A stretch of 61,883 nucleotides of DNA from positions 1 through 61,883 of the forward strand of contig JAPLRW010000259.1 in NCBI GenBank assembly GCA_026398935.1, in the 5' to 3' direction. The translations under genes and the position numbers were made by a program. This document shows positions 1-61,883 of the stretch, piece after piece. The notes under the pieces are model-generated. The model was not told the origin of the DNA. It was given only the letters and a program-made list of their open reading frames with translations, and did not search any database. Position 1 is the stretch's first letter; each line of letters begins with the position of its first letter. Source of the stretch: Methylococcales bacterium (GTDB lineage Bacteria; Pseudomonadota; Gammaproteobacteria; Methylococcales; Methylomonadaceae).

Positions 1-1335
1 CCGATTGTAATGGATAAAGAAGTCTATCCAGAGATGGATGAAGATGAAGATGAAAACGCAGAGGAAGGCGCGGAAAAGGCGTCTAAACCAGAAGCGGTTA
101 TCGAAGAAGAAACCATTAATAGTGCGTCGGCTTTATGGACAAAATCTAAAGACGAGATTTCTGATGAAGCCTATACGGAATTCTACAAACACGTATCGCA
201 CGATTATCAAGATCCTTTAGCGCATGTACACAGCCGTGTTGAGGGAACTAACGAATACAGCTTGTTGTTATATGTGCCAGCGCGTGCGCCTTTCGATATG
301 TGGGATCGTGACGCTAAACACGGCGTAAAATTGTATGTGCGTAAAGTATTTATCACTGATGATGCTGAACAACTGATGCCACGTTATTTGCGTTTTATTC
401 GCGGTGTCATTGACGCAGATGCGTTACCGTTGAACGTATCCAGAGAATTGTTGCAAGAAAGTAAACAAATCAGTGCGATTAAAACCGGCGCGGTTAAAAA
501 AGTATTGGGTTTACTGGAAAATCTGGCTAAAAACGATGCTGAAAAATACGCTACTTTTTGGTCGCAATTCGGCACGGTTATAAAAGAAGGGCCGATTGAA
601 GATCATAAAAACAAAGATCAAGTAGCAAGATTGTTACGTTTTGCCTCTACGCATGCTGATACAGATGCGCAGACCGTCAGCCTAGACGATTACATTGCAC
701 GTATGCAGGAAGGCCAAGATAAAATTTATTACATTACTGCTGATAGCTTTTCTGCCGCTAAAAATAGCCCGCATTTGGAAATTTTCCGTAAAAAAGGCAT
801 TGAAGTCTTATTGTTATCGGATCGTATTGATGAATGGTTGGTGTCAAATTTAAGTGACTTTAACGACAAACATTTGCAATCGGTGGCTAAAGGTCAGTTA
901 GACCTCGACAAGCCAGAAACCGATGAAGATAAACAACAGCAAGAAGCGGTTGATAAAGCGTTTGAATCGGTGTTAAAGCAAATTAAAACCGTTTTGGGTG
1001 ATAAGGTTAGTGACGTGCGTATCAGTCACCGTTTAACCGATTCCCCTGCGTGTTTAGTGGCAACCGATTACGGTATGAGCTTAAACATGGAACGCATCAT
1101 GAAAGAAGCGGGACAGAATTTGAGCATGATGGGCGGCGGCAGTAAGCCAGTGTTTGAAATTAACCCTAGCCATGGGTTGGTGGTTAAGATTAAAAATGAA
1201 ACCGATGATGCACGTTTTGCCGATATTACACAGATTTTGTTTGATCAAGCAATACTGAGCGAAGGCGGGCATTTAGATGATCCAGCCGCGTTTGTACATA
1301 AGCTTAACGGCTTGCTGCAAAGCTTGTTGAACTAA
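1..1335 (+). CDS. htpG: Hsp90 chaperone HtpG, 5'-truncated by window edge
   Basis: The reading frame is open from base 1 (P-I-V-M...) to a TAA at 1333-1335, so the start lies upstream of the window; 444 residues are visible. HtpG is the cytosolic bacterial Hsp90, an ATP-driven dimeric chaperone. What is present is the charged linker (acidic E/D/K run, visible residues 8-45), the middle client-binding domain (PLAHVHSRVEGTNEYSLLLY, then the ALPLNVSRELLQ signature near 140-155) and the C-terminal dimerisation domain ending in HKLNGLLQSLLN. The N-terminal ATPase domain is outside the window. The gene is followed by a strong hairpin terminator, so it ends its transcription unit. No damage is seen in the visible part. 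Confidence 0.97.
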   Translation, partial: PIVMDKEVYPEMDEDEDENAEEGAEKASKPEAVIEEETINSASALWTKSKDEISDEAYTEFYKHVSHDYQDPLAHVHSRVEGTNEYSLLLYVPARAPFDMWDRDAKHGVKLYVRKVFITDDAEQLMPRYLRFIRGVIDADALPLNVSRELLQESKQISAIKTGAVKKVLGLLENLAKNDAEKYATFWSQFGTVIKEGPIEDHKNKDQVARLLRFASTHADTDAQTVSLDDYIARMQEGQDKIYYITADSFSAAKNSPHLEIFRKKGIEVLLLSDRIDEWLVSNLSDFNDKHLQSVAKGQLDLDKPETDEDKQQQEAVDKAFESVLKQIKTVLGDKVSDVRISHRLTDSPACLVATDYGMSLNMERIMKEAGQNLSMMGGGSKPVFEINPSHGLVVKIKNETDDARFADITQILFDQAILSEGGHLDDPAAFVHKLNGLLQSLLN

Positions 1336-1389
1336 GCGTTAAAGACGCAGAAAGGTGGTGTATACGCTTTTCTGTGTAAAATCTTTATA

Positions 1390-1428
1390 AAGCCTGCGCC
1401 GTTTTAAAAACGGCGCAGGCTTTTTTTT
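1390..1428 (+). terminator. Rho-independent terminator of htpG
   Basis: A perfect GC-rich stem (AAGCCTGCGCCG at 1390-1401 pairing with CGGCGCAGGCTT at 1411-1422) with a short A/T-rich loop is followed by a run of eight T. It lies 55 bases after the htpG stop, which is classic intrinsic terminator geometry. Confidence 0.92.
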
Positions 1429-1439
1429 GCCCAATCGTA

Positions 1440-1593
1440 TTGGTGGCCTATTGTTCCAAGGCGAAGTAGACGACGATCATGGTCGCGTGTTTTTTACCAC
1501 GCATTCAATAGCGATTATCATGCGGCATATTTCCCTAAAAAGGCGTGAATCTGGGATAATGGGACTGAAATCATCGGTGTACGTGCTTTTTAA
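1440..1593 (+). pseudogene. Possible decayed gene fragment downstream of htpG
   Basis: The 266 bases between the htpG terminator and ubiG contain no intact ORF, but two adjoining frames read like protein. One gives FQGEVDDDHGRVFF (about 1452-1494). Then another frame gives HAFNSDYHAAYFPKKA (1498-1545), a TGA at 1546, and IWDNGTEIIGVRAF ending at a TAA at 1591. A frameshift and an in-frame stop would explain this as the 3' remnant of a lost gene. I do not recognise the family. Chance coding-like reading is possible. Confidence 0.3.
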
Positions 1594-1694
1594 TCATGCG
1601 CATTAGTAGTGCATAATGAAAAGAGAAAATACAAACGATGACTAATAACCTAGTAATATAGTAAACTATAGCCAATCAACACGGTGCGACAAGT

Positions 1695-2408
1695 ATGACA
1701 TCAACAGCAAACGTTCATCTGCATGAAATTAATAAATTTGGCGCGCAAGCAGAACGCTGGTGGGATCTGGAAGGTGAGTTTAAAACCTTGCATGATATTA
1801 ACCCCTTGCGCATCAGTTTTATGCAGCAATTTACCAGTATTGCGGGTAAACGCATTATTGATGTCGGCTGCGGTGGTGGCATTTTAAGTGAAGGTCTGGC
1901 TCGGCTGGATGCTGATGTGACAGGCATTGATTTGAGCGAAGAGCTGATTGATGTTGCTGATTTACATGGGCTGGAATCCGGTATCGCCGTCAGCTATCAA
2001 AAGATAAGCGCCGAAGACATGGCCGAGCAACACGCAGAACAGTTCGATATTGTGACCTGTATGGAAATGCTGGAACATGTCCCCGATCCCGCCGCGATTA
2101 TAAGAGCGTGTGCGACATTGGTAAAGCCGGGCGGAAGGGTGTTTTTCTCAACGTTAAACCGTCACCGTCAACCAAAAGCCTATCTACTGGCGATTGTCGC
2201 GGCGGAACATGTACTGAGAATGTTACCTAAAGGTACGCATGATTTTAAAACTTTTATTAAACCTGCTGAACTCAGCCAGTCGGCGCGAGCGGCCGGATTA
2301 GAGCTGCAAGGTATGGTCGGTATTGAATACAATCCTTTCAGTAAACGCTTTCGTTTAGGCAAAGATGTAGCAGTGAATTATATCGCTGCGTTTAAACGGC
2401 CTGAGTAA
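1695..2408 (+). CDS. ubiG: UbiG ubiquinone O-methyltransferase
   Basis: This 237-residue cytosolic class I SAM-dependent methyltransferase carries out both O-methylations of ubiquinone biosynthesis. It shows the SAM motif I DVGCGGGILSEGLARL (about residues 56-71), the acidic loop GIDLSEELID, the MEMLEHVPDP motif and the family-typical VNYIAAFKRP end. Length matches the family (about 240 aa). The start ATG at 1695 fits the usual N-terminus with the AQRWWD-like segment (AERWWD) at residues 17-22. It begins a closely packed run of four genes (gph starts 6 bp after its stop); ubiG-gph adjacency is common in gammaproteobacteria. Confidence 0.96.
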   Translation: MTSTANVHLHEINKFGAQAERWWDLEGEFKTLHDINPLRISFMQQFTSIAGKRIIDVGCGGGILSEGLARLDADVTGIDLSEELIDVADLHGLESGIAVSYQKISAEDMAEQHAEQFDIVTCMEMLEHVPDPAAIIRACATLVKPGGRVFFSTLNRHRQPKAYLLAIVAAEHVLRMLPKGTHDFKTFIKPAELSQSARAAGLELQGMVGIEYNPFSKRFRLGKDVAVNYIAAFKRPE

Positions 2409-2414
2409 GCGATT

Positions 2415-3095
2415 ATGCCTGCCGCTTTTAAATTATCGTGTGTTTTATTTGATTTAGATGGCACGTTAGTCGATACCTCTGCGGATTTAATCGCGGCGCT
2501 GAACCATGCACTAACGCAACACCAGTTTGCGGAGGTCGCAGCTGATGGCGTGAAGCCTTATATATCTTATGGGGCGGCTGCTATGATTAAACACAGTGTT
2601 GCAGCGACTGTCGATGCAACGGTGCAGGCTGACTTATTGCAATCCTTTTTAGAGTACTATCAAGATAATATTGCCACGCACAGCGCGTTGTTTGCGGGCA
2701 TGGACGCCACCTTGGCTTCTATTGAAGCGCTGGGGCTTAAATGGGGCGTTATCACCAATAAAAGGCAGTGTTTTACGCAGCCTTTGCTGGACGCGCTCGG
2801 TTTAAGCCAGCGTGCGGCATGCATCATTAGTGGTGACAGTACGCCGCACAGCAAACCGCATCCACTGCCTATGCTCACGGGTTGCGAACAAGCGGGCGTT
2901 GCAGCGCAGGAGTGTGTTTACATTGGTGATGCCAGCCACGACATTGCTGCTGGACGCGCGGCCGCTATGAAAACCTTGGTAGCAACGTATGGCTTTTTAA
3001 AGCCTGATGATCAACCCGAACAGTGGGGTGCTGACCTGTTGGTTGCATCGCCGCTGCACATTAACGACTGGATTAAGGCCGCTGTATGCCATTAA
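2415..3095 (+). CDS. gph: Phosphoglycolate phosphatase-type HAD hydrolase
   Basis: This 226-residue HAD-superfamily phosphatase probably dephosphorylates 2-phosphoglycolate from oxidative damage or carbon metabolism. HAD motif I is FDLDGTLVDTSADL (residues 11-24), motif II is the T of GVITNK (about 112-117), motif III is the K of SKPHP, and motif IV is YIGDASHDIAAG. A helical cap domain lies between motifs I and II, as in subclass IA. It sits 6 bp after ubiG and overlaps the next gene by 10 bp, so all are likely co-transcribed. Relatives with other sugar-phosphate substrates (MupP, for example) cannot be excluded from sequence alone. Confidence 0.88.
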   Translation: MPAAFKLSCVLFDLDGTLVDTSADLIAALNHALTQHQFAEVAADGVKPYISYGAAAMIKHSVAATVDATVQADLLQSFLEYYQDNIATHSALFAGMDATLASIEALGLKWGVITNKRQCFTQPLLDALGLSQRAACIISGDSTPHSKPHPLPMLTGCEQAGVAAQECVYIGDASHDIAAGRAAAMKTLVATYGFLKPDDQPEQWGADLLVASPLHINDWIKAAVCH

Positions 3096-3814
3096 GTAAG
3101 CAAGTTATTTTAATCACTGGTGCAGGCGGTGGATTAGGCAGTGTCGCGGCACTGGCTTTAGCACAAAAAGGGGCGCAGGTTATTTTGCTGGATAAACTGA
3201 TTCCCGCATTGGAAAAAACCTATGACGCCATTGTCGCGGCACACGCGCCGGAACCGATCATGTATCCTTTTGATCTAAACGGCGCTGGCGAGCAAGATTA
3301 TCTCGACTTGGCCGCGCGCATCGAAGAAGAATACGGCGCATTGCAGGGCTTGCTGCATTCAGCGGTAGCGTTTAAAGCGTTTACGCCGATGATTTGCCAG
3401 TCAACGACAGAATGGGCGCATGGTTTGAATGTGAATCTTAACGCACCCTTTTTATTAACCAAAGTGCTGTTACCGCTGTTAGAAAAAAGCGCACATGCTA
3501 GCATTGTATTTACCTTAGATTCTAGCGTGAGCAAAGCTCCGGCTTATGCCGGGGTATACGGTGTTTCAAAAATAGCTTTGCAAGGCTTGGCCAGTATTTT
3601 TGCGGCCGAGTTAGAGTCAGGGAAAAAAGTGCGCGTTAATACACTTATTCCAGGCCCCATTGATTCACCGTTGCGAAAAAAAGCCTATCCGGGCGAAGAT
3701 AAAACCAAATTACCCGATGTGCAATCACTGGCACCGGTCTATCACTATTTATTCAGTTCAGCCAGTATCGGTATCACGGGTCATACCATTGATGCCCGCA
3801 CTTTTCACTTATAA
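3086..3814 (+). CDS. YciK-like short-chain dehydrogenase/reductase
   Basis: This is a 242-residue classical SDR. It has the NAD(P) glycine motif ITGAGGGLG (residues 9-17), the SSVSKA segment supplying the catalytic Ser and the YGVSK catalytic Tyr-Lys pair (about 158-162). Placement after ubiG-gph matches yciK in gammaproteobacteria, whose substrate is not firmly known. Start ATG 3086 lies inside the end of gph (10-bp overlap), so translation is probably coupled. The C-terminus (SIGITGHTIDARTFHL) is a normal SDR end. Substrate is not predictable from the sequence. Confidence 0.85.
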   Translation: MPLSKQVILITGAGGGLGSVAALALAQKGAQVILLDKLIPALEKTYDAIVAAHAPEPIMYPFDLNGAGEQDYLDLAARIEEEYGALQGLLHSAVAFKAFTPMICQSTTEWAHGLNVNLNAPFLLTKVLLPLLEKSAHASIVFTLDSSVSKAPAYAGVYGVSKIALQGLASIFAAELESGKKVRVNTLIPGPIDSPLRKKAYPGEDKTKLPDVQSLAPVYHYLFSSASIGITGHTIDARTFHL

Positions 3815-3824
3815 ACGACCTTTT

Positions 3825-4376
3825 ATGGCAGCAGACAGAGAAAAAATTACCTTAACCCGTGACGTCAACGTGGTTACTATCCCAGACGGCAATCATGGCA
3901 CGCTGAACCAAGGCGATGAAGTGACGATGCATCAGGCATTAGGCAATAACTATACGGTAGTGACTGACTACGGCCATATGGTGCAAATTTCCGGTCTGGA
4001 TGCTGATGCTTTGGGTAAGGAAGTGCATCAATTACAAACCTTGGTATCAGAAACCGATGCTAAAGCGGTTGAGAAAAATTGTTGGGAAGTGATGAAAACC
4101 GTTTACGATCCCGAAATCCCCGTCAACATTGTTGATCTGGGATTGGTGTATCACTGTGAAGTGACCTCTGTCGGCGAAGGGCAAAACGAAGTGCATGTGC
4201 AAATGACCCTTACTGCGCCAGGCTGTGGCATGGGGCCGGTTATCCAAGGCGATGTTGAAAAAAACATTCGCGGCTTATCCGGCGTAACCAAAGTCAATGT
4301 GGAAGTGGTTCTTGATCCACCTTGGTCACGCGAAATGATGTCGGAAGTGGCACAAGTGCAATTGGGGCTTTACTGA
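3825..4376 (+). CDS. sufT: SufT-like Fe-S cluster assembly protein (MIP18/DUF59 family)
   Basis: This 183-residue protein has a short N-terminal SufT-specific region (VVTIPDGNHGTLNQGDEVTM) followed by a DUF59/MIP18 domain. Within the domain are KTVYDPEIPVNIVDLGLVY and the cysteine loop LTAPGCGMGPVIQ, with the DPPWSREMMSE ending typical of the family. SufT proteins help insert or mature [4Fe-4S] clusters. I chose ATG 3825 rather than the longer in-frame opening from 3660, because upstream residues lie inside the SDR gene and do not resemble the family; length then matches SufT (about 175-185). It is the last gene of the ubiG-gph-SDR-sufT run, 10 bp after the SDR stop. Confidence 0.9.
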   Translation: MAADREKITLTRDVNVVTIPDGNHGTLNQGDEVTMHQALGNNYTVVTDYGHMVQISGLDADALGKEVHQLQTLVSETDAKAVEKNCWEVMKTVYDPEIPVNIVDLGLVYHCEVTSVGEGQNEVHVQMTLTAPGCGMGPVIQGDVEKNIRGLSGVTKVNVEVVLDPPWSREMMSEVAQVQLGLY

Positions 4377-4409
4377 TAAGGAATGAAGATTTAATAATAT
4401 ACCGCTAAT

Positions 4410-4448
4410 GGTAGGGTGCGTTATCTGGTGCATGGCATGCACCCTACC
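4410..4448. repeat. Inverted repeat of the GTAGGGTGC family
   Basis: Perfect 10-bp arms GGTAGGGTGC (4410-4419) and GCACCCTACC (4439-4448) lie between the convergent sufT and tilS. The same GTAGGGTGC core recurs near 35886 and 37780, so this looks like a dispersed REP-like element. It could also act as a transcription roadblock between the convergent genes, although no T run follows. Confidence 0.6.
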
Positions 4449-4471
4449 TGACTGATAAGCGCGCTTAACCG

Positions 4472-5763
4472 TTAGCTTGCAGCACGGGTAGACGTCCAAA
4501 TCACTTGTAGCGCTTTATCTGCATCCTCTGTCCACACCTCGCGACTCACCCAACGGTCAGCCACCGCCGCTAATTGATCATTCAGATAGATTAAGGGCAG
4601 GGTGGCGCGTTGCCACGGTGGAATCGCTGCTTCCTGATACAGTTTTTTAAGTGACTGTCGCCCTTCGCGTCCCAGCAGGGCAATTTTCTCGCCGCCCACC
4701 CTAAAACGTACCGTTACCTCTGCGTCACGCCAATAATCTCGATGAATGCCTTTTTTCGCCGCCACCCACTGTAAATGGCTATGGGCATCAATGCGCAGAC
4801 GGGTCTGGTCTGTCGGCCAGATTAATGGCACTGGCGTACGCTGTGTATTCGCCGGAGCCAGCGGTAAACAATAGAGTTGCTGGCGATAACGGCGAATACG
4901 CATCGTCTGATAAATCAGCTCAGGATCACGCGACGGCTCGGCGGCAATAACTTGTTCAAACAGCGCCGATAATACCGCTTCTGAAGGCATTTTTAAGCCG
5001 AAAGTCTGTAACCATTGGCGCAACACCAATCGCTGCTGGTAGGCGGAATATTGCAATAGCTGGGTTAAATTAATGCTTTGCGTGGGCGCGTCCCATACCG
5101 TCGCCAGACTTAGCTCGGTTTGCACCTGCAATGCCGTGTGTGCCTGCGCGCAATGCTTGGCTGAGCGTGCCACCGTGCTTGCCAGCATCGGCCAGCGCGC
5201 GGTTAATAGCGGCAATACGGCATTGCGTAATAAATTACGGTCAAAAGCATTGCTTTGATTACTGGGGTCTTCCACCCAAGCCAACTGGTGTTGTTCTGCA
5301 TATTTCAGAATAGCCTGTTTGGCTACCGTCAAAAACGGCCTTAAAGAATGTCCCAGTCCTAACTAAACAATTGTAATAACACCGTTTCGAGTTGATCGTC
5401 CTGATGTTGCCCCAATAACAGCACATCATTATGGGACAGCAGTGTGGCAAACGCTTGATAACGCGCATCACGAGCCGCTTCTTCAGGACTGACGCCCACC
5501 GCCGCCGTTGCATTCACCCGTAAACAAACAAACGCCACGCCTAAGTGCATCGCCACCTGCGCGCAATGCTGCGCCCAATCCTCTGCAACGGCTTGTAAGC
5601 CATGATGCACATAAACGGCAGTTAAGCGCGGACGTAATGCGGGTATCGTTGTACATAAATGCAGCAACACATGCGAATCCACGCCGCCGCTGTAAGCCAC
5701 ATAAACCTTAGCGACTGGCTCAAGGTGGTTTAAAGCGTTAGTAATAAGGGCTGTGCTTAGCAA
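4472..5763 (-). pseudogene. tilS: tRNA(Ile)-lysidine synthase TilS, frameshifted and internally shortened
   Basis: Two minus-strand frames together make TilS, which converts C34 of tRNA-Ile(CAU) to lysidine. The 5' part (5763-5359, 134 aa, apparent TTG start) carries the PP-loop VYVAYSGGVDSHVLLHL, the YVHHGLQ motif and GQHQDDQLETVLLQL, then stops at TAG. The 3' part resumes in another frame near 5355 (LGLGHSLRPFLTV, then AWVEDPSNQSNAFDRNLLRN) and runs to 4472 with normal central and C-terminal domains. The family's segment between the ETVLLQL helix and the LRPFL strand (roughly 15-20 residues, RG.G..GL..M) is missing, so a small deletion rather than a simple one-base slip broke the frame. TilS is normally essential, so another copy or an assembly error should be considered. 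The 5' end also lacks a clear SD. Confidence 0.85.
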
Positions 5764-5805
5764 AGGCGCGCTCTGGTTTTAGGGTGGCAATGATTTGAGA
5801 ACGGT

Positions 5806-8800
5806 TTAGTCATAATTTTTCGCCTTCCCTGATGGCAATGTAGGCTTGGCGTCGGAATCCTTTGCAGATAATTGTTCCCAATAATCTAAACCTTCACCAT
5901 CTAATTGCTTGGCGAGGCTTTCCAATGCGGCTAAGGATTTTGCTAAATTAATTTGTTTAGCAATTTGGTATACCTGTAACCACTTTTCCTTGGCTTGTTG
6001 CTGCTCATTCGCTTGCCAGTGAATATGGCCTATATTAAATAAAGTCGCACATTCCCCTGATTTATCGCCGATGTCTTGCTGTATTTTCAGCGAGTCGGTG
6101 AGATAGCGTAAGGCGGTGTCGTAGTCGCCTTTGGCATTGTAAATTGAAGAAATATTATTCAGCGTCGCGCCTTCGCCCGCTTTATCGCCGATGTATTGCC
6201 TGATTTTCAGCGAGTCGGTGAGGTAGCGTAAGGCGGTGTCGTAGTCGCCTTTGGCATCGTAAATTTGAGAGGTGTCGTAGTCGCCCCTGACTTTGTAAAT
6301 TTGAGAAATATTATTCAGCGTCGCGCCTTCGCCCGCTTTATCGCCGATGTCTTGCCTGATTTTCAGCGAGTCGGTCAGATAGCGTAAGGCGGTGTCGTAG
6401 TCGCCTTTGGCATGCGCAATTGTAGCCAAATTATTCAGCGTCGCGCCTTCGCCCGCTTTATCGCCGAGTTCATGGTCAATTTTCAGCGAGTCGGTGAGGT
6501 AGCGTAAGGCGGTGTCGTAGTCGCCTTTGGCAGCGTAAATTTGAGAAATATTATTCAGCGTCGCGCCTTCACCTTGTTTATCGCCGAGTTCATGGTCAAT
6601 TTTCAGCGAGTCGGAGAGGTAGCGTAAGGCGGTGTCGTAGTCGCCTTTGGCAGCGTAAATTTGAGAGATATTATTCAGTGTCACGCCTTCGCTTTTTTTA
6701 TCCTTCAATTCGCGCTGTATCGGTAACAGCTCTTCATACAAAGCATGGGCTTCGTTATAACTGCTCACAGCATATAAGCGTTGAGCGAATGCCTGCGCAG
6801 GCTTAAGAAAAATATCTTTTCGTTCTCCCGCTCTGGCAATACGGATTAATTCCCTGATTTCTTCCTCTTTGATTTTATAATCACTGTCCCACCACAACGC
6901 CGATAAACATACCGCAGCCTTTGCATAAATGGTTAGCCGTTGTTCCGCATCTAATTCATCCGCCACTAACGGCAACAGCAAACGTGAAACAAAATACCGT
7001 TCTTGATAGGTTTCGATTAAACCCACTGCCAGCGCGGCGGCTAAACACGGCTCAAGAAGCGCGGGTTCAAAAATCGCCGCTAATACGGCTTTAGGCATAA
7101 AAATTTCAAACAATGCCGCGGTAGCGCACAGTTGCCGCGTTGATGGGGTTTGATAGGACAGTAAGGTTTCCAGTAATAATTCTTCTCGAAACTCGACTTG
7201 TTTATCTGCCAGTTGTTGAAAAACACTTGCTGCGTCTATGCTATCAACGGCTAACAGTTTATAGAGGCGTTCTAATAAGCGCGGATTACCCGCGCCTAAG
7301 TCAGTGGCTTGTTGAAACAGCACTGCGTGGTCGTTGGCGCGGTCTTCTAGTTGATGGTCGCTGATTAAATGGCGAATTTTCTTTTGTAAATCGGCTTTGC
7401 GTAAATCAATGACAGCTAATGCCAGTAAGTGCAGCGGCTTATCGACTGCGAAAGCATAGCGGCTGGTAATAATCACGCGGCTTTTGCTGTTGCTTTGATG
7501 AATCGCTGTGAGTAAGGCGGTCAATACCGCGTAGGCAGTGGGGTCAACGCGCTGGGTTTCGATGTCGATGTTCTGTTCAAAATCATCCAGCACGATTAAA
7601 AAACTGAGCTGTGGAAATTGTTTAAATACTAAGCCTAAGCGCGTGTTTAGCGGTAAGTCCTTATTTAATAGCGTGTTAATGGTGGCTATGTCCGAGTGCA
7701 GCAATTCTCCGAACACTTTTTTTAACGCGGTTTCGTCCAGTTTGCCAATAAGTATCAGCCGCTCTGGGAAATGGGTTTTTAAGCGGTCACACAACCGCGC
7801 CGCTAAACTACTTTTGCCTAAACCGCCCATGCCGAGTAATAACACGCCTTGGGCATAATTCATTTTGTCTTGTTTAGGCGCGCGTAAGCAACGAATAGCC
7901 TGTTGTAATAATCGCCGTCTGCCGACAAAACGACTGGCAGGACAAACTCGTTCGGTGGTTTTAAAGAATTCGTCTTCAATGACAGGCGGGGTGATGGCTT
8001 TACGGTCTGATGTATCTAAGGCGGTGACTAAAGCAATGGCTGGCGTGTGGTCGCTGTAAAAACGTAGCGTGTGCCACGATTTATCGCGATTTGTTTGTTC
8101 ATAATCAATCAGGGCTAAGCGAGTTTTGGCAACTGCCCGCCCTAAGTCCACGCCTTCAGCTAACAAGCTGTACAAAACTTTCGCGGTTTCACTGGCAGTA
8201 TCATCAGCTATGGGTTTTGCCCAGCCTAACACCGCTGGTATGCCCGCTTTAACCAGCTCGGCACACAGGCTGTCATTACTGTGCGCCGTTTCACAGCCTG
8301 ATAAAAACACTAAACGCGGGAAGATACCTTTTTCATTGAAAATTTCAGCAATTTGTTCGGCGGTGGTTGCGCTTTGTTGCCCGGTGTCATCTTCCATCAT
8401 GAACATAGGGTTGCCGGCTGTATTTTTTCCTGCATGACCTGTTAAATGCACGACATCAAAAAAATTATCTTCAGGGGTGTTCACTAGCCATTGTTTTAAG
8501 CCTGCTAGCGTACCGCTTTCTTCAACCACTAAATCGACATTGGCAGGATCGATAGCCGCTAGAATCAGGCTTTCTTCGGTTTCAAAATTTAACGACTTTA
8601 CACCTTCTGGCGCACACGCCATGAATAATAAGCGTAATGGGCGATTAGCGGGGCTAACGGCTTGGTTATCACTGGTAATTAAGCGTAACGGCGTGAACGG
8701 TTGATAGCGGTTAGCACATAAAAAATTAGCGTTGTATAATAGTTCCCACGCTAGATTTTCTAAATCATAGTTGCTATGAATATGTAATAAGGTGTCTTTA

Positions 8801-9030
8801 TCGTAGCCGTTTAAAACACTTTCTTTCCCGTTCAGCCAATCAAAAAGTTGTGTGCCTAAGGCTTGCAAATTAAGTCCTTTTTGATAGCATCGCTTACTTT
8901 CCCGCACAAACTCAACTAACGCTTCTGCGCTAATTGTACGGGTGTGAATGAGTTTGTCTTTGTCATCAATTAAGCGTAGTTCGTAGTCTGTAGGCGTTTG
9001 AGGGGAAACATTTAAATGCAGGGTTTTCAT
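5806..9030 (-). CDS. CHAT protease / NB-ARC STAND ATPase / TPR protein
   Basis: This 1074-residue protein has three parts. Residues ~80-340 form a CHAT (caspase-like) domain with the His-Cys dyad: VVHLTGHAG (H199) and VFLSGCETA (C246). Residues ~360-720 form an NB-ARC/STAND ATPase with P-loop LLGMGGLGKSSLA (K406), Walker B FLIVLDDFEQ and RVIITSRY. Residues ~770-1040 hold TPRs in 40-residue units (KGDYDTALRYLTDSLKI...GEGATLNN). STAND proteins are ligand-triggered switches that oligomerise and release an effector, here a predicted protease; many serve in immunity or programmed cell death. The units are nearly identical at DNA level, with one 12-residue partial copy (GDYDTSQIYDAK), indicating recent expansion. 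A 112-aa gene lies 56 bp upstream on the same strand. Start ATG 9030. Ligand and target are unknown. Confidence 0.88.
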   Translation of the reverse strand: MKTLHLNVSPQTPTDYELRLIDDKDKLIHTRTISAEALVEFVRESKRCYQKGLNLQALGTQLFDWLNGKESVLNGYDKDTLLHIHSNYDLENLAWELLYNANFLCANRYQPFTPLRLITSDNQAVSPANRPLRLLFMACAPEGVKSLNFETEESLILAAIDPANVDLVVEESGTLAGLKQWLVNTPEDNFFDVVHLTGHAGKNTAGNPMFMMEDDTGQQSATTAEQIAEIFNEKGIFPRLVFLSGCETAHSNDSLCAELVKAGIPAVLGWAKPIADDTASETAKVLYSLLAEGVDLGRAVAKTRLALIDYEQTNRDKSWHTLRFYSDHTPAIALVTALDTSDRKAITPPVIEDEFFKTTERVCPASRFVGRRRLLQQAIRCLRAPKQDKMNYAQGVLLLGMGGLGKSSLAARLCDRLKTHFPERLILIGKLDETALKKVFGELLHSDIATINTLLNKDLPLNTRLGLVFKQFPQLSFLIVLDDFEQNIDIETQRVDPTAYAVLTALLTAIHQSNSKSRVIITSRYAFAVDKPLHLLALAVIDLRKADLQKKIRHLISDHQLEDRANDHAVLFQQATDLGAGNPRLLERLYKLLAVDSIDAASVFQQLADKQVEFREELLLETLLSYQTPSTRQLCATAALFEIFMPKAVLAAIFEPALLEPCLAAALAVGLIETYQERYFVSRLLLPLVADELDAEQRLTIYAKAAVCLSALWWDSDYKIKEEEIRELIRIARAGERKDIFLKPAQAFAQRLYAVSSYNEAHALYEELLPIQRELKDKKSEGVTLNNISQIYAAKGDYDTALRYLSDSLKIDHELGDKQGEGATLNNISQIYAAKGDYDTALRYLTDSLKIDHELGDKAGEGATLNNLATIAHAKGDYDTALRYLTDSLKIRQDIGDKAGEGATLNNISQIYKVRGDYDTSQIYDAKGDYDTALRYLTDSLKIRQYIGDKAGEGATLNNISSIYNAKGDYDTALRYLTDSLKIQQDIGDKSGECATLFNIGHIHWQANEQQQAKEKWLQVYQIAKQINLAKSLAALESLAKQLDGEGLDYWEQLSAKDSDAKPTLPSGKAKNYD
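6055..6720 (-). repeat. 120-bp tandem repeats encoding TPR units
   Basis: Five near-identical 120-bp units inside the CHAT-NB-ARC gene encode 40-residue TPR modules. The phrase GGCGGTGTCGTAGTCGCC recurs every 120 bases on the plus strand. A 36-bp partial unit at about 6265-6300 adds 12 residues without breaking the frame. Such repeats can change copy number by slippage or recombination, altering the sensor surface. Confidence 0.9.
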
Positions 9031-9086
9031 AATAGCTTCATGGATTAATGAGGACGGTTGGGGTCTTGCATGAAAGGGGCTGCAAA

Positions 9087-9425
9087 TTATTTCAAAATGT
9101 CTTTCAATATTCTCTCAATATGCCCCGCTGAACCTGATAACTGAATAGTGGTGTTGTTATGCTGAATGTTGACCTCGACGTTTCTATTGACCAATGTTTC
9201 TATAAATTTGGCAACATGCGTGGTAACAGCATGTATTTCTGCGGCATGTAAAACGAGGGTTGTAAGTGTTACAACGGTATCAGGGTCAAGATTTTTGTGT
9301 ATCGCCGCTGGTGATGGCGGGATTGACTCGATTTTAATCTGTTGTAAGGCGTGTTTATCCAAGGTTTGCTGTACTAAAGCAACAAGGGTAGCTTCTGAAT
9401 CGTGGCTGGTTAAATAAATTTGCAT
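9087..9425 (-). CDS. Small EACC1-like partner of the CHAT/NB-ARC protein
   Basis: This 112-residue protein has no recognised enzymatic motif. It shows an N-terminal strand-helix-strand (MQIYLTSHDSEATLVALVQQ ... IKIESIP), a long hydrophobic helix (TVVTLTTLVLHAAEIHAVTT, about 50-69) and a C-terminal strand pair plus helix (VEVNIQHNNTTIQLSG ... HIERILKDILK). This order resembles the 'effector-associated constant component' (EACC1) small proteins encoded beside STAND/CHAT conflict systems; that match is an inference from layout and pattern, not from a search. It is encoded immediately upstream of and co-directional with the CHAT gene (56-bp gap) and is probably co-transcribed. It may be a signalling adaptor or a guard of effector activity. 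Confidence 0.6.
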   Translation of the reverse strand: MQIYLTSHDSEATLVALVQQTLDKHALQQIKIESIPPSPAAIHKNLDPDTVVTLTTLVLHAAEIHAVTTHVAKFIETLVNRNVEVNIQHNNTTIQLSGSAGHIERILKDILK

Positions 9426-9499
9426 AATAAAGCACCTATAGGAGTAACGGTTGAGGATGGTTTAGCGCATGTAGCTAAATGAAATAAAGCCCTACGGAA

Positions 9500-11104
9500 C
9501 TAAGGCGTAACACCCCCCAATTTTGGTACTGCACCTAACAGCTTTTGTGTGTACGCATGTACGGGATGATTCAGTACTTGGGTGACGTGACCGACCTCGA
9601 CTATTTTGCCTTTATACATTACCGCTACGTCGTCGGCTAACTCGGCGACTACGCCAAAATCATGGGTGATGAATAAATAGCTTACGCCCGTTTCCTGCTG
9701 GATTTGCTTTAATAATTGAATGATTTGCGCCTGTACCGAAACATCCAAGGCGCTAGTCGGTTCGTCGCAGACAATTAACTTTGGTTCTACGGCGAGGGCT
9801 CTGGCGATACAAATGCGCTGCCGTTGCCCTCCCGAAAATTCATGCGGGTAACGGTTTATCGCTTCTTTAGGCAGTCCCACTGCGGTTAATAAGTGCTGTA
9901 CCCGTTGCTGACGTTCCAGTGCCTTGATTTCAGGGTGCAAGGCGTGTAAGCCTTCGGCAATAATATCGCCAACTAACATGCGCGGATTCATGGAAGAGAA
10001 GGGGTCTTGAAAGACGATTTGCATCGCCGCGCGTTGCTGGCGCAAAGCATCCCCGCTAAGTTCGTGTAACGCTAAACCGTCCAGCAGTACGCTACCGCTG
10101 CTGCCCGCTATTAAATTTAACAAGCCTTTACCCAGCGTCGTTTTACCACAGCCAGATTCACCCACTAACGCCAAGGTTTTACCCTGTTGCAAGTTAAAAC
10201 TCACGCCATCCACTGCTTTGACATAATCGACGATGCGTTTAAAAATGCCTTTGCGGATGGGGTAATAGACCTTGAAATCAGTGACGCTTAATAGGGGCTG
10301 GCGCTCTTGTGCGGGGCGATTATTGCAGCTTTCCAAGCGTGGCAGCGCGGCTAATAATTGCTGCGTATAAGCATGTTGCGGATGTTCGAATAAACCCGGA
10401 TTACAGCCACTTTCCACCAGTTTGCCGTGTTGCATCACCGCAATGCGATCGGCAATATTCGACACCAGCGCCAAGTCATGGCTAATCAACCATAAGGCCA
10501 TATTGGTTTGTTGCTGAATGTTTTTAAGCAGCTGTAAAATCTGCGCCTGAATGGTGACATCCAATGAAGTGGTGGGCTCATCCGCGATCAGTAGCTCTGG
10601 CTCACCGGCTAAGGCAATCGCAATCATCACCCGTTGCCGCTGTCCGCCGGAGAGTTGATGCGGGTATTCCGCCATGCGCCGCTGCGGTTCCGGTAGCTCA
10701 ACTTGCTGTAAGAGTTCCAGCACCCGCTGTTGATTTTTTTCCGCCGGAAAATCAAAATGGATGTCGAGCACTTCCACAATTTGTTCCGCGATGGTCATGA
10801 CCGGATTTAACGACGACATCGGGTCTTGAAAAACCAAGCCGATACGTCTGCCGCGAATCTTGCATAATTCGCGTTCCGAGCGCGCTAAGAGATTGTCGCC
10901 TTGCAGATGAATCGCGGTCGCGTTTAGTTGCGCATTGTTGGGCAATAAGCGCAAGACGGATAAGGCGGTCATCGATTTTCCAGAACCGGATTCACCCACC
11001 AAGGCAAACGTTTCGCCGGGGAAGATTTCAAAGCTAATGTCGTCTACCACGGTTTGTTGGCCAAAATTTACGCTTAGATGTTCAATGGATAACAATGGCT
11101 TCAT
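9500..11104 (-). CDS. Oligopeptide ABC importer, double ATP-binding protein (YejF/GsiA type)
   Basis: This 534-residue protein carries two complete ABC ATPase domains. The first has Walker A GESGSGKS, signature [12 protein letters not shown] and Walker [11 protein letters not shown]. The second has [28 protein letters not shown] and [12 protein letters not shown]. Each is followed by the oligopeptide-transporter C-terminal extension ([30 protein letters not shown]), so it powers di/oligopeptide uptake like YejF. ATG 11104 was preferred over an earlier in-frame start because it makes a 4-bp ATGA overlap with the preceding gene's stop and begins [10 protein letters not shown], the family's usual N-terminus. 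Its permeases and binding protein lie upstream, separated by two unrelated genes. Confidence 0.93.
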
Positions 11105-11781
11105 TCTGTCCTCAATTGACTTAATTTTGTGTACCACTCAGAAAAATGCTGACATTCTGCGCATAATTTATCAATGCCGATGCTTTGAATGGCTAATGTG
11201 CCGTGCAGTGTTTTACGGTAGAAAGGGTTGTTCAACTGTTTTTCAAGTCGTGCAGATGGCTTTTTTTCATAGCTATCATTGATATGTTCAGGCGTAGCAA
11301 AAGCGTCTCGAATGGCCTGCAAAGGTATAAGCGAACTCTGCCAGTTATCTTCCAACTCGATTAATTTTGCAATATCCGTAAACAATAATCCTTCAAATTC
11401 ATAAGGCTGTATGTAGGGGATAAATCGCCGTGCAAATAAACTATTTTCTGGAGCAATATCTTGTTTAAAGGCTTGTTCAAGTAAAGCCGCTCTTTGATAG
11501 ACATCGGTAATTGTTTGACTTTCCGCATAGCAGGGAAATTCATTATGCAATCCATACAAATCAAAGAAAGTGGTAACAATGGTATTCGCGTCTTCTTTCA
11601 AGCAGTTTACGATAAATCGGCTGACACGTTGATAAACGAGCGCACCACCTTTAGAACTGGGCGAGGTATTGATTCCGCGTGCGGTTATAAAAGTCTGCTG
11701 ATGTGTAAATAGTGGGGCAACCACATCCATAATAAAAGCTTCTTCCGTAGCCCCTTCACAAATAACTTGCACCCTTATCAT
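11101..11781 (-). CDS. DUF4276 (TOPRIM-like) protein, partner of AAA ATPase
   Basis: This 226-residue protein starts MIRVQVICEGATEEAF, the acidic TOPRIM-like opening of the DUF4276 family. It continues with FFDLYGL (acidic motif near residue 69) and YIQPYEFEGLLF, the family's hallmark segment. TOPRIM folds coordinate metal for nucleic-acid cleavage or related chemistry; the activity here is not established. Start ATG 11781 is set by a 4-bp ATGA overlap with the upstream AAA gene, and its own stop overlaps the next gene's ATG (11104) in the same way, so translation is coupled on both sides. AAA/DUF4276 pairs recall two-gene anti-phage systems built from an OLD-like ATPase and a TOPRIM effector (PARIS or AbiL type). 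Confidence 0.8.
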   Translation of the reverse strand: MIRVQVICEGATEEAFIMDVVAPLFTHQQTFITARGINTSPSSKGGALVYQRVSRFIVNCLKEDANTIVTTFFDLYGLHNEFPCYAESQTITDVYQRAALLEQAFKQDIAPENSLFARRFIPYIQPYEFEGLLFTDIAKLIELEDNWQSSLIPLQAIRDAFATPEHINDSYEKKPSARLEKQLNNPFYRKTLHGTLAIQSIGIDKLCAECQHFSEWYTKLSQLRTE

Positions 11782-12887
11782 CGTGCGGGTCTTCCGCCGA
11801 TAACGTTTTGATGCCACAAATCACCCAAGGTATAGTCTTCCAGCCAATCTTTCAATTTCTCCTCATCAAGACGTTTAAAAGTAGAGGCATTATCAACCCT
11901 ATCCACCACCACAATATCGTTTGGCGAAAAATGATTAATCAGCTCATCAGACTGTGTAGATATGATAATTTGTTTGTGCTCAGCCGCCCGCTTAATTAAA
12001 TCGGCTAAAATCCCAAGGGCATAAGGATGTAAACCGAGTTCTGGTTCATCAATCAATACGGTATCGGCCATCATTTCAACAGGCTGCAACAGCAGCGTTG
12101 CCAAACAAATAAAGCGTAATGTGCCATCAGACAAGACAAACGCTTTAAAGGGTGTGTCAGGATTACCGACTTCTGTCCATTCTAGCTGGATATATTCTTC
12201 GCCTTCCCTTAGGACAAAATCTGAGAAGAAAGGGGCGACTAGGCGAATGGTTTTAACAATAAATTGATAACTTTTAGGGAATTTCAGTTTTAGCTTTAAC
12301 AAAAAAGCAGCAAGGTTTTCTGCATCAAATTTAAGTCTTAGGTTGTCGCTCGCTTGATGGATACGCTTAACCAATGCCGTATCGCTGGTATCGTGAAAAT
12401 GGTAGATACGCCAGCTTTTGATAGCATGCCTAAACTCTTCTGGGTACTTGGTCGATTCTCTAAGTCCAGATTCGCTATGTCCCTGAGCAACAATGCTAAA
12501 CTTAGTATTGAACGCTTCGAGTTTTATCCCATCTAGAAAAATATCCCCTCCATGATCACTAAACGCTTCTTTTTCAAAAATTAGCCTATTATCTTCTGTA
12601 GGCATTAAGCTAAAAAAATAATCATGAATGTCAAAAAAAAATTGCATTTGAATTTTTGGCGTTTTTTTACGACCATAATGCAAAAGCGCATCTGCCCCCC
12701 CGCTTACGGGCACATAAACTTGCAAACGCTGGTCATACATCTGCGCCAGCAACTTAAACACTGAAATAAAATTACTTTTCCCCGCGCCATTAGCGCCGAT
12801 CAAAATATTCAAATTAGTCAATTCAAAGTCTTGCAGATTCTGAATCGACTTATAACCTTGAATACTGATTTTGCTTAATTTAGACAT
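11778..12887 (-). CDS. OLD/SMC-like AAA ATPase (AAA_21 type)
   Basis: This 369-residue ABC-class ATPase has an N-terminal MSKLSKISIQGYKSIQN strand, Walker A LIGANGAGKSNF (about 30-41), an ABC signature-like FVLSDGTLRFICLA (about 247), Walker B TVLIDEPELGLHP and the switch IIISTQSDELINHF. The central insertion is helical/strand mixed without the long coiled coil of SMC. Such single-chain ATPases pair with nuclease-like partners in defence modules. It starts 14 bp after the permease stop and overlaps DUF4276 by ATGA, placing both genes inside the peptide-transporter operon. The pair has no obvious role in transport; a self-contained defence or stress cassette is the best guess. Confidence 0.85.
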   Translation of the reverse strand: MSKLSKISIQGYKSIQNLQDFELTNLNILIGANGAGKSNFISVFKLLAQMYDQRLQVYVPVSGGADALLHYGRKKTPKIQMQFFFDIHDYFFSLMPTEDNRLIFEKEAFSDHGGDIFLDGIKLEAFNTKFSIVAQGHSESGLRESTKYPEEFRHAIKSWRIYHFHDTSDTALVKRIHQASDNLRLKFDAENLAAFLLKLKLKFPKSYQFIVKTIRLVAPFFSDFVLREGEEYIQLEWTEVGNPDTPFKAFVLSDGTLRFICLATLLLQPVEMMADTVLIDEPELGLHPYALGILADLIKRAAEHKQIIISTQSDELINHFSPNDIVVVDRVDNASTFKRLDEEKLKDWLEDYTLGDLWHQNVIGGRPAR

Positions 12888-12901
12888 TTGCCATCCATCC
12901 G

Positions 12902-14245
12902 TTAATCATTCCCAGCCCTTCTAGGATCAAACGCATCCTGCACCACATCCGCAAACAAATTTGCCGCCAGCACCAGCGCAAACATAAACACAAACGCCGC
13001 CGACAGTGACCACCATACAATCGGGTCGCGCGCCATTTCTAATCGCGCACCGTTGATCATATTGCCCCAGCTATAGGTGGTGGGATCGACGCCGATATTA
13101 ATATAAGACAACACCGCTTCGGCCAATACCAAGGAACTGAAATCGAGTACCACCGAGATTAACACGATGTGCATGACATTGGGCAGAATGTGCCGCAGCA
13201 GAATCATGCTTTGTTTTACACCTAAAGCTTGCGCGGCTTGGACATATTCCATTTCGCGCAGCTTTAAGGTTTCTGCTCGGAGTAAACGGCATAATCCTGT
13301 CCAACTGGTTACGCCCAAGATCAGGCATAAAAATAACAGCCGCATGTCGGCGCGCACGATAACACTGGTGTAATCTGCCTCGTGTTTTGCCATGTACACT
13401 TGCACCATTAAGATGGAGGCGGCAATCAGCAATACGCTGGGAATGGAGTTGAGGGTGGTGTACAGGTATTGAATAACGTCATCCACCCAACCACGAAAGA
13501 ACCCGGCGAGGATACCAAAAATAATTGCCATCGGCAGCATGATTAAGGTGGTTAATGTCCCCAACACCAAACCGGTGCGGATGCTTTTAATCGCTTGATA
13601 AAAAACATCTTCGCCGACTTTATCCGTGCCCAATACATGGTAATACGCAGATAAATATACCAAGGTGTAGCTTAACGATACGATGAAAAATATTACCGCC
13701 CATACGGTTTTGGCGGTGGCACTGCGTTTAAAGCGTTCGCGTTGTTTGGTGGATAGACTGAACAAGAGCAGCATAAAAAAACTGCTTAAACTCGCGCCTT
13801 GAAACAGACCGTAAGCGGTTTTCTTTAAAAGGTCGGGGAGTAACTGCGTCGTAGGATCGGTTAAATGGCTACCGCCGAAACGTAGTGTTGGGTAGCCGAA
13901 TTGCGCGGTACCGTCCGGTAAGGTTTGCATTTCTTTACTGTATAAGGTCGTTGCAAACGGTGCGGAATAGGTTTTTTCACCGTGCTCTCTGAGTGGTGTC
14001 GCCCAATAATCTAAGACGCTAATGATTTCATTGTTTTTGCTGTTAGACGGGATGAAGTGTATCGAATCCAGTAAACCAATCAGCACAAAAAACAATAAGA
14101 CCACCAAGGAAACCATGCCCACTTTACTGCTACTGATCTTTTGTAACGGGCGTTTAATGTGCTCTTTGCCACGCAAATAAAAGCCTAACGCAGCTAAGGT
14201 AAGCAGCAACAGGTAAATCAGTGCATCCGTCCATAACATAACCAT
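12902..14245 (-). CDS. Oligopeptide ABC importer permease (DppC/YejE type)
   Basis: This 447-residue inner-membrane protein has TM segments near residues 8-24 and 43-62 and a cluster of five to six in the C-terminal half. The BPD_transp_1 EAA-type loop is seen as EMEYVQAAQALGVKQSMILL, followed by HILPNVMHIVLI. Residues ~65-170 form a large soluble insertion (the DYWATPLREHGEKTYSAPFA region), as in YejE-like subunits. It forms the channel with the neighbouring permease. ATG 14245 overlaps the upstream stop by one base (TGATG), indicating translational coupling. Longer than E. coli YejE (about 340), mainly through this periplasmic insertion. Confidence 0.9.
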   Translation of the reverse strand: MVMLWTDALIYLLLLTLAALGFYLRGKEHIKRPLQKISSSKVGMVSLVVLLFFVLIGLLDSIHFIPSNSKNNEIISVLDYWATPLREHGEKTYSAPFATTLYSKEMQTLPDGTAQFGYPTLRFGGSHLTDPTTQLLPDLLKKTAYGLFQGASLSSFFMLLLFSLSTKQRERFKRSATAKTVWAVIFFIVSLSYTLVYLSAYYHVLGTDKVGEDVFYQAIKSIRTGLVLGTLTTLIMLPMAIIFGILAGFFRGWVDDVIQYLYTTLNSIPSVLLIAASILMVQVYMAKHEADYTSVIVRADMRLLFLCLILGVTSWTGLCRLLRAETLKLREMEYVQAAQALGVKQSMILLRHILPNVMHIVLISVVLDFSSLVLAEAVLSYINIGVDPTTYSWGNMINGARLEMARDPIVWWSLSAAFVFMFALVLAANLFADVVQDAFDPRRAGND

Positions 14246-15222
14246 CAGACTAGCCTCACCCGTGGATCAACCAAAGTGTATGAAATATCAGTCAATAATA
14301 AACCAACCACATACAGCAACGAGCCTAAAAACACCATCGCCCGTACAATCGCAAAATCCTGGCTGTTAATGGCATCAATGGTGTAGCTGCCCAAACCGGG
14401 GATACTGAAAAATGATTCCATAATCAAACTGCCCATAAACAATAACGGTAATACCACCACCACGCCAGTTAAAATCGGAATCATGGCATTTTTTAATACA
14501 TGCTTAAACAATACTTGCGTTTCGCTTAAGCCTTTGGCGCGTGCGGTGCGGACATAATCTTTTTCGGCTTCTTCTAAAAATAAGGTGCGATACCAGCGCG
14601 CGCCGGAGCCAATGCCGGATACTACGCCGATAATCACGGGTAAAACCATAAATTTAAAGGCATCCACACCGCTGGCATACCCTGAAATCGGCACCAGCTT
14701 TAACAGCTTTCCAATATAAAATTGCCCGCCAATGATATAAAACAAGGAGGAAATGGACATCAGCATGACGCATAACACCATGCTCCCTAGTTCCAGATAG
14801 GTGTTACGAAACAGTACCATCATCAGTGCGACGCAAATATTCACCGTTAAGCCTAAGATTAATGATGGCAAGGCTAAGGCTAAACTGGGCCACATGCGCT
14901 GCTTAATGTCGGTGGACATATCCCGCCCGCTGTCTGATACACCAAAATCCAGCAAAAACAGCCCGACAGATTTTTGATAAAAAATGGTTTCGGTGAGTTT
15001 TTTCGCGCTGTCCTGAGTATCGTTCCACAGTAACGGTAAATCGTAGCCGTGTTGCTGTTTCCAGTTTTGAATGGCCGCGGTGGTGACATGTTTTTGGCCT
15101 AACTGCATCCGCGCCATATCTTCAGGGCTGTTGACAATAAAAAATAGCACGAAGGTTAAAATATTTACGCCCATTAACAAGGGCAGGGCGTATAAGCAGC
15201 GGCGGAGTATGTATTGAATCAT
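14245..15222 (-). CDS. Oligopeptide ABC importer permease (DppB/YejB type)
   Basis: This 325-residue inner-membrane permease opens MIQYILRRCLYALPLLMGVN, the classic DppB/OppB first TM segment. It has six predicted TM helices and the EAA loop EKDYVRTARAKGLSETQVLF followed by KHVLKNAMIPILTG. Its C-terminus (DISYTLVDPRVRLV) is the family's standard end. It lies 120 bp downstream of the substrate-binding protein and is coupled by a one-base overlap to the second permease. Substrate is inferred to be short peptides. Confidence 0.93.
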   Translation of the reverse strand: MIQYILRRCLYALPLLMGVNILTFVLFFIVNSPEDMARMQLGQKHVTTAAIQNWKQQHGYDLPLLWNDTQDSAKKLTETIFYQKSVGLFLLDFGVSDSGRDMSTDIKQRMWPSLALALPSLILGLTVNICVALMMVLFRNTYLELGSMVLCVMLMSISSLFYIIGGQFYIGKLLKLVPISGYASGVDAFKFMVLPVIIGVVSGIGSGARWYRTLFLEEAEKDYVRTARAKGLSETQVLFKHVLKNAMIPILTGVVVVLPLLFMGSLIMESFFSIPGLGSYTIDAINSQDFAIVRAMVFLGSLLYVVGLLLTDISYTLVDPRVRLV

Positions 15223-15342
15223 GATGGAAGCGTCGGTGTTATAGTAAATACTGCAAATGTTTAATACTTAAATTAAAGCGTCGCTGGTAGCGCTCGTAAA
15301 TGATTAAACCGTTGTGTTATGGTGGTTACAGTATATTCATAG

Positions 15343-17529
15343 CTATGATCGCTGCTGAACTTCTTGCAATGTCGCCGCCGCCCTTCGTCGATACGCAATA
15401 ATTGCCGGTATCACCAACAGCACCAATAAAACCAATCCCACCAGCAACGGCCAAAAGTTGGGGTGATTCCATGCCTGTCTTTTAGCGTCACGTTCGGCGG
15501 TATCAATGCGCAGGTATTTAAGGCGATTATTCGCCATTAAGTTTGCATTGCTGTTGTGATACCAGCTGTGAAAAAGGGCAAAACTTTTTGGATGAAAGCC
15601 AAATATCCATGGCGCATCCTGACGAACCTGTTCCTGTAATTGTTGAATTAAGTGCATCCGCGCTTCGCCGTCATCCATATTGCGCATTTGTTCAAAAAGC
15701 CGGTCAAATTCTGGGTTGTGGTAATTAGCAGCATTTTCTCCTGCGGACTTCACTTTGCCATTTGGGCCGTAAAGTAGGAAGAAGAAATTTTCTGGATCAG
15801 GGTAATCGGCATTCCAGCCCCAGACAAAAATTTGCGCATTGCCGTCGCGCATTTTTTGCTGAAAACGGTTGTAGTCGGTGGCGCGAATCACCAGTTTGAT
15901 GCCCAGTTTTTCAAATTGTTTACGATACCAGTTAAGCATCGGTCTGTCTTCGGTACTGACGGAGGTTGAATCAAAATACAGTATTAAGCTCTCATGCGTG
16001 GCGGGATCAATGCCGTTTGCGTATCCCGCTTCGGTCATGAGTTGTTTAGCAACGGACAAAGATTTACGTTGGTATGCGTTATTGACCCAGTCATAGACAT
16101 AAGGGTTCATTCCCGCTTGCCCAGTTTGATTACCATAAATACCCGGCGGCAGGACGCCTTGCGCACTAATTCCGCGTCCGTTGGTGAAAATGGCAATGTA
16201 TTCTTCGTAGTCTATGGCAATGCTCAGTGCCTGTCTCAGTTTACGTGCGGCTTCGCTGTTGCCGCCGACAACGTTATCAAGCATGTTAAAGCCCATGTAA
16301 AAGCTGCTGGTTTGTACTTCGGTCTGTAAGCGCATGCCTTGCGCTTGCATAGCGGGCGTCAGTTGTGCCTGACCGTTGCCGGCAAACTGGATGGCCTGAT
16401 CAAAACTGTCTGAGGCGATACCGGAAGCGTCGTAGTAGCCTTGTAAAAATTTATTCCAATACGGAATGGTTTCTTTTTCCAGGGTATACACGACTTTATC
16501 AATGAAGGGCAGGGCTTTACCTGCATCATTGAGTAATCCTGACGCTTTATCTTCGGGTGTGCCGCTGTCGGGATAAGTTTCACCGTGAAATAAGGGGTTC
16601 TTTAACAGTACCATTTGCCGGTTCGGGTTATTTTCAGTGAGCCTGTATGGGCCGGTACCGATGGGGAACCAGTCTAAAGAAATGTTTTTGGCTTTTAAGC
16701 CGGGTTGCGCGTAAAACACATCGGCTTCCCACGGCATGGGAGCGAAAAACTGCATGGCCAACCAAAAACGAAATTGCGGGTATTTGCCGTTGATAGTAAT
16801 TTGATATTGGTAACGACTTAAGGCCTTTACGCCGCTCATGTTGACGGTTTTAAGATCAGTTTGCGGTGCGGCGGTGAGTTGTTTGGCTAACGCGTCAAAG
16901 CCAACTATATAGGGCTGCATGACGCCGGCAATGGGTGATTGTATTTTTGGGTTGGCTAAGCGTTTAATTTGGTAAACATAATCTTCAGCGGTTAATTCGC
17001 GCGAACCCGTGCTTTTAAAATCGGTAATGGTTAAGAGTTCGTCTAATTGTGCTGCTGATAGGTGATGGTACAAATAGGCACCGTTAGCATCCTTTGCCAA
17101 TGCGGGATGTGGTTGAAATTGAATGCCCGGTTTAATGTCCAGTATGTAATCGGTAAAAGCAATGTCCGCGGTGGTGGCGTTGTCGGGCAGTGGATTACCT
17201 TTATTATCACGATACACCACGCTGGGCATCTTTGTGGTGGTTAGTGGGATGAGTTCATAAGGCCGCTTTAAATAATGGTATTGCAACGGCGGCTCATAAA
17301 TTTGCCCGATAAAGGTGTATTCATTTGAACTGTAAGCAACGGCAGGATCAAGATGCTTTGGGCGTTCTGAAAAAGAAGAATACAGCACGGAGCCTGCGCT
17401 ATCTTCTGGCGGATGGGGGTTATTTAGCGGCGTTAAATCACAGGCAGTTAACAGCGCTACCAACAACAATAACACACGGAGTCTTTTTATCGGCATAGAC
17501 AAAATACTGGACATCATGAAAAGGGTCAT
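15343..17529 (-). CDS. Oligopeptide-binding lipoprotein with C-terminal membrane anchor (SBP family 5)
   Basis: This 728-residue family-5 solute-binding protein has a lipoprotein signal ending LLLLVALLTAC (Cys about residue 30). Typical family motifs include SSFSERPKHLDPAVAYSSNE and WFPIGTGPYRLTENNPNRQM, then a C-terminal lobe with IFVWGWNADYPDPENFFF. A hydrophobic stretch WPLLVGLVLLVLLVIPAIIA followed by YRRRAA lies at about 690-715: a second, C-terminal anchor that most binding proteins lack. ATG 17529 is used because AGGTAAAG lies upstream; ATG 17496 (MPIKRLRV) is an alternative. It heads the peptide importer operon and is divergent from fabI. Confidence 0.88.
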   Translation of the reverse strand: MTLFMMSSILSMPIKRLRVLLLLVALLTACDLTPLNNPHPPEDSAGSVLYSSFSERPKHLDPAVAYSSNEYTFIGQIYEPPLQYHYLKRPYELIPLTTTKMPSVVYRDNKGNPLPDNATTADIAFTDYILDIKPGIQFQPHPALAKDANGAYLYHHLSAAQLDELLTITDFKSTGSRELTAEDYVYQIKRLANPKIQSPIAGVMQPYIVGFDALAKQLTAAPQTDLKTVNMSGVKALSRYQYQITINGKYPQFRFWLAMQFFAPMPWEADVFYAQPGLKAKNISLDWFPIGTGPYRLTENNPNRQMVLLKNPLFHGETYPDSGTPEDKASGLLNDAGKALPFIDKVVYTLEKETIPYWNKFLQGYYDASGIASDSFDQAIQFAGNGQAQLTPAMQAQGMRLQTEVQTSSFYMGFNMLDNVVGGNSEAARKLRQALSIAIDYEEYIAIFTNGRGISAQGVLPPGIYGNQTGQAGMNPYVYDWVNNAYQRKSLSVAKQLMTEAGYANGIDPATHESLILYFDSTSVSTEDRPMLNWYRKQFEKLGIKLVIRATDYNRFQQKMRDGNAQIFVWGWNADYPDPENFFFLLYGPNGKVKSAGENAANYHNPEFDRLFEQMRNMDDGEARMHLIQQLQEQVRQDAPWIFGFHPKSFALFHSWYHNSNANLMANNRLKYLRIDTAERDAKRQAWNHPNFWPLLVGLVLLVLLVIPAIIAYRRRAAATLQEVQQRS

Positions 17530-17585
17530 AGATACTTTACCTATTCTATCAATAAACCGATCAATAAAAATAATAGGAGCATCTA

Positions 17586-18368
17586 ATGGGTTTTATGCAA
17601 GGCAAACGTGTGTTAATTGTGGGATTGGCCAGCAATCGTTCAATCGCTTGGGGAATTGCGCAAGCCATGCACCGCGAAGGCGCAGAGCTGGCGTTTACGT
17701 TTCAAAATGAAAAACTGCAAAGTCGTGTTGAAGACATGGCAGCTCAGTGCAATTCCAATATTATTCTGGAATGTGATGTCAGTCATGATGAACACATTAA
17801 TAATGTCTTTACTGAGTTAGCCAAACAGTGGGATGGTTTGGATTCCATTATACATTCGGTTGCTTTTGCCCCTAGAGAGGCTTTAAATGGCGATTATGTT
17901 GAGGTGACAACCCGTGAAAACTTTAATATCGCCCATGACGTGAGTTCATACAGCTTTACGGCATTGGCTAAAGCAGGGCGCTCCATGATGGCAGGTCGTA
18001 ACGGTTCATTATTAACCTTGACCTATTTAGGGGCAGAACGGGCTATTCCCAACTATAACGTGATGGGGGTTGCTAAAGCCAGTTTGGAAGCGAATGTGCG
18101 CTATATGGCGGTTGCGTTGGGCGCGGAAGGAACGCGGGTGAATGCCATTTCAGCAGGCCCTATTCGTACCTTGGCGGCATCGGGCATTAATGATTTTAAA
18201 GCCATGCTTAATAAAGCTGCCGATACCTCGCCTTTAAAACGCAACGTCAGTATTGATGAAGTTGGAAATGCGGCGGCGTTTTTATGTTCAGATTTGGCGT
18301 CGGGTATTACCGGTGAGATCACGTATGTTGATTGTGGCTATAACATTGCAGGTTTGGCGGCGAGCTAA
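17586..18368 (+). CDS. fabI: Enoyl-[acyl-carrier-protein] reductase FabI
   Basis: This 260-residue SDR-fold enzyme performs the NADH-dependent last reduction of each fatty-acid elongation cycle. It has the FabI-type dinucleotide motif [16 protein letters not shown] (residues 13-28), HSVAFAPR, and the active site [19 protein letters not shown] with the Tyr-x6-Tyr-x-Lys-like arrangement (Y...YNVMGVAK). The C-terminus [14 protein letters not shown] is characteristic. The ATG is preceded by AGGAG at a normal distance. Transcribed alone, with a hairpin after the stop. Confidence 0.96.
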
Positions 18369-18389
18369 CGCGCGTTTCTGAATGTGTGA

Positions 18390-18429
18390 CGCGTTAAGGT
18401 GGACGGGTTTATCGTTTCTCCTTAACGCG
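18390..18429. terminator. Bidirectional hairpin between fabI and rnt
   Basis: A perfect 10-bp inverted repeat (CGCGTTAAGG at 18390-18399, CCTTAACGCG at 18420-18429) with a 20-base loop lies between the convergent genes, followed by a T-rich stretch. It is placed to end transcription from either side. Confidence 0.6.
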
Positions 18430-18440
18430 CTGTTGTTATT

Positions 18441-19109
18441 TTATAGTGGTAATGGTGCTGGTTCGCTTTCTTCTGGTGCGTGGGTTTGTTGATAATGCGT
18501 TTCAAGGGTTTGCCAGCGGTTAATCATCAGGCAAAATAATTCCGCCGTTTTTTCTGTATCATAAAGCGCTGAATGCGCCTTACTGCCGTCCCATTCTAAA
18601 CCAGCGGCTTGTGCGACTTTGGCTAAGACGGTTTGTTGATAAATCAATCCGCCCAAGGTTGCTGTATCGAAGCTGCTAAAGGGATGAAAAGGGCTGCGAG
18701 TAATTTGCGCACGTTGAATCGCCGCATTTAAGAAACTGATGTCGAAAGCTGGGTTATGACCCACCAAAATAGCGCGTGAGCAATTGTTGCGCTTAACCGC
18801 TGCTTTTATTGGGGTAAATAAGGTATCCAGAGCCGTTTTCTCATCAACCGCCATACGAAAAGGATGATACGGATCAATGCCGTTAAATTTTAGAGCGGCG
18901 TCATCCAGTTCTGAATTTTTAAATGGGATGATATTACACGCATAGCGTTCGGTAATAACCAGCTCATTTTTCTCATCCAGCTCTACAATGACTGCTGCAA
19001 TCTCTAATAAAGGGTTTTTTTTGGGGTTAAAACCTGCGGTTTCGATGTCAATTACCACCGGTAAATAACCGCGGAATCGTTTGCCTAAGGGGTTACAAAT
19101 AGAATGCAT
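18441..19109 (-). CDS. rnt: Ribonuclease T
   Basis: This 222-residue DEDD-family 3'-5' exoribonuclease trims the 3' CCA end of tRNA and matures stable RNAs. Exo motifs are visible: VIDIETAGFNP (Exo I, D-E, near residues 20-30), LVGHNPAFDISFLN (Exo II) and AHSALYDTEKTAELF (Exo III, H/D). The FHPFSSFDTATL segment is typical of RNase T, distinguishing it from DNA polymerase III epsilon. Length matches the family. It converges with fabI and is divergent from mlaA, about 120 bp apart. Confidence 0.93.
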   Translation of the reverse strand: MHSICNPLGKRFRGYLPVVIDIETAGFNPKKNPLLEIAAVIVELDEKNELVITERYACNIIPFKNSELDDAALKFNGIDPYHPFRMAVDEKTALDTLFTPIKAAVKRNNCSRAILVGHNPAFDISFLNAAIQRAQITRSPFHPFSSFDTATLGGLIYQQTVLAKVAQAAGLEWDGSKAHSALYDTEKTAELFCLMINRWQTLETHYQQTHAPEESEPAPLPL

Positions 19110-19232
19110 GTTGACGATTTAGTATTATTTAAAGCGTTGCGTAATTATCGATGCTTAATTTAGTTTATGATATGTTACGCTAATTATGATTAGCACCAAT
19201 AAAAATATTACATAGAGCTAAAGGAAGTGAAA

Positions 19233-20036
19233 ATGCGAACGTTTAAAATTAACGTCTTAATGGGGAGTTGTTTATTGAGTGCTTTAAGTGGCTGCACGAC
19301 GTTGGCGACTAAAGATGCTCGTGATCCTTTGGAAAGCTGGAACAGGGATGTGCAAGTTTTTAATGATAAGGTTGATGAATATGCCTTGAAGCCGATTGCG
19401 CAAGGCTACCAATTTATTATGCCCGCGTTTGCAGACACGGCGGTGACGAATTTTTTTAGTAATTTGGACGATATTGGTGTTGCTCTTAATGATTTCATGC
19501 AATTGAAATTTGAACAAGGTGGTTTGGATAGCGCCCGGTTTTTAGTGAACAGTGTTGCTGGTGTAGGTGGTGTCATGGATGTCGCAGCAGACCTGGATTT
19601 GCCGAAGCATGATGAAGATTTTGATCAAACCTTGGGTGTCTGGGGTGTTCCTATGGGGCCTTATGTGGTATTGCCGTTCTTAGGGCCTAATTCGGCGCGT
19701 GGCATAGGCGGTAAAATTGGTGATGCGGGCTTAAATCCGCTGATTTATCTTGGTTACGGTGTTATTCCTACAGGATTAAGCAGTGCCAATGAAAGTATTA
19801 TTTCGAGTGCATTAGGCGCACTAAAAGTCATTGATACGCGAGCTGATCTCTTAAGTACAGAGAAGATCGCCGATGAAGCAGCGATTGATCGTTATGATTT
19901 CTTTAAAAATTCTTACCTACAAAGACGTAATTACTTGGTTAATGATGGCAAAGTGGCTGAGGAAAATACTGATTTTGATGAGAGCGATTTGGATGCTGAA
20001 CCAAAGAGCGAGTCAAAAAGTTTGAAGCCGCAATAG
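19233..20036 (+). CDS. mlaA: MlaA (VacJ) outer-membrane lipoprotein
   Basis: This 267-residue lipoprotein of the outer membrane starts the Mla pathway, which removes mislocalised phospholipids from the outer leaflet. The signal peptide ends LLSALSGC (lipobox). Family motifs are RDPLESWNRDVQVFND, NFFSNLDDIGVALNDFMQ, RFLVNSVAGVGGVMDVA and LGVWGVPMGPYVVLPFLGP. ATG 19233 was chosen over the in-frame GTG 19227, because AAGGA at 19221-19225 is ideally spaced from it. The C-terminus is acidic/Ser-rich (DESDLDAEPKSESKS). The other mla genes are not in the window. It precedes trkA by 28 bp. Confidence 0.93.
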   Translation: MRTFKINVLMGSCLLSALSGCTTLATKDARDPLESWNRDVQVFNDKVDEYALKPIAQGYQFIMPAFADTAVTNFFSNLDDIGVALNDFMQLKFEQGGLDSARFLVNSVAGVGGVMDVAADLDLPKHDEDFDQTLGVWGVPMGPYVVLPFLGPNSARGIGGKIGDAGLNPLIYLGYGVIPTGLSSANESIISSALGALKVIDTRADLLSTEKIADEAAIDRYDFFKNSYLQRRNYLVNDGKVAEENTDFDESDLDAEPKSESKSLKPQ

Positions 20037-20064
20037 CGTTATTTTTTAGGTGTAGAGCGACTTA

Positions 20065-21426
20065 ATGAAGATACTGATTCTTGGTGCTGGTTCTGCAGGT
20101 TCTTCTGTGGCCAGTGCGCTGTCAAGTGAAGAAAATGATATTACGATCATTGATTACAAACCTCAGCTGTTGGCTATTTTAAAGGCAAAGTTTGATATTG
20201 TAACGGTAGTGGGTAATGCTGCTCACCCTAAAGTTCTGGAACAAGCGGGTGTGGAAACGGCTGACATTGTGATTGCGGTAACGGATCGTGATGAAACCAA
20301 TATGCTGGCTTGTTTAATTATTAGTAAGTTATACCGTCGTCCAAAAACAATAGCACGGGTGCGCGCTATTGATTATCTAAAACACCCTAAACTGTTTGAA
20401 GCCAACGGTATTCCCGTTGATATTGTGATTAGCCCTGAACATATTGTGATGGAGGCGATTCGTAATTTAATCGAGTTTCCGGGCGTATTGCACGTATCTA
20501 ATTTTGCATCCGGGTTGGTGCGGCTTTTTTCAGTTAAAGTCGTGGCGAATAGTTTTTTAATCGGTGAGAAAATTAAAGAACTAAAGCAGCGCTTGAGTGA
20601 TGGGAAAATTCGTATCGTAGCGATTTTTAGACAGGGAAAACCACAAATCGTTAACGGAGATTCCATCATTCAAGCGGGTGATGAAGTATTTTTTGTGGTT
20701 CCTGGAAAAGACATGCGCCGGGTTTTAAAAGAACTGCATGTTTTGGAAGCACCCATAAAGCGCATTACCATTGCTGGCGGTGGGCATGTTGGAAAACGGT
20801 TGGCATTAGCGTTAGAAAATGACTACCATGTAAAAATTATTGAAAAAGACCCTGCGCGGGCTAGAAAAATTGCTAATGAATTAAAACATACCTTGGTGTT
20901 GCTTGGCGATTGTACCAATGAGGCGCTGTTGGTTGATGAGTCAATTGAAAGTACGGATTTGTTTTGTTCGCTGACAGAGTTGGATGGTGTCAATATTATC
21001 GCTTCTTCGTTAGCGAAAAGTTTGGGGGCGCGTAAAGCGATATGCTTGTTGAATCAAGGGTCTTATACGAAGTTATTACCTTCAACCGGTATTGATGTTG
21101 CTGTACTTCCTAATCAGGAAACGCTCGGCAGTATTCTTAAACATGTGCGCCACGGTGATGTTGCGCAGGTAAATTCCTTATGTGGCGGTACTGCTGAGGC
21201 CATAGAGGCGATTGCACACAAACATAATGGCCCGCAGTCGGTGGTGGGTAAATGTGTAAAAGACATTAACTTTCCTCGGGGTATTGTGTTGGGTGCGTTG
21301 ATTCGACAGCAGCAATTGATTGAGATTCACCATGACACGGTGTTTGAAGAAAATGACCATGTGGTAATGTTTGCCATTGATAAAAAAATGGTGGTTAACA
21401 TTGAAAATTTTTTCCAAGCGATTTAA
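20065..21426 (+). CDS. trkA: Trk potassium uptake regulatory subunit TrkA
   Basis: This 453-residue cytosolic protein binds NAD(H)/nucleotides and gates TrkH. It has two RCK halves: N-domains opening MKILILGAGSAGSSVAS and ITIAGGGHVGKRLALALEND (about 232-251), each followed by a TrkA-C domain. The acid D of IIDYKPQLL and E of IIEKDPARA end the Rossmann strands. Length fits TrkA (about 458). trkH follows 128 bp later on the same strand. Confidence 0.95.
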   Translation: MKILILGAGSAGSSVASALSSEENDITIIDYKPQLLAILKAKFDIVTVVGNAAHPKVLEQAGVETADIVIAVTDRDETNMLACLIISKLYRRPKTIARVRAIDYLKHPKLFEANGIPVDIVISPEHIVMEAIRNLIEFPGVLHVSNFASGLVRLFSVKVVANSFLIGEKIKELKQRLSDGKIRIVAIFRQGKPQIVNGDSIIQAGDEVFFVVPGKDMRRVLKELHVLEAPIKRITIAGGGHVGKRLALALENDYHVKIIEKDPARARKIANELKHTLVLLGDCTNEALLVDESIESTDLFCSLTELDGVNIIASSLAKSLGARKAICLLNQGSYTKLLPSTGIDVAVLPNQETLGSILKHVRHGDVAQVNSLCGGTAEAIEAIAHKHNGPQSVVGKCVKDINFPRGIVLGALIRQQQLIEIHHDTVFEENDHVVMFAIDKKMVVNIENFFQAI

Positions 21427-21554
21427 GCGATACGTTCAGATGTATTTCAACGTTTACTGCGCCGCCTATTTTTCTTTTAATATCTGCTGCTAATGTCTAT
21501 TGTGTACTTGTTTACTTTGTATTCCCGTATCTCTCCTAAAAAACACGCGCGATC

Positions 21555-23012
21555 ATGAATGCCATTTTAACGATTATACATATCTTTGGTTTTATTACCG
21601 TAGGGTTTAGTGGCTTAATGGTCACTTGCTTATTAACGGCGCTAATGAGTGATGACGGCGCGAGCAGTGCGTTTCTCCAGAGTACGGTTATTACGTTTCT
21701 GTCTGGCGTGTTTATGTATGTGGCAACGCTGCATCGGCCTAAAAAAGTGTCACGCCAATCGGGTTTTTTGTTGGTGGCTGCTACTTGGTCGCTTATTCCG
21801 GTGTTTTGTACGTTACCGCTAGTCCTATATTTGCCGGAAATAAGTTTTATTGAAGCCTATTTCGAAACAGTATCAGGACTGACCACGACCGGTGCGACTA
21901 TCCTGACGGGGATTGATAATTTGCCGATGTCCATTAATCTTTGGCGACATGAGCTAAATTGGATTGCGGGGATGGGGATTATTATTTTCGCTGTAGCCAT
22001 TTTGCCTATCTTAGGGATTGGTGGGATGCAGTTGTATATTGCTGAATCGCCCGGAACCGTTAAAGATGCTGATTTACCCCCCCGTATCGCGCAAACCGCG
22101 AAAGCATTATGGATGGTTTATGCCGGTATTACCGTAGCGTGTATTCTTTCACTGCGATTGGTTGGTATGACATGGTTCGATGCTATCTGTCATGCTTTTT
22201 CGGCCATGAGTCTAGGTGGTTTTTCAACGCATGATAGCAGCGTGGGCTTTTTTGATTCTGTGCCGATTGAAGTGGTGTTGACTATTTTTCAATTAATAGC
22301 CGCGATTAATTTTGCCACGCATTTTATCGTGTTCAAAAAACGTACCTTAAGACCTTATCTTAAGGATATGGAAGCCACTTCTTTTTTAATGCTGGTATTG
22401 GGCAGTTGCGTTATGACGGCTGCAGTCCTTTGGCACGCGGGCACATATCCGGATTTTTTAACGGCATTGCGTCATGCGACCTTTAATTTGGTCACGATTG
22501 CGACCGATTGTGGTTTTGCCAGTCAGGACTTTAATCGGTGGCCTATTTTTGTACCGATGTGGATGCTGTTTCTCAGTTGTTTGTCTGCCTCTTCCGGTTC
22601 GACAGGCGGGGGGATTCGGATGATCCGGACGATTATTTTGCTTAAACAGGCGCGGCTGGAGTTTTTAAAATTTATTCACCCTTCTGCGATTCAGTTGATG
22701 AAAATCGGTGACACCATTGTGGGTGATAATATTATTACCTCGGTGACCGGTTTTATCTTTTTGTATTTTATTAGTATTGTGATCTTAGTGTTTACGTTGC
22801 TGTTTAGTGGTCTAGACTTTATTACCGCTTTTTCGGCGATTATTGCCTGTTTTAATAATGCGGGGCCAGGGCTTGGTCAGGTAGGGCCGGCCTCAAACTT
22901 TGCCAGTTTGAATGACTTTCAAATGGGGGTGTGTATTTTTGCAATGTTGTTAGGACGCGTACAGATATTCTCCATCGTAATTTTATTTGTACCTGAGTTT
23001 TGGAGAAAATAA
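21555..23012 (+). CDS. trkH: Trk potassium transporter TrkH
   Basis: This 485-residue inner-membrane K+ channel-like subunit is built from four M1-P-M2 repeats. Selectivity-filter loops are visible as SGLTTTGATI (about 108-117), MSLGGFSTHD, TIATDCGFAS and ACFNNAGPGLGQVGP, where the key Gly residues are conserved. The extra N-terminal helices (residues 5-60) match TrkH. It pairs with TrkA encoded just upstream. The stop overlaps the ribosome-binding region of the ApbE gene, suggesting co-transcription. Confidence 0.95.
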   Translation: MNAILTIIHIFGFITVGFSGLMVTCLLTALMSDDGASSAFLQSTVITFLSGVFMYVATLHRPKKVSRQSGFLLVAATWSLIPVFCTLPLVLYLPEISFIEAYFETVSGLTTTGATILTGIDNLPMSINLWRHELNWIAGMGIIIFAVAILPILGIGGMQLYIAESPGTVKDADLPPRIAQTAKALWMVYAGITVACILSLRLVGMTWFDAICHAFSAMSLGGFSTHDSSVGFFDSVPIEVVLTIFQLIAAINFATHFIVFKKRTLRPYLKDMEATSFLMLVLGSCVMTAAVLWHAGTYPDFLTALRHATFNLVTIATDCGFASQDFNRWPIFVPMWMLFLSCLSASSGSTGGGIRMIRTIILLKQARLEFLKFIHPSAIQLMKIGDTIVGDNIITSVTGFIFLYFISIVILVFTLLFSGLDFITAFSAIIACFNNAGPGLGQVGPASNFASLNDFQMGVCIFAMLLGRVQIFSIVILFVPEFWRK

Positions 23013-23013
23013 G

Positions 23014-24051
23014 GTGTTATTGCATGGAATTACCTCAATTAAGCGATTAATCGTACATTGCTTAATACCTTTTTTTTTGGTCGGTTGCACAGAGCCGCCT
23101 ATCCAAAAATTTGAAGGGTTTGCACAGGGGACAACGTACCACATCAGTTATTGGTCTGAGTTACCAGTTGATGCAAAAGCGATTCAAGTCAGTGTTGAAA
23201 AGGAGTTTGGAGTTATTGATAAGCTGTTATCTAACTATCGACCTGATTCAGTTATAGAGGTGTTTAACAGTGTTGAAAATACCGAGAGCCAAGAGGTTGG
23301 GCGTGAAATCGTGTCTCTGGTACGTATCGCTGAAACGGTTAATCGTGCCAGCCTAGGTTGCTATGATCTGACGATTAAGCCCTTGTTTGATTTGTGGGGG
23401 TTTCGTGGTGATGCGTTAACTATTCCTAGCGATACGGACATCCGTAAGACTTTACAGCAAATCGGCATGCGCAAGCTGGAGATTATCGATGATACGCATC
23501 TCCGCAAGCAGCAAGCAGATTTGAAGGTTGATTTATCGTCTATCGCACAAGGGTACAGTGTTGCAAGAATCAGTGAGGTGTTAGCACAGCAAGGTATTCA
23601 ACATTATTTGGTTGAGATAGGTGGTGAGCTAAAAACAGCGGGTCATAAACCCGATCTTAATGCTTGGCGTATCGCGGTAGAGCGACCTTTGCCGGGCGAG
23701 CAAACTATGCAAAAAATTATTACGTTGCCTAAGGACGTGCCAGCAGCCGTGATGACCTCCGGTACGTATCGGCATTATTTTGATGCCAATGGGCAGCGGT
23801 ATAGTCACATTCTGGATGCGCGTGTTGGCAAGCCAGTGACGCATAATTTAGTGTCAGTGACGGTTATTCACCCTGACCCCTCTGTTGCCGACGCTTGGTC
23901 AACCGCGTTGCTTTGTTTAGGTCAAACAGATGGAATGAACATTGCCAATGCTGAGAAAATTTCCGCATTGTTTATTACGCAACAGGATAACCAGTTGCTA
24001 GAATCCAAAAGTGAGCCTTTAATCGGCTCAACGACTGTTATCATTCATTAA
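23014..24051 (+). CDS. apbE: FAD:protein FMN transferase (ApbE) lipoprotein
   Basis: This 345-residue periplasmic lipoprotein covalently attaches FMN to flavoproteins such as Nqr/Rnf subunits. It has a signal with lipobox FFLVGC, then GFAQGTTYHISYW, YDLTIKPLFDLWGF, DLSSIAQGYSVARI and VEIGGELKTAGHK. The Mg/FAD site follows as AVMTSGTYRHYFDANGQRYS and HILDARVGKPV. GTG 23014 is the likely start: GGAG at 23002-23005 sits 8 bases upstream, inside the trkH end. No Nqr or Rnf genes are in this window, so its client is encoded elsewhere. A hairpin follows the stop. Confidence 0.93.
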   Translation: MLLHGITSIKRLIVHCLIPFFLVGCTEPPIQKFEGFAQGTTYHISYWSELPVDAKAIQVSVEKEFGVIDKLLSNYRPDSVIEVFNSVENTESQEVGREIVSLVRIAETVNRASLGCYDLTIKPLFDLWGFRGDALTIPSDTDIRKTLQQIGMRKLEIIDDTHLRKQQADLKVDLSSIAQGYSVARISEVLAQQGIQHYLVEIGGELKTAGHKPDLNAWRIAVERPLPGEQTMQKIITLPKDVPAAVMTSGTYRHYFDANGQRYSHILDARVGKPVTHNLVSVTVIHPDPSVADAWSTALLCLGQTDGMNIANAEKISALFITQQDNQLLESKSEPLIGSTTVIIH

Positions 24052-24059
24052 TACCAAGG

Positions 24060-24091
24060 ATCTGCTCACATTAAGTCGTGAGCAGATATTT
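24060..24091 (+). terminator. Terminator after apbE
   Basis: A perfect 10-bp stem (ATCTGCTCAC at 24060-24069, GTGAGCAGAT at 24078-24087) with an 8-base loop is followed by ATTTCTT. It separates the trk-apbE unit from hpnN. Confidence 0.65.
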
Positions 24092-24109
24092 CTTGACAGC
24101 TTATAGTTT

Positions 24110-26779
24110 ATGTCCATAAAAACCTACAGTTCAACCTTATTATCCCGTTGGGGCGAGTGGTCGCTTCGTTCTCCTTGGTTGATGTTGCTTATCATTGGTA
24201 TTTTGGCGGTTTTTGCCGTGCAATATACGGCCAAGCATTTGAGTATCAATACGGATACGGCTGAGCTGATTGCTCCCGACGCGCCTTTTCAACAAAATCG
24301 CCGTAATTTTGAAAAAGCCTTTGCACAAGATATGCATACGCTGTTACTGGTGGTTGAATCAGATTCGCCCGAATTGACTAAATCAGCGACTAAACGCTTG
24401 GCGCGTTTATTGCGTGCGGATAAAAGCAATTTTACGGCAGTCGCTATTCCAAATGATGAGTCTTTTTTTCATGAAAATGGCTTGTTATACTTGGACACTC
24501 CGGTGTTACAAGACTTATCCAACCGATTGTCTGAAGCCCAGCCGTTTATCGGCAGAATTGCGCAAGAGCCTAACTTAACAGGATTCTTTTCAATTTTTGA
24601 AGATGCACTTACCTCGGCGGATAAAACCCAAAATGTCCCCATCGATTTAACGACGTTGATTAACAAGGTGGTGGCTGGGTTAAATGCGGGTCTGAAGGGC
24701 GAGAATAGCTTACTGTCTTGGGAAAGTTTGATTGCTGAAAAAAAATCCCAACCCAATAAAGGCTTTATTGTTGTATCCCCGACCTTTGATTACGCACAAA
24801 TTCGCCCTGCGGAACAGGCTATTAATGCGATTCACACCGCTATTGCACACGTTCAAGAACCTAATCTGCCCAGCGTTAAAGTATGGATTACCGGGGAAGT
24901 CGGGCTTGAGGATGATGAGCTGTCAGGGATGAGTGCGGGTACGTTTACGGCGAGTGTTTTTTCTATCGTATTAGTCTGTCTTATTTTACTCATTGCCTAT
25001 CGTTCCGTGTTATTTACCTTGGTTACACTGGTGACATTGGCTGTTGGCATGGTTTTCTGTGGTTTTTTTGCCGCGTTTTCGGTGCGCGAGTTAAACCTGA
25101 TTTCTGTTGCGTTTGCGGTATCGAATATTGGTTTAGGGGTGGAATATGCGATTCATTTCTGTTTACGCTATCGGGATAATTTAGATCATCATATCAATCC
25201 GAGTAGGGCGTTACGCAGTACGCTTACCTCTACCTCGCCTTCTTTACTGTTATGTGCAGGCACGACCGCGATCGGTCTTTATGCTTTTATACCCACGGAT
25301 TATAAGGGGGTTTCTGAGCTGGGATTATTGGCGGGAACCAGTTTATTTATTTGCTTATTAGTGACTTTAACCCTTTTACCTGCGTTACTAAAATTCGTAC
25401 CGGTTACAGCGCCCGTCGAAACCGTTAAAGCGCGGCCTGCATTCAGTACATGGGCTGAAAAAATGGCGAAATTCACTTTACATTATGCCAAGCCTATTGC
25501 GCTAACCACCTGTTTATTGGCTATTATATCGGTCATACTGGTTTTTAATGTCAAAACTGATTTTAATCCCATTAATCTTCGTGACCCGAACACCGAGTCG
25601 GTTATCGCGTTTCAAAACCTGATGAAAGATAAAGAGACGACGCCGATGACGCTGACCGTGTTGGTGAATGATGAAAAACAGGTCAAGGCAGTACAACACC
25701 AATTAAGCGCGATTGCTTCTGTGGATAAAACCATTAGTTTGTTCGATTTTATACCGACAGAGCAGGAAGAAAAACTGGCAATGATCGAGGAAACCAGTTT
25801 ATTGCTAGGGTCACAAGTACAAGGATTCCCCGTGTTAAAGCCGGATGATAATCCCGTACCCGCTATTACGCGTTTGATAGCGGCGATAGATACCGGTTTA
25901 GCCACTAAAACAGCAGCGCAGGAAATAGCAGCATTGCACACCTTTAAGCAAGCACTGCAAGATATTTTGCTGGAGTTATCGGCGTTGCAAGAGCCTAGTC
26001 GACGTTTATTTATTGAGAAGTTGCAAACGACGCTATTAGGCACGCTGCCGTCAGTTATGAATGAATTATTAACAGGCTTTAAAGCACACGAGGTCAGCCT
26101 CAATGATTTGCCTGCTGATTTTAAAGCCCGTTGGCTGAGTAAGGAAGGCTGGTATCGTATTCAAGTTTATCCCAAGAAAGATTTGAATAATTTAACCGAT
26201 TTAGAAACGTTTATCACCGATGTACAAGCGATAGCACCGAATGCGACTGATTTACCGGTCATGTATTTAGAGTCGATGAAGGAAGTGATTGCGGCTTTTC
26301 AACAAGCTATCGCTATTGCCTTAATCACGATTGCGTTATTGTTGTACGCTATCCGACGTAATGTTACGGATACGATGCTGGTGATGACACCGTTGATTTT
26401 AGCAGGACTGTTTACTATGGCCAGTACGGTACTCACTGGAACGCCTATTAATTTTGCCAATATCATTGCTTTGCCCTTATTATTAGGCATGGGGGTGGAT
26501 AATGGTATTCACATGGTTGAAAAATTGCATCATTCCATATCGGAAGATCAAAATATTTATCAATCCAGTACTGCGCGCGCGATGTTTTATGGTGCATTAA
26601 CCACGGTGTCAAGTTTTGCGGGTCTCGCTTTTTCACCGCATCAGGGTATTGCCAGTATGGGCTTGATTATTACCATGGGGATTTTCTGGATCATGGTCAG
26701 TACCTTTATTATTTTACCGGCATTAAGTAAAATTTTTCTTAAAACAACACCGATAAAAAATACGTTAGCACCGCTTTAA
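24110..26779 (+). CDS. hpnN: Hopanoid-associated RND exporter HpnN
   Basis: This 889-residue RND/MMPL-superfamily inner-membrane transporter is predicted to move hopanoids to the outer membrane. It has the two-fold layout: TM1 near residues 23-42, a large periplasmic domain to ~280, TM2-6 to ~430 (with the AFAVSNIGLGVEYAIHFCLR core), TM7 near 460, a second periplasmic domain to ~720 and TM8-12. The conserved LLLGMGVDNGIHMVEKL segment is in the last half. The N-terminal INTDTAELIAPDAPFQQNRR is typical of HpnN. Hopanoid cyclase genes are not in the window. It fits a methanotroph, where hopanoids are abundant. Other MMPL lipid exporters are the alternative. Confidence 0.85.
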   Translation: MSIKTYSSTLLSRWGEWSLRSPWLMLLIIGILAVFAVQYTAKHLSINTDTAELIAPDAPFQQNRRNFEKAFAQDMHTLLLVVESDSPELTKSATKRLARLLRADKSNFTAVAIPNDESFFHENGLLYLDTPVLQDLSNRLSEAQPFIGRIAQEPNLTGFFSIFEDALTSADKTQNVPIDLTTLINKVVAGLNAGLKGENSLLSWESLIAEKKSQPNKGFIVVSPTFDYAQIRPAEQAINAIHTAIAHVQEPNLPSVKVWITGEVGLEDDELSGMSAGTFTASVFSIVLVCLILLIAYRSVLFTLVTLVTLAVGMVFCGFFAAFSVRELNLISVAFAVSNIGLGVEYAIHFCLRYRDNLDHHINPSRALRSTLTSTSPSLLLCAGTTAIGLYAFIPTDYKGVSELGLLAGTSLFICLLVTLTLLPALLKFVPVTAPVETVKARPAFSTWAEKMAKFTLHYAKPIALTTCLLAIISVILVFNVKTDFNPINLRDPNTESVIAFQNLMKDKETTPMTLTVLVNDEKQVKAVQHQLSAIASVDKTISLFDFIPTEQEEKLAMIEETSLLLGSQVQGFPVLKPDDNPVPAITRLIAAIDTGLATKTAAQEIAALHTFKQALQDILLELSALQEPSRRLFIEKLQTTLLGTLPSVMNELLTGFKAHEVSLNDLPADFKARWLSKEGWYRIQVYPKKDLNNLTDLETFITDVQAIAPNATDLPVMYLESMKEVIAAFQQAIAIALITIALLLYAIRRNVTDTMLVMTPLILAGLFTMASTVLTGTPINFANIIALPLLLGMGVDNGIHMVEKLHHSISEDQNIYQSSTARAMFYGALTTVSSFAGLAFSPHQGIASMGLIITMGIFWIMVSTFIILPALSKIFLKTTPIKNTLAPL

Positions 26780-26807
26780 ATGCAGTATTGGGGTTTTTTA
26801 TCTCAGT

Positions 26808-26831
26808 GCCTGTTTAATGAAATAAACAGGC
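26808..26831 (+). terminator. Hairpin after hpnN
   Basis: Perfect 9-bp arms GCCTGTTTA (26808-26816) and TAAACAGGC (26823-26831) form a hairpin 29 bases after the hpnN stop. The following TTGG is a weak T tract, so termination may be partial. Confidence 0.45.
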
Positions 26832-26869
26832 TTGGCGGTCAGTAGTTCCGCCTAATCTTTTAACTTAAA

Positions 26870-28291
26870 ATGAGTGATCGCCAGATGACGCTGCAAATTT
26901 TTCGTACTAAACCGATTCAAGCGTCTGATGATGCCATTGATCATGGACTTAAACGCTGCCTGTCCGCTTGGGATCTGGCTTTTTTAGGTATAGGGGCTAT
27001 TATCGGTACGGGTATTTTTGTACTAACCGGTATCGCGGCCGCTACGCAAGCAGGGCCTGCCGTGGTGCTGTCGTTTATTATTGCAGGGATTGCGTGCGCG
27101 TTTGCAGCGCTCTCTTATGCGGAGTTATCGGCGGCTATCGGTGGTTGTGGCAGTGCTTATGGGTATAGTTATGCAGCTTTCGGTGAGTTGTGTGCGTTTA
27201 TCATCGGCTGGGATTTATTACTGGAATATGGTATTTCCGTCGCTGCCGTTGCTAATGGGTGGTCAGGTTATTTTAATAATGCCCTCACGGCGATAGGGAT
27301 GCCGTTGCCAGATAGTTTGACCAAAGCCCCAAAATTAGGCGGGCTGATTAATTTACCTGCGGCGGGGATTATCCTATTAATTATGCTGCTGCTGATTATG
27401 GGCGTAAAGCAAAGTGCTAAAGCCAATAATGCGATGGTCTTTGTAAAGCTGATTACCATTGTTATCTTTATTAGTGTGGCAATGTTTAACGTGCATCCAG
27501 AACATTGGCATCCGTTTATGCCTTTCGGCTGGTTTCAAACGCTTCCGGACGGTAAAACCACGGGCGTATTGGCAGGTGCTTCTTTGGTGTTTTTTGCGTA
27601 TGTTGGTTTCGATGCGGTTTCTACGGCTGCTGAAGAAGCGAAAGATCCTCAGCGCGATCTGCCCTTTGGCATTATCACTTCGCTACTTTTTTGTACGGTT
27701 ATTTATATTATTGTCGCGGGTTTATTGACCGGTGTGGTTAATTATAAAGACTTAAATGTTTCATCACCTGTTGCACATGCCTTAACCTTAATTGGATTTG
27801 ATTGGGCTTCAGCCCTCATTTCAACAGGGGTTATTGCTGGATTAACGACGGTGATGTTGGTGCTATACTACGGTTTAACGCGAATTATATTTGCCATGTC
27901 CCGTGACGGGTTGTTGTCGGCTTTTTTTAGTGAAGTGAATCCCGTTACACAAACGCCGGTGCGAGTCATTGTGGTGTGTGGTGTGCTTATATCGCTCATT
28001 GCCGGGTTTATGCCGTTGGGTGATCTTGCAGAACTGGTTAATATTGGTACGTTAGCTGCATTTGTGTTGGTGTGTTTTGGCGCGGCGGTGTTGCGCATTA
28101 CTAAGCCGGATTTACCTAGACCGTTTCGTACGCCGTTTAGCCCCTTGTTTCCGGTACTGGGTATGTTGTCGTGTGGCGCGTTAATGGCTTTTTTGCCATC
28201 ACTGACTTGGTTACGTTTTGTGGTGTGGTTAGTTATTGGCTTAATTGTGTATTTTTCGTATTCTATACACAATAGTAAATTGGCTAAGTGA
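26870..28291 (+). CDS. APC-family (cationic) amino acid permease
   Basis: This 473-residue inner-membrane protein has about 12 TM segments. The APC signature is near the N-terminus (FLGIGAIIGTGIFVLTGIAA, about residues 38-57), followed by GPAVVLSFIIAGIACAFAAL and YAELSAAIGGCGSAYGYSY. This resembles the CAT/YfnA subgroup of amino acid/H+ symporters. Substrate cannot be set from sequence. It is likely its own transcription unit, with tatA starting 64 bp later. Confidence 0.9.
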   Translation: MSDRQMTLQIFRTKPIQASDDAIDHGLKRCLSAWDLAFLGIGAIIGTGIFVLTGIAAATQAGPAVVLSFIIAGIACAFAALSYAELSAAIGGCGSAYGYSYAAFGELCAFIIGWDLLLEYGISVAAVANGWSGYFNNALTAIGMPLPDSLTKAPKLGGLINLPAAGIILLIMLLLIMGVKQSAKANNAMVFVKLITIVIFISVAMFNVHPEHWHPFMPFGWFQTLPDGKTTGVLAGASLVFFAYVGFDAVSTAAEEAKDPQRDLPFGIITSLLFCTVIYIIVAGLLTGVVNYKDLNVSSPVAHALTLIGFDWASALISTGVIAGLTTVMLVLYYGLTRIIFAMSRDGLLSAFFSEVNPVTQTPVRVIVVCGVLISLIAGFMPLGDLAELVNIGTLAAFVLVCFGAAVLRITKPDLPRPFRTPFSPLFPVLGMLSCGALMAFLPSLTWLRFVVWLVIGLIVYFSYSIHNSKLAK

Positions 28292-28355
28292 TACGTTTTA
28301 GCCTGCACGCACATTGCGTGTGTGGGTTTAAATTAAACAAACAGAGGAATTAAAA

Positions 28356-28565
28356 ATGGGCATCAGTGTGACAAAATTACTCATTATTTTGGCTATCGTC
28401 ATCGTTTTTTTTGGAACTAAGCGTTTAAAGAATATCGGTTCTGATTTAGGTGCGGCGATTAAAGGTTTTCGTGCAGCGATTAAAGATGGCGAAGAGGATA
28501 ATAACGAGGCAAAGCCAGAAGCAAGCATAGACGGTGTTAAATCCAATCCGAATGAAAAAGTGTAA
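28356..28565 (+). CDS. tatA: Sec-independent translocase subunit TatA
   Basis: This 69-residue protein has a single N-terminal TM helix ([20 protein letters not shown]), the FG-T-K-R-L hinge, an amphipathic helix ([16 protein letters not shown]) and an acidic/charged tail, the standard TatA form. TatA polymerises to form the pore exporting folded, twin-arginine-signal proteins. AGAGGAA precedes the ATG. tatB and tatC do not follow, so this is a solitary tatA/E-type gene in this window. Confidence 0.92.
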
Positions 28566-28579
28566 GTTAGGCGTTAGTC

Positions 28580-29092
28580 ATGGCATTTAGAGTTTATTTA
28601 CAATACTTACTGTTTAGCACTGTTCTGGCGTTTAGTTGTTCTGCATACGCTGAGCAACCCACTTTAAATGCATTTACGTTTGGGAGTTATCAGAAGATAC
28701 TTGCAAAGCAGGCACAACAGCCTTTTATACTGGTTATTTGGTCGATAACCTGTCCTTCTTGTGTGAAGGATATGGCGCTATTAAGCACGCTGCATAAAAA
28801 TTGGCCTGCGCTCAAGATGATTATGCTGAGTACGGATGACATGGCTGAATCCGAGCAAGTGCAAGCTGTTTTGGCAAAAAATCAGCTGGCAGGGCTTGAA
28901 AACTGGGTGTTCGCTGAGGAGAATACGCAAAAATTGAATTATGAGATTGATCCTGACTGGTATGCTGAATTGCCCAGAACCTATTTTTTTGATGCGGCGC
29001 ATGTACGTCAGGGCGTCAGTGGTGTTCTGTCTCAAAAAGACTATGAAACCCTGTTTGTAAAAATTCAAAAGAAGCCTGCATCCGTACAGTGA
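28580..29092 (+). CDS. Periplasmic thioredoxin-like protein with CPSC active site
   Basis: This 170-residue protein has a signal peptide (cleavage likely after CSAYA, residue ~24) and a thioredoxin fold. The CxxC active site ITCPSCVKDM follows FILVIW, and the cis-Pro region is AELPRTYFF. It resembles TlpA/ResA-type thiol-disulfide reductases acting on periplasmic cysteines, for example in cytochrome maturation. It starts 14 bp after tatA, on the same strand, so it is probably co-expressed. Partner not identifiable here. Confidence 0.82.
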   Translation: MAFRVYLQYLLFSTVLAFSCSAYAEQPTLNAFTFGSYQKILAKQAQQPFILVIWSITCPSCVKDMALLSTLHKNWPALKMIMLSTDDMAESEQVQAVLAKNQLAGLENWVFAEENTQKLNYEIDPDWYAELPRTYFFDAAHVRQGVSGVLSQKDYETLFVKIQKKPASVQ

Positions 29093-29200
29093 GGTTAATG
29101 CGCTACGGCTAAATTGTCGCAGGCAATGGGCAATATACTGTCTGATTATGGCTACTTTACGGCGGATTACTATGCCATTTCAGCACACTATTTTTCGTTA

Positions 29201-29935
29201 ATGCCAGTACAATTTTATCAAGTAACGTCTGTCGGTAACCGCGCCGTTAACCAAGACTCTATGGTGCGCATTATTAACGATAAGTATGTGTTGTGTGCTG
29301 TTGCTGATGGACTGGGCGGGCATCGCGGTGGCGAGCAGGCGTCGCGGTATTTTTGTCAAAGTTTACTGGCGTTAGCGCCGCATTATCATCAATCCATGCA
29401 ATATGCACCACAGGCAACTTTAACGGCTTGGGTGGGGCAGGCGGTTGATGATATGTATCGGTTATTTGCTGACGATAGAGTGGCTAGAGCCGCCTATACC
29501 ACTTGCGCTATTTTATATATTGATGAGCAGCGCGTGGTAACGGCGCATTGTGGTGATTCGCGGGTTTATCGTTTAAATGCGGATAAAATACTCTGGCGGA
29601 CGCAAGACCATTCGATTCTGCAAAAAAAAATAAATCGCGGTGAAATGACGGAGCAAGAGATGGGTGCTCATCCGGATCAAAACCAATTGACACGCAGCAT
29701 TAACGTCTTAAAAGAGAAGTCTGTTGAGGTCATTACGTATCCGGCCGCGCAAAAGGGCGAAACGTTTGTGGTGTGCAGTGATGGTTTTTGGGTGGGTGTT
29801 AAGGCGTATGAGTGGCTTGAATTAGCGCAGCCGGAGAGTAATGGTCGGCTACTGGCCGCTATTGCAGAAAAAGTGGTTCTAAGGGCGGAGGGGAAAAGTG
29901 ATAATGTCAGTGTGCAATGGTTGCGCTGCTTATAA
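29201..29935 (+). CDS. PP2C-family serine/threonine phosphatase
   Basis: This protein of about 244 residues is a PPM/PP2C metal-dependent phosphatase. It has the opening TSVGNRAVNQDS (metal-binding D), CAVADGLGGHRGGEQAS (second metal Asp and DGxGGH), TTCAILYIDEQRVVTAHCGDSRVY and the final KSDNVSVQWLRC. ATG 29201 gives the usual N-terminus; the frame is open to a TTG at 29114 and an ATG at 29126, whose extra residues do not resemble PP2C. No partner kinase, FHA protein or type VI secretion gene is in the window, so its client is unknown. Confidence 0.88.
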   Translation: MPVQFYQVTSVGNRAVNQDSMVRIINDKYVLCAVADGLGGHRGGEQASRYFCQSLLALAPHYHQSMQYAPQATLTAWVGQAVDDMYRLFADDRVARAAYTTCAILYIDEQRVVTAHCGDSRVYRLNADKILWRTQDHSILQKKINRGEMTEQEMGAHPDQNQLTRSINVLKEKSVEVITYPAAQKGETFVVCSDGFWVGVKAYEWLELAQPESNGRLLAAIAEKVVLRAEGKSDNVSVQWLRCL

Positions 29936-29963
29936 GGGTTTTTATAAACAGCGGCTGACGGGA

Positions 29964-30938
29964 TTAATGCGTGGCTAGACCGTGCTTTTGGATACGATAC
30001 AGCAAAGTATCGCGCGTCAGTCCTAGTAACCTTGCAGACTGGCTACGATTGCCATTGGTTCTAATCAAGGCTTGATGAATCATGTCTGCTTCGAGTGTGT
30101 CCAGCTTTACGCCTACTTCAGGTAAGGTAAAATTAGAGGCTGCCGAGCTGGATGAAGACAGTGTGCCGTTAGCAAGCTTAGTAAATTCAATCGGCAAGTT
30201 TTCCGGCTCAATGGTTTTACCTGCGGCCAAGATACTCAGTCGTTCACACAAGTTGCGCAATTCTCGGATGTTACCCGGCCAAGCGTACGCACGTAACACG
30301 CGCAAGGCGGCTCTGCTGAAGGTAGATGGAAGAACATTGTAGTCATTGGAGAAACGGTGCATAAAATGTTTGACCAGTAGCTCAATGTCTTCAGTGCGTT
30401 GTTTTAGCGGGGGAATTTCCAAGGGCACGACATGTAAACGATAAAACAAATCTTGCCTAAAAGACCCTGCTGCTATTTGCTCATGTAAGTCGGTATTGGT
30501 TGCGGCAATAATGCGGACATTTACAAAGTAAGGTTTGGTATCGCCAACGGCAAGGCACTCGCCCGTTTCAAGGAAACGCAGTAATTTAGACTGAATGCCG
30601 ATGGGTAAAGAGTTAATTTCATCCAGAAATAAAGTACCCCCATTAACACTCTGTAAAATACCTTGTTTATTACACGCCGCGCCAGTGAATGCGCCTCTTT
30701 TATGACCGAATAACTCCGACTCTACCAAACTTTCCGGTAATGCGGCGCAATTGAGGGTAATAAACGCTTTGTCAGCGCGTGTACTGTGTTTTTGGATGGC
30801 GGTTGCAAGAATTTCTTTACCCGTACCCGTTTCGCCTTTGATAAGAATCGTGACGTCGGTAGCCGCAACAATTTTGGCGCTACGTAATAAAGATCCAAAG
30901 CCAGGGGATTGACCGATAATCGCGTTAAAATGATTCAT
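29964..30938 (-). CDS. Sigma54-dependent transcriptional activator (AAA+/Fis)
   Basis: This 324-residue enhancer-binding protein has no receiver or sensory domain. It has an AAA+ core with Walker A GETGTGKEIL, the sigma54-contacting RGAFTGA loop, GGTLFLDEINSLP Walker B and the YAWPGNIREL segment. The C-terminal Fis-type HTH is NGNRSQSARLLGLTRDTLLY. ATG 30938 is chosen over the TTG at 30968, because AAAAGAGA precedes it. Lacking an N-terminal control domain, it may be constitutive or controlled by a partner. The downstream target promoters are not obvious in this window. Confidence 0.92.
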   Translation of the reverse strand: MNHFNAIIGQSPGFGSLLRSAKIVAATDVTILIKGETGTGKEILATAIQKHSTRADKAFITLNCAALPESLVESELFGHKRGAFTGAACNKQGILQSVNGGTLFLDEINSLPIGIQSKLLRFLETGECLAVGDTKPYFVNVRIIAATNTDLHEQIAAGSFRQDLFYRLHVVPLEIPPLKQRTEDIELLVKHFMHRFSNDYNVLPSTFSRAALRVLRAYAWPGNIRELRNLCERLSILAAGKTIEPENLPIEFTKLANGTLSSSSSAASNFTLPEVGVKLDTLEADMIHQALIRTNGNRSQSARLLGLTRDTLLYRIQKHGLATH

Positions 30939-30991
30939 AAACAATCTCTTTTGAGTTGGGGTTAACAATAAAAACCAGTGTTATTTATCTG

Positions 30992-31714
30992 CTACATCAA
31001 GTGATGCTGTATTCGCATGGGGTAAAGCCACGGGAATGCCGCAGATAACGCTAATAAAATCATTAGAACACCGACTATTTGCCTAAAACGATTCTGTCTG
31101 GCCAGTTTCTGTAACGATACTGTCATTATACCAATACCAACCACTGCAGGTAAAGTCCCCAATCCAAAGGCGAGCATGGTGACGGCGCTTTTGAGAATGT
31201 CGCCGGTTGTTGCAGACATGATGAGCGCGGCATACACCAAACCGCAGGGCAGCCAGCCCCAGATAGTGCCGAATAAAAAAGCATTTAAGGGCGTTTTGAC
31301 GGGAATTAGTTTGTGCCCAAACGGTTCCAGTTTTTTCCACAGGAAGACGCCGGTTTTTTCGACATAAGCAAAGCGCGGAAACCAGCCAGCAATATATAAG
31401 CCCGCTGAGCCCATCATCAATGCTGAGGCTATTTGTAAGCAGCGATAACCGAGGTCATGGTCGAAAGGCATGCTCAATACCTGGCTTAATAGTCCAGCTA
31501 AAGCACCTGCCGTAGTGTAGCTGATAATACGACCGAGATTGTAATTAAAGACAAACGCAAATAAGCGCGGCTTACTGCTGCGAATTTTTGCATCAAGGCT
31601 TAAGGTGAGTGTGCCAATAATTGAACCACACATCCCAATACAGTGCATGCTGCTAAAAAGACCCATGACAAACGCCATAAGGTAAGAAGAGGTAAAGTCG
31701 GAATGTATTAACAT
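30992..31714 (-). CDS. TauE/SafE-like (DsbD_2) membrane protein
   Basis: This 240-residue integral membrane protein has about six TM helices. It has the MHCIGMCGSI motif near residues 23-32 and WGWLPCGLVYAAL (~150-162), two cysteine-containing membrane motifs. This pattern matches the DsbD_2 / 'sulfite exporter TauE/SafE' family often linked to cytochrome oxidase assembly or heavy-metal handling; role here is inferred. It is upstream of the sigma54 activator on the same strand (53-bp gap). The AAGGTG ribosome-binding site overlaps an 11-bp inverted repeat just before the ATG, which may control translation. Confidence 0.82.
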   Translation of the reverse strand: MLIHSDFTSSYLMAFVMGLFSSMHCIGMCGSIIGTLTLSLDAKIRSSKPRLFAFVFNYNLGRIISYTTAGALAGLLSQVLSMPFDHDLGYRCLQIASALMMGSAGLYIAGWFPRFAYVEKTGVFLWKKLEPFGHKLIPVKTPLNAFLFGTIWGWLPCGLVYAALIMSATTGDILKSAVTMLAFGLGTLPAVVGIGIMTVSLQKLARQNRFRQIVGVLMILLALSAAFPWLYPMRIQHHLM

Positions 31715-31715
31715 A

Positions 31716-31766
31716 GTTCGCGCACCTTAACATAAATGCTTATTTTAATAAAGGTGGTGCGCGAAC
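31716..31766 (-). promoter_or_regulatory. Inverted repeat overlapping the SD of the TauE-like gene
   Basis: Arms GTTCGCGCACC (31716-31726) and GGTGCGCGAAC (31756-31766) are a perfect 11-bp inverted repeat separated by 29 bases. On the minus strand the near arm, AAGGTGCGCGAAC, contains the likely SD and ends 1 base before the ATG at 31714. In RNA it would hide the ribosome-binding site; as DNA it could be an operator. Confidence 0.5.
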
Positions 31767-31811
31767 GGTGGGGCGTTACTGCTTAACTGTTCTCTTAGGG
31801 CCGTGTGCAGT

Positions 31812-32543
31812 TTAGGCGTTTTGAAATTGCGACAAAATTTGTTGCTGAATTTTTTCAGCCATCTCCTTGCGGTTTTCTGCATCGCGTATCGGACGTCCTA
31901 CGACAATATAATCAGCACCATTTTGAAAGGCTTGTTCAACACTGACTACGCGTTTTTGGTCATCATCTTCGCGATTATCTACTGGCCGGATGCCGGGGAT
32001 AATCACTAACAGACGATGATCCAGTTCGGTTCTGAGCATAGACGCTTCCAGTCCCGATGACACAATACCGTCACAGCCAATCTGCAAAGCGCGTTTTGCT
32101 CGCGATAGAACCAGTTCGCGTACGTCACATTTAAAGCCCAGATCCTCTAAATCTCCTCTGTCTAGGCTGGTGAGCGCGGTGACGGCCAATACTTTTAAAT
32201 TGCCTTTTGCAGCGGCGGCGGCTTCCATAATGGCATCGTTACCATGAATCGTTGCCAGATCAACACCTCTGTTGCTGAGGGCTTTTATAGCGCGTCCCAC
32301 TGTTGCTGGTACATCAAAAAACTTGAGATCAACAAAGACCTTTTTGTTACGGGCTTGTAGCCATTCAATGAAACCGAAATAATCCCCGCACATAAATAAT
32401 TCCATGCCGACTTTATAAAATAAGACAGCATCGCCTAATTCCTCTACTAAAGCCTGTGCCTCGGCAATACTGGGCACGTCTAAAGCCATAATCAAGCGTT
32501 CACGGACTGGAATAGGTTTGGTTGAAAGATGTGATGGTGTCAT
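31812..32543 (-). CDS. pyrF: Orotidine 5'-phosphate decarboxylase
   Basis: This 243-residue cytosolic enzyme makes UMP, the last step of de novo pyrimidine synthesis. The active-site DxKxxD motif is VFVDLKFFDVPATVGRAI, the substrate loop VIIPGIRP, and the C-terminal ADYIVVGRPI follows. ATG 32543 gives a family-standard length; the frame is open upstream to 32702 but that extension (Lys/Arg-rich) is not family-like. It is divergent from the AEC transporter gene at 32682. Confidence 0.96.
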   Translation of the reverse strand: MTPSHLSTKPIPVRERLIMALDVPSIAEAQALVEELGDAVLFYKVGMELFMCGDYFGFIEWLQARNKKVFVDLKFFDVPATVGRAIKALSNRGVDLATIHGNDAIMEAAAAAKGNLKVLAVTALTSLDRGDLEDLGFKCDVRELVLSRAKRALQIGCDGIVSSGLEASMLRTELDHRLLVIIPGIRPVDNREDDDQKRVVSVEQAFQNGADYIVVGRPIRDAENRKEMAEKIQQQILSQFQNA

Positions 32544-32681
32544 AGTGTTTAAATTAAAAAAGTGAGGAGAAAAATAGCCATCCGTGTCGTTTGAATGACC
32601 GAGGTATTGCCCTATATTACCTGAACTGTCGCGTTGGGTGAATGATAGAATAATCAAATTCTTTCTTATTCGTTTTTTTTG

Positions 32682-33596
32682 ATGACCTCGACGCTTCTTC
32701 AAATGGCCATAATTATCGCGTGTGGCGCGGTATGGCGAATTTTTACCCCGTTAGGCTTAAACGCCCAGCAGACGCGTCAGGTATTAACGACGCTGGTGTA
32801 TTATTTGTTTTTACCGGCATTGGTATTAAATGTGCTTTGGCATGCCGATATCGGCATACACTCGATTTATTACACTGCCGTAGGGGTTACGTGCATTGTT
32901 GTCGCCGTTTTGTGTAGCTGGATAGGTGGACGATTGCTCAAGTTTGAGGCGGCGCAAATGGGCGCAGTCATCTTGGCCGCTGCCTTTGCGAATGTGACTT
33001 TTTTAGGGCTGCCAGTTTTAGAGCAACTGTTTGGCACTTGGGCGCGATCAGTCGCTATCCAAATGGATTTATTTGCAGTTGCGCCGTTTTTATATACTGC
33101 AGGTATTTTGTTGGCGCGGCATTTTGGCACTGATGAGCAGGTTAAGCCAAAATCGGTATTGTTGTTTTTAAATACGCCGCCGTTTTGGGCAGCTTTTTTA
33201 GCGGTCATCCTTAATCTTAACGCTGTACCTACGCCTTTGTGGCTTGATGGCGTATTGCAAAAACTGTCGGCTGCAGTAGTGCCGCTGATGTTGTTTTCAT
33301 TAGGATTGGCGTTGAGTTGGCATATGGTCAGGCTAAAGCACACGCCTTATGTCTTATTGGTGGTGAGCATTAAGCTTTTTTTAATGCCATTTCTAGCGCT
33401 AGCACTGGTTGCTCATCTGGATTTAGCTGCTGATTATAAAGCGGCGGCAGTTATGGATTTAGCGATGCCGAGTATGTTGATGGGCGTTGTGTTGTGTGAT
33501 CGGTATCACTTGGATAGTGCGTTGTATGCCATGTTAGTGACTGTAACCACCGCCTTAAGTGTCATTACTTTACCTTTTTGGTACGAATTATTATGA
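32682..33596 (+). CDS. AEC-family (auxin efflux carrier type) transporter
   Basis: This 304-residue inner-membrane protein has about ten TM helices arranged as two inverted halves. It shows the LTTLVYYLFLPALVLNVLW opening and the C-terminal PSMLMGVVLCDRYHLD segment typical of the AEC/Mem-transport family. Substrate may be an organic acid or amino acid; it is not predictable. Start ATG 32682 has a poor ribosome-binding site. It overlaps cinA by four bases (ATGA), so cinA translation is probably coupled. Confidence 0.88.
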   Translation: MTSTLLQMAIIIACGAVWRIFTPLGLNAQQTRQVLTTLVYYLFLPALVLNVLWHADIGIHSIYYTAVGVTCIVVAVLCSWIGGRLLKFEAAQMGAVILAAAFANVTFLGLPVLEQLFGTWARSVAIQMDLFAVAPFLYTAGILLARHFGTDEQVKPKSVLLFLNTPPFWAAFLAVILNLNAVPTPLWLDGVLQKLSAAVVPLMLFSLGLALSWHMVRLKHTPYVLLVVSIKLFLMPFLALALVAHLDLAADYKAAAVMDLAMPSMLMGVVLCDRYHLDSALYAMLVTVTTALSVITLPFWYELL

Positions 33597-34843
33597 ATGT
33601 AACGGTTGAGATCTTTTCGCAGGGTGAAGAAATTATAACCGGTCAAACGGTAGATACCAATTCAGCTTGGCTATCGGAACGGCTGGTTAGAATGGGTTTT
33701 AAAGTTACCCGGCATACGGCGGTAGGGGATGAGTTAAATGACCTGACCGCACTGTTGCAAGAAATTGCGCAACGGGCGGATTGCTGTCTTTGTACCGGAG
33801 GATTGGGGCCTACTAGCGATGATTTAACCGCTGAAGCGGTCGCAAAAGCGTTTGCGTTGCCGTTAGCATTTGATCCGGTGGCTTTCGCACACATTCAAGC
33901 CTTTTTCACGCGTCGTGATCGCCCCATGCCAGCGTCTAATCGCAAGCAGGCCATGTTGCCGCAAGGTGCGTTACGCATTGATAACGCGCTAGGAACGGCA
34001 CCGGGTTTTGCGTTGCGGTATGGACGCTGTTGGTTTGCTTTCATGCCGGGCGTTCCTTCTGAAATGCGGCATTTATTTGATACCACGATTCAGCCTTATT
34101 TGCAGCAACACTTCACGGTGCAGCCCAGTCATTTGATTACCTTAAAAACCATTGGCATTGGTGAGTCGGCTCTGCAAGAATTGATTGAGGGTATTCCGAT
34201 ACCGGATGCTGTGCAATTAGGCTTTCGTGCTGGTATAGAAGACGTGCAAACGAAACTGCTGTTTCCCCATGCCTACCCAAACAGTGATAAGACCCGTCTG
34301 GTGGCACAGTTTTCGGCGCAACTGGGTGATTTTGTGTTTGCTATTGATGGCTTGGAGCACGCGTCTGGTGATCTAGTGGAGGTTATAGCAGAAATGCTTG
34401 CTGTAACACATCAAACAGTTGCTGTACTTGAAAGCCTTAGTCAAGGCTTGATTGCCGCTAAATGTATTGGGCAGTCGTGGTTAATACAAAGCCTTTATCA
34501 GCAATCATTGGCGCGTTTGGCGGCACAATTTGGCTTGCCGCTTAATAGCGCTGATTTGATGGCAACAGCGTTGCCATTAGCACAGGCCGTACGCCAACAC
34601 AGTGGCGCTGATTTTGCCTTGGTACAATTAGCCGTTGTGGATGCAAAGCAGAGTAGCGGCCAAGAGCAGTCTACTGCTATATACACGGTACTGGCGACTG
34701 AACAAGGTGCATATCCACAAAGCTTAACTGTTAGTGGTAATCTCAAGCGTAAACAAAACCAAGCGGCTTTAATGGCGCTGGATTTACTCCGGCGCTTTTT
34801 ACAGAATAAACACGCTATTCCCTGCCAGCATTATACTGACTGA
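33593..34843 (+). CDS. cinA: CinA-like protein with degenerate amidase domain
   Basis: This 416-residue protein has an N-terminal CinA/MoCF-like nucleotide domain (EIFSQGEEIITGQTVDTNSA, CLCTGGLGPTSDDLT, FAFMPGVPSEM). The C-terminal half (about 265-410) aligns with the nicotinamide-nucleotide amidase (PncC) fold, but the catalytic ESCTGG loop reads ESLSQG and the TGIAGPGG segment is lost (VQLAVVDAKQ...). So the amidase is likely inactive, while the N-terminal ADP-ribose pyrophosphatase-type domain looks intact. ATG 33593 overlaps the AEC stop by ATGA. Confidence 0.85.
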   Translation: MNVTVEIFSQGEEIITGQTVDTNSAWLSERLVRMGFKVTRHTAVGDELNDLTALLQEIAQRADCCLCTGGLGPTSDDLTAEAVAKAFALPLAFDPVAFAHIQAFFTRRDRPMPASNRKQAMLPQGALRIDNALGTAPGFALRYGRCWFAFMPGVPSEMRHLFDTTIQPYLQQHFTVQPSHLITLKTIGIGESALQELIEGIPIPDAVQLGFRAGIEDVQTKLLFPHAYPNSDKTRLVAQFSAQLGDFVFAIDGLEHASGDLVEVIAEMLAVTHQTVAVLESLSQGLIAAKCIGQSWLIQSLYQQSLARLAAQFGLPLNSADLMATALPLAQAVRQHSGADFALVQLAVVDAKQSSGQEQSTAIYTVLATEQGAYPQSLTVSGNLKRKQNQAALMALDLLRRFLQNKHAIPCQHYTD

Positions 34844-35016
34844 ATGGCTTTGTTGTGGGGGCTGCGCACATGCTGATAAAAACCTTCCGCAGGATCATAA
34901 ATAAAATGTGAAATATAGACTATACTGCTTCAGCGGTTGCATTTTTATTGATACCTTTTGTCCATCATTTATGATAAGCTTTGGCAAATAAAAACAGTTA
35001 CCTAGGGATCAAAGAG

Positions 35017-35862
35017 ATGGGCAAAATGAAAAAGAAGTGCAAGATAATAGGGGGTTTGCTTGGCGGATTATTGCTGGCTTTTGATGCGAATGCCATTGTG
35101 ATTTTGACACCCGCTTATTTTTATCCGTCCAGCGATCCTAAGGACAGTTTTTGGGATGAAATGACCGTAGCGGCACAAACAGTAAGTGTCACGGCGATTA
35201 TGAATCCGAATGATGGCCCAGGAACAGCCGTTAATAGTGACTACACCAATGCCATTACTGCCTTCCGCAGTGCGGGGGGTAAAGTGATCGGTTATGTGCC
35301 GACTACTTATGGACAGCGTGCCCAAGCGAATGTATTGGCAGATGTTGGACGGTATACCAGTTTCTATAAAGTTGACGGTATATTTCTGGATGAAATGTCT
35401 AACGATCCCAATAATGTAGGCTACTATCAGTCGCTGTATAACAGCATTAAAACAGATCCTTCAAGCGCCAGTTACAGTATTTTTAGTAATCCGGGTGCTA
35501 GTGCGCCAGAAGGCTATGTGGGCACGGCTGATGTCATTGTGACTTACGAGAACCAGACTAATTATGCTAACTATACGCCCGATAGCTGGGCGGAAAAATA
35601 TTCGGCAGATCATTTTGCGCACTTGTTATATAACGTTGGTACTGCCGCAGAGATGCAAGCCAGTGTGGCATTGGCGGCTGGTCGTAACGTCGGGTATTTG
35701 TATGTTACAAATGACACCCTGACTAATCCGTGGGATACGCTTCCGAGCTACTGGAATGCTGAAGCATCGGCTGTCTCAGCCGTACCGTTACCCAGTAGCG
35801 GTCTATTGTTAATGGCAGGCTTAGGATTTTTAGGCTTGCAGCGTAAGAAAAATAATATCTGA
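35017..35862 (+). CDS. Secreted spherulin-4-like protein with PEP-CTERM tail
   Basis: This protein of about 281 residues has an N-terminal signal peptide (MKKKCKIIGGLLGGLLLAFD then ANA), a spherulin-4/GH135-like TIM-barrel domain and a C-terminal sorting tail. The domain is recognised by ILTPAYFYPSS, a VIGYVPTTYGQR strand and VDGIFLDEMSND with an acidic pair at the barrel edge. The tail is AVPLPSSGLLLMAGLGFLGL followed by QRKKNN, a PEP-CTERM-type motif (V-P-x-P, TM helix, basic end) recognised by exosortases. Members of the fold cleave galactosaminogalactan-type polysaccharides in fungi; activity here is a guess. ATG 35017 has AGGGA upstream; ATG 35026 is an alternative. Confidence 0.78.
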   Translation: MGKMKKKCKIIGGLLGGLLLAFDANAIVILTPAYFYPSSDPKDSFWDEMTVAAQTVSVTAIMNPNDGPGTAVNSDYTNAITAFRSAGGKVIGYVPTTYGQRAQANVLADVGRYTSFYKVDGIFLDEMSNDPNNVGYYQSLYNSIKTDPSSASYSIFSNPGASAPEGYVGTADVIVTYENQTNYANYTPDSWAEKYSADHFAHLLYNVGTAAEMQASVALAAGRNVGYLYVTNDTLTNPWDTLPSYWNAEASAVSAVPLPSSGLLLMAGLGFLGLQRKKNNI

Positions 35863-35870
35863 TTACCCCC

Positions 35871-36007
35871 GTATACGGAAGCTAATGTAGGGTGCATAAG
35901 CGATAGCGTCATGCACCTTTGAGGTTTCCAGTTTCCAGTTTCAAGGCGGATAGCGCTACCGCTTATCCGGCCTACGTCTTACGCCCTACGCCCTACGCCT
36001 TACGTCC
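35871..36007. repeat. Repeat cluster: dispersed GTATACGG unit and two heptamer arrays
   Basis: A 32-bp sequence beginning GTATACGGAAGCTAATGTAG (35871-35902) recurs at 37765-37796. It is followed by three GTTTCCA-type heptamers (35924-35944) and then five CCTACGC-type heptamers (35971-36005: CCTACGT, CTTACGC, CCTACGC, CCTACGC, CTTACGT). This dense non-coding repeat block sits just before the frameshifted DUF1566 gene. Confidence 0.75.
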
Positions 36008-36036
36008 TGATACACTAACCCCTTCCAGAGAACAGT

Positions 36037-37729
36037 ATGACTCGATTAACCTACCTGTTTATTATCTTTATCTTGTGTGGTTTTAATGCACAGGCGTTTG
36101 CTGACTATGTGAAAGTGTCTAATAGCGGCAACGCGCTGCCGGATTCTGCTCAATTGGGCGGTGGCGCAGATGATTGGGCGTGTACCTATGACGATAAGAC
36201 ATCAATTGATGTGGGAAGTGAAAACCACGGATGGCGGTTTGCGCGACCAAGAATGGCGGTATACTTGGTACGACACTAATAGCCCTGATGGCAATAAAGG
36301 CTTTTCCAGCGGCTATCATACCTGTAAAACCAGTAAACGTTGTGACACCGAAAAATTCACCCAGGATGTCAATACCCAAGGCTTGTGCGGCAGTAAAGAC
36401 TGGCGGCTGCCTGATATCGAGCAACTCAACAGCTTGGTGTATTGCTCTAATGGCAAATATAACCCGTTGGCAAGTGATCAGACTGGGTATATCTGCTCAG
36501 ACTATGGCAAAGAACCAACCATTAATAGCGGCTACTTCCCCAATACGCCATTTCCGTCGGGGTTTTGTTGGTCGTCGTCCTCGTATGCTAACGATAGTTA
36601 CGGTGCGTGGAGCGTCAACTTCAGCCGCGGCTACGACTACGTGGACTTTAAGGACGGCATAGGTCAAGTGCGGTTAGTTCGTATCGGACAGTGGTTTGGC
36701 GTTTTGTCTGAAACGCCTACACCCGGCACTACCGTTAGTGGCAATCCCACTGCCGCTACATTTTTGATTCAATCGACTGCCGATGCGGGACAAAGCTACA
36801 GCAACCGCTTTAACGTCACACAAAAAATTGCGATGAGCGGAAAAATAAGCGTAGCACCCAGTCACATAGGGCGTAATGGTGTTACTTATATCGTTGCTAA
36901 CTACAACGGCAGTTGGTATATGAAATCGCCGCAAGGTTGGGCGGTGTGGGATGTTAACACGGACAGCCTTAAAGCTTCCGGCGCTGCACATGCTTTAAGC
37001 CGTGTTGAAGTTGTCGACATTGAAAAATCACTGTCAGGCTTGGCTGGCAATTTCGCCGTGTATCTAGGGTATAAAGTAGACAGCGATATTCAGTATAACG
37101 CCCCAGCCTATACCTTCACCGTACCTTGCATTTCGCCACAGGTAGTTCAGAATGGGGTTTGTGTGAATCCGCCTTTATCCGGAAAATATACCAAAATAGA
37201 CAGCAACGGTAATGCCTTACCGGATAGCGCCCCCAGTTGGGATTGCGCAAAGGACAATGCGACTGGCTTGATGTGGGAAGTAAAAACCAATGATGGTGGC
37301 TTACGCGATCAAAAGTGGTCTTATACGTGGTATGACAGTAATAGCCCTGATGGCAATAAAGGCGTGTCCAGTCGCACAAGCTACTGTAAAACCAACGGGC
37401 GCTGTGACACCGAAAAATTCACCCAAGATGTCAATGCCCAAGGCTTGTGTGGCAGTAAAGATTGGCGGATGCCTACAATAGAGGAACTAAGGACAGTGGT
37501 GTATTGCTCTGCTGGTAAATATTCAGGCAATGATTGTCTCAATACAACAAAACGCCCCACTATTGATAGCGGCTATTTCCCTAATACGTTATCTGTGGTG
37601 TTTTGGTCGTCGTCCTCAAATGCTGACGGTAGTGGCTTCGCGAGGGGCGTCTACTTCTACGACGGCAACGACTACTGGATCTTTAAGGACGGTAGCAGTC
37701 TAGTGCGGTTAGTTCGTATCGGACAGTGA
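36037..37729 (+). pseudogene. Secreted two-domain DUF1566 (Lcl) protein, broken by a frameshift
   Basis: A signal peptide (IIFILCGFNAQAFA, from ATG 36037) leads into the first DUF1566/Lcl-type domain, but the frame is lost near 36203-36206. The segment AAGACATCAATTGATGTGG has one base more than the equivalent ACTGGCTTGATGTGG in the second domain (37261-37275). The next frame then continues to the TGA at 37729 (LMWEVKTTDGGLRDQEWRY, an Ig-like middle region, and a second domain with LMWEVKTNDGGLRDQKWSY). Both domains share CGSKDWR and WSSSS motifs and nearly the same end, VRLVRIGQ. This is a tandem duplication with about 85% local identity. It is probably an outer-surface or secreted protein of unknown role. 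A sequencing error is an alternative cause of the break. Confidence 0.8.
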
Positions 37730-37764
37730 TTTTGCGTTTTTGGTTTTGAGCGACTGCGTACCCC

Positions 37765-37853
37765 GTATACGGAAGCTAATGTAGGGTGCATAAGCGTGAG
37801 CGTTTTGAAATAGCTATTTAAAATAAGCGGGGCGGAGTTTGTAACGCCGTCCC
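37765..37853. repeat. Second copy of the 32-bp dispersed repeat plus REP-like palindrome
   Basis: The sequence from GTATACGGAAGCTAATGTAG (37765-37796) repeats 35871-35902. A nearby imperfect palindrome (GGGGCGGAGTT at 37829-37839, AACGCCGTCCC at 37843-37853, two mismatches) resembles a REP element. Together with the 35.9-kb copy, the repeats flank the DUF1566 gene as direct copies. Confidence 0.7.
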
Positions 37854-37967
37854 TAAACGTTGCAAATGGGCTGGAATGACGCGTGGATTTGGTAAAACGT
37901 TATGGACGGTTTTACCAAGCCCGTTCAGCCAAGAACGGCAATGTTAAAGCGGTTATCCCATACAACA

Positions 37968-39581
37968 TCAATGCTTAAATTGATCCACCGTCTGATTTAA
38001 TTTTTTTACAAGATCCGCTAGTTGTAAGCTAGCCTGATTAGTGCGTTTTGCATCGGCAGTGGTACTAACAACTAACTGACCAATATTGTTAATACTATTA
38101 TTCACCTTATGTGCAACCTGATTTTGATTCTCTGTCACCTTACTCATATTATTATTTAGCTCGCGAATATGCGTGACACGATTAGCAATCAAGTTTAATT
38201 CCTGATCCGCATTTTCTACTTGTTGTTGGCGTTCTACAGCACTGTTTTTTGCTTTTTGCATAGCATCTACAGCCGCATTCGCTTCTTTCTGAAGTTGAGC
38301 AACAATTTTTTCTATTTCCTCGGTAGCATGGTGGGATCGGTTCGCCAATGTTCTGACTTCGTCAGCCACAACGGCAAACCCTCGGCCTTGTTCACCTGCA
38401 CGAGCCGCTTCAATAGCGGCATTTAATGCCAGTAAATTGGTTTGTTCTGCAATGCCTTTAATTACATCAAGTACTGTTCCGACACCTTTACTTCGCTCGT
38501 CTAAACTGCGAATTACCTGCGCAGCATTTTCAATTTCACGCACTAAGTTTTGTATTCCTTCAATGGCATTCCGCGTTATTTTTGCGCCATTAGCCGCCGC
38601 CTGATCGGTTTCATTGGATGCGAAAGCGGCTTGGGATGCGTCAGAGCGCACCTGATCAACGGTTAACTCCAACTCTTTGATAGCAGCAATAACCTTATGT
38701 GTCTCAATTTGCTGTTGTAATGTTGCCTTACTGGTCTGTTCTGCTGCATTAATTATTTGTTCTGTTGCGGTATTAAGTTCCGCCGTAGAGCTTGCTACAT
38801 GGCCTATACTTTGACTAAAAGTCTCCAGCATCGAATTGAATGCGTAACAAAGTTGTTCAACCTCATCGTTACTATGAATATGTATCCGTCGACTTAAATC
38901 ATTGTTTTTTTCAATGTACTCGATATTCGTTTTTAACAATGCCAATGGCGAAATCACCACTTTACGCATCAGCAAGATGACTAAAATGATACCAACCAGC
39001 AGCAGTATGAAATTAGTGATGATAGTGATGACGAGTCGATTAGTAATTTCAGAATCATACCGAACCAGCGAATAACTGACCCTGACCGCTCCCAGAAGCG
39101 TATTTTCCGGTACGGTATGGCAGGTTAAACAATTAGTGCCTCTGAAATTCGTGCTGGCTTTGATCGGCACGAGGACGGTCACCGATCTACCTGATTTGGT
39201 ATCAAAATTTTGAAGTAGTTGCTCGCCAGAGGAAAAAAAATCTCTGTCTAAGTCATCAATAACCCTTTGTTCAGACGAACCTGAACCAAATGCTTCAATG
39301 ATGCCTGCACCGCGAATTAGGCGAAGCTCGGTAATGTCCGTATTGGTTAAGGTTTTTTCTCGCAAAACACTTCCTTCACTCATCGTATTCGTGAGCATCA
39401 TGGTATTTAAACCATCAAAGTATGTTTTAGCGATGTCTACCGCTTTTTGGCTGGAAAATTCCAGCGCCATGTTTCGCTCGCTAAGGAAGTTTTTCCATGT
39501 CGTGACAGTTACAAGCAAGAAAAAAATGAAGGTTATACTGATAACAATCTTTGTTTGGATGGATAGGCCTGATGTATTCAT
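37968..39581 (-). CDS. Methyl-accepting chemotaxis protein with haem-type (CxxCH) sensor domain
   Basis: This chemoreceptor of about 537 residues has TM1 near residues 10-28. A periplasmic DUF3365/Tll0287-like domain follows, holding the c-type haem attachment motif in [10 protein letters not shown] (about residue 150). TM2 is [18 protein letters not shown], followed by a HAMP domain and a full MCP signalling domain with the hairpin tip [20 protein letters not shown]. The haem suggests sensing of redox state, O2 or NO. ATG 39581 is preferred over TTG 39596. The gene lies about 0.5 kb from motAB on the same strand, but no cheA/W is in this window. Confidence 0.9.
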
Positions 39582-39596
39582 AGTATGCGTCTGCAA

Positions 39597-40073
39597 CTTT
39601 CCTAGTTTAAATTAAGCACAGAAAATCAATTAATAATAACCATAGAGGTAAGTATGGTTTCTTTTCTTAAGTCCGTAAGGCGGAACTCAGCAGAGATTCC
39701 GTCAGGTGTTAAATGGATCAGGTTTGTGGAAATAGGCGCGTATGCTGATGTGTGGTACACACGCACATGCAGTTAATTCGTATCGGACAGTGATGCTGGT
39801 TTTCGTTTTTAAATAGCGGCTGATGAGGCATCCGTCGCTGACGGATTAGGTATAAGTAGGTATATAAAAGTTAATCCAATCAATGTAACCGTTAATATTG
39901 GGTTAATGGCATGTAAAACGCCTGATAACTGTTGTGTACCTACTTACGTGAGGGCTTACAGTTGAGCAATAAATGATTTTTTAGGTGGTGTGGCATAAGC
40001 CCTGTTGATAATGCTTGTCTGAATCTGATGAAGCAGGAACAGCGGGATTAGCCTTATTCCTGCTTTATCAGCC
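39597..40073. other. 477-bp gene-free stretch with an orphan DUF1566 3' end
   Basis: No credible gene is present between the chemoreceptor and motB. Bases 39770-39793 read Q-L-I-R-I-G-Q-stop and match the VRLVRIGQ-stop end of the DUF1566 protein at 37706-37729, at DNA level too (CGTATCGGACAGTGA is identical). That is a fossil of another copy. AAGCAGGAA (40032-40040) and TTCCTGCTT (40056-40064) form a weak hairpin that may end motB transcription. Confidence 0.6.
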
Positions 40074-40997
40074 TTAAGGCGGCGTGACAGAAATATCTTT
40101 ACTGGGGTCGCTGCTCATACCTTGTAAAACCTGTTCTTCAGTTTTTTTGTTCATCACAATAATGGATATGCGCCGATTCATTGGGTCAAAAGGATCTTTG
40201 GTATTATAGGGTATGCTGGATGCCAGTCCGATGACTCTGAGGACTTTTCCTTCTGCAAGCCCATCTGCATTTAAGGCTTGTCTGGCTGCATTTGCTCTAT
40301 CACTAGACAGCTCCCAATTGGTGTAGCCCGTTTGATTGGCCGGAAACGGTAGTGCATCTGTGTGTCCATGGACACTGATTTTATTGGGCAATTCATTAAT
40401 AACCGGTGCCAGTTCTTTTAAAATCAAACGAATGTGCGGCGCTGTTTGTGCGCTGGCTATTCTAAACATGGGTCTGTTTTTACTGTCAATAATAAGCACC
40501 CTCAATCCCTCTGAAGTTGTTTCCAGTTTGATTTGGTCTTTAAATTCACGTAAAGCGGTGCTGGCCTCTACCATGCTTTCAATTTTTTCTTTCAGATTTT
40601 CAAGGTGCTCTAAATCTGCTTTTTCTGCCTGTTCCTGCGCTTTTTTAAGGGCGACTTCGGCAAAATCTATAACCGGGGTATCTTCAATTTTTGGGGCTTG
40701 GCCTTTATCAACCTGACCGCTTTCCTGTGAATTTAAATCCGTTCCTCCGCCCTGAATAACACTGGTTCGATTACCCACTGAATCCCCACCCATTAACGAG
40801 GCTTTATAGGGATTATCAAAGTATTCTGCAATCCCGCGCTTTTGTTCTTCGGTGGTAGAGCCTAACAGCCACATTAATAAGAAAAAAGCCATCATTGCAG
40901 TAACAAAGTCGGCGTAAGCCAGTTTCCAAGCTCCACCGTGATGTCCGTGACCTTTGTTTTTTTTGACCTTCTTGATGATAATCGGTTGGATTGCCAT
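40074..40997 (-). CDS. motB: Flagellar motor stator protein MotB
   Basis: This 307-residue inner-membrane protein anchors the stator to peptidoglycan. The N-terminal TM is WKLAYADFVTAMMAFFLLMW with the proton-binding Asp (YADF), and the C-terminal OmpA-like domain contains KISVHGHTDALPF and ELSSDRANAARQAL. Length and motifs are standard. It lies two bases downstream of motA, same strand, so the stator genes form a pair. Flagellar structural genes are not nearby. Confidence 0.95.
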   Translation of the reverse strand: MAIQPIIIKKVKKNKGHGHHGGAWKLAYADFVTAMMAFFLLMWLLGSTTEEQKRGIAEYFDNPYKASLMGGDSVGNRTSVIQGGGTDLNSQESGQVDKGQAPKIEDTPVIDFAEVALKKAQEQAEKADLEHLENLKEKIESMVEASTALREFKDQIKLETTSEGLRVLIIDSKNRPMFRIASAQTAPHIRLILKELAPVINELPNKISVHGHTDALPFPANQTGYTNWELSSDRANAARQALNADGLAEGKVLRVIGLASSIPYNTKDPFDPMNRRISIIVMNKKTEEQVLQGMSSDPSKDISVTPP

Positions 40998-40999
40998 GG

Positions 41000-41845
41000 C
41001 TATTTTGCCGATTTCAATTGCGCTTCTAATTCCGAAAAGCTCGGACGCATACTGCCAGTAATGACGGCACGCATGTATTCAGCTGTCATCGGTGGTGAAA
41101 CGCCTTTTATGCAACACATAATGCCTTTTTGCGCGCATTTATAGGCGTTCGCTTCTGATTCCAGTCTTTCTTCCATGACTGCTGCCACTGGCGCAATAAA
41201 GCCGTATGAAATTAAAATACCCAAGAACGTTCCGACCAATGCCGCAGCGATGAGTTTTCCCAGTTCAGCAGGCGGGAGAGAAATAGATTCCATGGTGTGT
41301 ACCACACCCATTACGGCGGCGACGATACCAAAGGCGGGCATTGCATCGCCGATACGTTGTATTGCTTTAATCGGGCCGTGTGCATCTTCGTGATGGATTT
41401 CCAGCGATTGTTCCATGAGGTCTTCAAGTTGGTGTTCTTCAATACCCGTTACTAGCAGCCGAAGGTTGTCGCAGATAAAATCGGTTAAATGATGATCCGC
41501 TAAAATTTTTGGAGTGAATGTACCATCCCCGCTTGGATTTTCAATAATGCCTTCCAAGGATAATAGTCCTTCTTTGCGTATTTTTTGGCTGAGCGAAAAA
41601 AAACATAACACCAGTTCGCTATAAAACGCCTTATCCTGTTTGCAGGATTTAAGTGTGCCGGTAGCGGCGCCGAAAGCACCTTTAACAACTGTCATTGAGT
41701 TACCGGCGAGAAAAGCCCCCAGTGCCGCGCCGAAAATAATCACCATTTCAAATGGTTGAAAAAGAACGCCCGCATGCCCACCTGAGGCTAAGAAACCGCC
41801 CATTACCGCCCCAACGACCATGATATAACCGATAATAACAAACAT
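41000..41845 (-). CDS. motA: Flagellar motor stator protein MotA
   Basis: This 281-residue protein has four TM helices and a cytosolic loop between TM2 and TM3 that contacts FliG. Typical motifs are FEMVIIFGAALGAFLAGNS and the TM3/TM4 pair DAMPAFGIVAAVMGVVHTME and ELGKLIAAALVGTFLGILIS. Together with MotB it forms the H+ channel powering rotation. The stop lies two bases before motB. This is a complete, ordinary MotA. Confidence 0.95.
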   Translation of the reverse strand: MFVIIGYIMVVGAVMGGFLASGGHAGVLFQPFEMVIIFGAALGAFLAGNSMTVVKGAFGAATGTLKSCKQDKAFYSELVLCFFSLSQKIRKEGLLSLEGIIENPSGDGTFTPKILADHHLTDFICDNLRLLVTGIEEHQLEDLMEQSLEIHHEDAHGPIKAIQRIGDAMPAFGIVAAVMGVVHTMESISLPPAELGKLIAAALVGTFLGILISYGFIAPVAAVMEERLESEANAYKCAQKGIMCCIKGVSPPMTAEYMRAVITGSMRPSFSELEAQLKSAK

Positions 41846-42115
41846 AAATTCTCTACTTTGAAAATGGTTTTAGATTGAAGACCCGCTGCATTTCTTATAA
41901 ACGTCAAACCTCCGCTAGAAATATAGCTTATGTTCGACTTTTTTGCGATGCAGGTCGCTTAATAACGGTAGTTTTTAAAAATAAAATTTGGAAAACAGGT
42001 CATTTTATCAGTAGGCTTGAATCAGTTGTTTTTTATCATCAGATGACGATAATAAGTCTTAGAAATTGCTGCCACGCTTTTGCGTGTAGCACTTAACGCT
42101 TTAAATGGATTGTTA

Positions 42116-42853
42116 ATGAATGTATTAAAAGCACTGGCGGCACAATTATTAGGGGCAGCGTCTACTCTGCTATTTATATGGTTATTACCTGAATTTATGC
42201 ACGGGGCAGGGGTTTTAGCCCTAACGCAAGGCAGTATTGCGGCGGGGTGGTCAAGGTTGTTGCGGCAGCCTATTTGGTGGCTGCCCATTCATGTGCTTTT
42301 TTTACCGACGGCGTTGGGTCTGTTACTGTTGCAGTTGCCCGCATGGTTATATCTGTTGGCGGTTTTAATATTAGCCTTGGTTTTTTGGGGCACAATTAAA
42401 GGCGATGTTCCCTTGTTTTTGTCATCGACAGCGGTGGTTAATGCGGTTGTAAGGATCGTGAAGCAAGAAAAAGCGCTGGCTTTTGCCGAGTTGGGGGCAG
42501 GTGTTGGTTCGGTGGTTGTACCGTTGGCGAAACAATGCCCAACAATGGTAGTGACGGGGTATGAGCTAGCCCCCATTCCGTGGGCGATTACGGCTTGGCG
42601 TAGCCGCTGGTTATCTAATTTAGGTGTATACCGTAGCAGTTTCTGGACGTGTGATCTTGCCCCTTACGCTGTTGTCTTTGCGTTTTTATCCCCTAATCCT
42701 ATGCCGGAATTAGCGCTAAAAATTAAACGTGAAATGCGCCCCGGTAGTTTGTTTATCTCCTCCTCTTTTCCAGTGCCGGGTTGGCAGCCAGAAGTCATTA
42801 AGCAGATTCAAGACAGAGGCATGACTAAATTGTATTGTTACCGTGTACGCTAA
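42116..42853 (+). CDS. Membrane-anchored class I methyltransferase-like protein
   Basis: This protein of about 245 residues has N-terminal hydrophobic segments (around residues 8-25 and 60-85) followed by a methyltransferase-like domain. The SAM motif FAELGAGVGSVVVPLA is near 124-139, then VTGYELAPIPWAITAWRSRW, with a post-motif RPGSLFISSSFPVPG strand. Class I MTases anchored in the inner membrane act on lipids, quinones or protein N-termini; the substrate is not clear here. ATG 42116 is preferred over TTG 42080. It stands alone between divergent motA and a convergent DUF1451 gene. Confidence 0.75.
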   Translation: MNVLKALAAQLLGAASTLLFIWLLPEFMHGAGVLALTQGSIAAGWSRLLRQPIWWLPIHVLFLPTALGLLLLQLPAWLYLLAVLILALVFWGTIKGDVPLFLSSTAVVNAVVRIVKQEKALAFAELGAGVGSVVVPLAKQCPTMVVTGYELAPIPWAITAWRSRWLSNLGVYRSSFWTCDLAPYAVVFAFLSPNPMPELALKIKREMRPGSLFISSSFPVPGWQPEVIKQIQDRGMTKLYCYRVR

Positions 42854-42881
42854 CGTGGTGCGTAACAAATCACACCCCTAA

Positions 42882-42920
42882 AAGCCAGTCGGGTTACGTT
42901 AACACGAACCAGACTGGCTT
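42882..42920. terminator. Bidirectional hairpin between methyltransferase and DUF1451 gene
   Basis: Arms AAGCCAGTC (42882-42890) and GACTGGCTT (42912-42920), extended by GGTT/AACC, form a strong stem. On the minus strand it is followed by TTTT, so it suits the DUF1451 gene; it may also stop transcription of the plus-strand gene. Confidence 0.6.
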
Positions 42921-42950
42921 GAATTGCCTGATAACTTGGAAAGTGAATGC

Positions 42951-43436
42951 CTAATGATTTCTCATAAATGCTTTAGCACCACATTCAGGGCAATCGGGAA
43001 TTTGACTGGTCGATTTGAAGGCCACTTCTTTAGCACAGGCGACGCAGGTCAATGTGCCTGGGCTGGTAATTTCGCCGCTGTAATAAATATTTTGTTCGCC
43101 ATGACGCTTGAGTTTCGCCAATTCGATGCTGGTTTTATCGGCGACGCTCATAAAGGCATCCAAGGCAAAGTTTTCGATTAAATCGACATCAAACTTTAAC
43201 CATTCCGATAAATCGTCTGTATTGTCGGGCTGGAGCGTGTGCGCGGCATCTTCAATGTCGCGTTGCACGAAATCTGCTACTTTATGAATATCGTCTTGGG
43301 TCAGTACGCTCAGTGCATGGGTTTTTTCTTTTGCTATTTCAATAGCATCGGCTAAAGAATGCAGGCCATCATCCATGATTTCATAGAGGTGTCCCATCAA
43401 ATCGTCATAGGCTTGGATAAATTTATTTTCACTCAT
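42951..43436 (-). CDS. Zinc-ribbon protein of DUF1451 (YbeL-like) family
   Basis: This 161-residue protein has an N-terminal helical part (FIQAYDDLMGHLYEIMDDGL) and a C-terminal zinc ribbon with two CxxC motifs, TCVACAKE and DCPECGAKAF. It matches the DUF1451/YbeL family; in E. coli ybeL also sits beside leuS, supporting the call. Start ATG 43436 follows AGGAG at good spacing, whereas the earlier frame opening at 43475 is not needed. Function is unknown. Divergent from leuS, 83 bp apart. Confidence 0.85.
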   Translation of the reverse strand: MSENKFIQAYDDLMGHLYEIMDDGLHSLADAIEIAKEKTHALSVLTQDDIHKVADFVQRDIEDAAHTLQPDNTDDLSEWLKFDVDLIENFALDAFMSVADKTSIELAKLKRHGEQNIYYSGEITSPGTLTCVACAKEVAFKSTSQIPDCPECGAKAFMRNH

Positions 43437-43519
43437 GGTAAATCTCCTGAAAGATGAGGCTTTAGATTTAAGCAACTGTGCGGTATTCTAACGCTTTTGA
43501 CAGGCAAAAGAACGGATTG

Positions 43520-46027
43520 ATGATGGAAGAAAATTATAACCCCTTTACTGTAGAACAAAACGCGCAGCAAAAATGGGAGATTTCAGGGGTTTATACAGCC
43601 GTGGAATTAGCGCCGCAAGAGGATAGTACGGATGCGGAAAATAACGCCGCAACAGCAGGCGCGGTTGCCGAGAAATATTATTGTTTAGCGATGTTCCCGT
43701 ATCCCAGTGGTAAATTACACATGGGGCATGTGCGTAACTATTCCATTGGCGATGTGATCAGTCGCTATCAGAGGATGTTGGGCAAAAATGTCCTGCAACC
43801 GATGGGGTGGGATGCGTTCGGTTTGCCTGCCGAGAATGCCGCTATGCAGCACGGTGTACATCCGGCTGATTGGACGTACAGTAATATTGATTACATGCGC
43901 GACCAGCTTAAGCGCTTGGGTTTTGGCTATGATTGGAGTAAAGAGCTGGCGACCTGCGATCCAGCTTACTATAAATGGGAGCAATGGTTTTTTCTAAAGT
44001 TGTTAGAAAAAGGCATGGTTTATAAAAAGACCGCACCGGTTAACTGGTGTCCCAATGATATGACGGTACTGGCAAATGAACAGGTGATCGATGGTTGCTG
44101 TTGGCGCTGTGATACACAAGTTGAACGAAAAGAAATTGCACAGTGGTTTTTGAAAATTACTGCGTATGCTGAAGAATTGTTGGATTCACTGGCAACGTTG
44201 GACGATTGGCCCGAACAGGTTAAAACCATGCAGGCTAATTGGATTGGACGTTCTGAAGGCGTCGAAATGGACTTTTTAGTGGCGGATATGGCACAGCCAC
44301 TACGGATTTATACCACGCGACCCGATACATTAATGGGTGTGACCTATCTTGCTGTCGCCGCTGAACATCCGTTGGCGCTACAAGCGGCGCAAAACAATCC
44401 GGGTATTAGTGCATTTATCAATGAATGCAAGTTGATGGAAACCTCTGAAGCCGCCATGGAAACCATGGAAAAACGCGGTATTGATTCGGGTTTAAAAGCA
44501 GAACATCCGATTACGGGCGAGTTAGTGCCTGTCTGGATTGCCAACTTTGTCTTGATGGGTTACGGCACGGGCGCAGTGATGTCAGTACCCGCACATGATC
44601 AGCGTGATTATGAGTTTGCGAAAAAATACGGCATTGCCATCAAACAAGTTATTTTTGCAAAAGAGGGCATAAATGATGACTGTTCTGAACAAGCCTACAC
44701 GCAGAAAGGCGTATTAAAACACTCTGCACCTTTTGATGGCTTAACGTCTGCACAAGCGTTTGTGAGTATTTCTGAGGCATTGGAAAAAGACCAGAAAGGG
44801 CAGCGTAAAACTAATTTCCGTTTACGGGACTGGGGTGTTTCTCGGCAACGTTATTGGGGCGCACCTATCCCGATTATTTACTGTGATACTTGTGGCACGG
44901 TGCCCGTTCCTGAGCAGGATTTACCGGTTGAATTGCCGCGTGATGTGGTATTAGATGGCTCGCAATCGCCGTTAGTGGCGCACCCGACGTTTTCCAAGGT
45001 GGCTTGTCCTCGCTGTGGAAAACCTGCTTGCCGTGAGACAGATACGTTTGATACTTTTATGGAATCGTCTTGGTATTTTGCCCGTTTTGCTACGCCGAAT
45101 GAGGCGAATAAAATGTTGGGTGAAAGTGCCAGTGCTTGGTTACCAGTGGATCATTATATCGGTGGTATCGAACACGCCATTTTACATTTATTGTATGCGC
45201 GTTTTTATACCAAATTACTGCGTGATGAAGGCTTAATCAGTTGTGATGAACCGTTTAAACGCCTATTAACCCAAGGCATGGTGCTAAAAGACGGCAGTAA
45301 AATGTCCAAGTCCAAGGGCAATACGGTTGACCCACAAGGCTTGATTGATGAATACGGCGCGGACACAGTGCGTTTATTTATCATGTTCGCAGCCCCCCCG
45401 GAGCAATCTTTAGAATGGTCTGACAGTGGTGTAGAGGGCGCGTTCCGGTTTTTAAAACGCCTGTGGCGACAAGTGTATTTGCATGTAGAACAAGGTTTGC
45501 CGACGGGTGAGTTGGATGTGTCGGCCTTAACGGGCGATCAAAAAAACTATCGCCGTCATATTCACCACGCGATTCAAAAAGTCAGCGATGATTACAGTCG
45601 TCGCTTCACCTTTAATACCGCGATTGCGACCAATATGGAGTTATTGAATCATATTGCCAAGTTTGAAGATGTTACGCCGAATGGTCGCCGCATTCATCAG
45701 CAAGCCTTAGAGTCCGTGGTCTTGATGTTAGCCCCGATTGTGCCGCATATCAGCCATCAATTGTGGTGTGAATTAGGCCATGAAGGCGATGTGGTTTCTC
45801 AGGCTTGGCCAGCGGTTGATGCGTCGGCTTTAGTTCAGGATGAATTAGAAATTGTCGTGCAGGTCAATGGCAAGGTGCGCTGTAAATTGATGGTGGCGGT
45901 TACCGCGACGAAAGAAGAGATTCAGGCATTGGCTTTAGCGGATGAGCATGTGCAGCGTTTTGTGCTTGATCAACCGCTTAAGAAAGTCATTGTCGTACCG
46001 AATAAATTAATTAATATCGTTATTTAA
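43520..46027 (+). CDS. leuS: Leucyl-tRNA synthetase
   Basis: This 835-residue class I aminoacyl-tRNA synthetase charges tRNA-Leu. HIGH motif is [16 protein letters not shown] (about residues 56-71), the editing (CP1) domain occupies about 220-420 with [16 protein letters not shown], and the KMSKS motif is [13 protein letters not shown]. The C-terminal part ends with [13 protein letters not shown], normal for bacteria. ATG 43520 (next ATG at 43523) is chosen; the frame is open upstream to 43478 without family-like residues. A hairpin follows the stop. Confidence 0.97.
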
Positions 46028-46046
46028 CGCCGTAATTATGGATGAC

Positions 46047-46078
46047 TTTATTCAGCTGCTTTAAAAAGCGGCTGAATA
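46047..46078 (+). terminator. Terminator after leuS
   Basis: TTATTCAGCTGCTTT (46047-46061) pairs with AAAGCGGCTGAATAA (46064-46078) with one G-U wobble and a tight loop, then TTCATTTTGTCT. This is a good intrinsic terminator between leuS and lptE. Confidence 0.65.
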
Positions 46079-46130
46079 ATTCATTTTGTCTGCCGACTAT
46101 CGTCCCTTTTTATAATACAACCTCTTATTT

Positions 46131-46625
46131 ATGAAATATATTGTTGCCTGTATATTGACCCTTTCTTTGACAGCTTGTGGCTATCATTTGCGTGGGGAAT
46201 CTGAAGTGCCTGAGGTGATGAGGCATATTTATTTACAAGCGGCATCGCCACAACTGCATAATGGTTTTAAAGAAACCTTGCGGATTTCAGGGGGGAGTTT
46301 AATTGAGGCACCGGAAGCTAATGGCGCAATTGTAAATGTATTGAATGAGCGCTTTGATCGGCGGTCGATTTCTTTAAGTGATACCGGTAAGACCAATGAG
46401 TACCAATTATTTTATGTGCTGGAATTTGAGGTGTTAGGTGCTGAAAAACAGGTGTTTATGCCACGCCAAACAGTGCAGGTCAGCCGTGACTTTTTTAACA
46501 ATCAGCAAGACATTATTGGTAAAAATAATGAAGAGAGCTTGATTCGGGAAGAAATGTATCGTCAGGCAGTACGTTCGGTGATGGATCGGGGGAGAGCTGT
46601 GTTAAATCAAGCGCAAAAGAAATAA
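46131..46625 (+). CDS. lptE: LPS assembly lipoprotein LptE
   Basis: This 164-residue lipoprotein sits at the outer membrane and plugs LptD to insert LPS. The signal ends TLSLTAC followed by GYHLRGESEVPEVMRHIYLQ; GYHLRG after the lipid-modified Cys is the LptE hallmark. The mature domain is a small alpha/beta fold. lptE-holA order downstream of leuS is the conserved gammaproteobacterial arrangement, and holA begins one base after its stop. Confidence 0.93.
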   Translation: MKYIVACILTLSLTACGYHLRGESEVPEVMRHIYLQAASPQLHNGFKETLRISGGSLIEAPEANGAIVNVLNERFDRRSISLSDTGKTNEYQLFYVLEFEVLGAEKQVFMPRQTVQVSRDFFNNQQDIIGKNNEESLIREEMYRQAVRSVMDRGRAVLNQAQKK

Positions 46626-46626
46626 C

Positions 46627-47667
46627 ATGCGTTTAAACCTGCAACAACTCGGTGAGGCGTTACAAAAAAAAATCGCTCCGGTGTATTTTTTAAGTGGTGA
46701 TGAGCCTTTGCAATTAGGTGAAGCTGCCGATGCGATTAGAAAAACAGCGCGGCAGGCGGGTTTTTCTGAACGGGAAGTGATGACCGTCGATACGCATTTT
46801 GAATGGCACTCGCTTGCTGAAGCGGCGGGATCGTTGTCACTGTTTGCAGATAAAAGAATCCTTGATTTAAGGGTTCCTGATGGCAAGCTGGGTAATGATG
46901 GCTCCAAAGCATTGCAGGCGTACTGTGAGCATCCGCCAAGTGATACGCTGTTATTAATCACTTCTGCTAAATTAGCCCCAGCATCGCTTAAAACCCGTTG
47001 GTTTGAAGCCATTGATAAAAGCGGCGTCGTGGTACAAATCTGGCCTCTGGACGGTAAGGATTTGCTGCAATGGTTGCAACAGCGCGCGGGGCAGCGTGGT
47101 TTGCGCATAGAGCCTGAAGGCCTTAGAATTCTCGCTAGCAAGATTGAGGGTAATTTGTTAGCGGCGGCACAAGAAATAGAAAAACTGTTTGTGTTGTATG
47201 GTGATCAGCCAATCACTGCGCAAGCGGTCGTTGATGTGGTGGCTGACAGTTCCCGTTATGATGTTTTTAAACTGGTGGATGCCGTGCTTGTTGGGCGGGT
47301 TAGTCGTATTTTAAAAGTATTGCAGGGATTAAAAGACGAGGGCGTTGCCGCCCCGGTGGTACTGTGGGGTTTAACCCGTGAAGCTAGGCTGTTATTGAGT
47401 ATACAATCGCAGTTACAACAGCGAGTTCCGCGAGAGCAGGTGTTTAAAAATCATCAGCTTTGGGATAAGCGCAAAGGCTTAATTAATGATGCTTTAAGCA
47501 AGTTAACGCGTCAGCAGTTATTTGAGGTGCTTGTGCTAAGTGCTCAAGCCGATCAACAAATTAAAGGCCAGCAGTGTGGTGATCCTTGGGAAACGTTGTT
47601 GACTATTTGCCTGTTGTTTACGGCTGTTCATCCGCTGTCGCTAAATAGTGGCGCGTCATTTCAGTAA
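46627..47667 (+). CDS. holA: DNA polymerase III delta subunit
   Basis: This 346-residue protein is the clamp-loader 'wrench' that opens the beta clamp. It shows the N-terminal YFLSGDEPLQLGEAADAIRK, the KDLLQWLQQRAGQRGLRIEP segment, LLAAAQEIEKLFVLYGDQPI and C-terminal GLTREARLLLSI. Length matches E. coli HolA (343). It follows lptE with one base between and converges on the SufR-like regulator, overlapping its stop by 12 bp. Confidence 0.93.
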   Translation: MRLNLQQLGEALQKKIAPVYFLSGDEPLQLGEAADAIRKTARQAGFSEREVMTVDTHFEWHSLAEAAGSLSLFADKRILDLRVPDGKLGNDGSKALQAYCEHPPSDTLLLITSAKLAPASLKTRWFEAIDKSGVVVQIWPLDGKDLLQWLQQRAGQRGLRIEPEGLRILASKIEGNLLAAAQEIEKLFVLYGDQPITAQAVVDVVADSSRYDVFKLVDAVLVGRVSRILKVLQGLKDEGVAAPVVLWGLTREARLLLSIQSQLQQRVPREQVFKNHQLWDKRKGLINDALSKLTRQQLFEVLVLSAQADQQIKGQQCGDPWETLLTICLLFTAVHPLSLNSGASFQ

Positions 47668-48276
47668 AAATTTACAAACACAATCATTCTGCGCCATGCA
47701 GGCTGTCTGTAGAATCGGCTTCTCAAGTAAGGTCGACATTAAGGCATTATCAAATTCACACAATTCAGGGTACTGTTGTGCCAAATCGTGATACACACAA
47801 TTAAACGCCAGTATCGTGGGTTCGGCAGATGAGGTATCAAGCTGGGCATGGTAGCCGAGGGATTGCATGACAGCGACTAGCTCAGTTAGTTTGTCTGTTG
47901 GGCTTTTGTGGCTAAATTGCTGCATTAAAGAGTGCGCCAGCTTAACCCCCAGTTTCGCCATATAACGCTTAAATGCTTCATCACCCATATCTTCTTTAAG
48001 ATCACTTAAGAGTAAATTGCAAAACCAGGAATATTGTTTAGGGAAGTGGTTAATACCCTGTTCGGTTAGTCTGTAGCGTTGCGCAGGGCGTCCATGCGTC
48101 ATGGTCAGTGCATGTTTCTGTATCAGCGCTGTACGTTCAAGTATGACTAAATGCTGCTTAATGGCATTTCTGGAAATATGCAATTGACTCGCCATCTCAT
48201 CAATACTCATGCCATTTTTTACATCAAGCAAGAGCTTGAGTATTTGATCCTGCCGAGAATTGGCTCCCTTAGCCAT
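47656..48276 (-). CDS. SufR-like winged-helix regulator with Fe-S-type cysteines
   Basis: This 206-residue regulator has an N-terminal winged-helix HTH (NGMSIDEMASQLHISRNAIK, wing with GRPAQRYRLTEQG). The C-terminal domain has cysteines at 160, 173 and 201, spaced CX12CX27C (plus C193 and C199), the cluster spacing described for SufR-type [4Fe-4S] regulators. SufR senses iron-sulfur, peroxide or nitric oxide stress. It is divergent from the globin operon, and interlocking inverted repeats lie between them, so it is the obvious candidate to control that operon and itself. Not near suf genes in this window, so it may be a paralogue with a distinct regulon. Confidence 0.85.
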   Translation of the reverse strand: MAKGANSRQDQILKLLLDVKNGMSIDEMASQLHISRNAIKQHLVILERTALIQKHALTMTHGRPAQRYRLTEQGINHFPKQYSWFCNLLLSDLKEDMGDEAFKRYMAKLGVKLAHSLMQQFSHKSPTDKLTELVAVMQSLGYHAQLDTSSAEPTILAFNCVYHDLAQQYPELCEFDNALMSTLLEKPILQTACMAQNDCVCKFLLK

Positions 48277-48352
48277 AGCAACCGCCTATTTTTTTGAACA
48301 CCAAAACGTTGAATAACAATGAATGCGTCTAGTTAAAAAACCGAATACAGAG

Positions 48353-48401
48353 ATTGTAACAATAAGTTAAAAGCACTCTCGTTACAATGAGTATAACTTA
48401 T
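48353..48401. promoter_or_regulatory. Two interlocking inverted repeats in divergent promoter (candidate operators)
   Basis: ATTGTAAC (48353-48360) pairs with GTTACAAT (48381-48388), and ATAAGTTA (48362-48369) with TAACTTAT (48394-48401); both are perfect 8-bp inverted repeats. TAAC-N5-GTTA within 48357-48369 resembles the CAAC-N6-GTTG site type of SufR. The site lies upstream of the globin promoter. Confidence 0.6.
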
Positions 48402-48413
48402 GTAATAAAAATG

Positions 48414-48442
48414 TTGCAAAAGTAATGTGTCGAGCCTACACT
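48414..48442 (+). promoter_or_regulatory. Sigma70-type promoter of the globin operon
   Basis: TTGCAA (48414-48419), a 17-base spacer and TACACT (48437-48442) make a good -35/-10 pair, placed 58 bases before the globin ATG at 48500. It lies just downstream of the inverted repeats, so a bound regulator could control access of RNA polymerase. Confidence 0.55.
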
Positions 48443-48499
48443 ATCTTTTCCAGCATCTGGGCTGGATGAGTTTTTAAAATTAACGCTGAGGAAATTACA

Positions 48500-48889
48500 A
48501 TGAGCGAAGAAGCCACACCGACTAAAGCAACACTGTATGAAAGAATTGGTGGCGAAGCTGCTGTTAATGCGGCAGTGGAGCTGTTTTACCGCAAAGTATT
48601 AAGCGACCATCGCATTAATCGTTTTTTTGCTAACACCAATATGGACGAACAAATTGCCAAGCAAAAAGCTTTTTTCACCATGGCATTTGGTGGCCCGAAT
48701 ACCTACACCGGAACTGACATGCGTAACGCCCATGCCGCTTTGGTAAAAAGAGGCTTGGATGATTCTCATTTTGATGCGGTTATGGAGCATCTTGGTGCAA
48801 CATTGCAAGAATTAAATGTTCCCGCTGATCTTATCGGCGAAGCAGCGGCTATCGCTGAAAGCGTAAGAAACGATATATTAGGCAAATAA
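48500..48889 (+). CDS. Group 1 truncated haemoglobin (TrHbN type)
   Basis: This 129-residue two-over-two globin begins its fold at LYERIGGEAAVNAAVELFYRK. It has the B10 Tyr in ELFYRKVL (Y30), the distal Gln pair in DEQIAKQKAFF, the FGGP turn and the proximal His in MRNAHAAL (H78). TrHbN proteins oxidise NO to nitrate using bound O2. It is the first gene of a three-gene operon; the reductase starts 11 bp after its stop. GAGGAAA gives a normal ribosome-binding site. Regulation is probably by the divergent SufR-like gene. Confidence 0.93.
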   Translation: MSEEATPTKATLYERIGGEAAVNAAVELFYRKVLSDHRINRFFANTNMDEQIAKQKAFFTMAFGGPNTYTGTDMRNAHAALVKRGLDDSHFDAVMEHLGATLQELNVPADLIGEAAAIAESVRNDILGK

Positions 48890-48899
48890 AGAAATCATA

Positions 48900-49904
48900 A
48901 TGAAAAAAATTGTTTTGGGTAATCAAGAAATGTCGTGCCAGAGTGATGAAACACTTCTGGACGCTTTGTTGCGTCATGAGGTTGCTATTCCGTATAGTTG
49001 TCGACAAGGCGTCTGTCAAAGCTGTGTAGTACGCAGCTTGGATGTTGTTCCTCCACTCCTTTCACAACGGGGGCTAAAGGATGTTCAGCAAAAGCAGAAT
49101 TATTTTTTGGCTTGCAAATGTTACCCAGAACACGATATGGAGATTGCGCTAAGCCAGCAAGCGAGTTTTTTTACGGAAGGTACGGTTGTTGGCAAAGCGT
49201 TACTCAATACAGAAACCGTCCTGCTATCAATCCAATGCAATGATGCGCTGGATTTTTATGCAGGACAATTTGTCAATTTGCAACGTGCTGACGGTCTTAC
49301 GCGTAGCTACTCTATCGCGAACAGTCGCCTGCATGCCACGGAATTAACTTTTCATGTGCGACGCTTACCCGGTGGACGTTTCAGTGAATGGGCGCATGGC
49401 GATTTACAGATTGGTGACACGCTAAAAGTTTCTGAACCACAAGGTTTGTGTTTTTACTTACCCGATCGACCTGAACAAAATATGTTGCTGATTGGAACGG
49501 GGAGTGGTCTTGCGCCACTGGCCGGAATTATCAGTGAGGCGTTGCAACAAGGCCATACCGGCGACATTTATTTATTTCATGGTAGCCGAGACAGAGAGGG
49601 TTTGTATTGGATTGAGGAAATGCAGGCTCTGCAGCAACAGTACAGCAATTTTCACTATACGCCTTGTATATCTAATGGTTTGGTGCCAGACGGTTTCGCA
49701 CAGGGCAGGGCAAATGATGTTGCTATGCAGGCGTTACCTAAATTGAATGCTTGGCGGGTATACCTCTGTGGACATCCTGATATGGTTAATCAAACCAAAA
49801 TACAAGCCTTTCTAAAGGGTGCTAGCTCAATCGATATTTATTCAGATGCCTTTCATGTAACGCCGGATCTTACGCCTAGTAGCGCAACCACTACGATCAG
49901 CTAA
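48900..49904 (+). CDS. Ferredoxin/flavin NAD(P)H oxidoreductase (2Fe-2S, FAD, NAD domains)
   Basis: This 334-residue electron-transfer protein has three domains in order. A plant-type [2Fe-2S] ferredoxin uses SCRQGVCQSC and ACKC (C34, C39, C42, C72). An FAD domain shows TRSYSIANS near residue 135, and an NAD domain has GTGSGLAPLAGI (about 196) and CGHPDMV near the end. This is the layout of phenol/methane-monooxygenase-type or flavohaemoglobin-like reductases. Its place 11 bp after a truncated haemoglobin suggests it reduces the haem iron after each NO dioxygenation cycle. A monooxygenase partner is not present. Confidence 0.9.
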   Translation: MKKIVLGNQEMSCQSDETLLDALLRHEVAIPYSCRQGVCQSCVVRSLDVVPPLLSQRGLKDVQQKQNYFLACKCYPEHDMEIALSQQASFFTEGTVVGKALLNTETVLLSIQCNDALDFYAGQFVNLQRADGLTRSYSIANSRLHATELTFHVRRLPGGRFSEWAHGDLQIGDTLKVSEPQGLCFYLPDRPEQNMLLIGTGSGLAPLAGIISEALQQGHTGDIYLFHGSRDREGLYWIEEMQALQQQYSNFHYTPCISNGLVPDGFAQGRANDVAMQALPKLNAWRVYLCGHPDMVNQTKIQAFLKGASSIDIYSDAFHVTPDLTPSSATTTIS

Positions 49905-49963
49905 TAACGCTACGATCTTCACAGTTAATCACTTAAGTTTCTCTAAACTTAAAGGTTGGACGT

Positions 49964-51157
49964 ATGGCTATGCACAGACTTTGGCGCGCCTTAAGCACCG
50001 ATCAAATGCAGTTAAGTTTTAAGGAGCAATTTCTTACTGCGCTTACTTGCTTTACCGCGGTTCTGTTAGCGGGTTTTATCACCCGTCTGCTAGTGCAGGA
50101 TCAAGCACCCTTACTCATTGCGTCAATGGGTGCATCAGCGGTTATTTTATTCGTTATGCCCAGCAGTCCACTGGCTCAACCATGGCCTTTTATCTTAGGA
50201 CACCTACTCTCGGCGACAGTGGGTGTTGTCGCACTGTATTTAATACCCTCAGTTATGTCCGCCGCTGCTACTGCGGTCGGTTTATCGGTATTACTGATGT
50301 TGTTGTTGCGTTGCTTACATCCACCCGGTGCAGCAACAGCCTTAGCACCCATTCTGGGGCACGATCCTTCAAAATTGCTTGATTTTAATTTTGTTCTAAT
50401 GCCAGTAGGCGTTAATGTCATGATTATGTTGGGATTAGCGATTATCTTAAATCGCTTTATTTTACAACGACAGTACCCTATTCTAAATCAACAGCACACG
50501 TTAAAAGCATCAAAACCATTATCCGAAAAAAAGCCTGTAGCGGACTTTTATAAACAAGATATTTTAGAGGCTCTCGCTGGTTTTGAAGGTTTTTTGGATA
50601 TTGGTTACGCTGATCTTAGTAAACTTTTTACTCAAGTGCAATTACTGGGCTATAAACGCAGTCACGAACACATCACCTGCGCAGACATTATGCTGCATGC
50701 TATTATCACCGTTGATTATGATACGGATGTTGAGGTTGCTTGGGCGTTGATGCATAAGCATCATTTGAAGGCAGTGCCTGTTCTGGATCGAGCTAAACGT
50801 GTTATTGGTATTGTGACGCACTATGATTTTCTTAAGTATGTTCAATTAACGCCGTATGCAAATTTCCAAGAAAAGTTTTTGGCCTTTATTCACAAAACAC
50901 CCGATATAACCACCGATAAGCCCGAAGCAATCGGTCACATCATGACCCGTAAAGTTGCAACCCTGCCAGCGTCCGCACACATTGCGGATCTCGTGCCATT
51001 CATGACGGCTAATGGGCATCGGTACGTACCCATTGTTGATGAGCAACAGCGTTTTGTGGGTATGATTTTTCAGCGGGATTTTATTGCCGCGTTATTTCAA
51101 AATAAGCTAATGCCGTCCAAATATCAAGACGATAGATATAGCAACAGACATAAATAG
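49964..51157 (+). CDS. HPP-family membrane protein with two CBS domains
   Basis: This 397-residue protein has an N-terminal HPP transmembrane domain (residues ~20-170: PLLIASMGASAVILFVMPSS, LAQPWPFILGHLLSA, LLLRCLHPPGAATALAPILG). Two C-terminal CBS domains follow (~230-290 TCADIMLHAIITVDYDTDVE, and ~320-380 IMTRKVATLPASAHIADL). HPP proteins have been reported to transport nitrite in plastids and cyanobacteria, and CBS pairs bind adenine nucleotides. It is the third gene of the globin operon (59 bp after the reductase), suggesting that it moves nitrite or a related ion linked to NO detoxification. Confidence 0.88.
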   Translation: MAMHRLWRALSTDQMQLSFKEQFLTALTCFTAVLLAGFITRLLVQDQAPLLIASMGASAVILFVMPSSPLAQPWPFILGHLLSATVGVVALYLIPSVMSAAATAVGLSVLLMLLLRCLHPPGAATALAPILGHDPSKLLDFNFVLMPVGVNVMIMLGLAIILNRFILQRQYPILNQQHTLKASKPLSEKKPVADFYKQDILEALAGFEGFLDIGYADLSKLFTQVQLLGYKRSHEHITCADIMLHAIITVDYDTDVEVAWALMHKHHLKAVPVLDRAKRVIGIVTHYDFLKYVQLTPYANFQEKFLAFIHKTPDITTDKPEAIGHIMTRKVATLPASAHIADLVPFMTANGHRYVPIVDEQQRFVGMIFQRDFIAALFQNKLMPSKYQDDRYSNRHK

Positions 51158-51179
51158 AAGATACCTACAGTCTATCTTC
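51157..51179 (+). terminator. Weak hairpin after the HPP gene
   Basis: GAAGATA (51157-51163) and TATCTTC (51173-51179) form a 7-bp stem right at the end of the HPP gene. There is no strong T run, so it is only a candidate terminator for the globin operon. Confidence 0.35.
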
Positions 51180-51322
51180 GTACTCACCTGCTGAAATAAG
51201 CAGTCGCGCCATAGCTTTTTAATAGTTCTTCAAGCAAATTCGCTCGGCATTAATGGTGTTCTTTATCTATGTGGAAAATACCCTCCAAGATACATGGATG
51301 ATATATTTGCTACTTGTATCAC

Positions 51323-51631
51323 CTATATTTTTAAGCGTTCCACCACTCGACCCTCTTGCAAATGTTCGCTAATGATTTCATCAATATCACTTTTGTCTTT
51401 ATAGCGATACCACGTTCCTTCCGGGTAAATAGCGATGACTGGGCCTTTATTGCATCGATCCATACAGCCAGACTTGTTAATACGGCATTTTCCTTTGCCG
51501 CCTAATTTCAGATTTTTGAGCTGTTCTTTGGCATAGTCAAGTAAAACAGGTGCGTCGTGGTTAGCGCAACAGGCTGTACCGTCTTCACGTTGATGGGTAC
51601 AAAAAAACACATGGTATTGATAATAACTCAT
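51323..51631 (-). CDS. Thioredoxin-like [2Fe-2S] ferredoxin
   Basis: This protein of about 102 residues has the Aquifex/Clostridium-type 2Fe-2S fold. It shows FFCTHQREDGTACC near the N-terminus and CRINKSGCMDRCNKGPVIAI, then YPEGTWYRY, with cluster cysteines spread across both segments. It donates electrons to unknown partners; in aerobes such proteins occur near nitrogenase or hydrogenase genes or stand alone. ATG 51631 is chosen over GTG 51637. It converges on the globin operon. Confidence 0.85.
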   Translation of the reverse strand: MSYYQYHVFFCTHQREDGTACCANHDAPVLLDYAKEQLKNLKLGGKGKCRINKSGCMDRCNKGPVIAIYPEGTWYRYKDKSDIDEIISEHLQEGRVVERLKI

Positions 51632-51883
51632 TGGCACATCTCTAACTGTTATAAAGTTAAATTATACCTGATGCGTTGTATATTACGCATAGGGGATGTT
51701 ATGTATGTACGGGAAATAGCAATATGTCGGAAAAATCTTATTCTTTATAGGAATAAAGAGAATATAATACTTTTAATCATTTGAATGGGGAATTGTGCGT
51801 GATTATTATTCGGACTATTTTTTCATTGAGTTGATATAGCGGAGTGACGTGTATTTACATGAATGTATTTTTGGATATTTAGG

Positions 51884-52555
51884 ATGAAATTAAAATTAAT
51901 ATTATTGGCGCTATTAGGGATGAGTAGTACAGCTCATGCAACATTAACTGATATGCATAACGGTATGGTTTATGATTCCGATCAGAATTTAACCTGGTTA
52001 CAAGACGCCAACGCCGCTGGTGGTGCGATGAGTTGGGCGGATGCCAATACGTGGGCGGGAGGGCTAACGATGGGTGGCGTTTCGGGTTGGCGGTTACCTA
52101 CTATTAATACGGCTAGTACGCCCGGTTCGCCCATGTTCCCTAATGCAGGATGCCCTCTTTCTGGTGGATACTGTGGTTACAATGTCGATACATCAACGTC
52201 TGAATTAGCGTACATGTTTGATGATAATTTAGGCAATGTATCCACTGTCGATTATAGCGGGAATTTCGACTCTTCCGGTGGCCTAACACATACTGGGCCA
52301 TTTTCCAACTTGGATGCAACGGCATACTGGTCAAGTGTTGGTTCGGCACTCGATCCTAATGGGGCGTGGACGTTTAATATGTTACAGGGCTCACAGGGAT
52401 TGGCGTTTAAAAGTAATGGGTACAGTGCTTGGGCCGTTCATGAGGGGCAGGTCAGCGCGATTCCCGTGCCAGCAGCGGCTTGGTTGTTTGGTGCTGGTTT
52501 AATCGGATTAGTCAGTTTAAAGCGTAATGCAAGTCGTCGCGTGTTTGCACGCTAA
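51884..52555 (+). CDS. Secreted DUF1566-type protein with PEP-CTERM tail
   Basis: This protein of about 223 residues has a signal peptide (KLILLALLGMSSTAHA) and a DUF1566/Lcl-like domain (DMHNGMVYDSDQNLTWLQDA, GWRLPTI, DATAYWSS, AWAVHEGQ). A C-terminal sorting tail ends IPVPAAAWLFGAGLIGLVSL followed by KRNASRR. Such tails target proteins to the exosortase system for cell-surface processing. ATG 51884 follows GGATATTTAGG. Unlike the 36-37.7 kb DUF1566 gene, it is intact, is more diverged in sequence and has this tail. Role unknown, possibly surface or exopolysaccharide matrix. Confidence 0.82.
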   Translation: MKLKLILLALLGMSSTAHATLTDMHNGMVYDSDQNLTWLQDANAAGGAMSWADANTWAGGLTMGGVSGWRLPTINTASTPGSPMFPNAGCPLSGGYCGYNVDTSTSELAYMFDDNLGNVSTVDYSGNFDSSGGLTHTGPFSNLDATAYWSSVGSALDPNGAWTFNMLQGSQGLAFKSNGYSAWAVHEGQVSAIPVPAAAWLFGAGLIGLVSLKRNASRRVFAR

Positions 52556-52677
52556 TAATGTCATATGTATTTCAGTTAAACACTGGCCATAGCGTAAGGT
52601 CGTAACTTATTTTTGTACAGTGTTGCTGAAGTTTCATTGTTAATTGAACACCTGGCGTATAATCATCAGCTATTTTC

Positions 52678-52710
52678 AAAGGGTTTGCTTAATAGTTAAG
52701 CAAACCCTTT
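52678..52710 (+). terminator. Perfect 14-bp hairpin after the DUF1566 PEP-CTERM gene
   Basis: AAAGGGTTTGCTTA (52678-52691) pairs exactly with TAAGCAAACCCTTT (52697-52710) around a 5-base loop. It lies between the PEP-CTERM gene and the helicase. Following T-richness is modest, but the stem is strong enough to act as a transcription stop. Confidence 0.55.
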
Positions 52711-52753
52711 GTACTGTTGAGTCTTAATAAAAACCCTGTGTTTGTTGTTATTC

Positions 52754-54664
52754 GTGAATAAAATATCTGCTTTTTTTGGCCAAAACGGTGACTTATCGAC
52801 CGTTGTTGAAGGCTATCTTCCTCGCCCCGCTCAAGTCGAGATGGCCATTGCTATCCAAAACGCTATTAATACAAAACAAAACTTTATTGCCGAAGCCGGG
52901 ACGGGCACAGGTAAAACCTTTGCTTATTTAGTACCGGCTATCTTATCGGGTAAAAAAGTTATTGTCTCGACGGGTACCAAAAATCTTCAGGATCAGTTGT
53001 TTAATAAAGATTTGCCGATTATCCGTAAAGCGTTAAAAAGACCATTGATTACGGCTTTATTAAAAGGACGCAGTAATTATTTATGTACCTATCGCCTTAA
53101 ACAAGCGCTCGCCGCAACGCAAGGTTTTGAACGCGCCGATGCGGATGCCTTGGCTAAAATAAGTTCTTGGGCTAAACGCACTAAGACCGGTGAAATCTCC
53201 GAAATGTCCAGTTTGGCGGAGGCTAATCCTATCTGGTTTCAGGCAACCTCAAGTATTGATAATTGTTTAGGGCTGGAGTGCCCCGATTATGCGGAGTGTT
53301 ATTTAGTTCAAGCACGTAAAAAAGCCCAAGAAGCAGAAGTGCTGGTGGTTAATCACCACCTATTGTGTGCAGATTGGTCGATACGGGACAATGGTTTTGG
53401 GGAATTATTACCGGATGCTGAGGTGGTAATTATCGACGAAGCGCATCAATTGGCAGATACGGCGTCTAATTTTTTAGGCATTAACATCAGTGCCAAGCAA
53501 CTTAATGATTTGTCGATGGATGCTTTGGCGGAGTATTTTTCCGACGCGACGGATATTCCAGACTTGCGTACCGCAGCGGAAGATGTGCAGTTTGAGCTTA
53601 AAAATGTGCGACTAGCATTTGGTACAGAAATGCGCCGTGGCGAATGGCGCGATATTGAAGATAATCCAAAAATCATGGCAGGATTAGACGATCTTGCCAA
53701 GCAAATGCGCCGTTTAGCGGATCAGTTAAAAATAGCCTCGGTTAAAACCAAGGGGCTGGATTCTTGTTCAAAGCGTGCTGATGAGTTGGTGCAACAATTA
53801 CAGAGCGTCATGGATGATAAGAAGGGGCAATGGATACGCTGGTACGAAACCTATAAACAGACCTTTACATTAAGTCGGACACCGTTGGATATTGCCATGG
53901 AATTTCAGGCATTTATGCAACAACATAAGGCAACTTGGATTTTCACGTCGGCTACCTTGAGTGTGGCAGATAAATTTGAACATTTCTCTAAAAATCTAGG
54001 TATAGAGGCTACGTGTAACAGCTGGGGCAGTCCTTTTGACTATGAGAATCAATGTCTGTTTTATCATCCTAAAGGTTTACCGCAGCCTGTTGATCCTGAT
54101 TTTACGGCTAAAATTGTTGAATTTGCATTGCCCGTGTTAAAAGCCAGTAAAGGTAGGGCGTTTTTTTTATTTACCAGTCACCGTGCGCTCAAACAAGCGG
54201 CTGAGTTATTGGCGGATAAAATTGATTACCCGTTGCTTATTCAAGGCAGTCACCCTAAAACCTTGTTGCTGGAAAAATTCAAACAACAAGGTAATGCGAT
54301 CTTGTTAGGAACGTCTAGTTTTTGGGAAGGGATTGATGTGCGCGGCGAAGCCTTGTCGTGTGTCATTATTGATAAGTTACCGTTTGCATCGCCGGGCGAC
54401 CCTGTATTAAAAGCCCGATTAAATGCTATGGAGCAACAGGGACGTAATCCTTTTTTTGAATACCAATTACCTGCCGCAGTCATTGCTTTAAAGCAGGGCA
54501 TAGGCCGGTTAATTCGTGATGTGAATGATCGCGGTGTATTGATGGTTTGTGATCCACGATTATTAAAACGCAGCTATGGGCAAATATTTTTAGACAGTGT
54601 CCCGGCGATGAAACGAAGTCGTGATATAGCAGATGTGGAGGCTTTTTTTAAGGAGAGTGATTGA
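52754..54664 (+). CDS. yoaA: DinG/YoaA-family DNA helicase
   Basis: This protein of about 636 residues is an XPD-like superfamily 2 helicase. Walker A is EAGTGTGKTFAYLVPAI, an Fe-S cluster set is suggested by YLCTYR, CLGLECPDYAEC and nearby Cys, the DEAH box is VIIDEAHQLAD, and the C-terminal motor ends FWEGIDVRGE and GIGRLIRDVNDRG. Such helicases resolve R-loops or act with DNA polymerase III chi in damage repair. Start is uncertain: GTG 52754 or TTG 52742. YoaA and DinG are close relatives; the length favours YoaA. Confidence 0.88.
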   Translation: MNKISAFFGQNGDLSTVVEGYLPRPAQVEMAIAIQNAINTKQNFIAEAGTGTGKTFAYLVPAILSGKKVIVSTGTKNLQDQLFNKDLPIIRKALKRPLITALLKGRSNYLCTYRLKQALAATQGFERADADALAKISSWAKRTKTGEISEMSSLAEANPIWFQATSSIDNCLGLECPDYAECYLVQARKKAQEAEVLVVNHHLLCADWSIRDNGFGELLPDAEVVIIDEAHQLADTASNFLGINISAKQLNDLSMDALAEYFSDATDIPDLRTAAEDVQFELKNVRLAFGTEMRRGEWRDIEDNPKIMAGLDDLAKQMRRLADQLKIASVKTKGLDSCSKRADELVQQLQSVMDDKKGQWIRWYETYKQTFTLSRTPLDIAMEFQAFMQQHKATWIFTSATLSVADKFEHFSKNLGIEATCNSWGSPFDYENQCLFYHPKGLPQPVDPDFTAKIVEFALPVLKASKGRAFFLFTSHRALKQAAELLADKIDYPLLIQGSHPKTLLLEKFKQQGNAILLGTSSFWEGIDVRGEALSCVIIDKLPFASPGDPVLKARLNAMEQQGRNPFFEYQLPAAVIALKQGIGRLIRDVNDRGVLMVCDPRLLKRSYGQIFLDSVPAMKRSRDIADVEAFFKESD

Positions 54665-54802
54665 TTTTGTTTGCTAATGAATGCTAAAAAACCTCGCCAT
54701 GCCTGCATTACAAAAGCGTTTCATGCTTTAGCTGTAAAACCGTACGGGCATTATGTTATAGTCTGTATTTTAAATTCTTAATAAAAATAAAAGGCACACG
54801 CT

Positions 54803-55192
54803 ATGTTACTTAGAACACTACTGATTGCTTTAACAATGACAGTTTCTGTTTCCGCATTGGCGGATGTCAAATTAACCGAGGCTGACATCTTAGGTGAATG
54901 GAAAATTGATGCCGAATCTATTAATGCGGATGGTTCGGATGCAAAAGAATTATCCTCTATTTGGACATTTCGTAATGATGGCACGATGGAAGGTGTTTCG
55001 GTAGATACCAATAAGCATGCAAGAATTTCTGAATTTCGTGCGGTTATTAAATACAGTATTGAAGATGGTAAGCTGAATAAACAAAATTCACCCGGACGCT
55101 CTAAATTTGATCTTTGTACGGCTACTGAAAAAAATGGGCCTAAAATGACCTTGGAATGTAACCATATTTATTTTTTCATGACCAAAAAATAG
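54803..55192 (+). CDS. Small secreted protein of unknown function
   Basis: This 129-residue protein has an N-terminal signal peptide (LLIALTMTVSVSALA, cleavage likely after ALA). It is followed by a compact beta-rich domain (EADILGEWKIDAESI, SIWTFRNDGTMEG, YFFMTKK end) with a lipocalin-like 'GEW.I' opening. I do not recognise the family. It lies 138 bp after the helicase gene and 43 bp before the HAD gene. Confidence 0.6.
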   Translation: MLLRTLLIALTMTVSVSALADVKLTEADILGEWKIDAESINADGSDAKELSSIWTFRNDGTMEGVSVDTNKHARISEFRAVIKYSIEDGKLNKQNSPGRSKFDLCTATEKNGPKMTLECNHIYFFMTKK

Positions 55193-55235
55193 TACCCTAC
55201 TTTAGGGTAATTGCTGGTGGCCAGAGATTGTTTTC

Positions 55236-55832
55236 TTGAATATTCTCGTTGATCTTGGCGGCGTTGTTGTAACGTGGCAGCCTGATACGTTGATTGCGCA
55301 ACACTTTGCTGAGCCATTGATTCAATCCCGTGTAAAGGCAGGCTTTGTCGGGCATGCTGATTGGCTTGAACTGGATCGCGGTACATTACCCAGACAAACG
55401 GCTATTGAGCGCGCCGCATGTCGCACGGGCGTGTCGGAAATTGAGGTGGCGCAGCTATTGTCCGCTGTGCCATCTGCGTTAGTACTTATTCAAGAAACAG
55501 TGGTGTTGCTACATCGATTGAAAGCGCAAGGACACACCTTGTTTTGCCTTTCTAATATGCACCATGAGTTTATCGAGTATTTGGAACAACGCTACGATTT
55601 TTGGGATGTTTTTAGTGATGTCGTTGTTTCGTGTCGCGTGCAATTATGTAAGCCAGAACCTGAAATTTTTGAATATATTTTAGGCAAGCATGCACTAAAC
55701 CCTTCAGAAACCTTGTTCATTGATGATACGGCGCTTAATTTAACGGCTGCCGCCACATTGGGTATACAAACGCTTCAGTTCGAAAGCCCGCTACAATGTG
55801 AGGCGCGTTTAAAAGAATTGGGTTGCTTATGA
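55236..55832 (+). CDS. HAD-family hydrolase (YihX-like)
   Basis: This 198-residue HAD phosphatase has motif I LVDLGGVVVTW, cap helices (residues ~15-85), motif II LFCLSNMHHEF, motif III lysine in CKPEPEIFEYIL and motif IV LFIDDTALNLTAAATLG. This pattern matches the YihX/haloacid-dehalogenase-like subclass acting on sugar phosphates; the YihX first-motif GG variant is seen. Start is TTG 55236 with no strong ribosome-binding site. It is followed by a gap before fae. Confidence 0.82.
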   Translation: MNILVDLGGVVVTWQPDTLIAQHFAEPLIQSRVKAGFVGHADWLELDRGTLPRQTAIERAACRTGVSEIEVAQLLSAVPSALVLIQETVVLLHRLKAQGHTLFCLSNMHHEFIEYLEQRYDFWDVFSDVVVSCRVQLCKPEPEIFEYILGKHALNPSETLFIDDTALNLTAAATLGIQTLQFESPLQCEARLKELGCL

Positions 55833-56003
55833 GGGTTCGTATAGCATCCCTTTCAATAGTAAACCATCGTTCAATTAAAGGCACGTAGAGCGTATTTTTT
55901 TTGGTGTTCTTGGTCAACTAACAAGATTTGCGCCGGAATAGTGTCCTCCTTTCTGTTTTCAGCGTAGAATGCCCTCTTTTTATCACCATACTTAGGAATT
56001 TTT

Positions 56004-56555
56004 ATGTCAGATGCTATTTGGTTTAGAACCGGTGAAGCAACCGTATTTGCTAGCGATGGTCAAGGCACGGATGCGATGCCTGAGATTTTGATCGGCGATG
56101 TGAAAGGGCCTGTCGGTCACGCTTTTGCCAATTTAATGGGACAAACGGAAGGTCATACCCGTATGTTTGCTATTCGGGCGTGTAATCAACAAGTTAAACC
56201 TGCGACTATTATCGTGCCGAAAGTCACTATGAAATCGTCTGCGTATATTAATTTGTTTGGTGGCCCCGTGCAATCAGCCGTCGCTGATGCCGTATTGGAC
56301 AGTGTTATTGAAGGGGTTATTCCGCACATTTTCGCCAATGATTTGTGTATTATTGCTATGTTATGGATTGCACCAGAATGTGCCACTAATCCTGATTTAG
56401 ATCGTAAAGATTTATACCGCACCAATTATGAAGCGATGAAATTAGCGATTCAACGTGCGATGACGAATTCGCCCAGTATTGATGAACTAATTGCTAATCG
56501 CCATAAAATTGTTCATGAAATGTATGATCCAGAAACAGGTGAGTCGCAGTGGTAA
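56004..56555 (+). CDS. Formaldehyde-activating enzyme (Fae) paralogue lacking the catalytic His
   Basis: This 183-residue protein has the Fae fold: GDVKGPVGHAFANLM, KPATIIVPKVTMKSS, LFGGPVQSAVADAVLD, EGVIPHIFANDLCII and NYEAMKLAIQRAMT. Fae condenses formaldehyde with tetrahydromethanopterin in methylotrophs. In standard Fae the catalytic His17 sits in an H-I-D-L context; here the aligned position reads AMPEILIG, so the His is absent. It resembles the Fae2/Fae3 paralogues, which may have sensing or regulatory roles. A strong hairpin follows the gene. Its presence is the best sign of C1 metabolism in this window. Confidence 0.88.
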   Translation: MSDAIWFRTGEATVFASDGQGTDAMPEILIGDVKGPVGHAFANLMGQTEGHTRMFAIRACNQQVKPATIIVPKVTMKSSAYINLFGGPVQSAVADAVLDSVIEGVIPHIFANDLCIIAMLWIAPECATNPDLDRKDLYRTNYEAMKLAIQRAMTNSPSIDELIANRHKIVHEMYDPETGESQW

Positions 56556-56580
56556 GGGATTTCCCTCATTGATGCTGTTT

Positions 56581-56610
56581 GTGGCGGAATAGCAAAGCCT
56601 ATTTCGCCAC
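56581..56610 (+). terminator. Terminator after the fae paralogue
   Basis: GTGGCGGAATAG (56581-56592) pairs with CTATTTCGCCAC (56599-56610), one G-U pair and a 6-base loop. It is 26 bases after the gene's stop. Confidence 0.7.
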
Positions 56611-57628
56611 ATGATTTAACGTGTCGGCGCATTGCTATCGCTAACTCGCCAGCTGCTATTACATGATTCAATTAAAACTGATTTAGTGATTACTGGCTCA
56701 AAGGCTCACGCACCTAGTCGCTCGTGCTAGACCCTCCGGAAAGTTGCTTGCAAATAGTCATTTGAAGGCAACCATTTACCGACTCCCAATCGTTGACGTT
56801 AATTTTTCAAATCCGTATGAAAAATTACCATTGTTATGGTCACGGTATTTACGTCAACATGTAACGGCCTAAGAAGCAATGCATTGATACACCGCGCTGT
56901 CACAGGTACGGAAGATGAAGGCAATCGCAATAATGGTTACTGATAGTTACTGATGGTTGTTAAGCTTTTAGAGCCGCTCCATAGGGGCGCAAAGTAGAGC
57001 GAAAATAGGCTGTATGGCGATTTAAGCTACTCAATAAATATGTTAGTGTTAGTGTTTTCTTTGTTGTATTCTGTTTCCACCAAGCACAATAATTTTTTTG
57101 TGGAACAGTTCGCGTTTTGTGAGTTTGTTGAAAAAAGGTATTATGCATTCGCTTTATAATCATTGCCATTATTGAAGTAACCTCTCGTTAGCGATAACTG
57201 CTTTTAAACACGTTCGATAGGCGTTATGAATTAATTGGTTAACGGCATTTGGTTTAAAAGCTGCTTGAGCGGTTAAATCGCTTAATTACCCGCCTTTTGC
57301 TCATTTTTAGGGCAGCTTAAACAGTGTAGGAGTGCTTTGTTGGCATTATTAAGGTATTTAGCACTCGATATGAGGTGTTGTCTTTCTCGGACAAGTTGTT
57401 TTTTTTAGCTATACTTAAATTGGAGTTTAATTAAATTAAGTTAGGTTATGATCAGAAAAAGAAATTTAATTCAAACGTTTAATGGGTTGAAGAAAACTGA
57501 AGTACACATTATATTGAATGGGGTACAGCGGTGGGTTGGTTTCTTTGATGCTTCGTTACTTAAGGTGGCTTTGTTTGTATCGAATTTTTTTCTGCGTACC
57601 TTTAATCCTTTTGCTTGGTGTATTAAAA
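56611..57628. other. Gene-poor stretch of about 1 kb with decayed coding-like segments
   Basis: Between the fae terminator and the sugar transferase no supported gene was found. A frame open from about 56685 to 56872 reads LLANSHLKATIYRLPIVDV then NFSNPYEKLPLLWSRYLRQ, and another at about 56877-56942 reads ALIHRAVTGTEDEGNRNNGY before a stop; both look like remnants of unknown genes. A 63-residue frame at 57448-57639 overlaps the start of the sugar transferase and could be a leader peptide, with weak support. Bases from about 57000 onward are AT-rich with no repeat that I recognise. Confidence 0.4.
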
Positions 57629-59020
57629 ATGACAATTAAAATATTTAGTCACTATATTTCATGGATGTATTTGTTTTTATTTGTCTCTGAATTATTGATT
57701 TTTTTTGCAAGCATGTTTTATGCAGACAATATACGCTTCATGTTTTCGCCGAATTGGTATCCTCAGGAATACGTGTTATTTACCAGTATCTTTTTTGCCG
57801 TGATGCTCTCTTGTGCGTCATTCGGACTTGGCTTATATAGAAGAAGTTTGTCTTGGAATGAGCGCGAGCTATTAACACGCGTTGCACTTTCATTTACTGC
57901 AGCATTGGTGTTGCTCAGTTTCTTTTTATTGTTGATTCCTGATCTTGAAATATCCAAAGGCGTTTTAGCGATTGCATTGCTATGCTCTTTTTTAGGCATG
58001 ATGTGCAGTCGATTTTTGTTCTATAAACTCACTAAACGCAATATTTTAATCAAAAATATCATCATCATTGGTGGTGGTGAGAATGCACAAAAAATAATTG
58101 AGAGTAATGCGGGCTATATTCATAGAGGATTTCAAGTCTTGGGGTGCATAGTGCTACCTGGAGAAACTGTTGTCATAGATCCACAGTTAATTATAGATAG
58201 CTCTAACGGTATATTGGATATTATCACGCGATACCGAATTGATGAGATCGTTGTGAGTTTAGATGATAGACGCGGCGTATTGCCTATTAAAGATTTATTG
58301 GAATGCAAGATGGCTGGTGTGACCATATCCGACTTACGGTCTTTTTATGAACGTGAAAAGGCCTTGATTTATTTGGAAAATCTTGTGCCAAGTTGGTTTG
58401 TATTTTCAGAGGGCTATGCGAGAGGCGGGTCTCGAGCCATTGCTAAACGCTTTTTTGATATTTTAGCCAGTTTGATGTTGTTATTGGTATCTTGGCCAAT
58501 TATGCTGATGACTATCGTGGCGATATGGATAGAAAATGGTATTGATGCGCCTGTTTTTTATACTCAAACACGTGTTGGTGAACGTGGCGAAACGTTTAAA
58601 GTCATTAAGTTTAGAAGCATGAAGGTCGATGCGGAAAAAGATGGTATACAGTGGGCGCAACAAGATGATGATAGGGTTACACGTGTTGGGCATTTTATAA
58701 GGAAATACCGTATAGATGAGTTGCCGCAGATTTTTAATGTCCTATACGGTGATATGAGTTTCGTTGGGCCGCGACCTGAACGCCCCGAGTTTGTAGATAA
58801 CTTTAATACATCAATTCCTTTTTACAGTGAACGGCATCGGGTCAAGCCTGGTATCACAGGGTGGGCGCAATTACGTTATCCTTATGGATCAAATGAATAT
58901 GATGCGTTGCAAAAATTACAATACGATTTATATTACGTGAAAAATCTGAGTGTTTTTTTGGATTTAACCATAATAATTCACACGGTTGAGATTATTTTGT
59001 GGGGAAAAGGCAGTCGTTAG
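57629..59020 (+). CDS. Polyprenyl-phosphate glycosyl-1-phosphate transferase (PEP-CTERM/EPS system type)
   Basis: This 463-residue membrane enzyme transfers a sugar phosphate to undecaprenyl phosphate, starting exopolysaccharide assembly. It has N-terminal TM helices (about 8-25, 45-65, 85-105, 110-130), a CoA-binding-like domain with IIIIGGGENAQKIIES, then the C-terminal transferase domain. That domain has DAPVFYTQTRVGERGETFKV, FRSMKVDAEKDG and DELPQIFNVLYGDMSFVGPR, then PGITGWAQL. This layout matches the sugar transferase class linked to PEP-CTERM/exosortase loci. ATG 57629 begins MTIKIFSHYISWM, the family's usual start; the longer opening at 57518 is not supported. No other eps genes lie downstream in this window. 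Confidence 0.85.
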   Translation: MTIKIFSHYISWMYLFLFVSELLIFFASMFYADNIRFMFSPNWYPQEYVLFTSIFFAVMLSCASFGLGLYRRSLSWNERELLTRVALSFTAALVLLSFFLLLIPDLEISKGVLAIALLCSFLGMMCSRFLFYKLTKRNILIKNIIIIGGGENAQKIIESNAGYIHRGFQVLGCIVLPGETVVIDPQLIIDSSNGILDIITRYRIDEIVVSLDDRRGVLPIKDLLECKMAGVTISDLRSFYEREKALIYLENLVPSWFVFSEGYARGGSRAIAKRFFDILASLMLLLVSWPIMLMTIVAIWIENGIDAPVFYTQTRVGERGETFKVIKFRSMKVDAEKDGIQWAQQDDDRVTRVGHFIRKYRIDELPQIFNVLYGDMSFVGPRPERPEFVDNFNTSIPFYSERHRVKPGITGWAQLRYPYGSNEYDALQKLQYDLYYVKNLSVFLDLTIIIHTVEIILWGKGSR

Positions 59021-59107
59021 ATGATAGGTTGTTCATCGCCCTCCATGATAACGCTCCGCACTTGCGTGTGGAGCATGTAAGTTGTCAACGGAGTTTAGAT
59101 TTAACGT

Positions 59108-60010
59108 TTAATCGGCATTATCAATTTCAAAAAATATCCACTTAACGCGGATATTGTCTTGTTTAATCTTTTTTTCCATAGTATTAATGCTTTCTGCTGC
59201 TTCACTGACGCGCATGTCTGGATTAAGCTCTGCTTTAATGGCGAGCATGACGCCGTCACCGTGATTAATAGCCCATAGATTGATAACTCTGACAACGTTA
59301 GGTTGACCTTCTAAAAAACGCTGTACGTTATCACGAATATCGGCAGCGGCTTCACCAATTAAGAGTGAATGAACTTCCCGTCCAATGAGCATAGCGACGA
59401 TAATAAGCAGCATGCCGATTAATATTGAACCTGCTGCATCAAAAGCGCTATTACCCGTAATCAGAGTAAGGCTTAACATCACTAAGGCAATAACCAAGCC
59501 TGCTAATGCTGCAATATCTTCACCGACAATGACCATCAGTTCGCTGGAATGCGTATCTTTAAACCATGTCCAGAAGGAACGTCCCTTGCGCTCTTCTGCC
59601 ATGGCGGCTATCGCGCCTTTTAGTGAGAAAGCTTCCATAACCACTGCAATGGCTAAGATAATTAAGGCAACTTGAGTATTTTCTACGTCTTGTGGGTTAA
59701 TGTAGCGCAACCAGCCTTCATGGATTGAAAAAACACCGCCCACTGAAAACAAGATGAGAGCAACCATCATTGACCAGATGTAGGATTCTCGTCCATAACC
59801 CATAGGGTGTTTTTGGGTGGCAGCTTTGGTTGAGCGTTTCATACCAATATAGAGTAATACTTGATTACCGCAATCGGCGTAGGAGTGAATCGCCTCTGCG
59901 ATTAATGAACCCGATCCACTCCAGAGTGCGGCTCCCGTTTTGGCGACTGCGATTCCTAAATTAGCAGAAAAAGCGTAAAAAATGGCGGTTGTTGAATTGG
60001 CCTGTGACAT
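59108..60010 (-). CDS. Cation diffusion facilitator (CDF) metal exporter
   Basis: This 300-residue inner-membrane protein has about six TM helices. It shows the CDF start GSLIAEAIHSYADCGNQVLL (the metal-site H-S-x-x-D), a second metal helix VIVGEDIAALAGLVIALVML and a C-terminal cytosolic domain with VVRVINLWAINHGDGVMLAI. These export Zn2+, Fe2+ or Mn2+ against protons; exact metal is unknown. Converges on the sugar transferase, with 87 bp between. Confidence 0.92.
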   Translation of the reverse strand: MSQANSTTAIFYAFSANLGIAVAKTGAALWSGSGSLIAEAIHSYADCGNQVLLYIGMKRSTKAATQKHPMGYGRESYIWSMMVALILFSVGGVFSIHEGWLRYINPQDVENTQVALIILAIAVVMEAFSLKGAIAAMAEERKGRSFWTWFKDTHSSELMVIVGEDIAALAGLVIALVMLSLTLITGNSAFDAAGSILIGMLLIIVAMLIGREVHSLLIGEAAADIRDNVQRFLEGQPNVVRVINLWAINHGDGVMLAIKAELNPDMRVSEAAESINTMEKKIKQDNIRVKWIFFEIDNAD

Positions 60011-60250
60011 AGAGTGATTAATTAAGGTTAATTAAGGATACTGGTTAAACAGTAATGACATTAGCTGTTGCTTAGCATTGTGAATACTATAAATAAGCAC
60101 GGTGGGAATGGTGGCGTTTTGTCGCGTTCCTGTCAAGTAAGCGTTTTTATTTTATGTTGCGAAAAAAAGTACCTATAGCCTACGCTTAAAAGATAGCTGA
60201 ATACGTTGCTGGTAAGCATTTTTACTTTGTGAAAAATCTGGCGAATAATG

Positions 60251-60268
60251 ACTATAACGCGTTATAGT
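60251..60268. promoter_or_regulatory. Perfect 18-bp palindrome upstream of the O-methyltransferase
   Basis: ACTATAACGCGTTATAGT reads identically on both strands, centred about 44 bases before the likely ATG 60303. No spacer is present, so it could be a dimeric regulator site. Confidence 0.5.
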
Positions 60269-60302
60269 GCACCGTTTAATTATCGTTAGCGGACAAACGT
60301 AT

Positions 60303-60992
60303 ATGGCTACACTTGAATCACCCTCGACCTTAAATCCAACGGTTTTAATTCCTGTTAATCCTAAAGTTGAGCAGTATATGCTTAAGCTTACGTCAGTGAC
60401 AGATCATCCGACATTGCTGGCTATGGAAGCCTTGGCTGAAAAGAATAATTTTCCGATTGTAGGGCGATTGGTGGGGGTTTTTTTGGAATCGTTAGCCAAG
60501 ATGATCGGCGCGCAACGGGTTTTCGAGTTTGGTAGTGGCTATGGCTATTCAGCCTATTGGTTTGCGCGGGGTGTAGGCGTAAGCGGTAAGGTTATTTGTA
60601 CAGATGATAAGCTGCATAATGCAGAACAGGCGCGCGAATATCTGATGGCTGCAGGATTGTGGGAACGCGTGGATTTTAAAACAGGTATTGCAGAGGCTGT
60701 TTTTGAACAGACGGATGGTTTGTATGATATTTGCTATAACGATGTTGATAAAGGAGATTATCCAGCGGTTTGGCAATTGGCTAAGGATCGAATTCGCCCC
60801 GGTGGTTTATATATTGCCGATAATGTACTTTGGCGTGGACGGGTGGCCGTAGAAAATTACGTGGATATTTTTAAAGGGTGGACAGAAGCGATTATAGAGC
60901 ATAATCAATTAGTCTTTAATGATCCTGATTTTGATACGTTTATTAATCCAACGCGTGATGGAGTGATTGTTGCGCGCAGAAAAACAGATTGA
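60303..60992 (+). CDS. SAM-dependent O-methyltransferase (family 3)
   Basis: This protein of about 229 residues is a cation-dependent class I O-methyltransferase of the catechol/caffeoyl-CoA type. The SAM motif is RVFEFGSGYGYSAYWFARG, the metal site DICYNDVDKGDYPAV, then PGGLYIADNVLWRGRV. Likely substrates are catechol-like or quinone compounds; not defined. ATG 60303 is chosen (GTG 60267 is an alternative overlapping the palindrome). Confidence 0.88.
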   Translation: MATLESPSTLNPTVLIPVNPKVEQYMLKLTSVTDHPTLLAMEALAEKNNFPIVGRLVGVFLESLAKMIGAQRVFEFGSGYGYSAYWFARGVGVSGKVICTDDKLHNAEQAREYLMAAGLWERVDFKTGIAEAVFEQTDGLYDICYNDVDKGDYPAVWQLAKDRIRPGGLYIADNVLWRGRVAVENYVDIFKGWTEAIIEHNQLVFNDPDFDTFINPTRDGVIVARRKTD

Positions 60993-61178
60993 GGCTAATT
61001 AGTCAGGTCGTTAGTCATTAACCCTGTGGACATTCATTTGACTCATGAAAAGCATAAAAACAGTTAACGACATGCCTAGCGGTAAGTCGTCATCCAAAAG
61101 GTAAATGCACCAATCAATGTCAGTTGTTTATGCCTGTTATTTTTTAGGTATTTTCGTGGACTAATGGCTGCTTTTAGA

Positions 61179-61388
61179 TTAATCGGTGATGGCGTTGTTT
61201 AGTTTTTGGCGTTGGCCTACGTCCAACCATTTTTCACACCACACATTTAATGCAGTGGAGTCTGCTTGCATCAGGTTAAACTCATGTTTTGCTTGCTCCG
61301 GCTGCTCTTTTGGCCACCAAGAATGGGAATTAAACTGTCGTTGAATATAGTGTTGTGCGCGGGGTAGATTTTTTGGGTGTATATTCAT
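61179..61388 (-). CDS. Small protein of unknown function
   Basis: This 69-residue protein (MNIHPKNLPRAQHYIQRQFN to the end NNAITD) is Trp-, Gln- and charge-rich with no known motif. It has a clear ribosome-binding site (GGAGAA 8 bases before the ATG at 61388), supporting it as a real gene. It is encoded downstream of glgA on the same strand, separated by a hairpin. No function can be proposed. Confidence 0.65.
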   Translation of the reverse strand: MNIHPKNLPRAQHYIQRQFNSHSWWPKEQPEQAKHEFNLMQADSTALNVWCEKWLDVGQRQKLNNAITD

Positions 61389-61456
61389 TTGAGATTCTCC
61401 ATCCTAATCAATGAGTATAGATCAACGTGTGCTTTAAAGTTCCCGCTTGGATTGAG

Positions 61457-61482
61457 GGGGGTTGCATTGTCTTGCAACCCCC
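61457..61482. terminator. Hairpin between glgA and the small protein gene
   Basis: GGGGGTTGCA (61457-61466) pairs with TGCAACCCCC (61473-61482) around a 6-base loop, a strong GC-rich stem. It lies downstream of glgA, where it could end its transcript. Confidence 0.6.
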
Positions 61483-61511
61483 TTATTATTAAGCGGTTCT
61501 GTGATTATTTA

Positions 61512-61883
61512 TTAAAGCTGTTCATAAAGTGTCAAATAGTGTTGTGCGCTGTTTTGCCATGAGAAATCTTTTTGCATCGCATTTTTTTGCAGTTTTTTCC
61601 ATGTCTTTGCGTCATTAAATAATAATAGACAACGTTTTATGGCTTCTAATAAGGCACCCGCGTGCGCATGATTGAAAACGATACCGCTAGCGGTATTATT
61701 GCCAATACTTTCCTGATTGGCATCCACAACTGTGTCCGCTAATCCACCGGTTTTTCGGACAATCGGTAATGTACCATAGCGCTGACTGTACATTTGATTG
61801 AGTCCGCAAGGTTCAAAGCGAGAGGGCATCAGAAAAATATCGGCACCAGCTTCAATAAGATGCGCTAGCGCTTCATCATAGCC
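61512..61883 (-). CDS. glgA: Glycogen synthase GlgA, 5'-truncated by window edge
   Basis: The frame is open to the window end at 61883, so only the C-terminal 123 residues are seen. The key segment ADIFLMPSRFEPCGLNQMYS then QRYGTLPIVRKTGGLADTVV is the GT5-type ADP-glucose binding region of GlgA, and the end QHYLTLYEQL is normal. The enzyme extends alpha-1,4-glucan chains from ADP-glucose; glycogen storage is common in methanotrophs. Confidence 0.93.
   Translation of the reverse strand, partial: GYDEALAHLIEAGADIFLMPSRFEPCGLNQMYSQRYGTLPIVRKTGGLADTVVDANQESIGNNTASGIVFNHAHAGALLEAIKRCLLLFNDAKTWKKLQKNAMQKDFSWQNSAQHYLTLYEQL

Follow-up and report, generated by a model that had tools for sequence, protein, structure and literature searches.

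A conserved SufR-like regulator and globin–reductase module in Methylococcales as a candidate switch for nitric oxide defence

A conserved module, in which a SufR-like regulator gene stands opposite the genes for a globin and a ferredoxin reductase, was identified in the genomes of Methylococcales. It probably acts as a nitric oxide (NO) defence switch, with the regulator as the putative repressor of the globin–reductase operon. The window (the whole stretch of 61,883 nucleotides that was analysed, from a Methylococcales bacterium) contained all four genes where the first-pass annotation had placed them. A winged-helix regulator of 206 aa (47,656–48,276, minus strand) is divergent from three plus-strand genes encoding a group 1 truncated haemoglobin of 129 aa (48,500–48,889), an NAD(P)H reductase of 334 aa (48,900–49,904), and a protein of 397 aa with an HPP membrane domain and a CBS pair (49,964–51,157), the last being an optional part of the module. 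The gap of 59 bp reported between the reductase and HPP genes was correct; that of 11 bp between the globin and reductase genes is 10 bases, 11 being the difference between the coordinates. The gene families named in the annotation agreed with profile matches. The globin matched PF01152 (E 1.5e-20), and the HPP–CBS protein matched TM_HPP (1.8e-45) and, in two stretches, CBS. The reductase matched Fer2, FAD_binding_6, and NAD_binding_1, and its domain order (2Fe-2S, FAD, NAD) is that of an oxygenase-type ferredoxin reductase.

Conservation of the gene order in relatives, which the annotation had set as its own test, was found across the family. Among the 151 genomes of the family searched, 104 had a match to the regulator, 140 to the globin, and 118 to HPP. 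Regulator copies were scored when their tblastn match exceeded 100 bits (n = 120, the window included; matches at or below 100 bits were dropped), and neighbourhoods were examined for most of the regulator matches. A divergent globin gene lay within 600 bp of 98 of the 120 copies, and 93 had both globin and reductase opposite the regulator. As this order is conserved among relatives, the arrangement is not due to chance. Twenty-two copies did not face a globin, 14 were without any counted partner (globin, reductase, HPP, or norB/norC), and three (L062, L190, and L227) had HPP with no globin on the operon side. The close relatives of the regulator that could be named belonged to Methylobacter, Methylomonas, Methylotuvimicrobium, Methylovulum, Crenothrix, and their allies; L247 is the locus of Methylotuvimicrobium buryatense 5G. 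Regulator relatives also occurred outside the family (L323, L324, and weaker ones); in the flanks of about 1.5 kb of the loci searched among L323–L351, no globin or reductase match was found at E 1e-4.

Among solved structures, those nearest to the globin were cyanoglobins and 3aq5, a group 1 truncated haemoglobin of Tetrahymena. Among 105 globin matches, Tyr30, Gln51, and His78 were each conserved in 104 of 104 and Gln55 in 99 of 104 (Leu in five); these residues presumably occupy helix positions B10 (Tyr30), E7 (Gln51), E11 (Gln55), and F8 (His78). The PF01152 match, the group 1 proteins as best relatives, the proximal His, and the distal Tyr and Gln place the protein among the group 1 truncated haemoglobins. 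The other PF01152 gene of the same genome is on contig C66. No flavohaemoglobin above the Hmp cut-off was found in the 151 genomes, and partial Hmp matches, chiefly to the reductase half, occurred in 150. The genome of the window also has a copper nitrite reductase gene above the cut-off, which is a possible source of NO.

The pairing of globin and reductase, also claimed in the annotation, is conserved as well. Of 143 typed reductase homologues (the seven weakest matches listed were left out of the typing), at least 101 adjoin a listed globin, and 28 lie near neither the regulator nor any globin among the matches listed. These 28, and the similarity of the reductase to MmoC, BenC, and other oxygenase reductases, would suit an enzyme that works for a monooxygenase and merely adjoins the globin. 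We regard this as very improbable, since the globin–reductase pair was found under two unrelated regulators and no oxygenase component was present among the six window genes scanned. The reductase is proposed instead to be the electron donor of the globin.

The description of the regulator as SufR-like was confirmed at the level of family resemblance: the TIGR02702 SufR model was matched nearly end to end (residues 9–201, E 4.4e-23) with 82.1 bits, below the curated equivalog cut-off of 178.8. All 30 members of regulator set A2 matched the same model at E ≤ 0.001 (best 3.8e-25). The regulator of the window had no match to Rrf2 at E 0.001; at E up to 1, Rrf2 was matched by 26 of the 30 A2 members (best 0.00016), and many helix-turn-helix families were matched likewise. 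The cysteines C160-X12-C173-X27-C201 were spaced as first described, and three more (C86, C193, and C199) were found. In the copies covering each position (of 120), Cys was invariant at C160 (119/119), C173 (118/118), and C201 (117/117). His occupied position 163 in 117 of 118 copies, Cys occupied position 193 in 112 of 118 (Asn or Ser in six), and C199 was shared by 62 of 117. The three invariant cysteines have the spacing of C203, C216, and C244 of Mycobacterium tuberculosis SufR, which are reported to be needed, and C199 takes the place of C242, reported to be dispensable (PMC6034842). The full pattern is C-X12-C-X19-C-X7-C, and the cyanobacterial SufR pattern C-X12-C-X13-C-X14-C was not found in the regulator. 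The cysteines that a review names for Synechocystis SufR (C164, C171, and C206; PMC13421787) are compatible with neither spacing.

In the structure model of the regulator (mean pLDDT 87.2, pTM 0.62), a winged helix is joined to a C-terminal domain that resembles V4R-type sensors (those of DmpR, MopR, and PoxR). Residues 80–206 matched these sensor domains with Z of about 12 over 123–127 residues (rmsd about 3), and the C-terminal domain is predicted to be V4R/BET3-like. A sequence search of solved structures matched the DNA-binding half and gave no convincing match for the sensor half. Each of the 30 A2 members matched Pfam MetOD1 with an E-value of 1 or less, 5.2e-9 being the best, and this domain is said to be similar to V4R and haem-NO-binding domains (PMC5847659).

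Because the fold of this domain is like that of phenol sensors that bind zinc, DmpR among them, the metal of the regulator could be zinc. The role of the cysteines would then be zinc binding or disulfide formation, as known from V4R-fold regulators, with NO acting on thiols. The spacing C193-X7-C201 is like that of Cys177-X7-Cys185 in DmpR, whose zinc ligands are given as Cys151, Glu172, Cys177, and Cys185 (PMC7264223). Such a zinc or thiol sensor appears unlikely, though it is the strongest of the competitors: C193 is the variable position, whereas the three SufR-type cysteines are invariant. A shared fold also does not show the metal. BcsD headed the structural matches by Z (12.7), tied with the V4R proteins and equalled by BET3, and MarR-type proteins reached the same score on the DNA-binding half.

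A predicted operator accompanies the SufR-like regulator. A motif search (40 starts) of the upstream regions of the regulator, 42 after dereplication, found a 24-bp palindrome, TTaTacAATATatATATTgtAtAA, with a log-likelihood of 393, a value partly inflated by the shared ancestry of the regions; 20 dinucleotide-shuffled sets (20 starts each) reached 43.0 to 52.6. The globin coding part was removed before this final run because runs including it mostly recovered the globin start. An initial candidate taken from the window alone, TAAC-N5-GTTA, was dropped, as it was present in one of 61 regions. In the window, the palindrome is TTATGTAATAAAAATGTTGCAAAA (48,398–48,421; 24 bp, not assigned to a strand), with the family core CAAT-N6-ATTG. 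The SufR site is given as CAAC-N6-GTTG (PMC8593673); the palindrome geometry and spacing are identical and the consensus differs. A scan of 1.78 Mb, made up of the window and 140 loci, gave 94 sites with at least 17 bits (56 in the 61 first-batch loci and 38 in 80 other loci), and every one of them had a regulator, globin, HPP, copper-oxidase, or reductase gene no more than 400 bp away. In a held-out test, 34 of the 44 regulator–globin pairs in the 80 non-training loci reached 17 bits, and the remaining ten scored from 11.3 to just below 17 bits.

The right arm of the operator, TTGYA, is compatible with a −35 box, and a −10-like hexamer was found 16–18 bp past this arm at 47 of 53 sites; 200 draws of random offsets gave a mean of 14.3 (maximum 26, sd 3.4). 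The globin promoter of the window probably has its −35 box at TTGCAA (48,414–48,419, plus strand), inside the right arm, and its −10 box at TACACT (48,437–48,442, plus strand), 17 bp further on. Judged from this layout, the right arm is likely to double as the −35 box in the family, and an operator over the −35 box would have the geometry of a repressor site. The globin promoter was missing from the list of a stricter general promoter scan. The operator pattern used to search the genome of the window was modelled on the window site itself, which makes the exact match there a matter of design. Three further matches, each with three mismatches, were rejected as targets; a reversed-pattern control gave two, and no NO gene was found in the flanks of the three. 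Stand-alone norCB loci had no operator (best scores below 4 bits), which leaves one known target in this genome.

NO is the best-supported signal of the module, as judged from its gene partners. The NO context suggested in the annotation was corroborated by norCB near the module in some relatives and by the exchange of the regulator for NsrR-like repressors in others. Among the 120 regulator copies, 25 had norB or norC within the span examined. The genes norXCB follow globin and reductase on the same strand in nine copies (L033–L036, L040–L042, L044, and L047) and lie on the strand of the regulator in ten (L055, L062, L162, L181, L183, L185, L188–L190, and L227), and two regulator copies of L223 are also near norXCB. 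A close NorB was present for 21 of the 25, and the NorB of L035 matched a solved cNOR at E 1.3e-96. The four weak cases are the distant NorB homologues (26–28%) of L163 (twice) and L192, and L054, where norX and norC, the latter a fragment only, come after HPP.

An NsrR-like gene faces the globin–reductase pair in L358, L371, L372, L063, and L077, faces norXCB in L199, L202, and L204, and heads a globin–reductase–norXCB row in L205. As L199 belongs to the genome of the window, norCB stands beside an NsrR-like gene in this organism and the globin beside the SufR-like gene. The L063 protein, the sole one scored, reached 135.7 bits against the NsrR model, below the cut-off of 182. The others were named by identity to it, at 80–97% (L199, L205, L077, L371, and L372) or 47–50% (L202, L204, and L358). 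A third line of support for NO comes from 21 lone globin–reductase pairs without a listed regulator nearby, one of them within L227. The predicted operator was kept in eight (L356, L359–L364, and L227) and absent in 13. The genome of L363 had no regulator match, the only copy in the genome of L356 has an internal stop, and L364 has a regulator fragment alongside; thus, five of the eight pairs support a regulator acting from a distance.

These partners also bear on a redox or iron switch, in which the regulator would keep the SufR role of reading Fe-S status or O2 and reactive oxygen species, and the globin and reductase would handle O2 or peroxide in place of NO. In its favour, group 1 globins bind O2 tightly. 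The genes found linked or exchanged (norCB and NsrR-like repressors) are ones concerned with NO, and the SufBD genes of the same genome are on contigs C85 and C263, while the window is on C72, so the regulator is not beside a suf operon. A redox or iron switch is accordingly considered unlikely, marginally more so than the zinc or thiol sensor, and NO is retained as the signal in what follows.

The HPP–CBS protein, counted as a module member in the annotation, is present here and absent from most modules, being on the operon side of 23 of the 120 regulator copies. Many of the 118 genome matches were short, covering the HPP or the CBS part, and 73 stronger homologues from 69 genomes were sampled (leaving out two second fragments and matches weaker than about 110 bits). 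At least 29 of the 73 have the regulator, norB, or a listed globin within 7 kb, a count that longer lists of globins and norB left unchanged, and up to 44 have none of these at that distance, as far as the contigs show. Proximity in at least 29 cases supports HPP as an optional target of the regulator, as does the predicted operator that L062 and L227 have in the gap separating the regulator from HPP. Nitrite as its substrate is a guess by analogy with the plant HPP protein AtNITR2;1, for which nitrite transport is reported (PMC4137279).

The proposed mechanism would operate as follows. Without NO, the SufR-like repressor, most likely a dimer, would carry an Fe-S cluster on C160, C173, and C201 and sit on the palindrome over the −35 box, blocking the globin promoter. 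NO would damage or nitrosylate the cluster and release the repressor, and globin, reductase, and, in this genome, HPP would be produced. Globin-bound O2 would convert NO to nitrate, the reductase would re-reduce the globin haem with electrons drawn from NAD(P)H and relayed by its FAD and 2Fe-2S centres, and HPP would probably move nitrite or another small anion.

The same combination of truncated haemoglobin and ferredoxin reductase is found in glbN-lpg2536 of Legionella pneumophila, proposed in 2005 to oxidise NO like Hmp (PMC1274295) and described as under NsrR (PMC1274295; PMC3820574). A split flavohaemoglobin is therefore not new. The regulator is SufR-like here and of the Rrf2/NsrR type in Legionella, the operator differs from the NsrR site gATGyAT-N5-ATrCATc, and HPP or norCB may be added in the methanotroph module. 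Compared with SufR of cyanobacteria, M. tuberculosis, and Streptomyces, the regulator is similar nearly end to end and has the three cysteines in the M. tuberculosis spacing; however, it scores below the curated cut-off, stands opposite globin genes instead of suf, and has the extra C193 in most copies. By description, it can be likened to ArnR of Corynebacterium glutamicum, a [4Fe-4S] winged-helix repressor with three cysteines that is released by NO and controls hmp (PMC12343034), although the cysteine spacing of ArnR differs (179, 193, and 223) and its target is a one-piece flavohaemoglobin. The proposed reaction and electron flow are those of Hmp, whereas globin and reductase are separate genes and proteins here, and the reductase brings an extra 2Fe-2S domain. 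A different NO system, consisting of Hcp/Hcr and a NorR-like regulator, has been described for Methylobacter (PMC6977074), and the word ‘hemoglobin’ was absent from the searched text of PMC6977074 and PMC12607906. A group 1 truncated haemoglobin is reported to be very highly transcribed in Methyloprofundus, with an NO response suggested (PMC8788690). The module as such was not found described in open-licence literature, and the SufR-like regulator in an NsrR-like role, with its operator, looks new.

Taken jointly, we give about even chances to the reading that a dedicated NO-sensing SufR branch of this methanotroph family, combining a winged helix with a V4R-fold, Cys-rich sensor, took the role of NsrR with an operator of its own. 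Its targets would be globin and reductase, HPP, and also, in part of the relatives, copper-oxidase genes and norCB. If so, SufR itself would, by extension, be a V4R-fold protein. Such a branch would carry the SufR family beyond Fe-S assembly and into NO defence in Gammaproteobacteria, and the reductase would be the probable physiological partner that supplies a group 1 truncated haemoglobin with electrons. Methanotrophs meet NO when co-oxidising ammonia or respiring nitrate, and their handling of NO bears on the amount of N2O released. A candidate regulator whose operator is defined and whose list of targets is short would open NO control in methanotrophs to direct testing.

Two interleaved 8-bp perfect inverted repeats (ATTGTAAC/GTTACAAT and ATAAGTTA/TAACTTAT) were found at positions 48353-48401 of the window, directly upstream of the palindromic operator (48398-48421) and overlapping its left end. 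At the other end of the operon, a gene on the minus strand (51323-51637) is convergent with the globin, reductase, and HPP genes; its small product resembles 2Fe-2S ferredoxins of the thioredoxin-like class.

A globin–reductase pair was also present at locus L353 in genome G034, which belongs to the genus of the window. No regulator was found when this genome was searched for one, and a weak operator remnant (4.8 bits) was located at roughly the usual position.

At two loci (L055 and L056), a MOSC protein adjoins HPP within the globin module; it is similar to 6-hydroxyaminopurine reductase, scoring 100.5 bits, which is below the cut-off of 294. At L076 (contig G059:C310), next to a copy of the regulator, a globin is fused to a long N-terminal part that on visual inspection resembles a pyridoxamine-oxidase-type domain; the fused globin is followed by a reductase and then by a larger reductase–ferredoxin protein.

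The regulator was further observed opposite a two-domain copper oxidase at seven loci (L075, L080, L163, L173, L191, L194, and L223), in several of which the oxidase is accompanied by a beta-propeller protein. The operator scan identified the operator at two of these loci (L080 and L163) and, at L179, ahead of the copper oxidase gene and away from the regulator.
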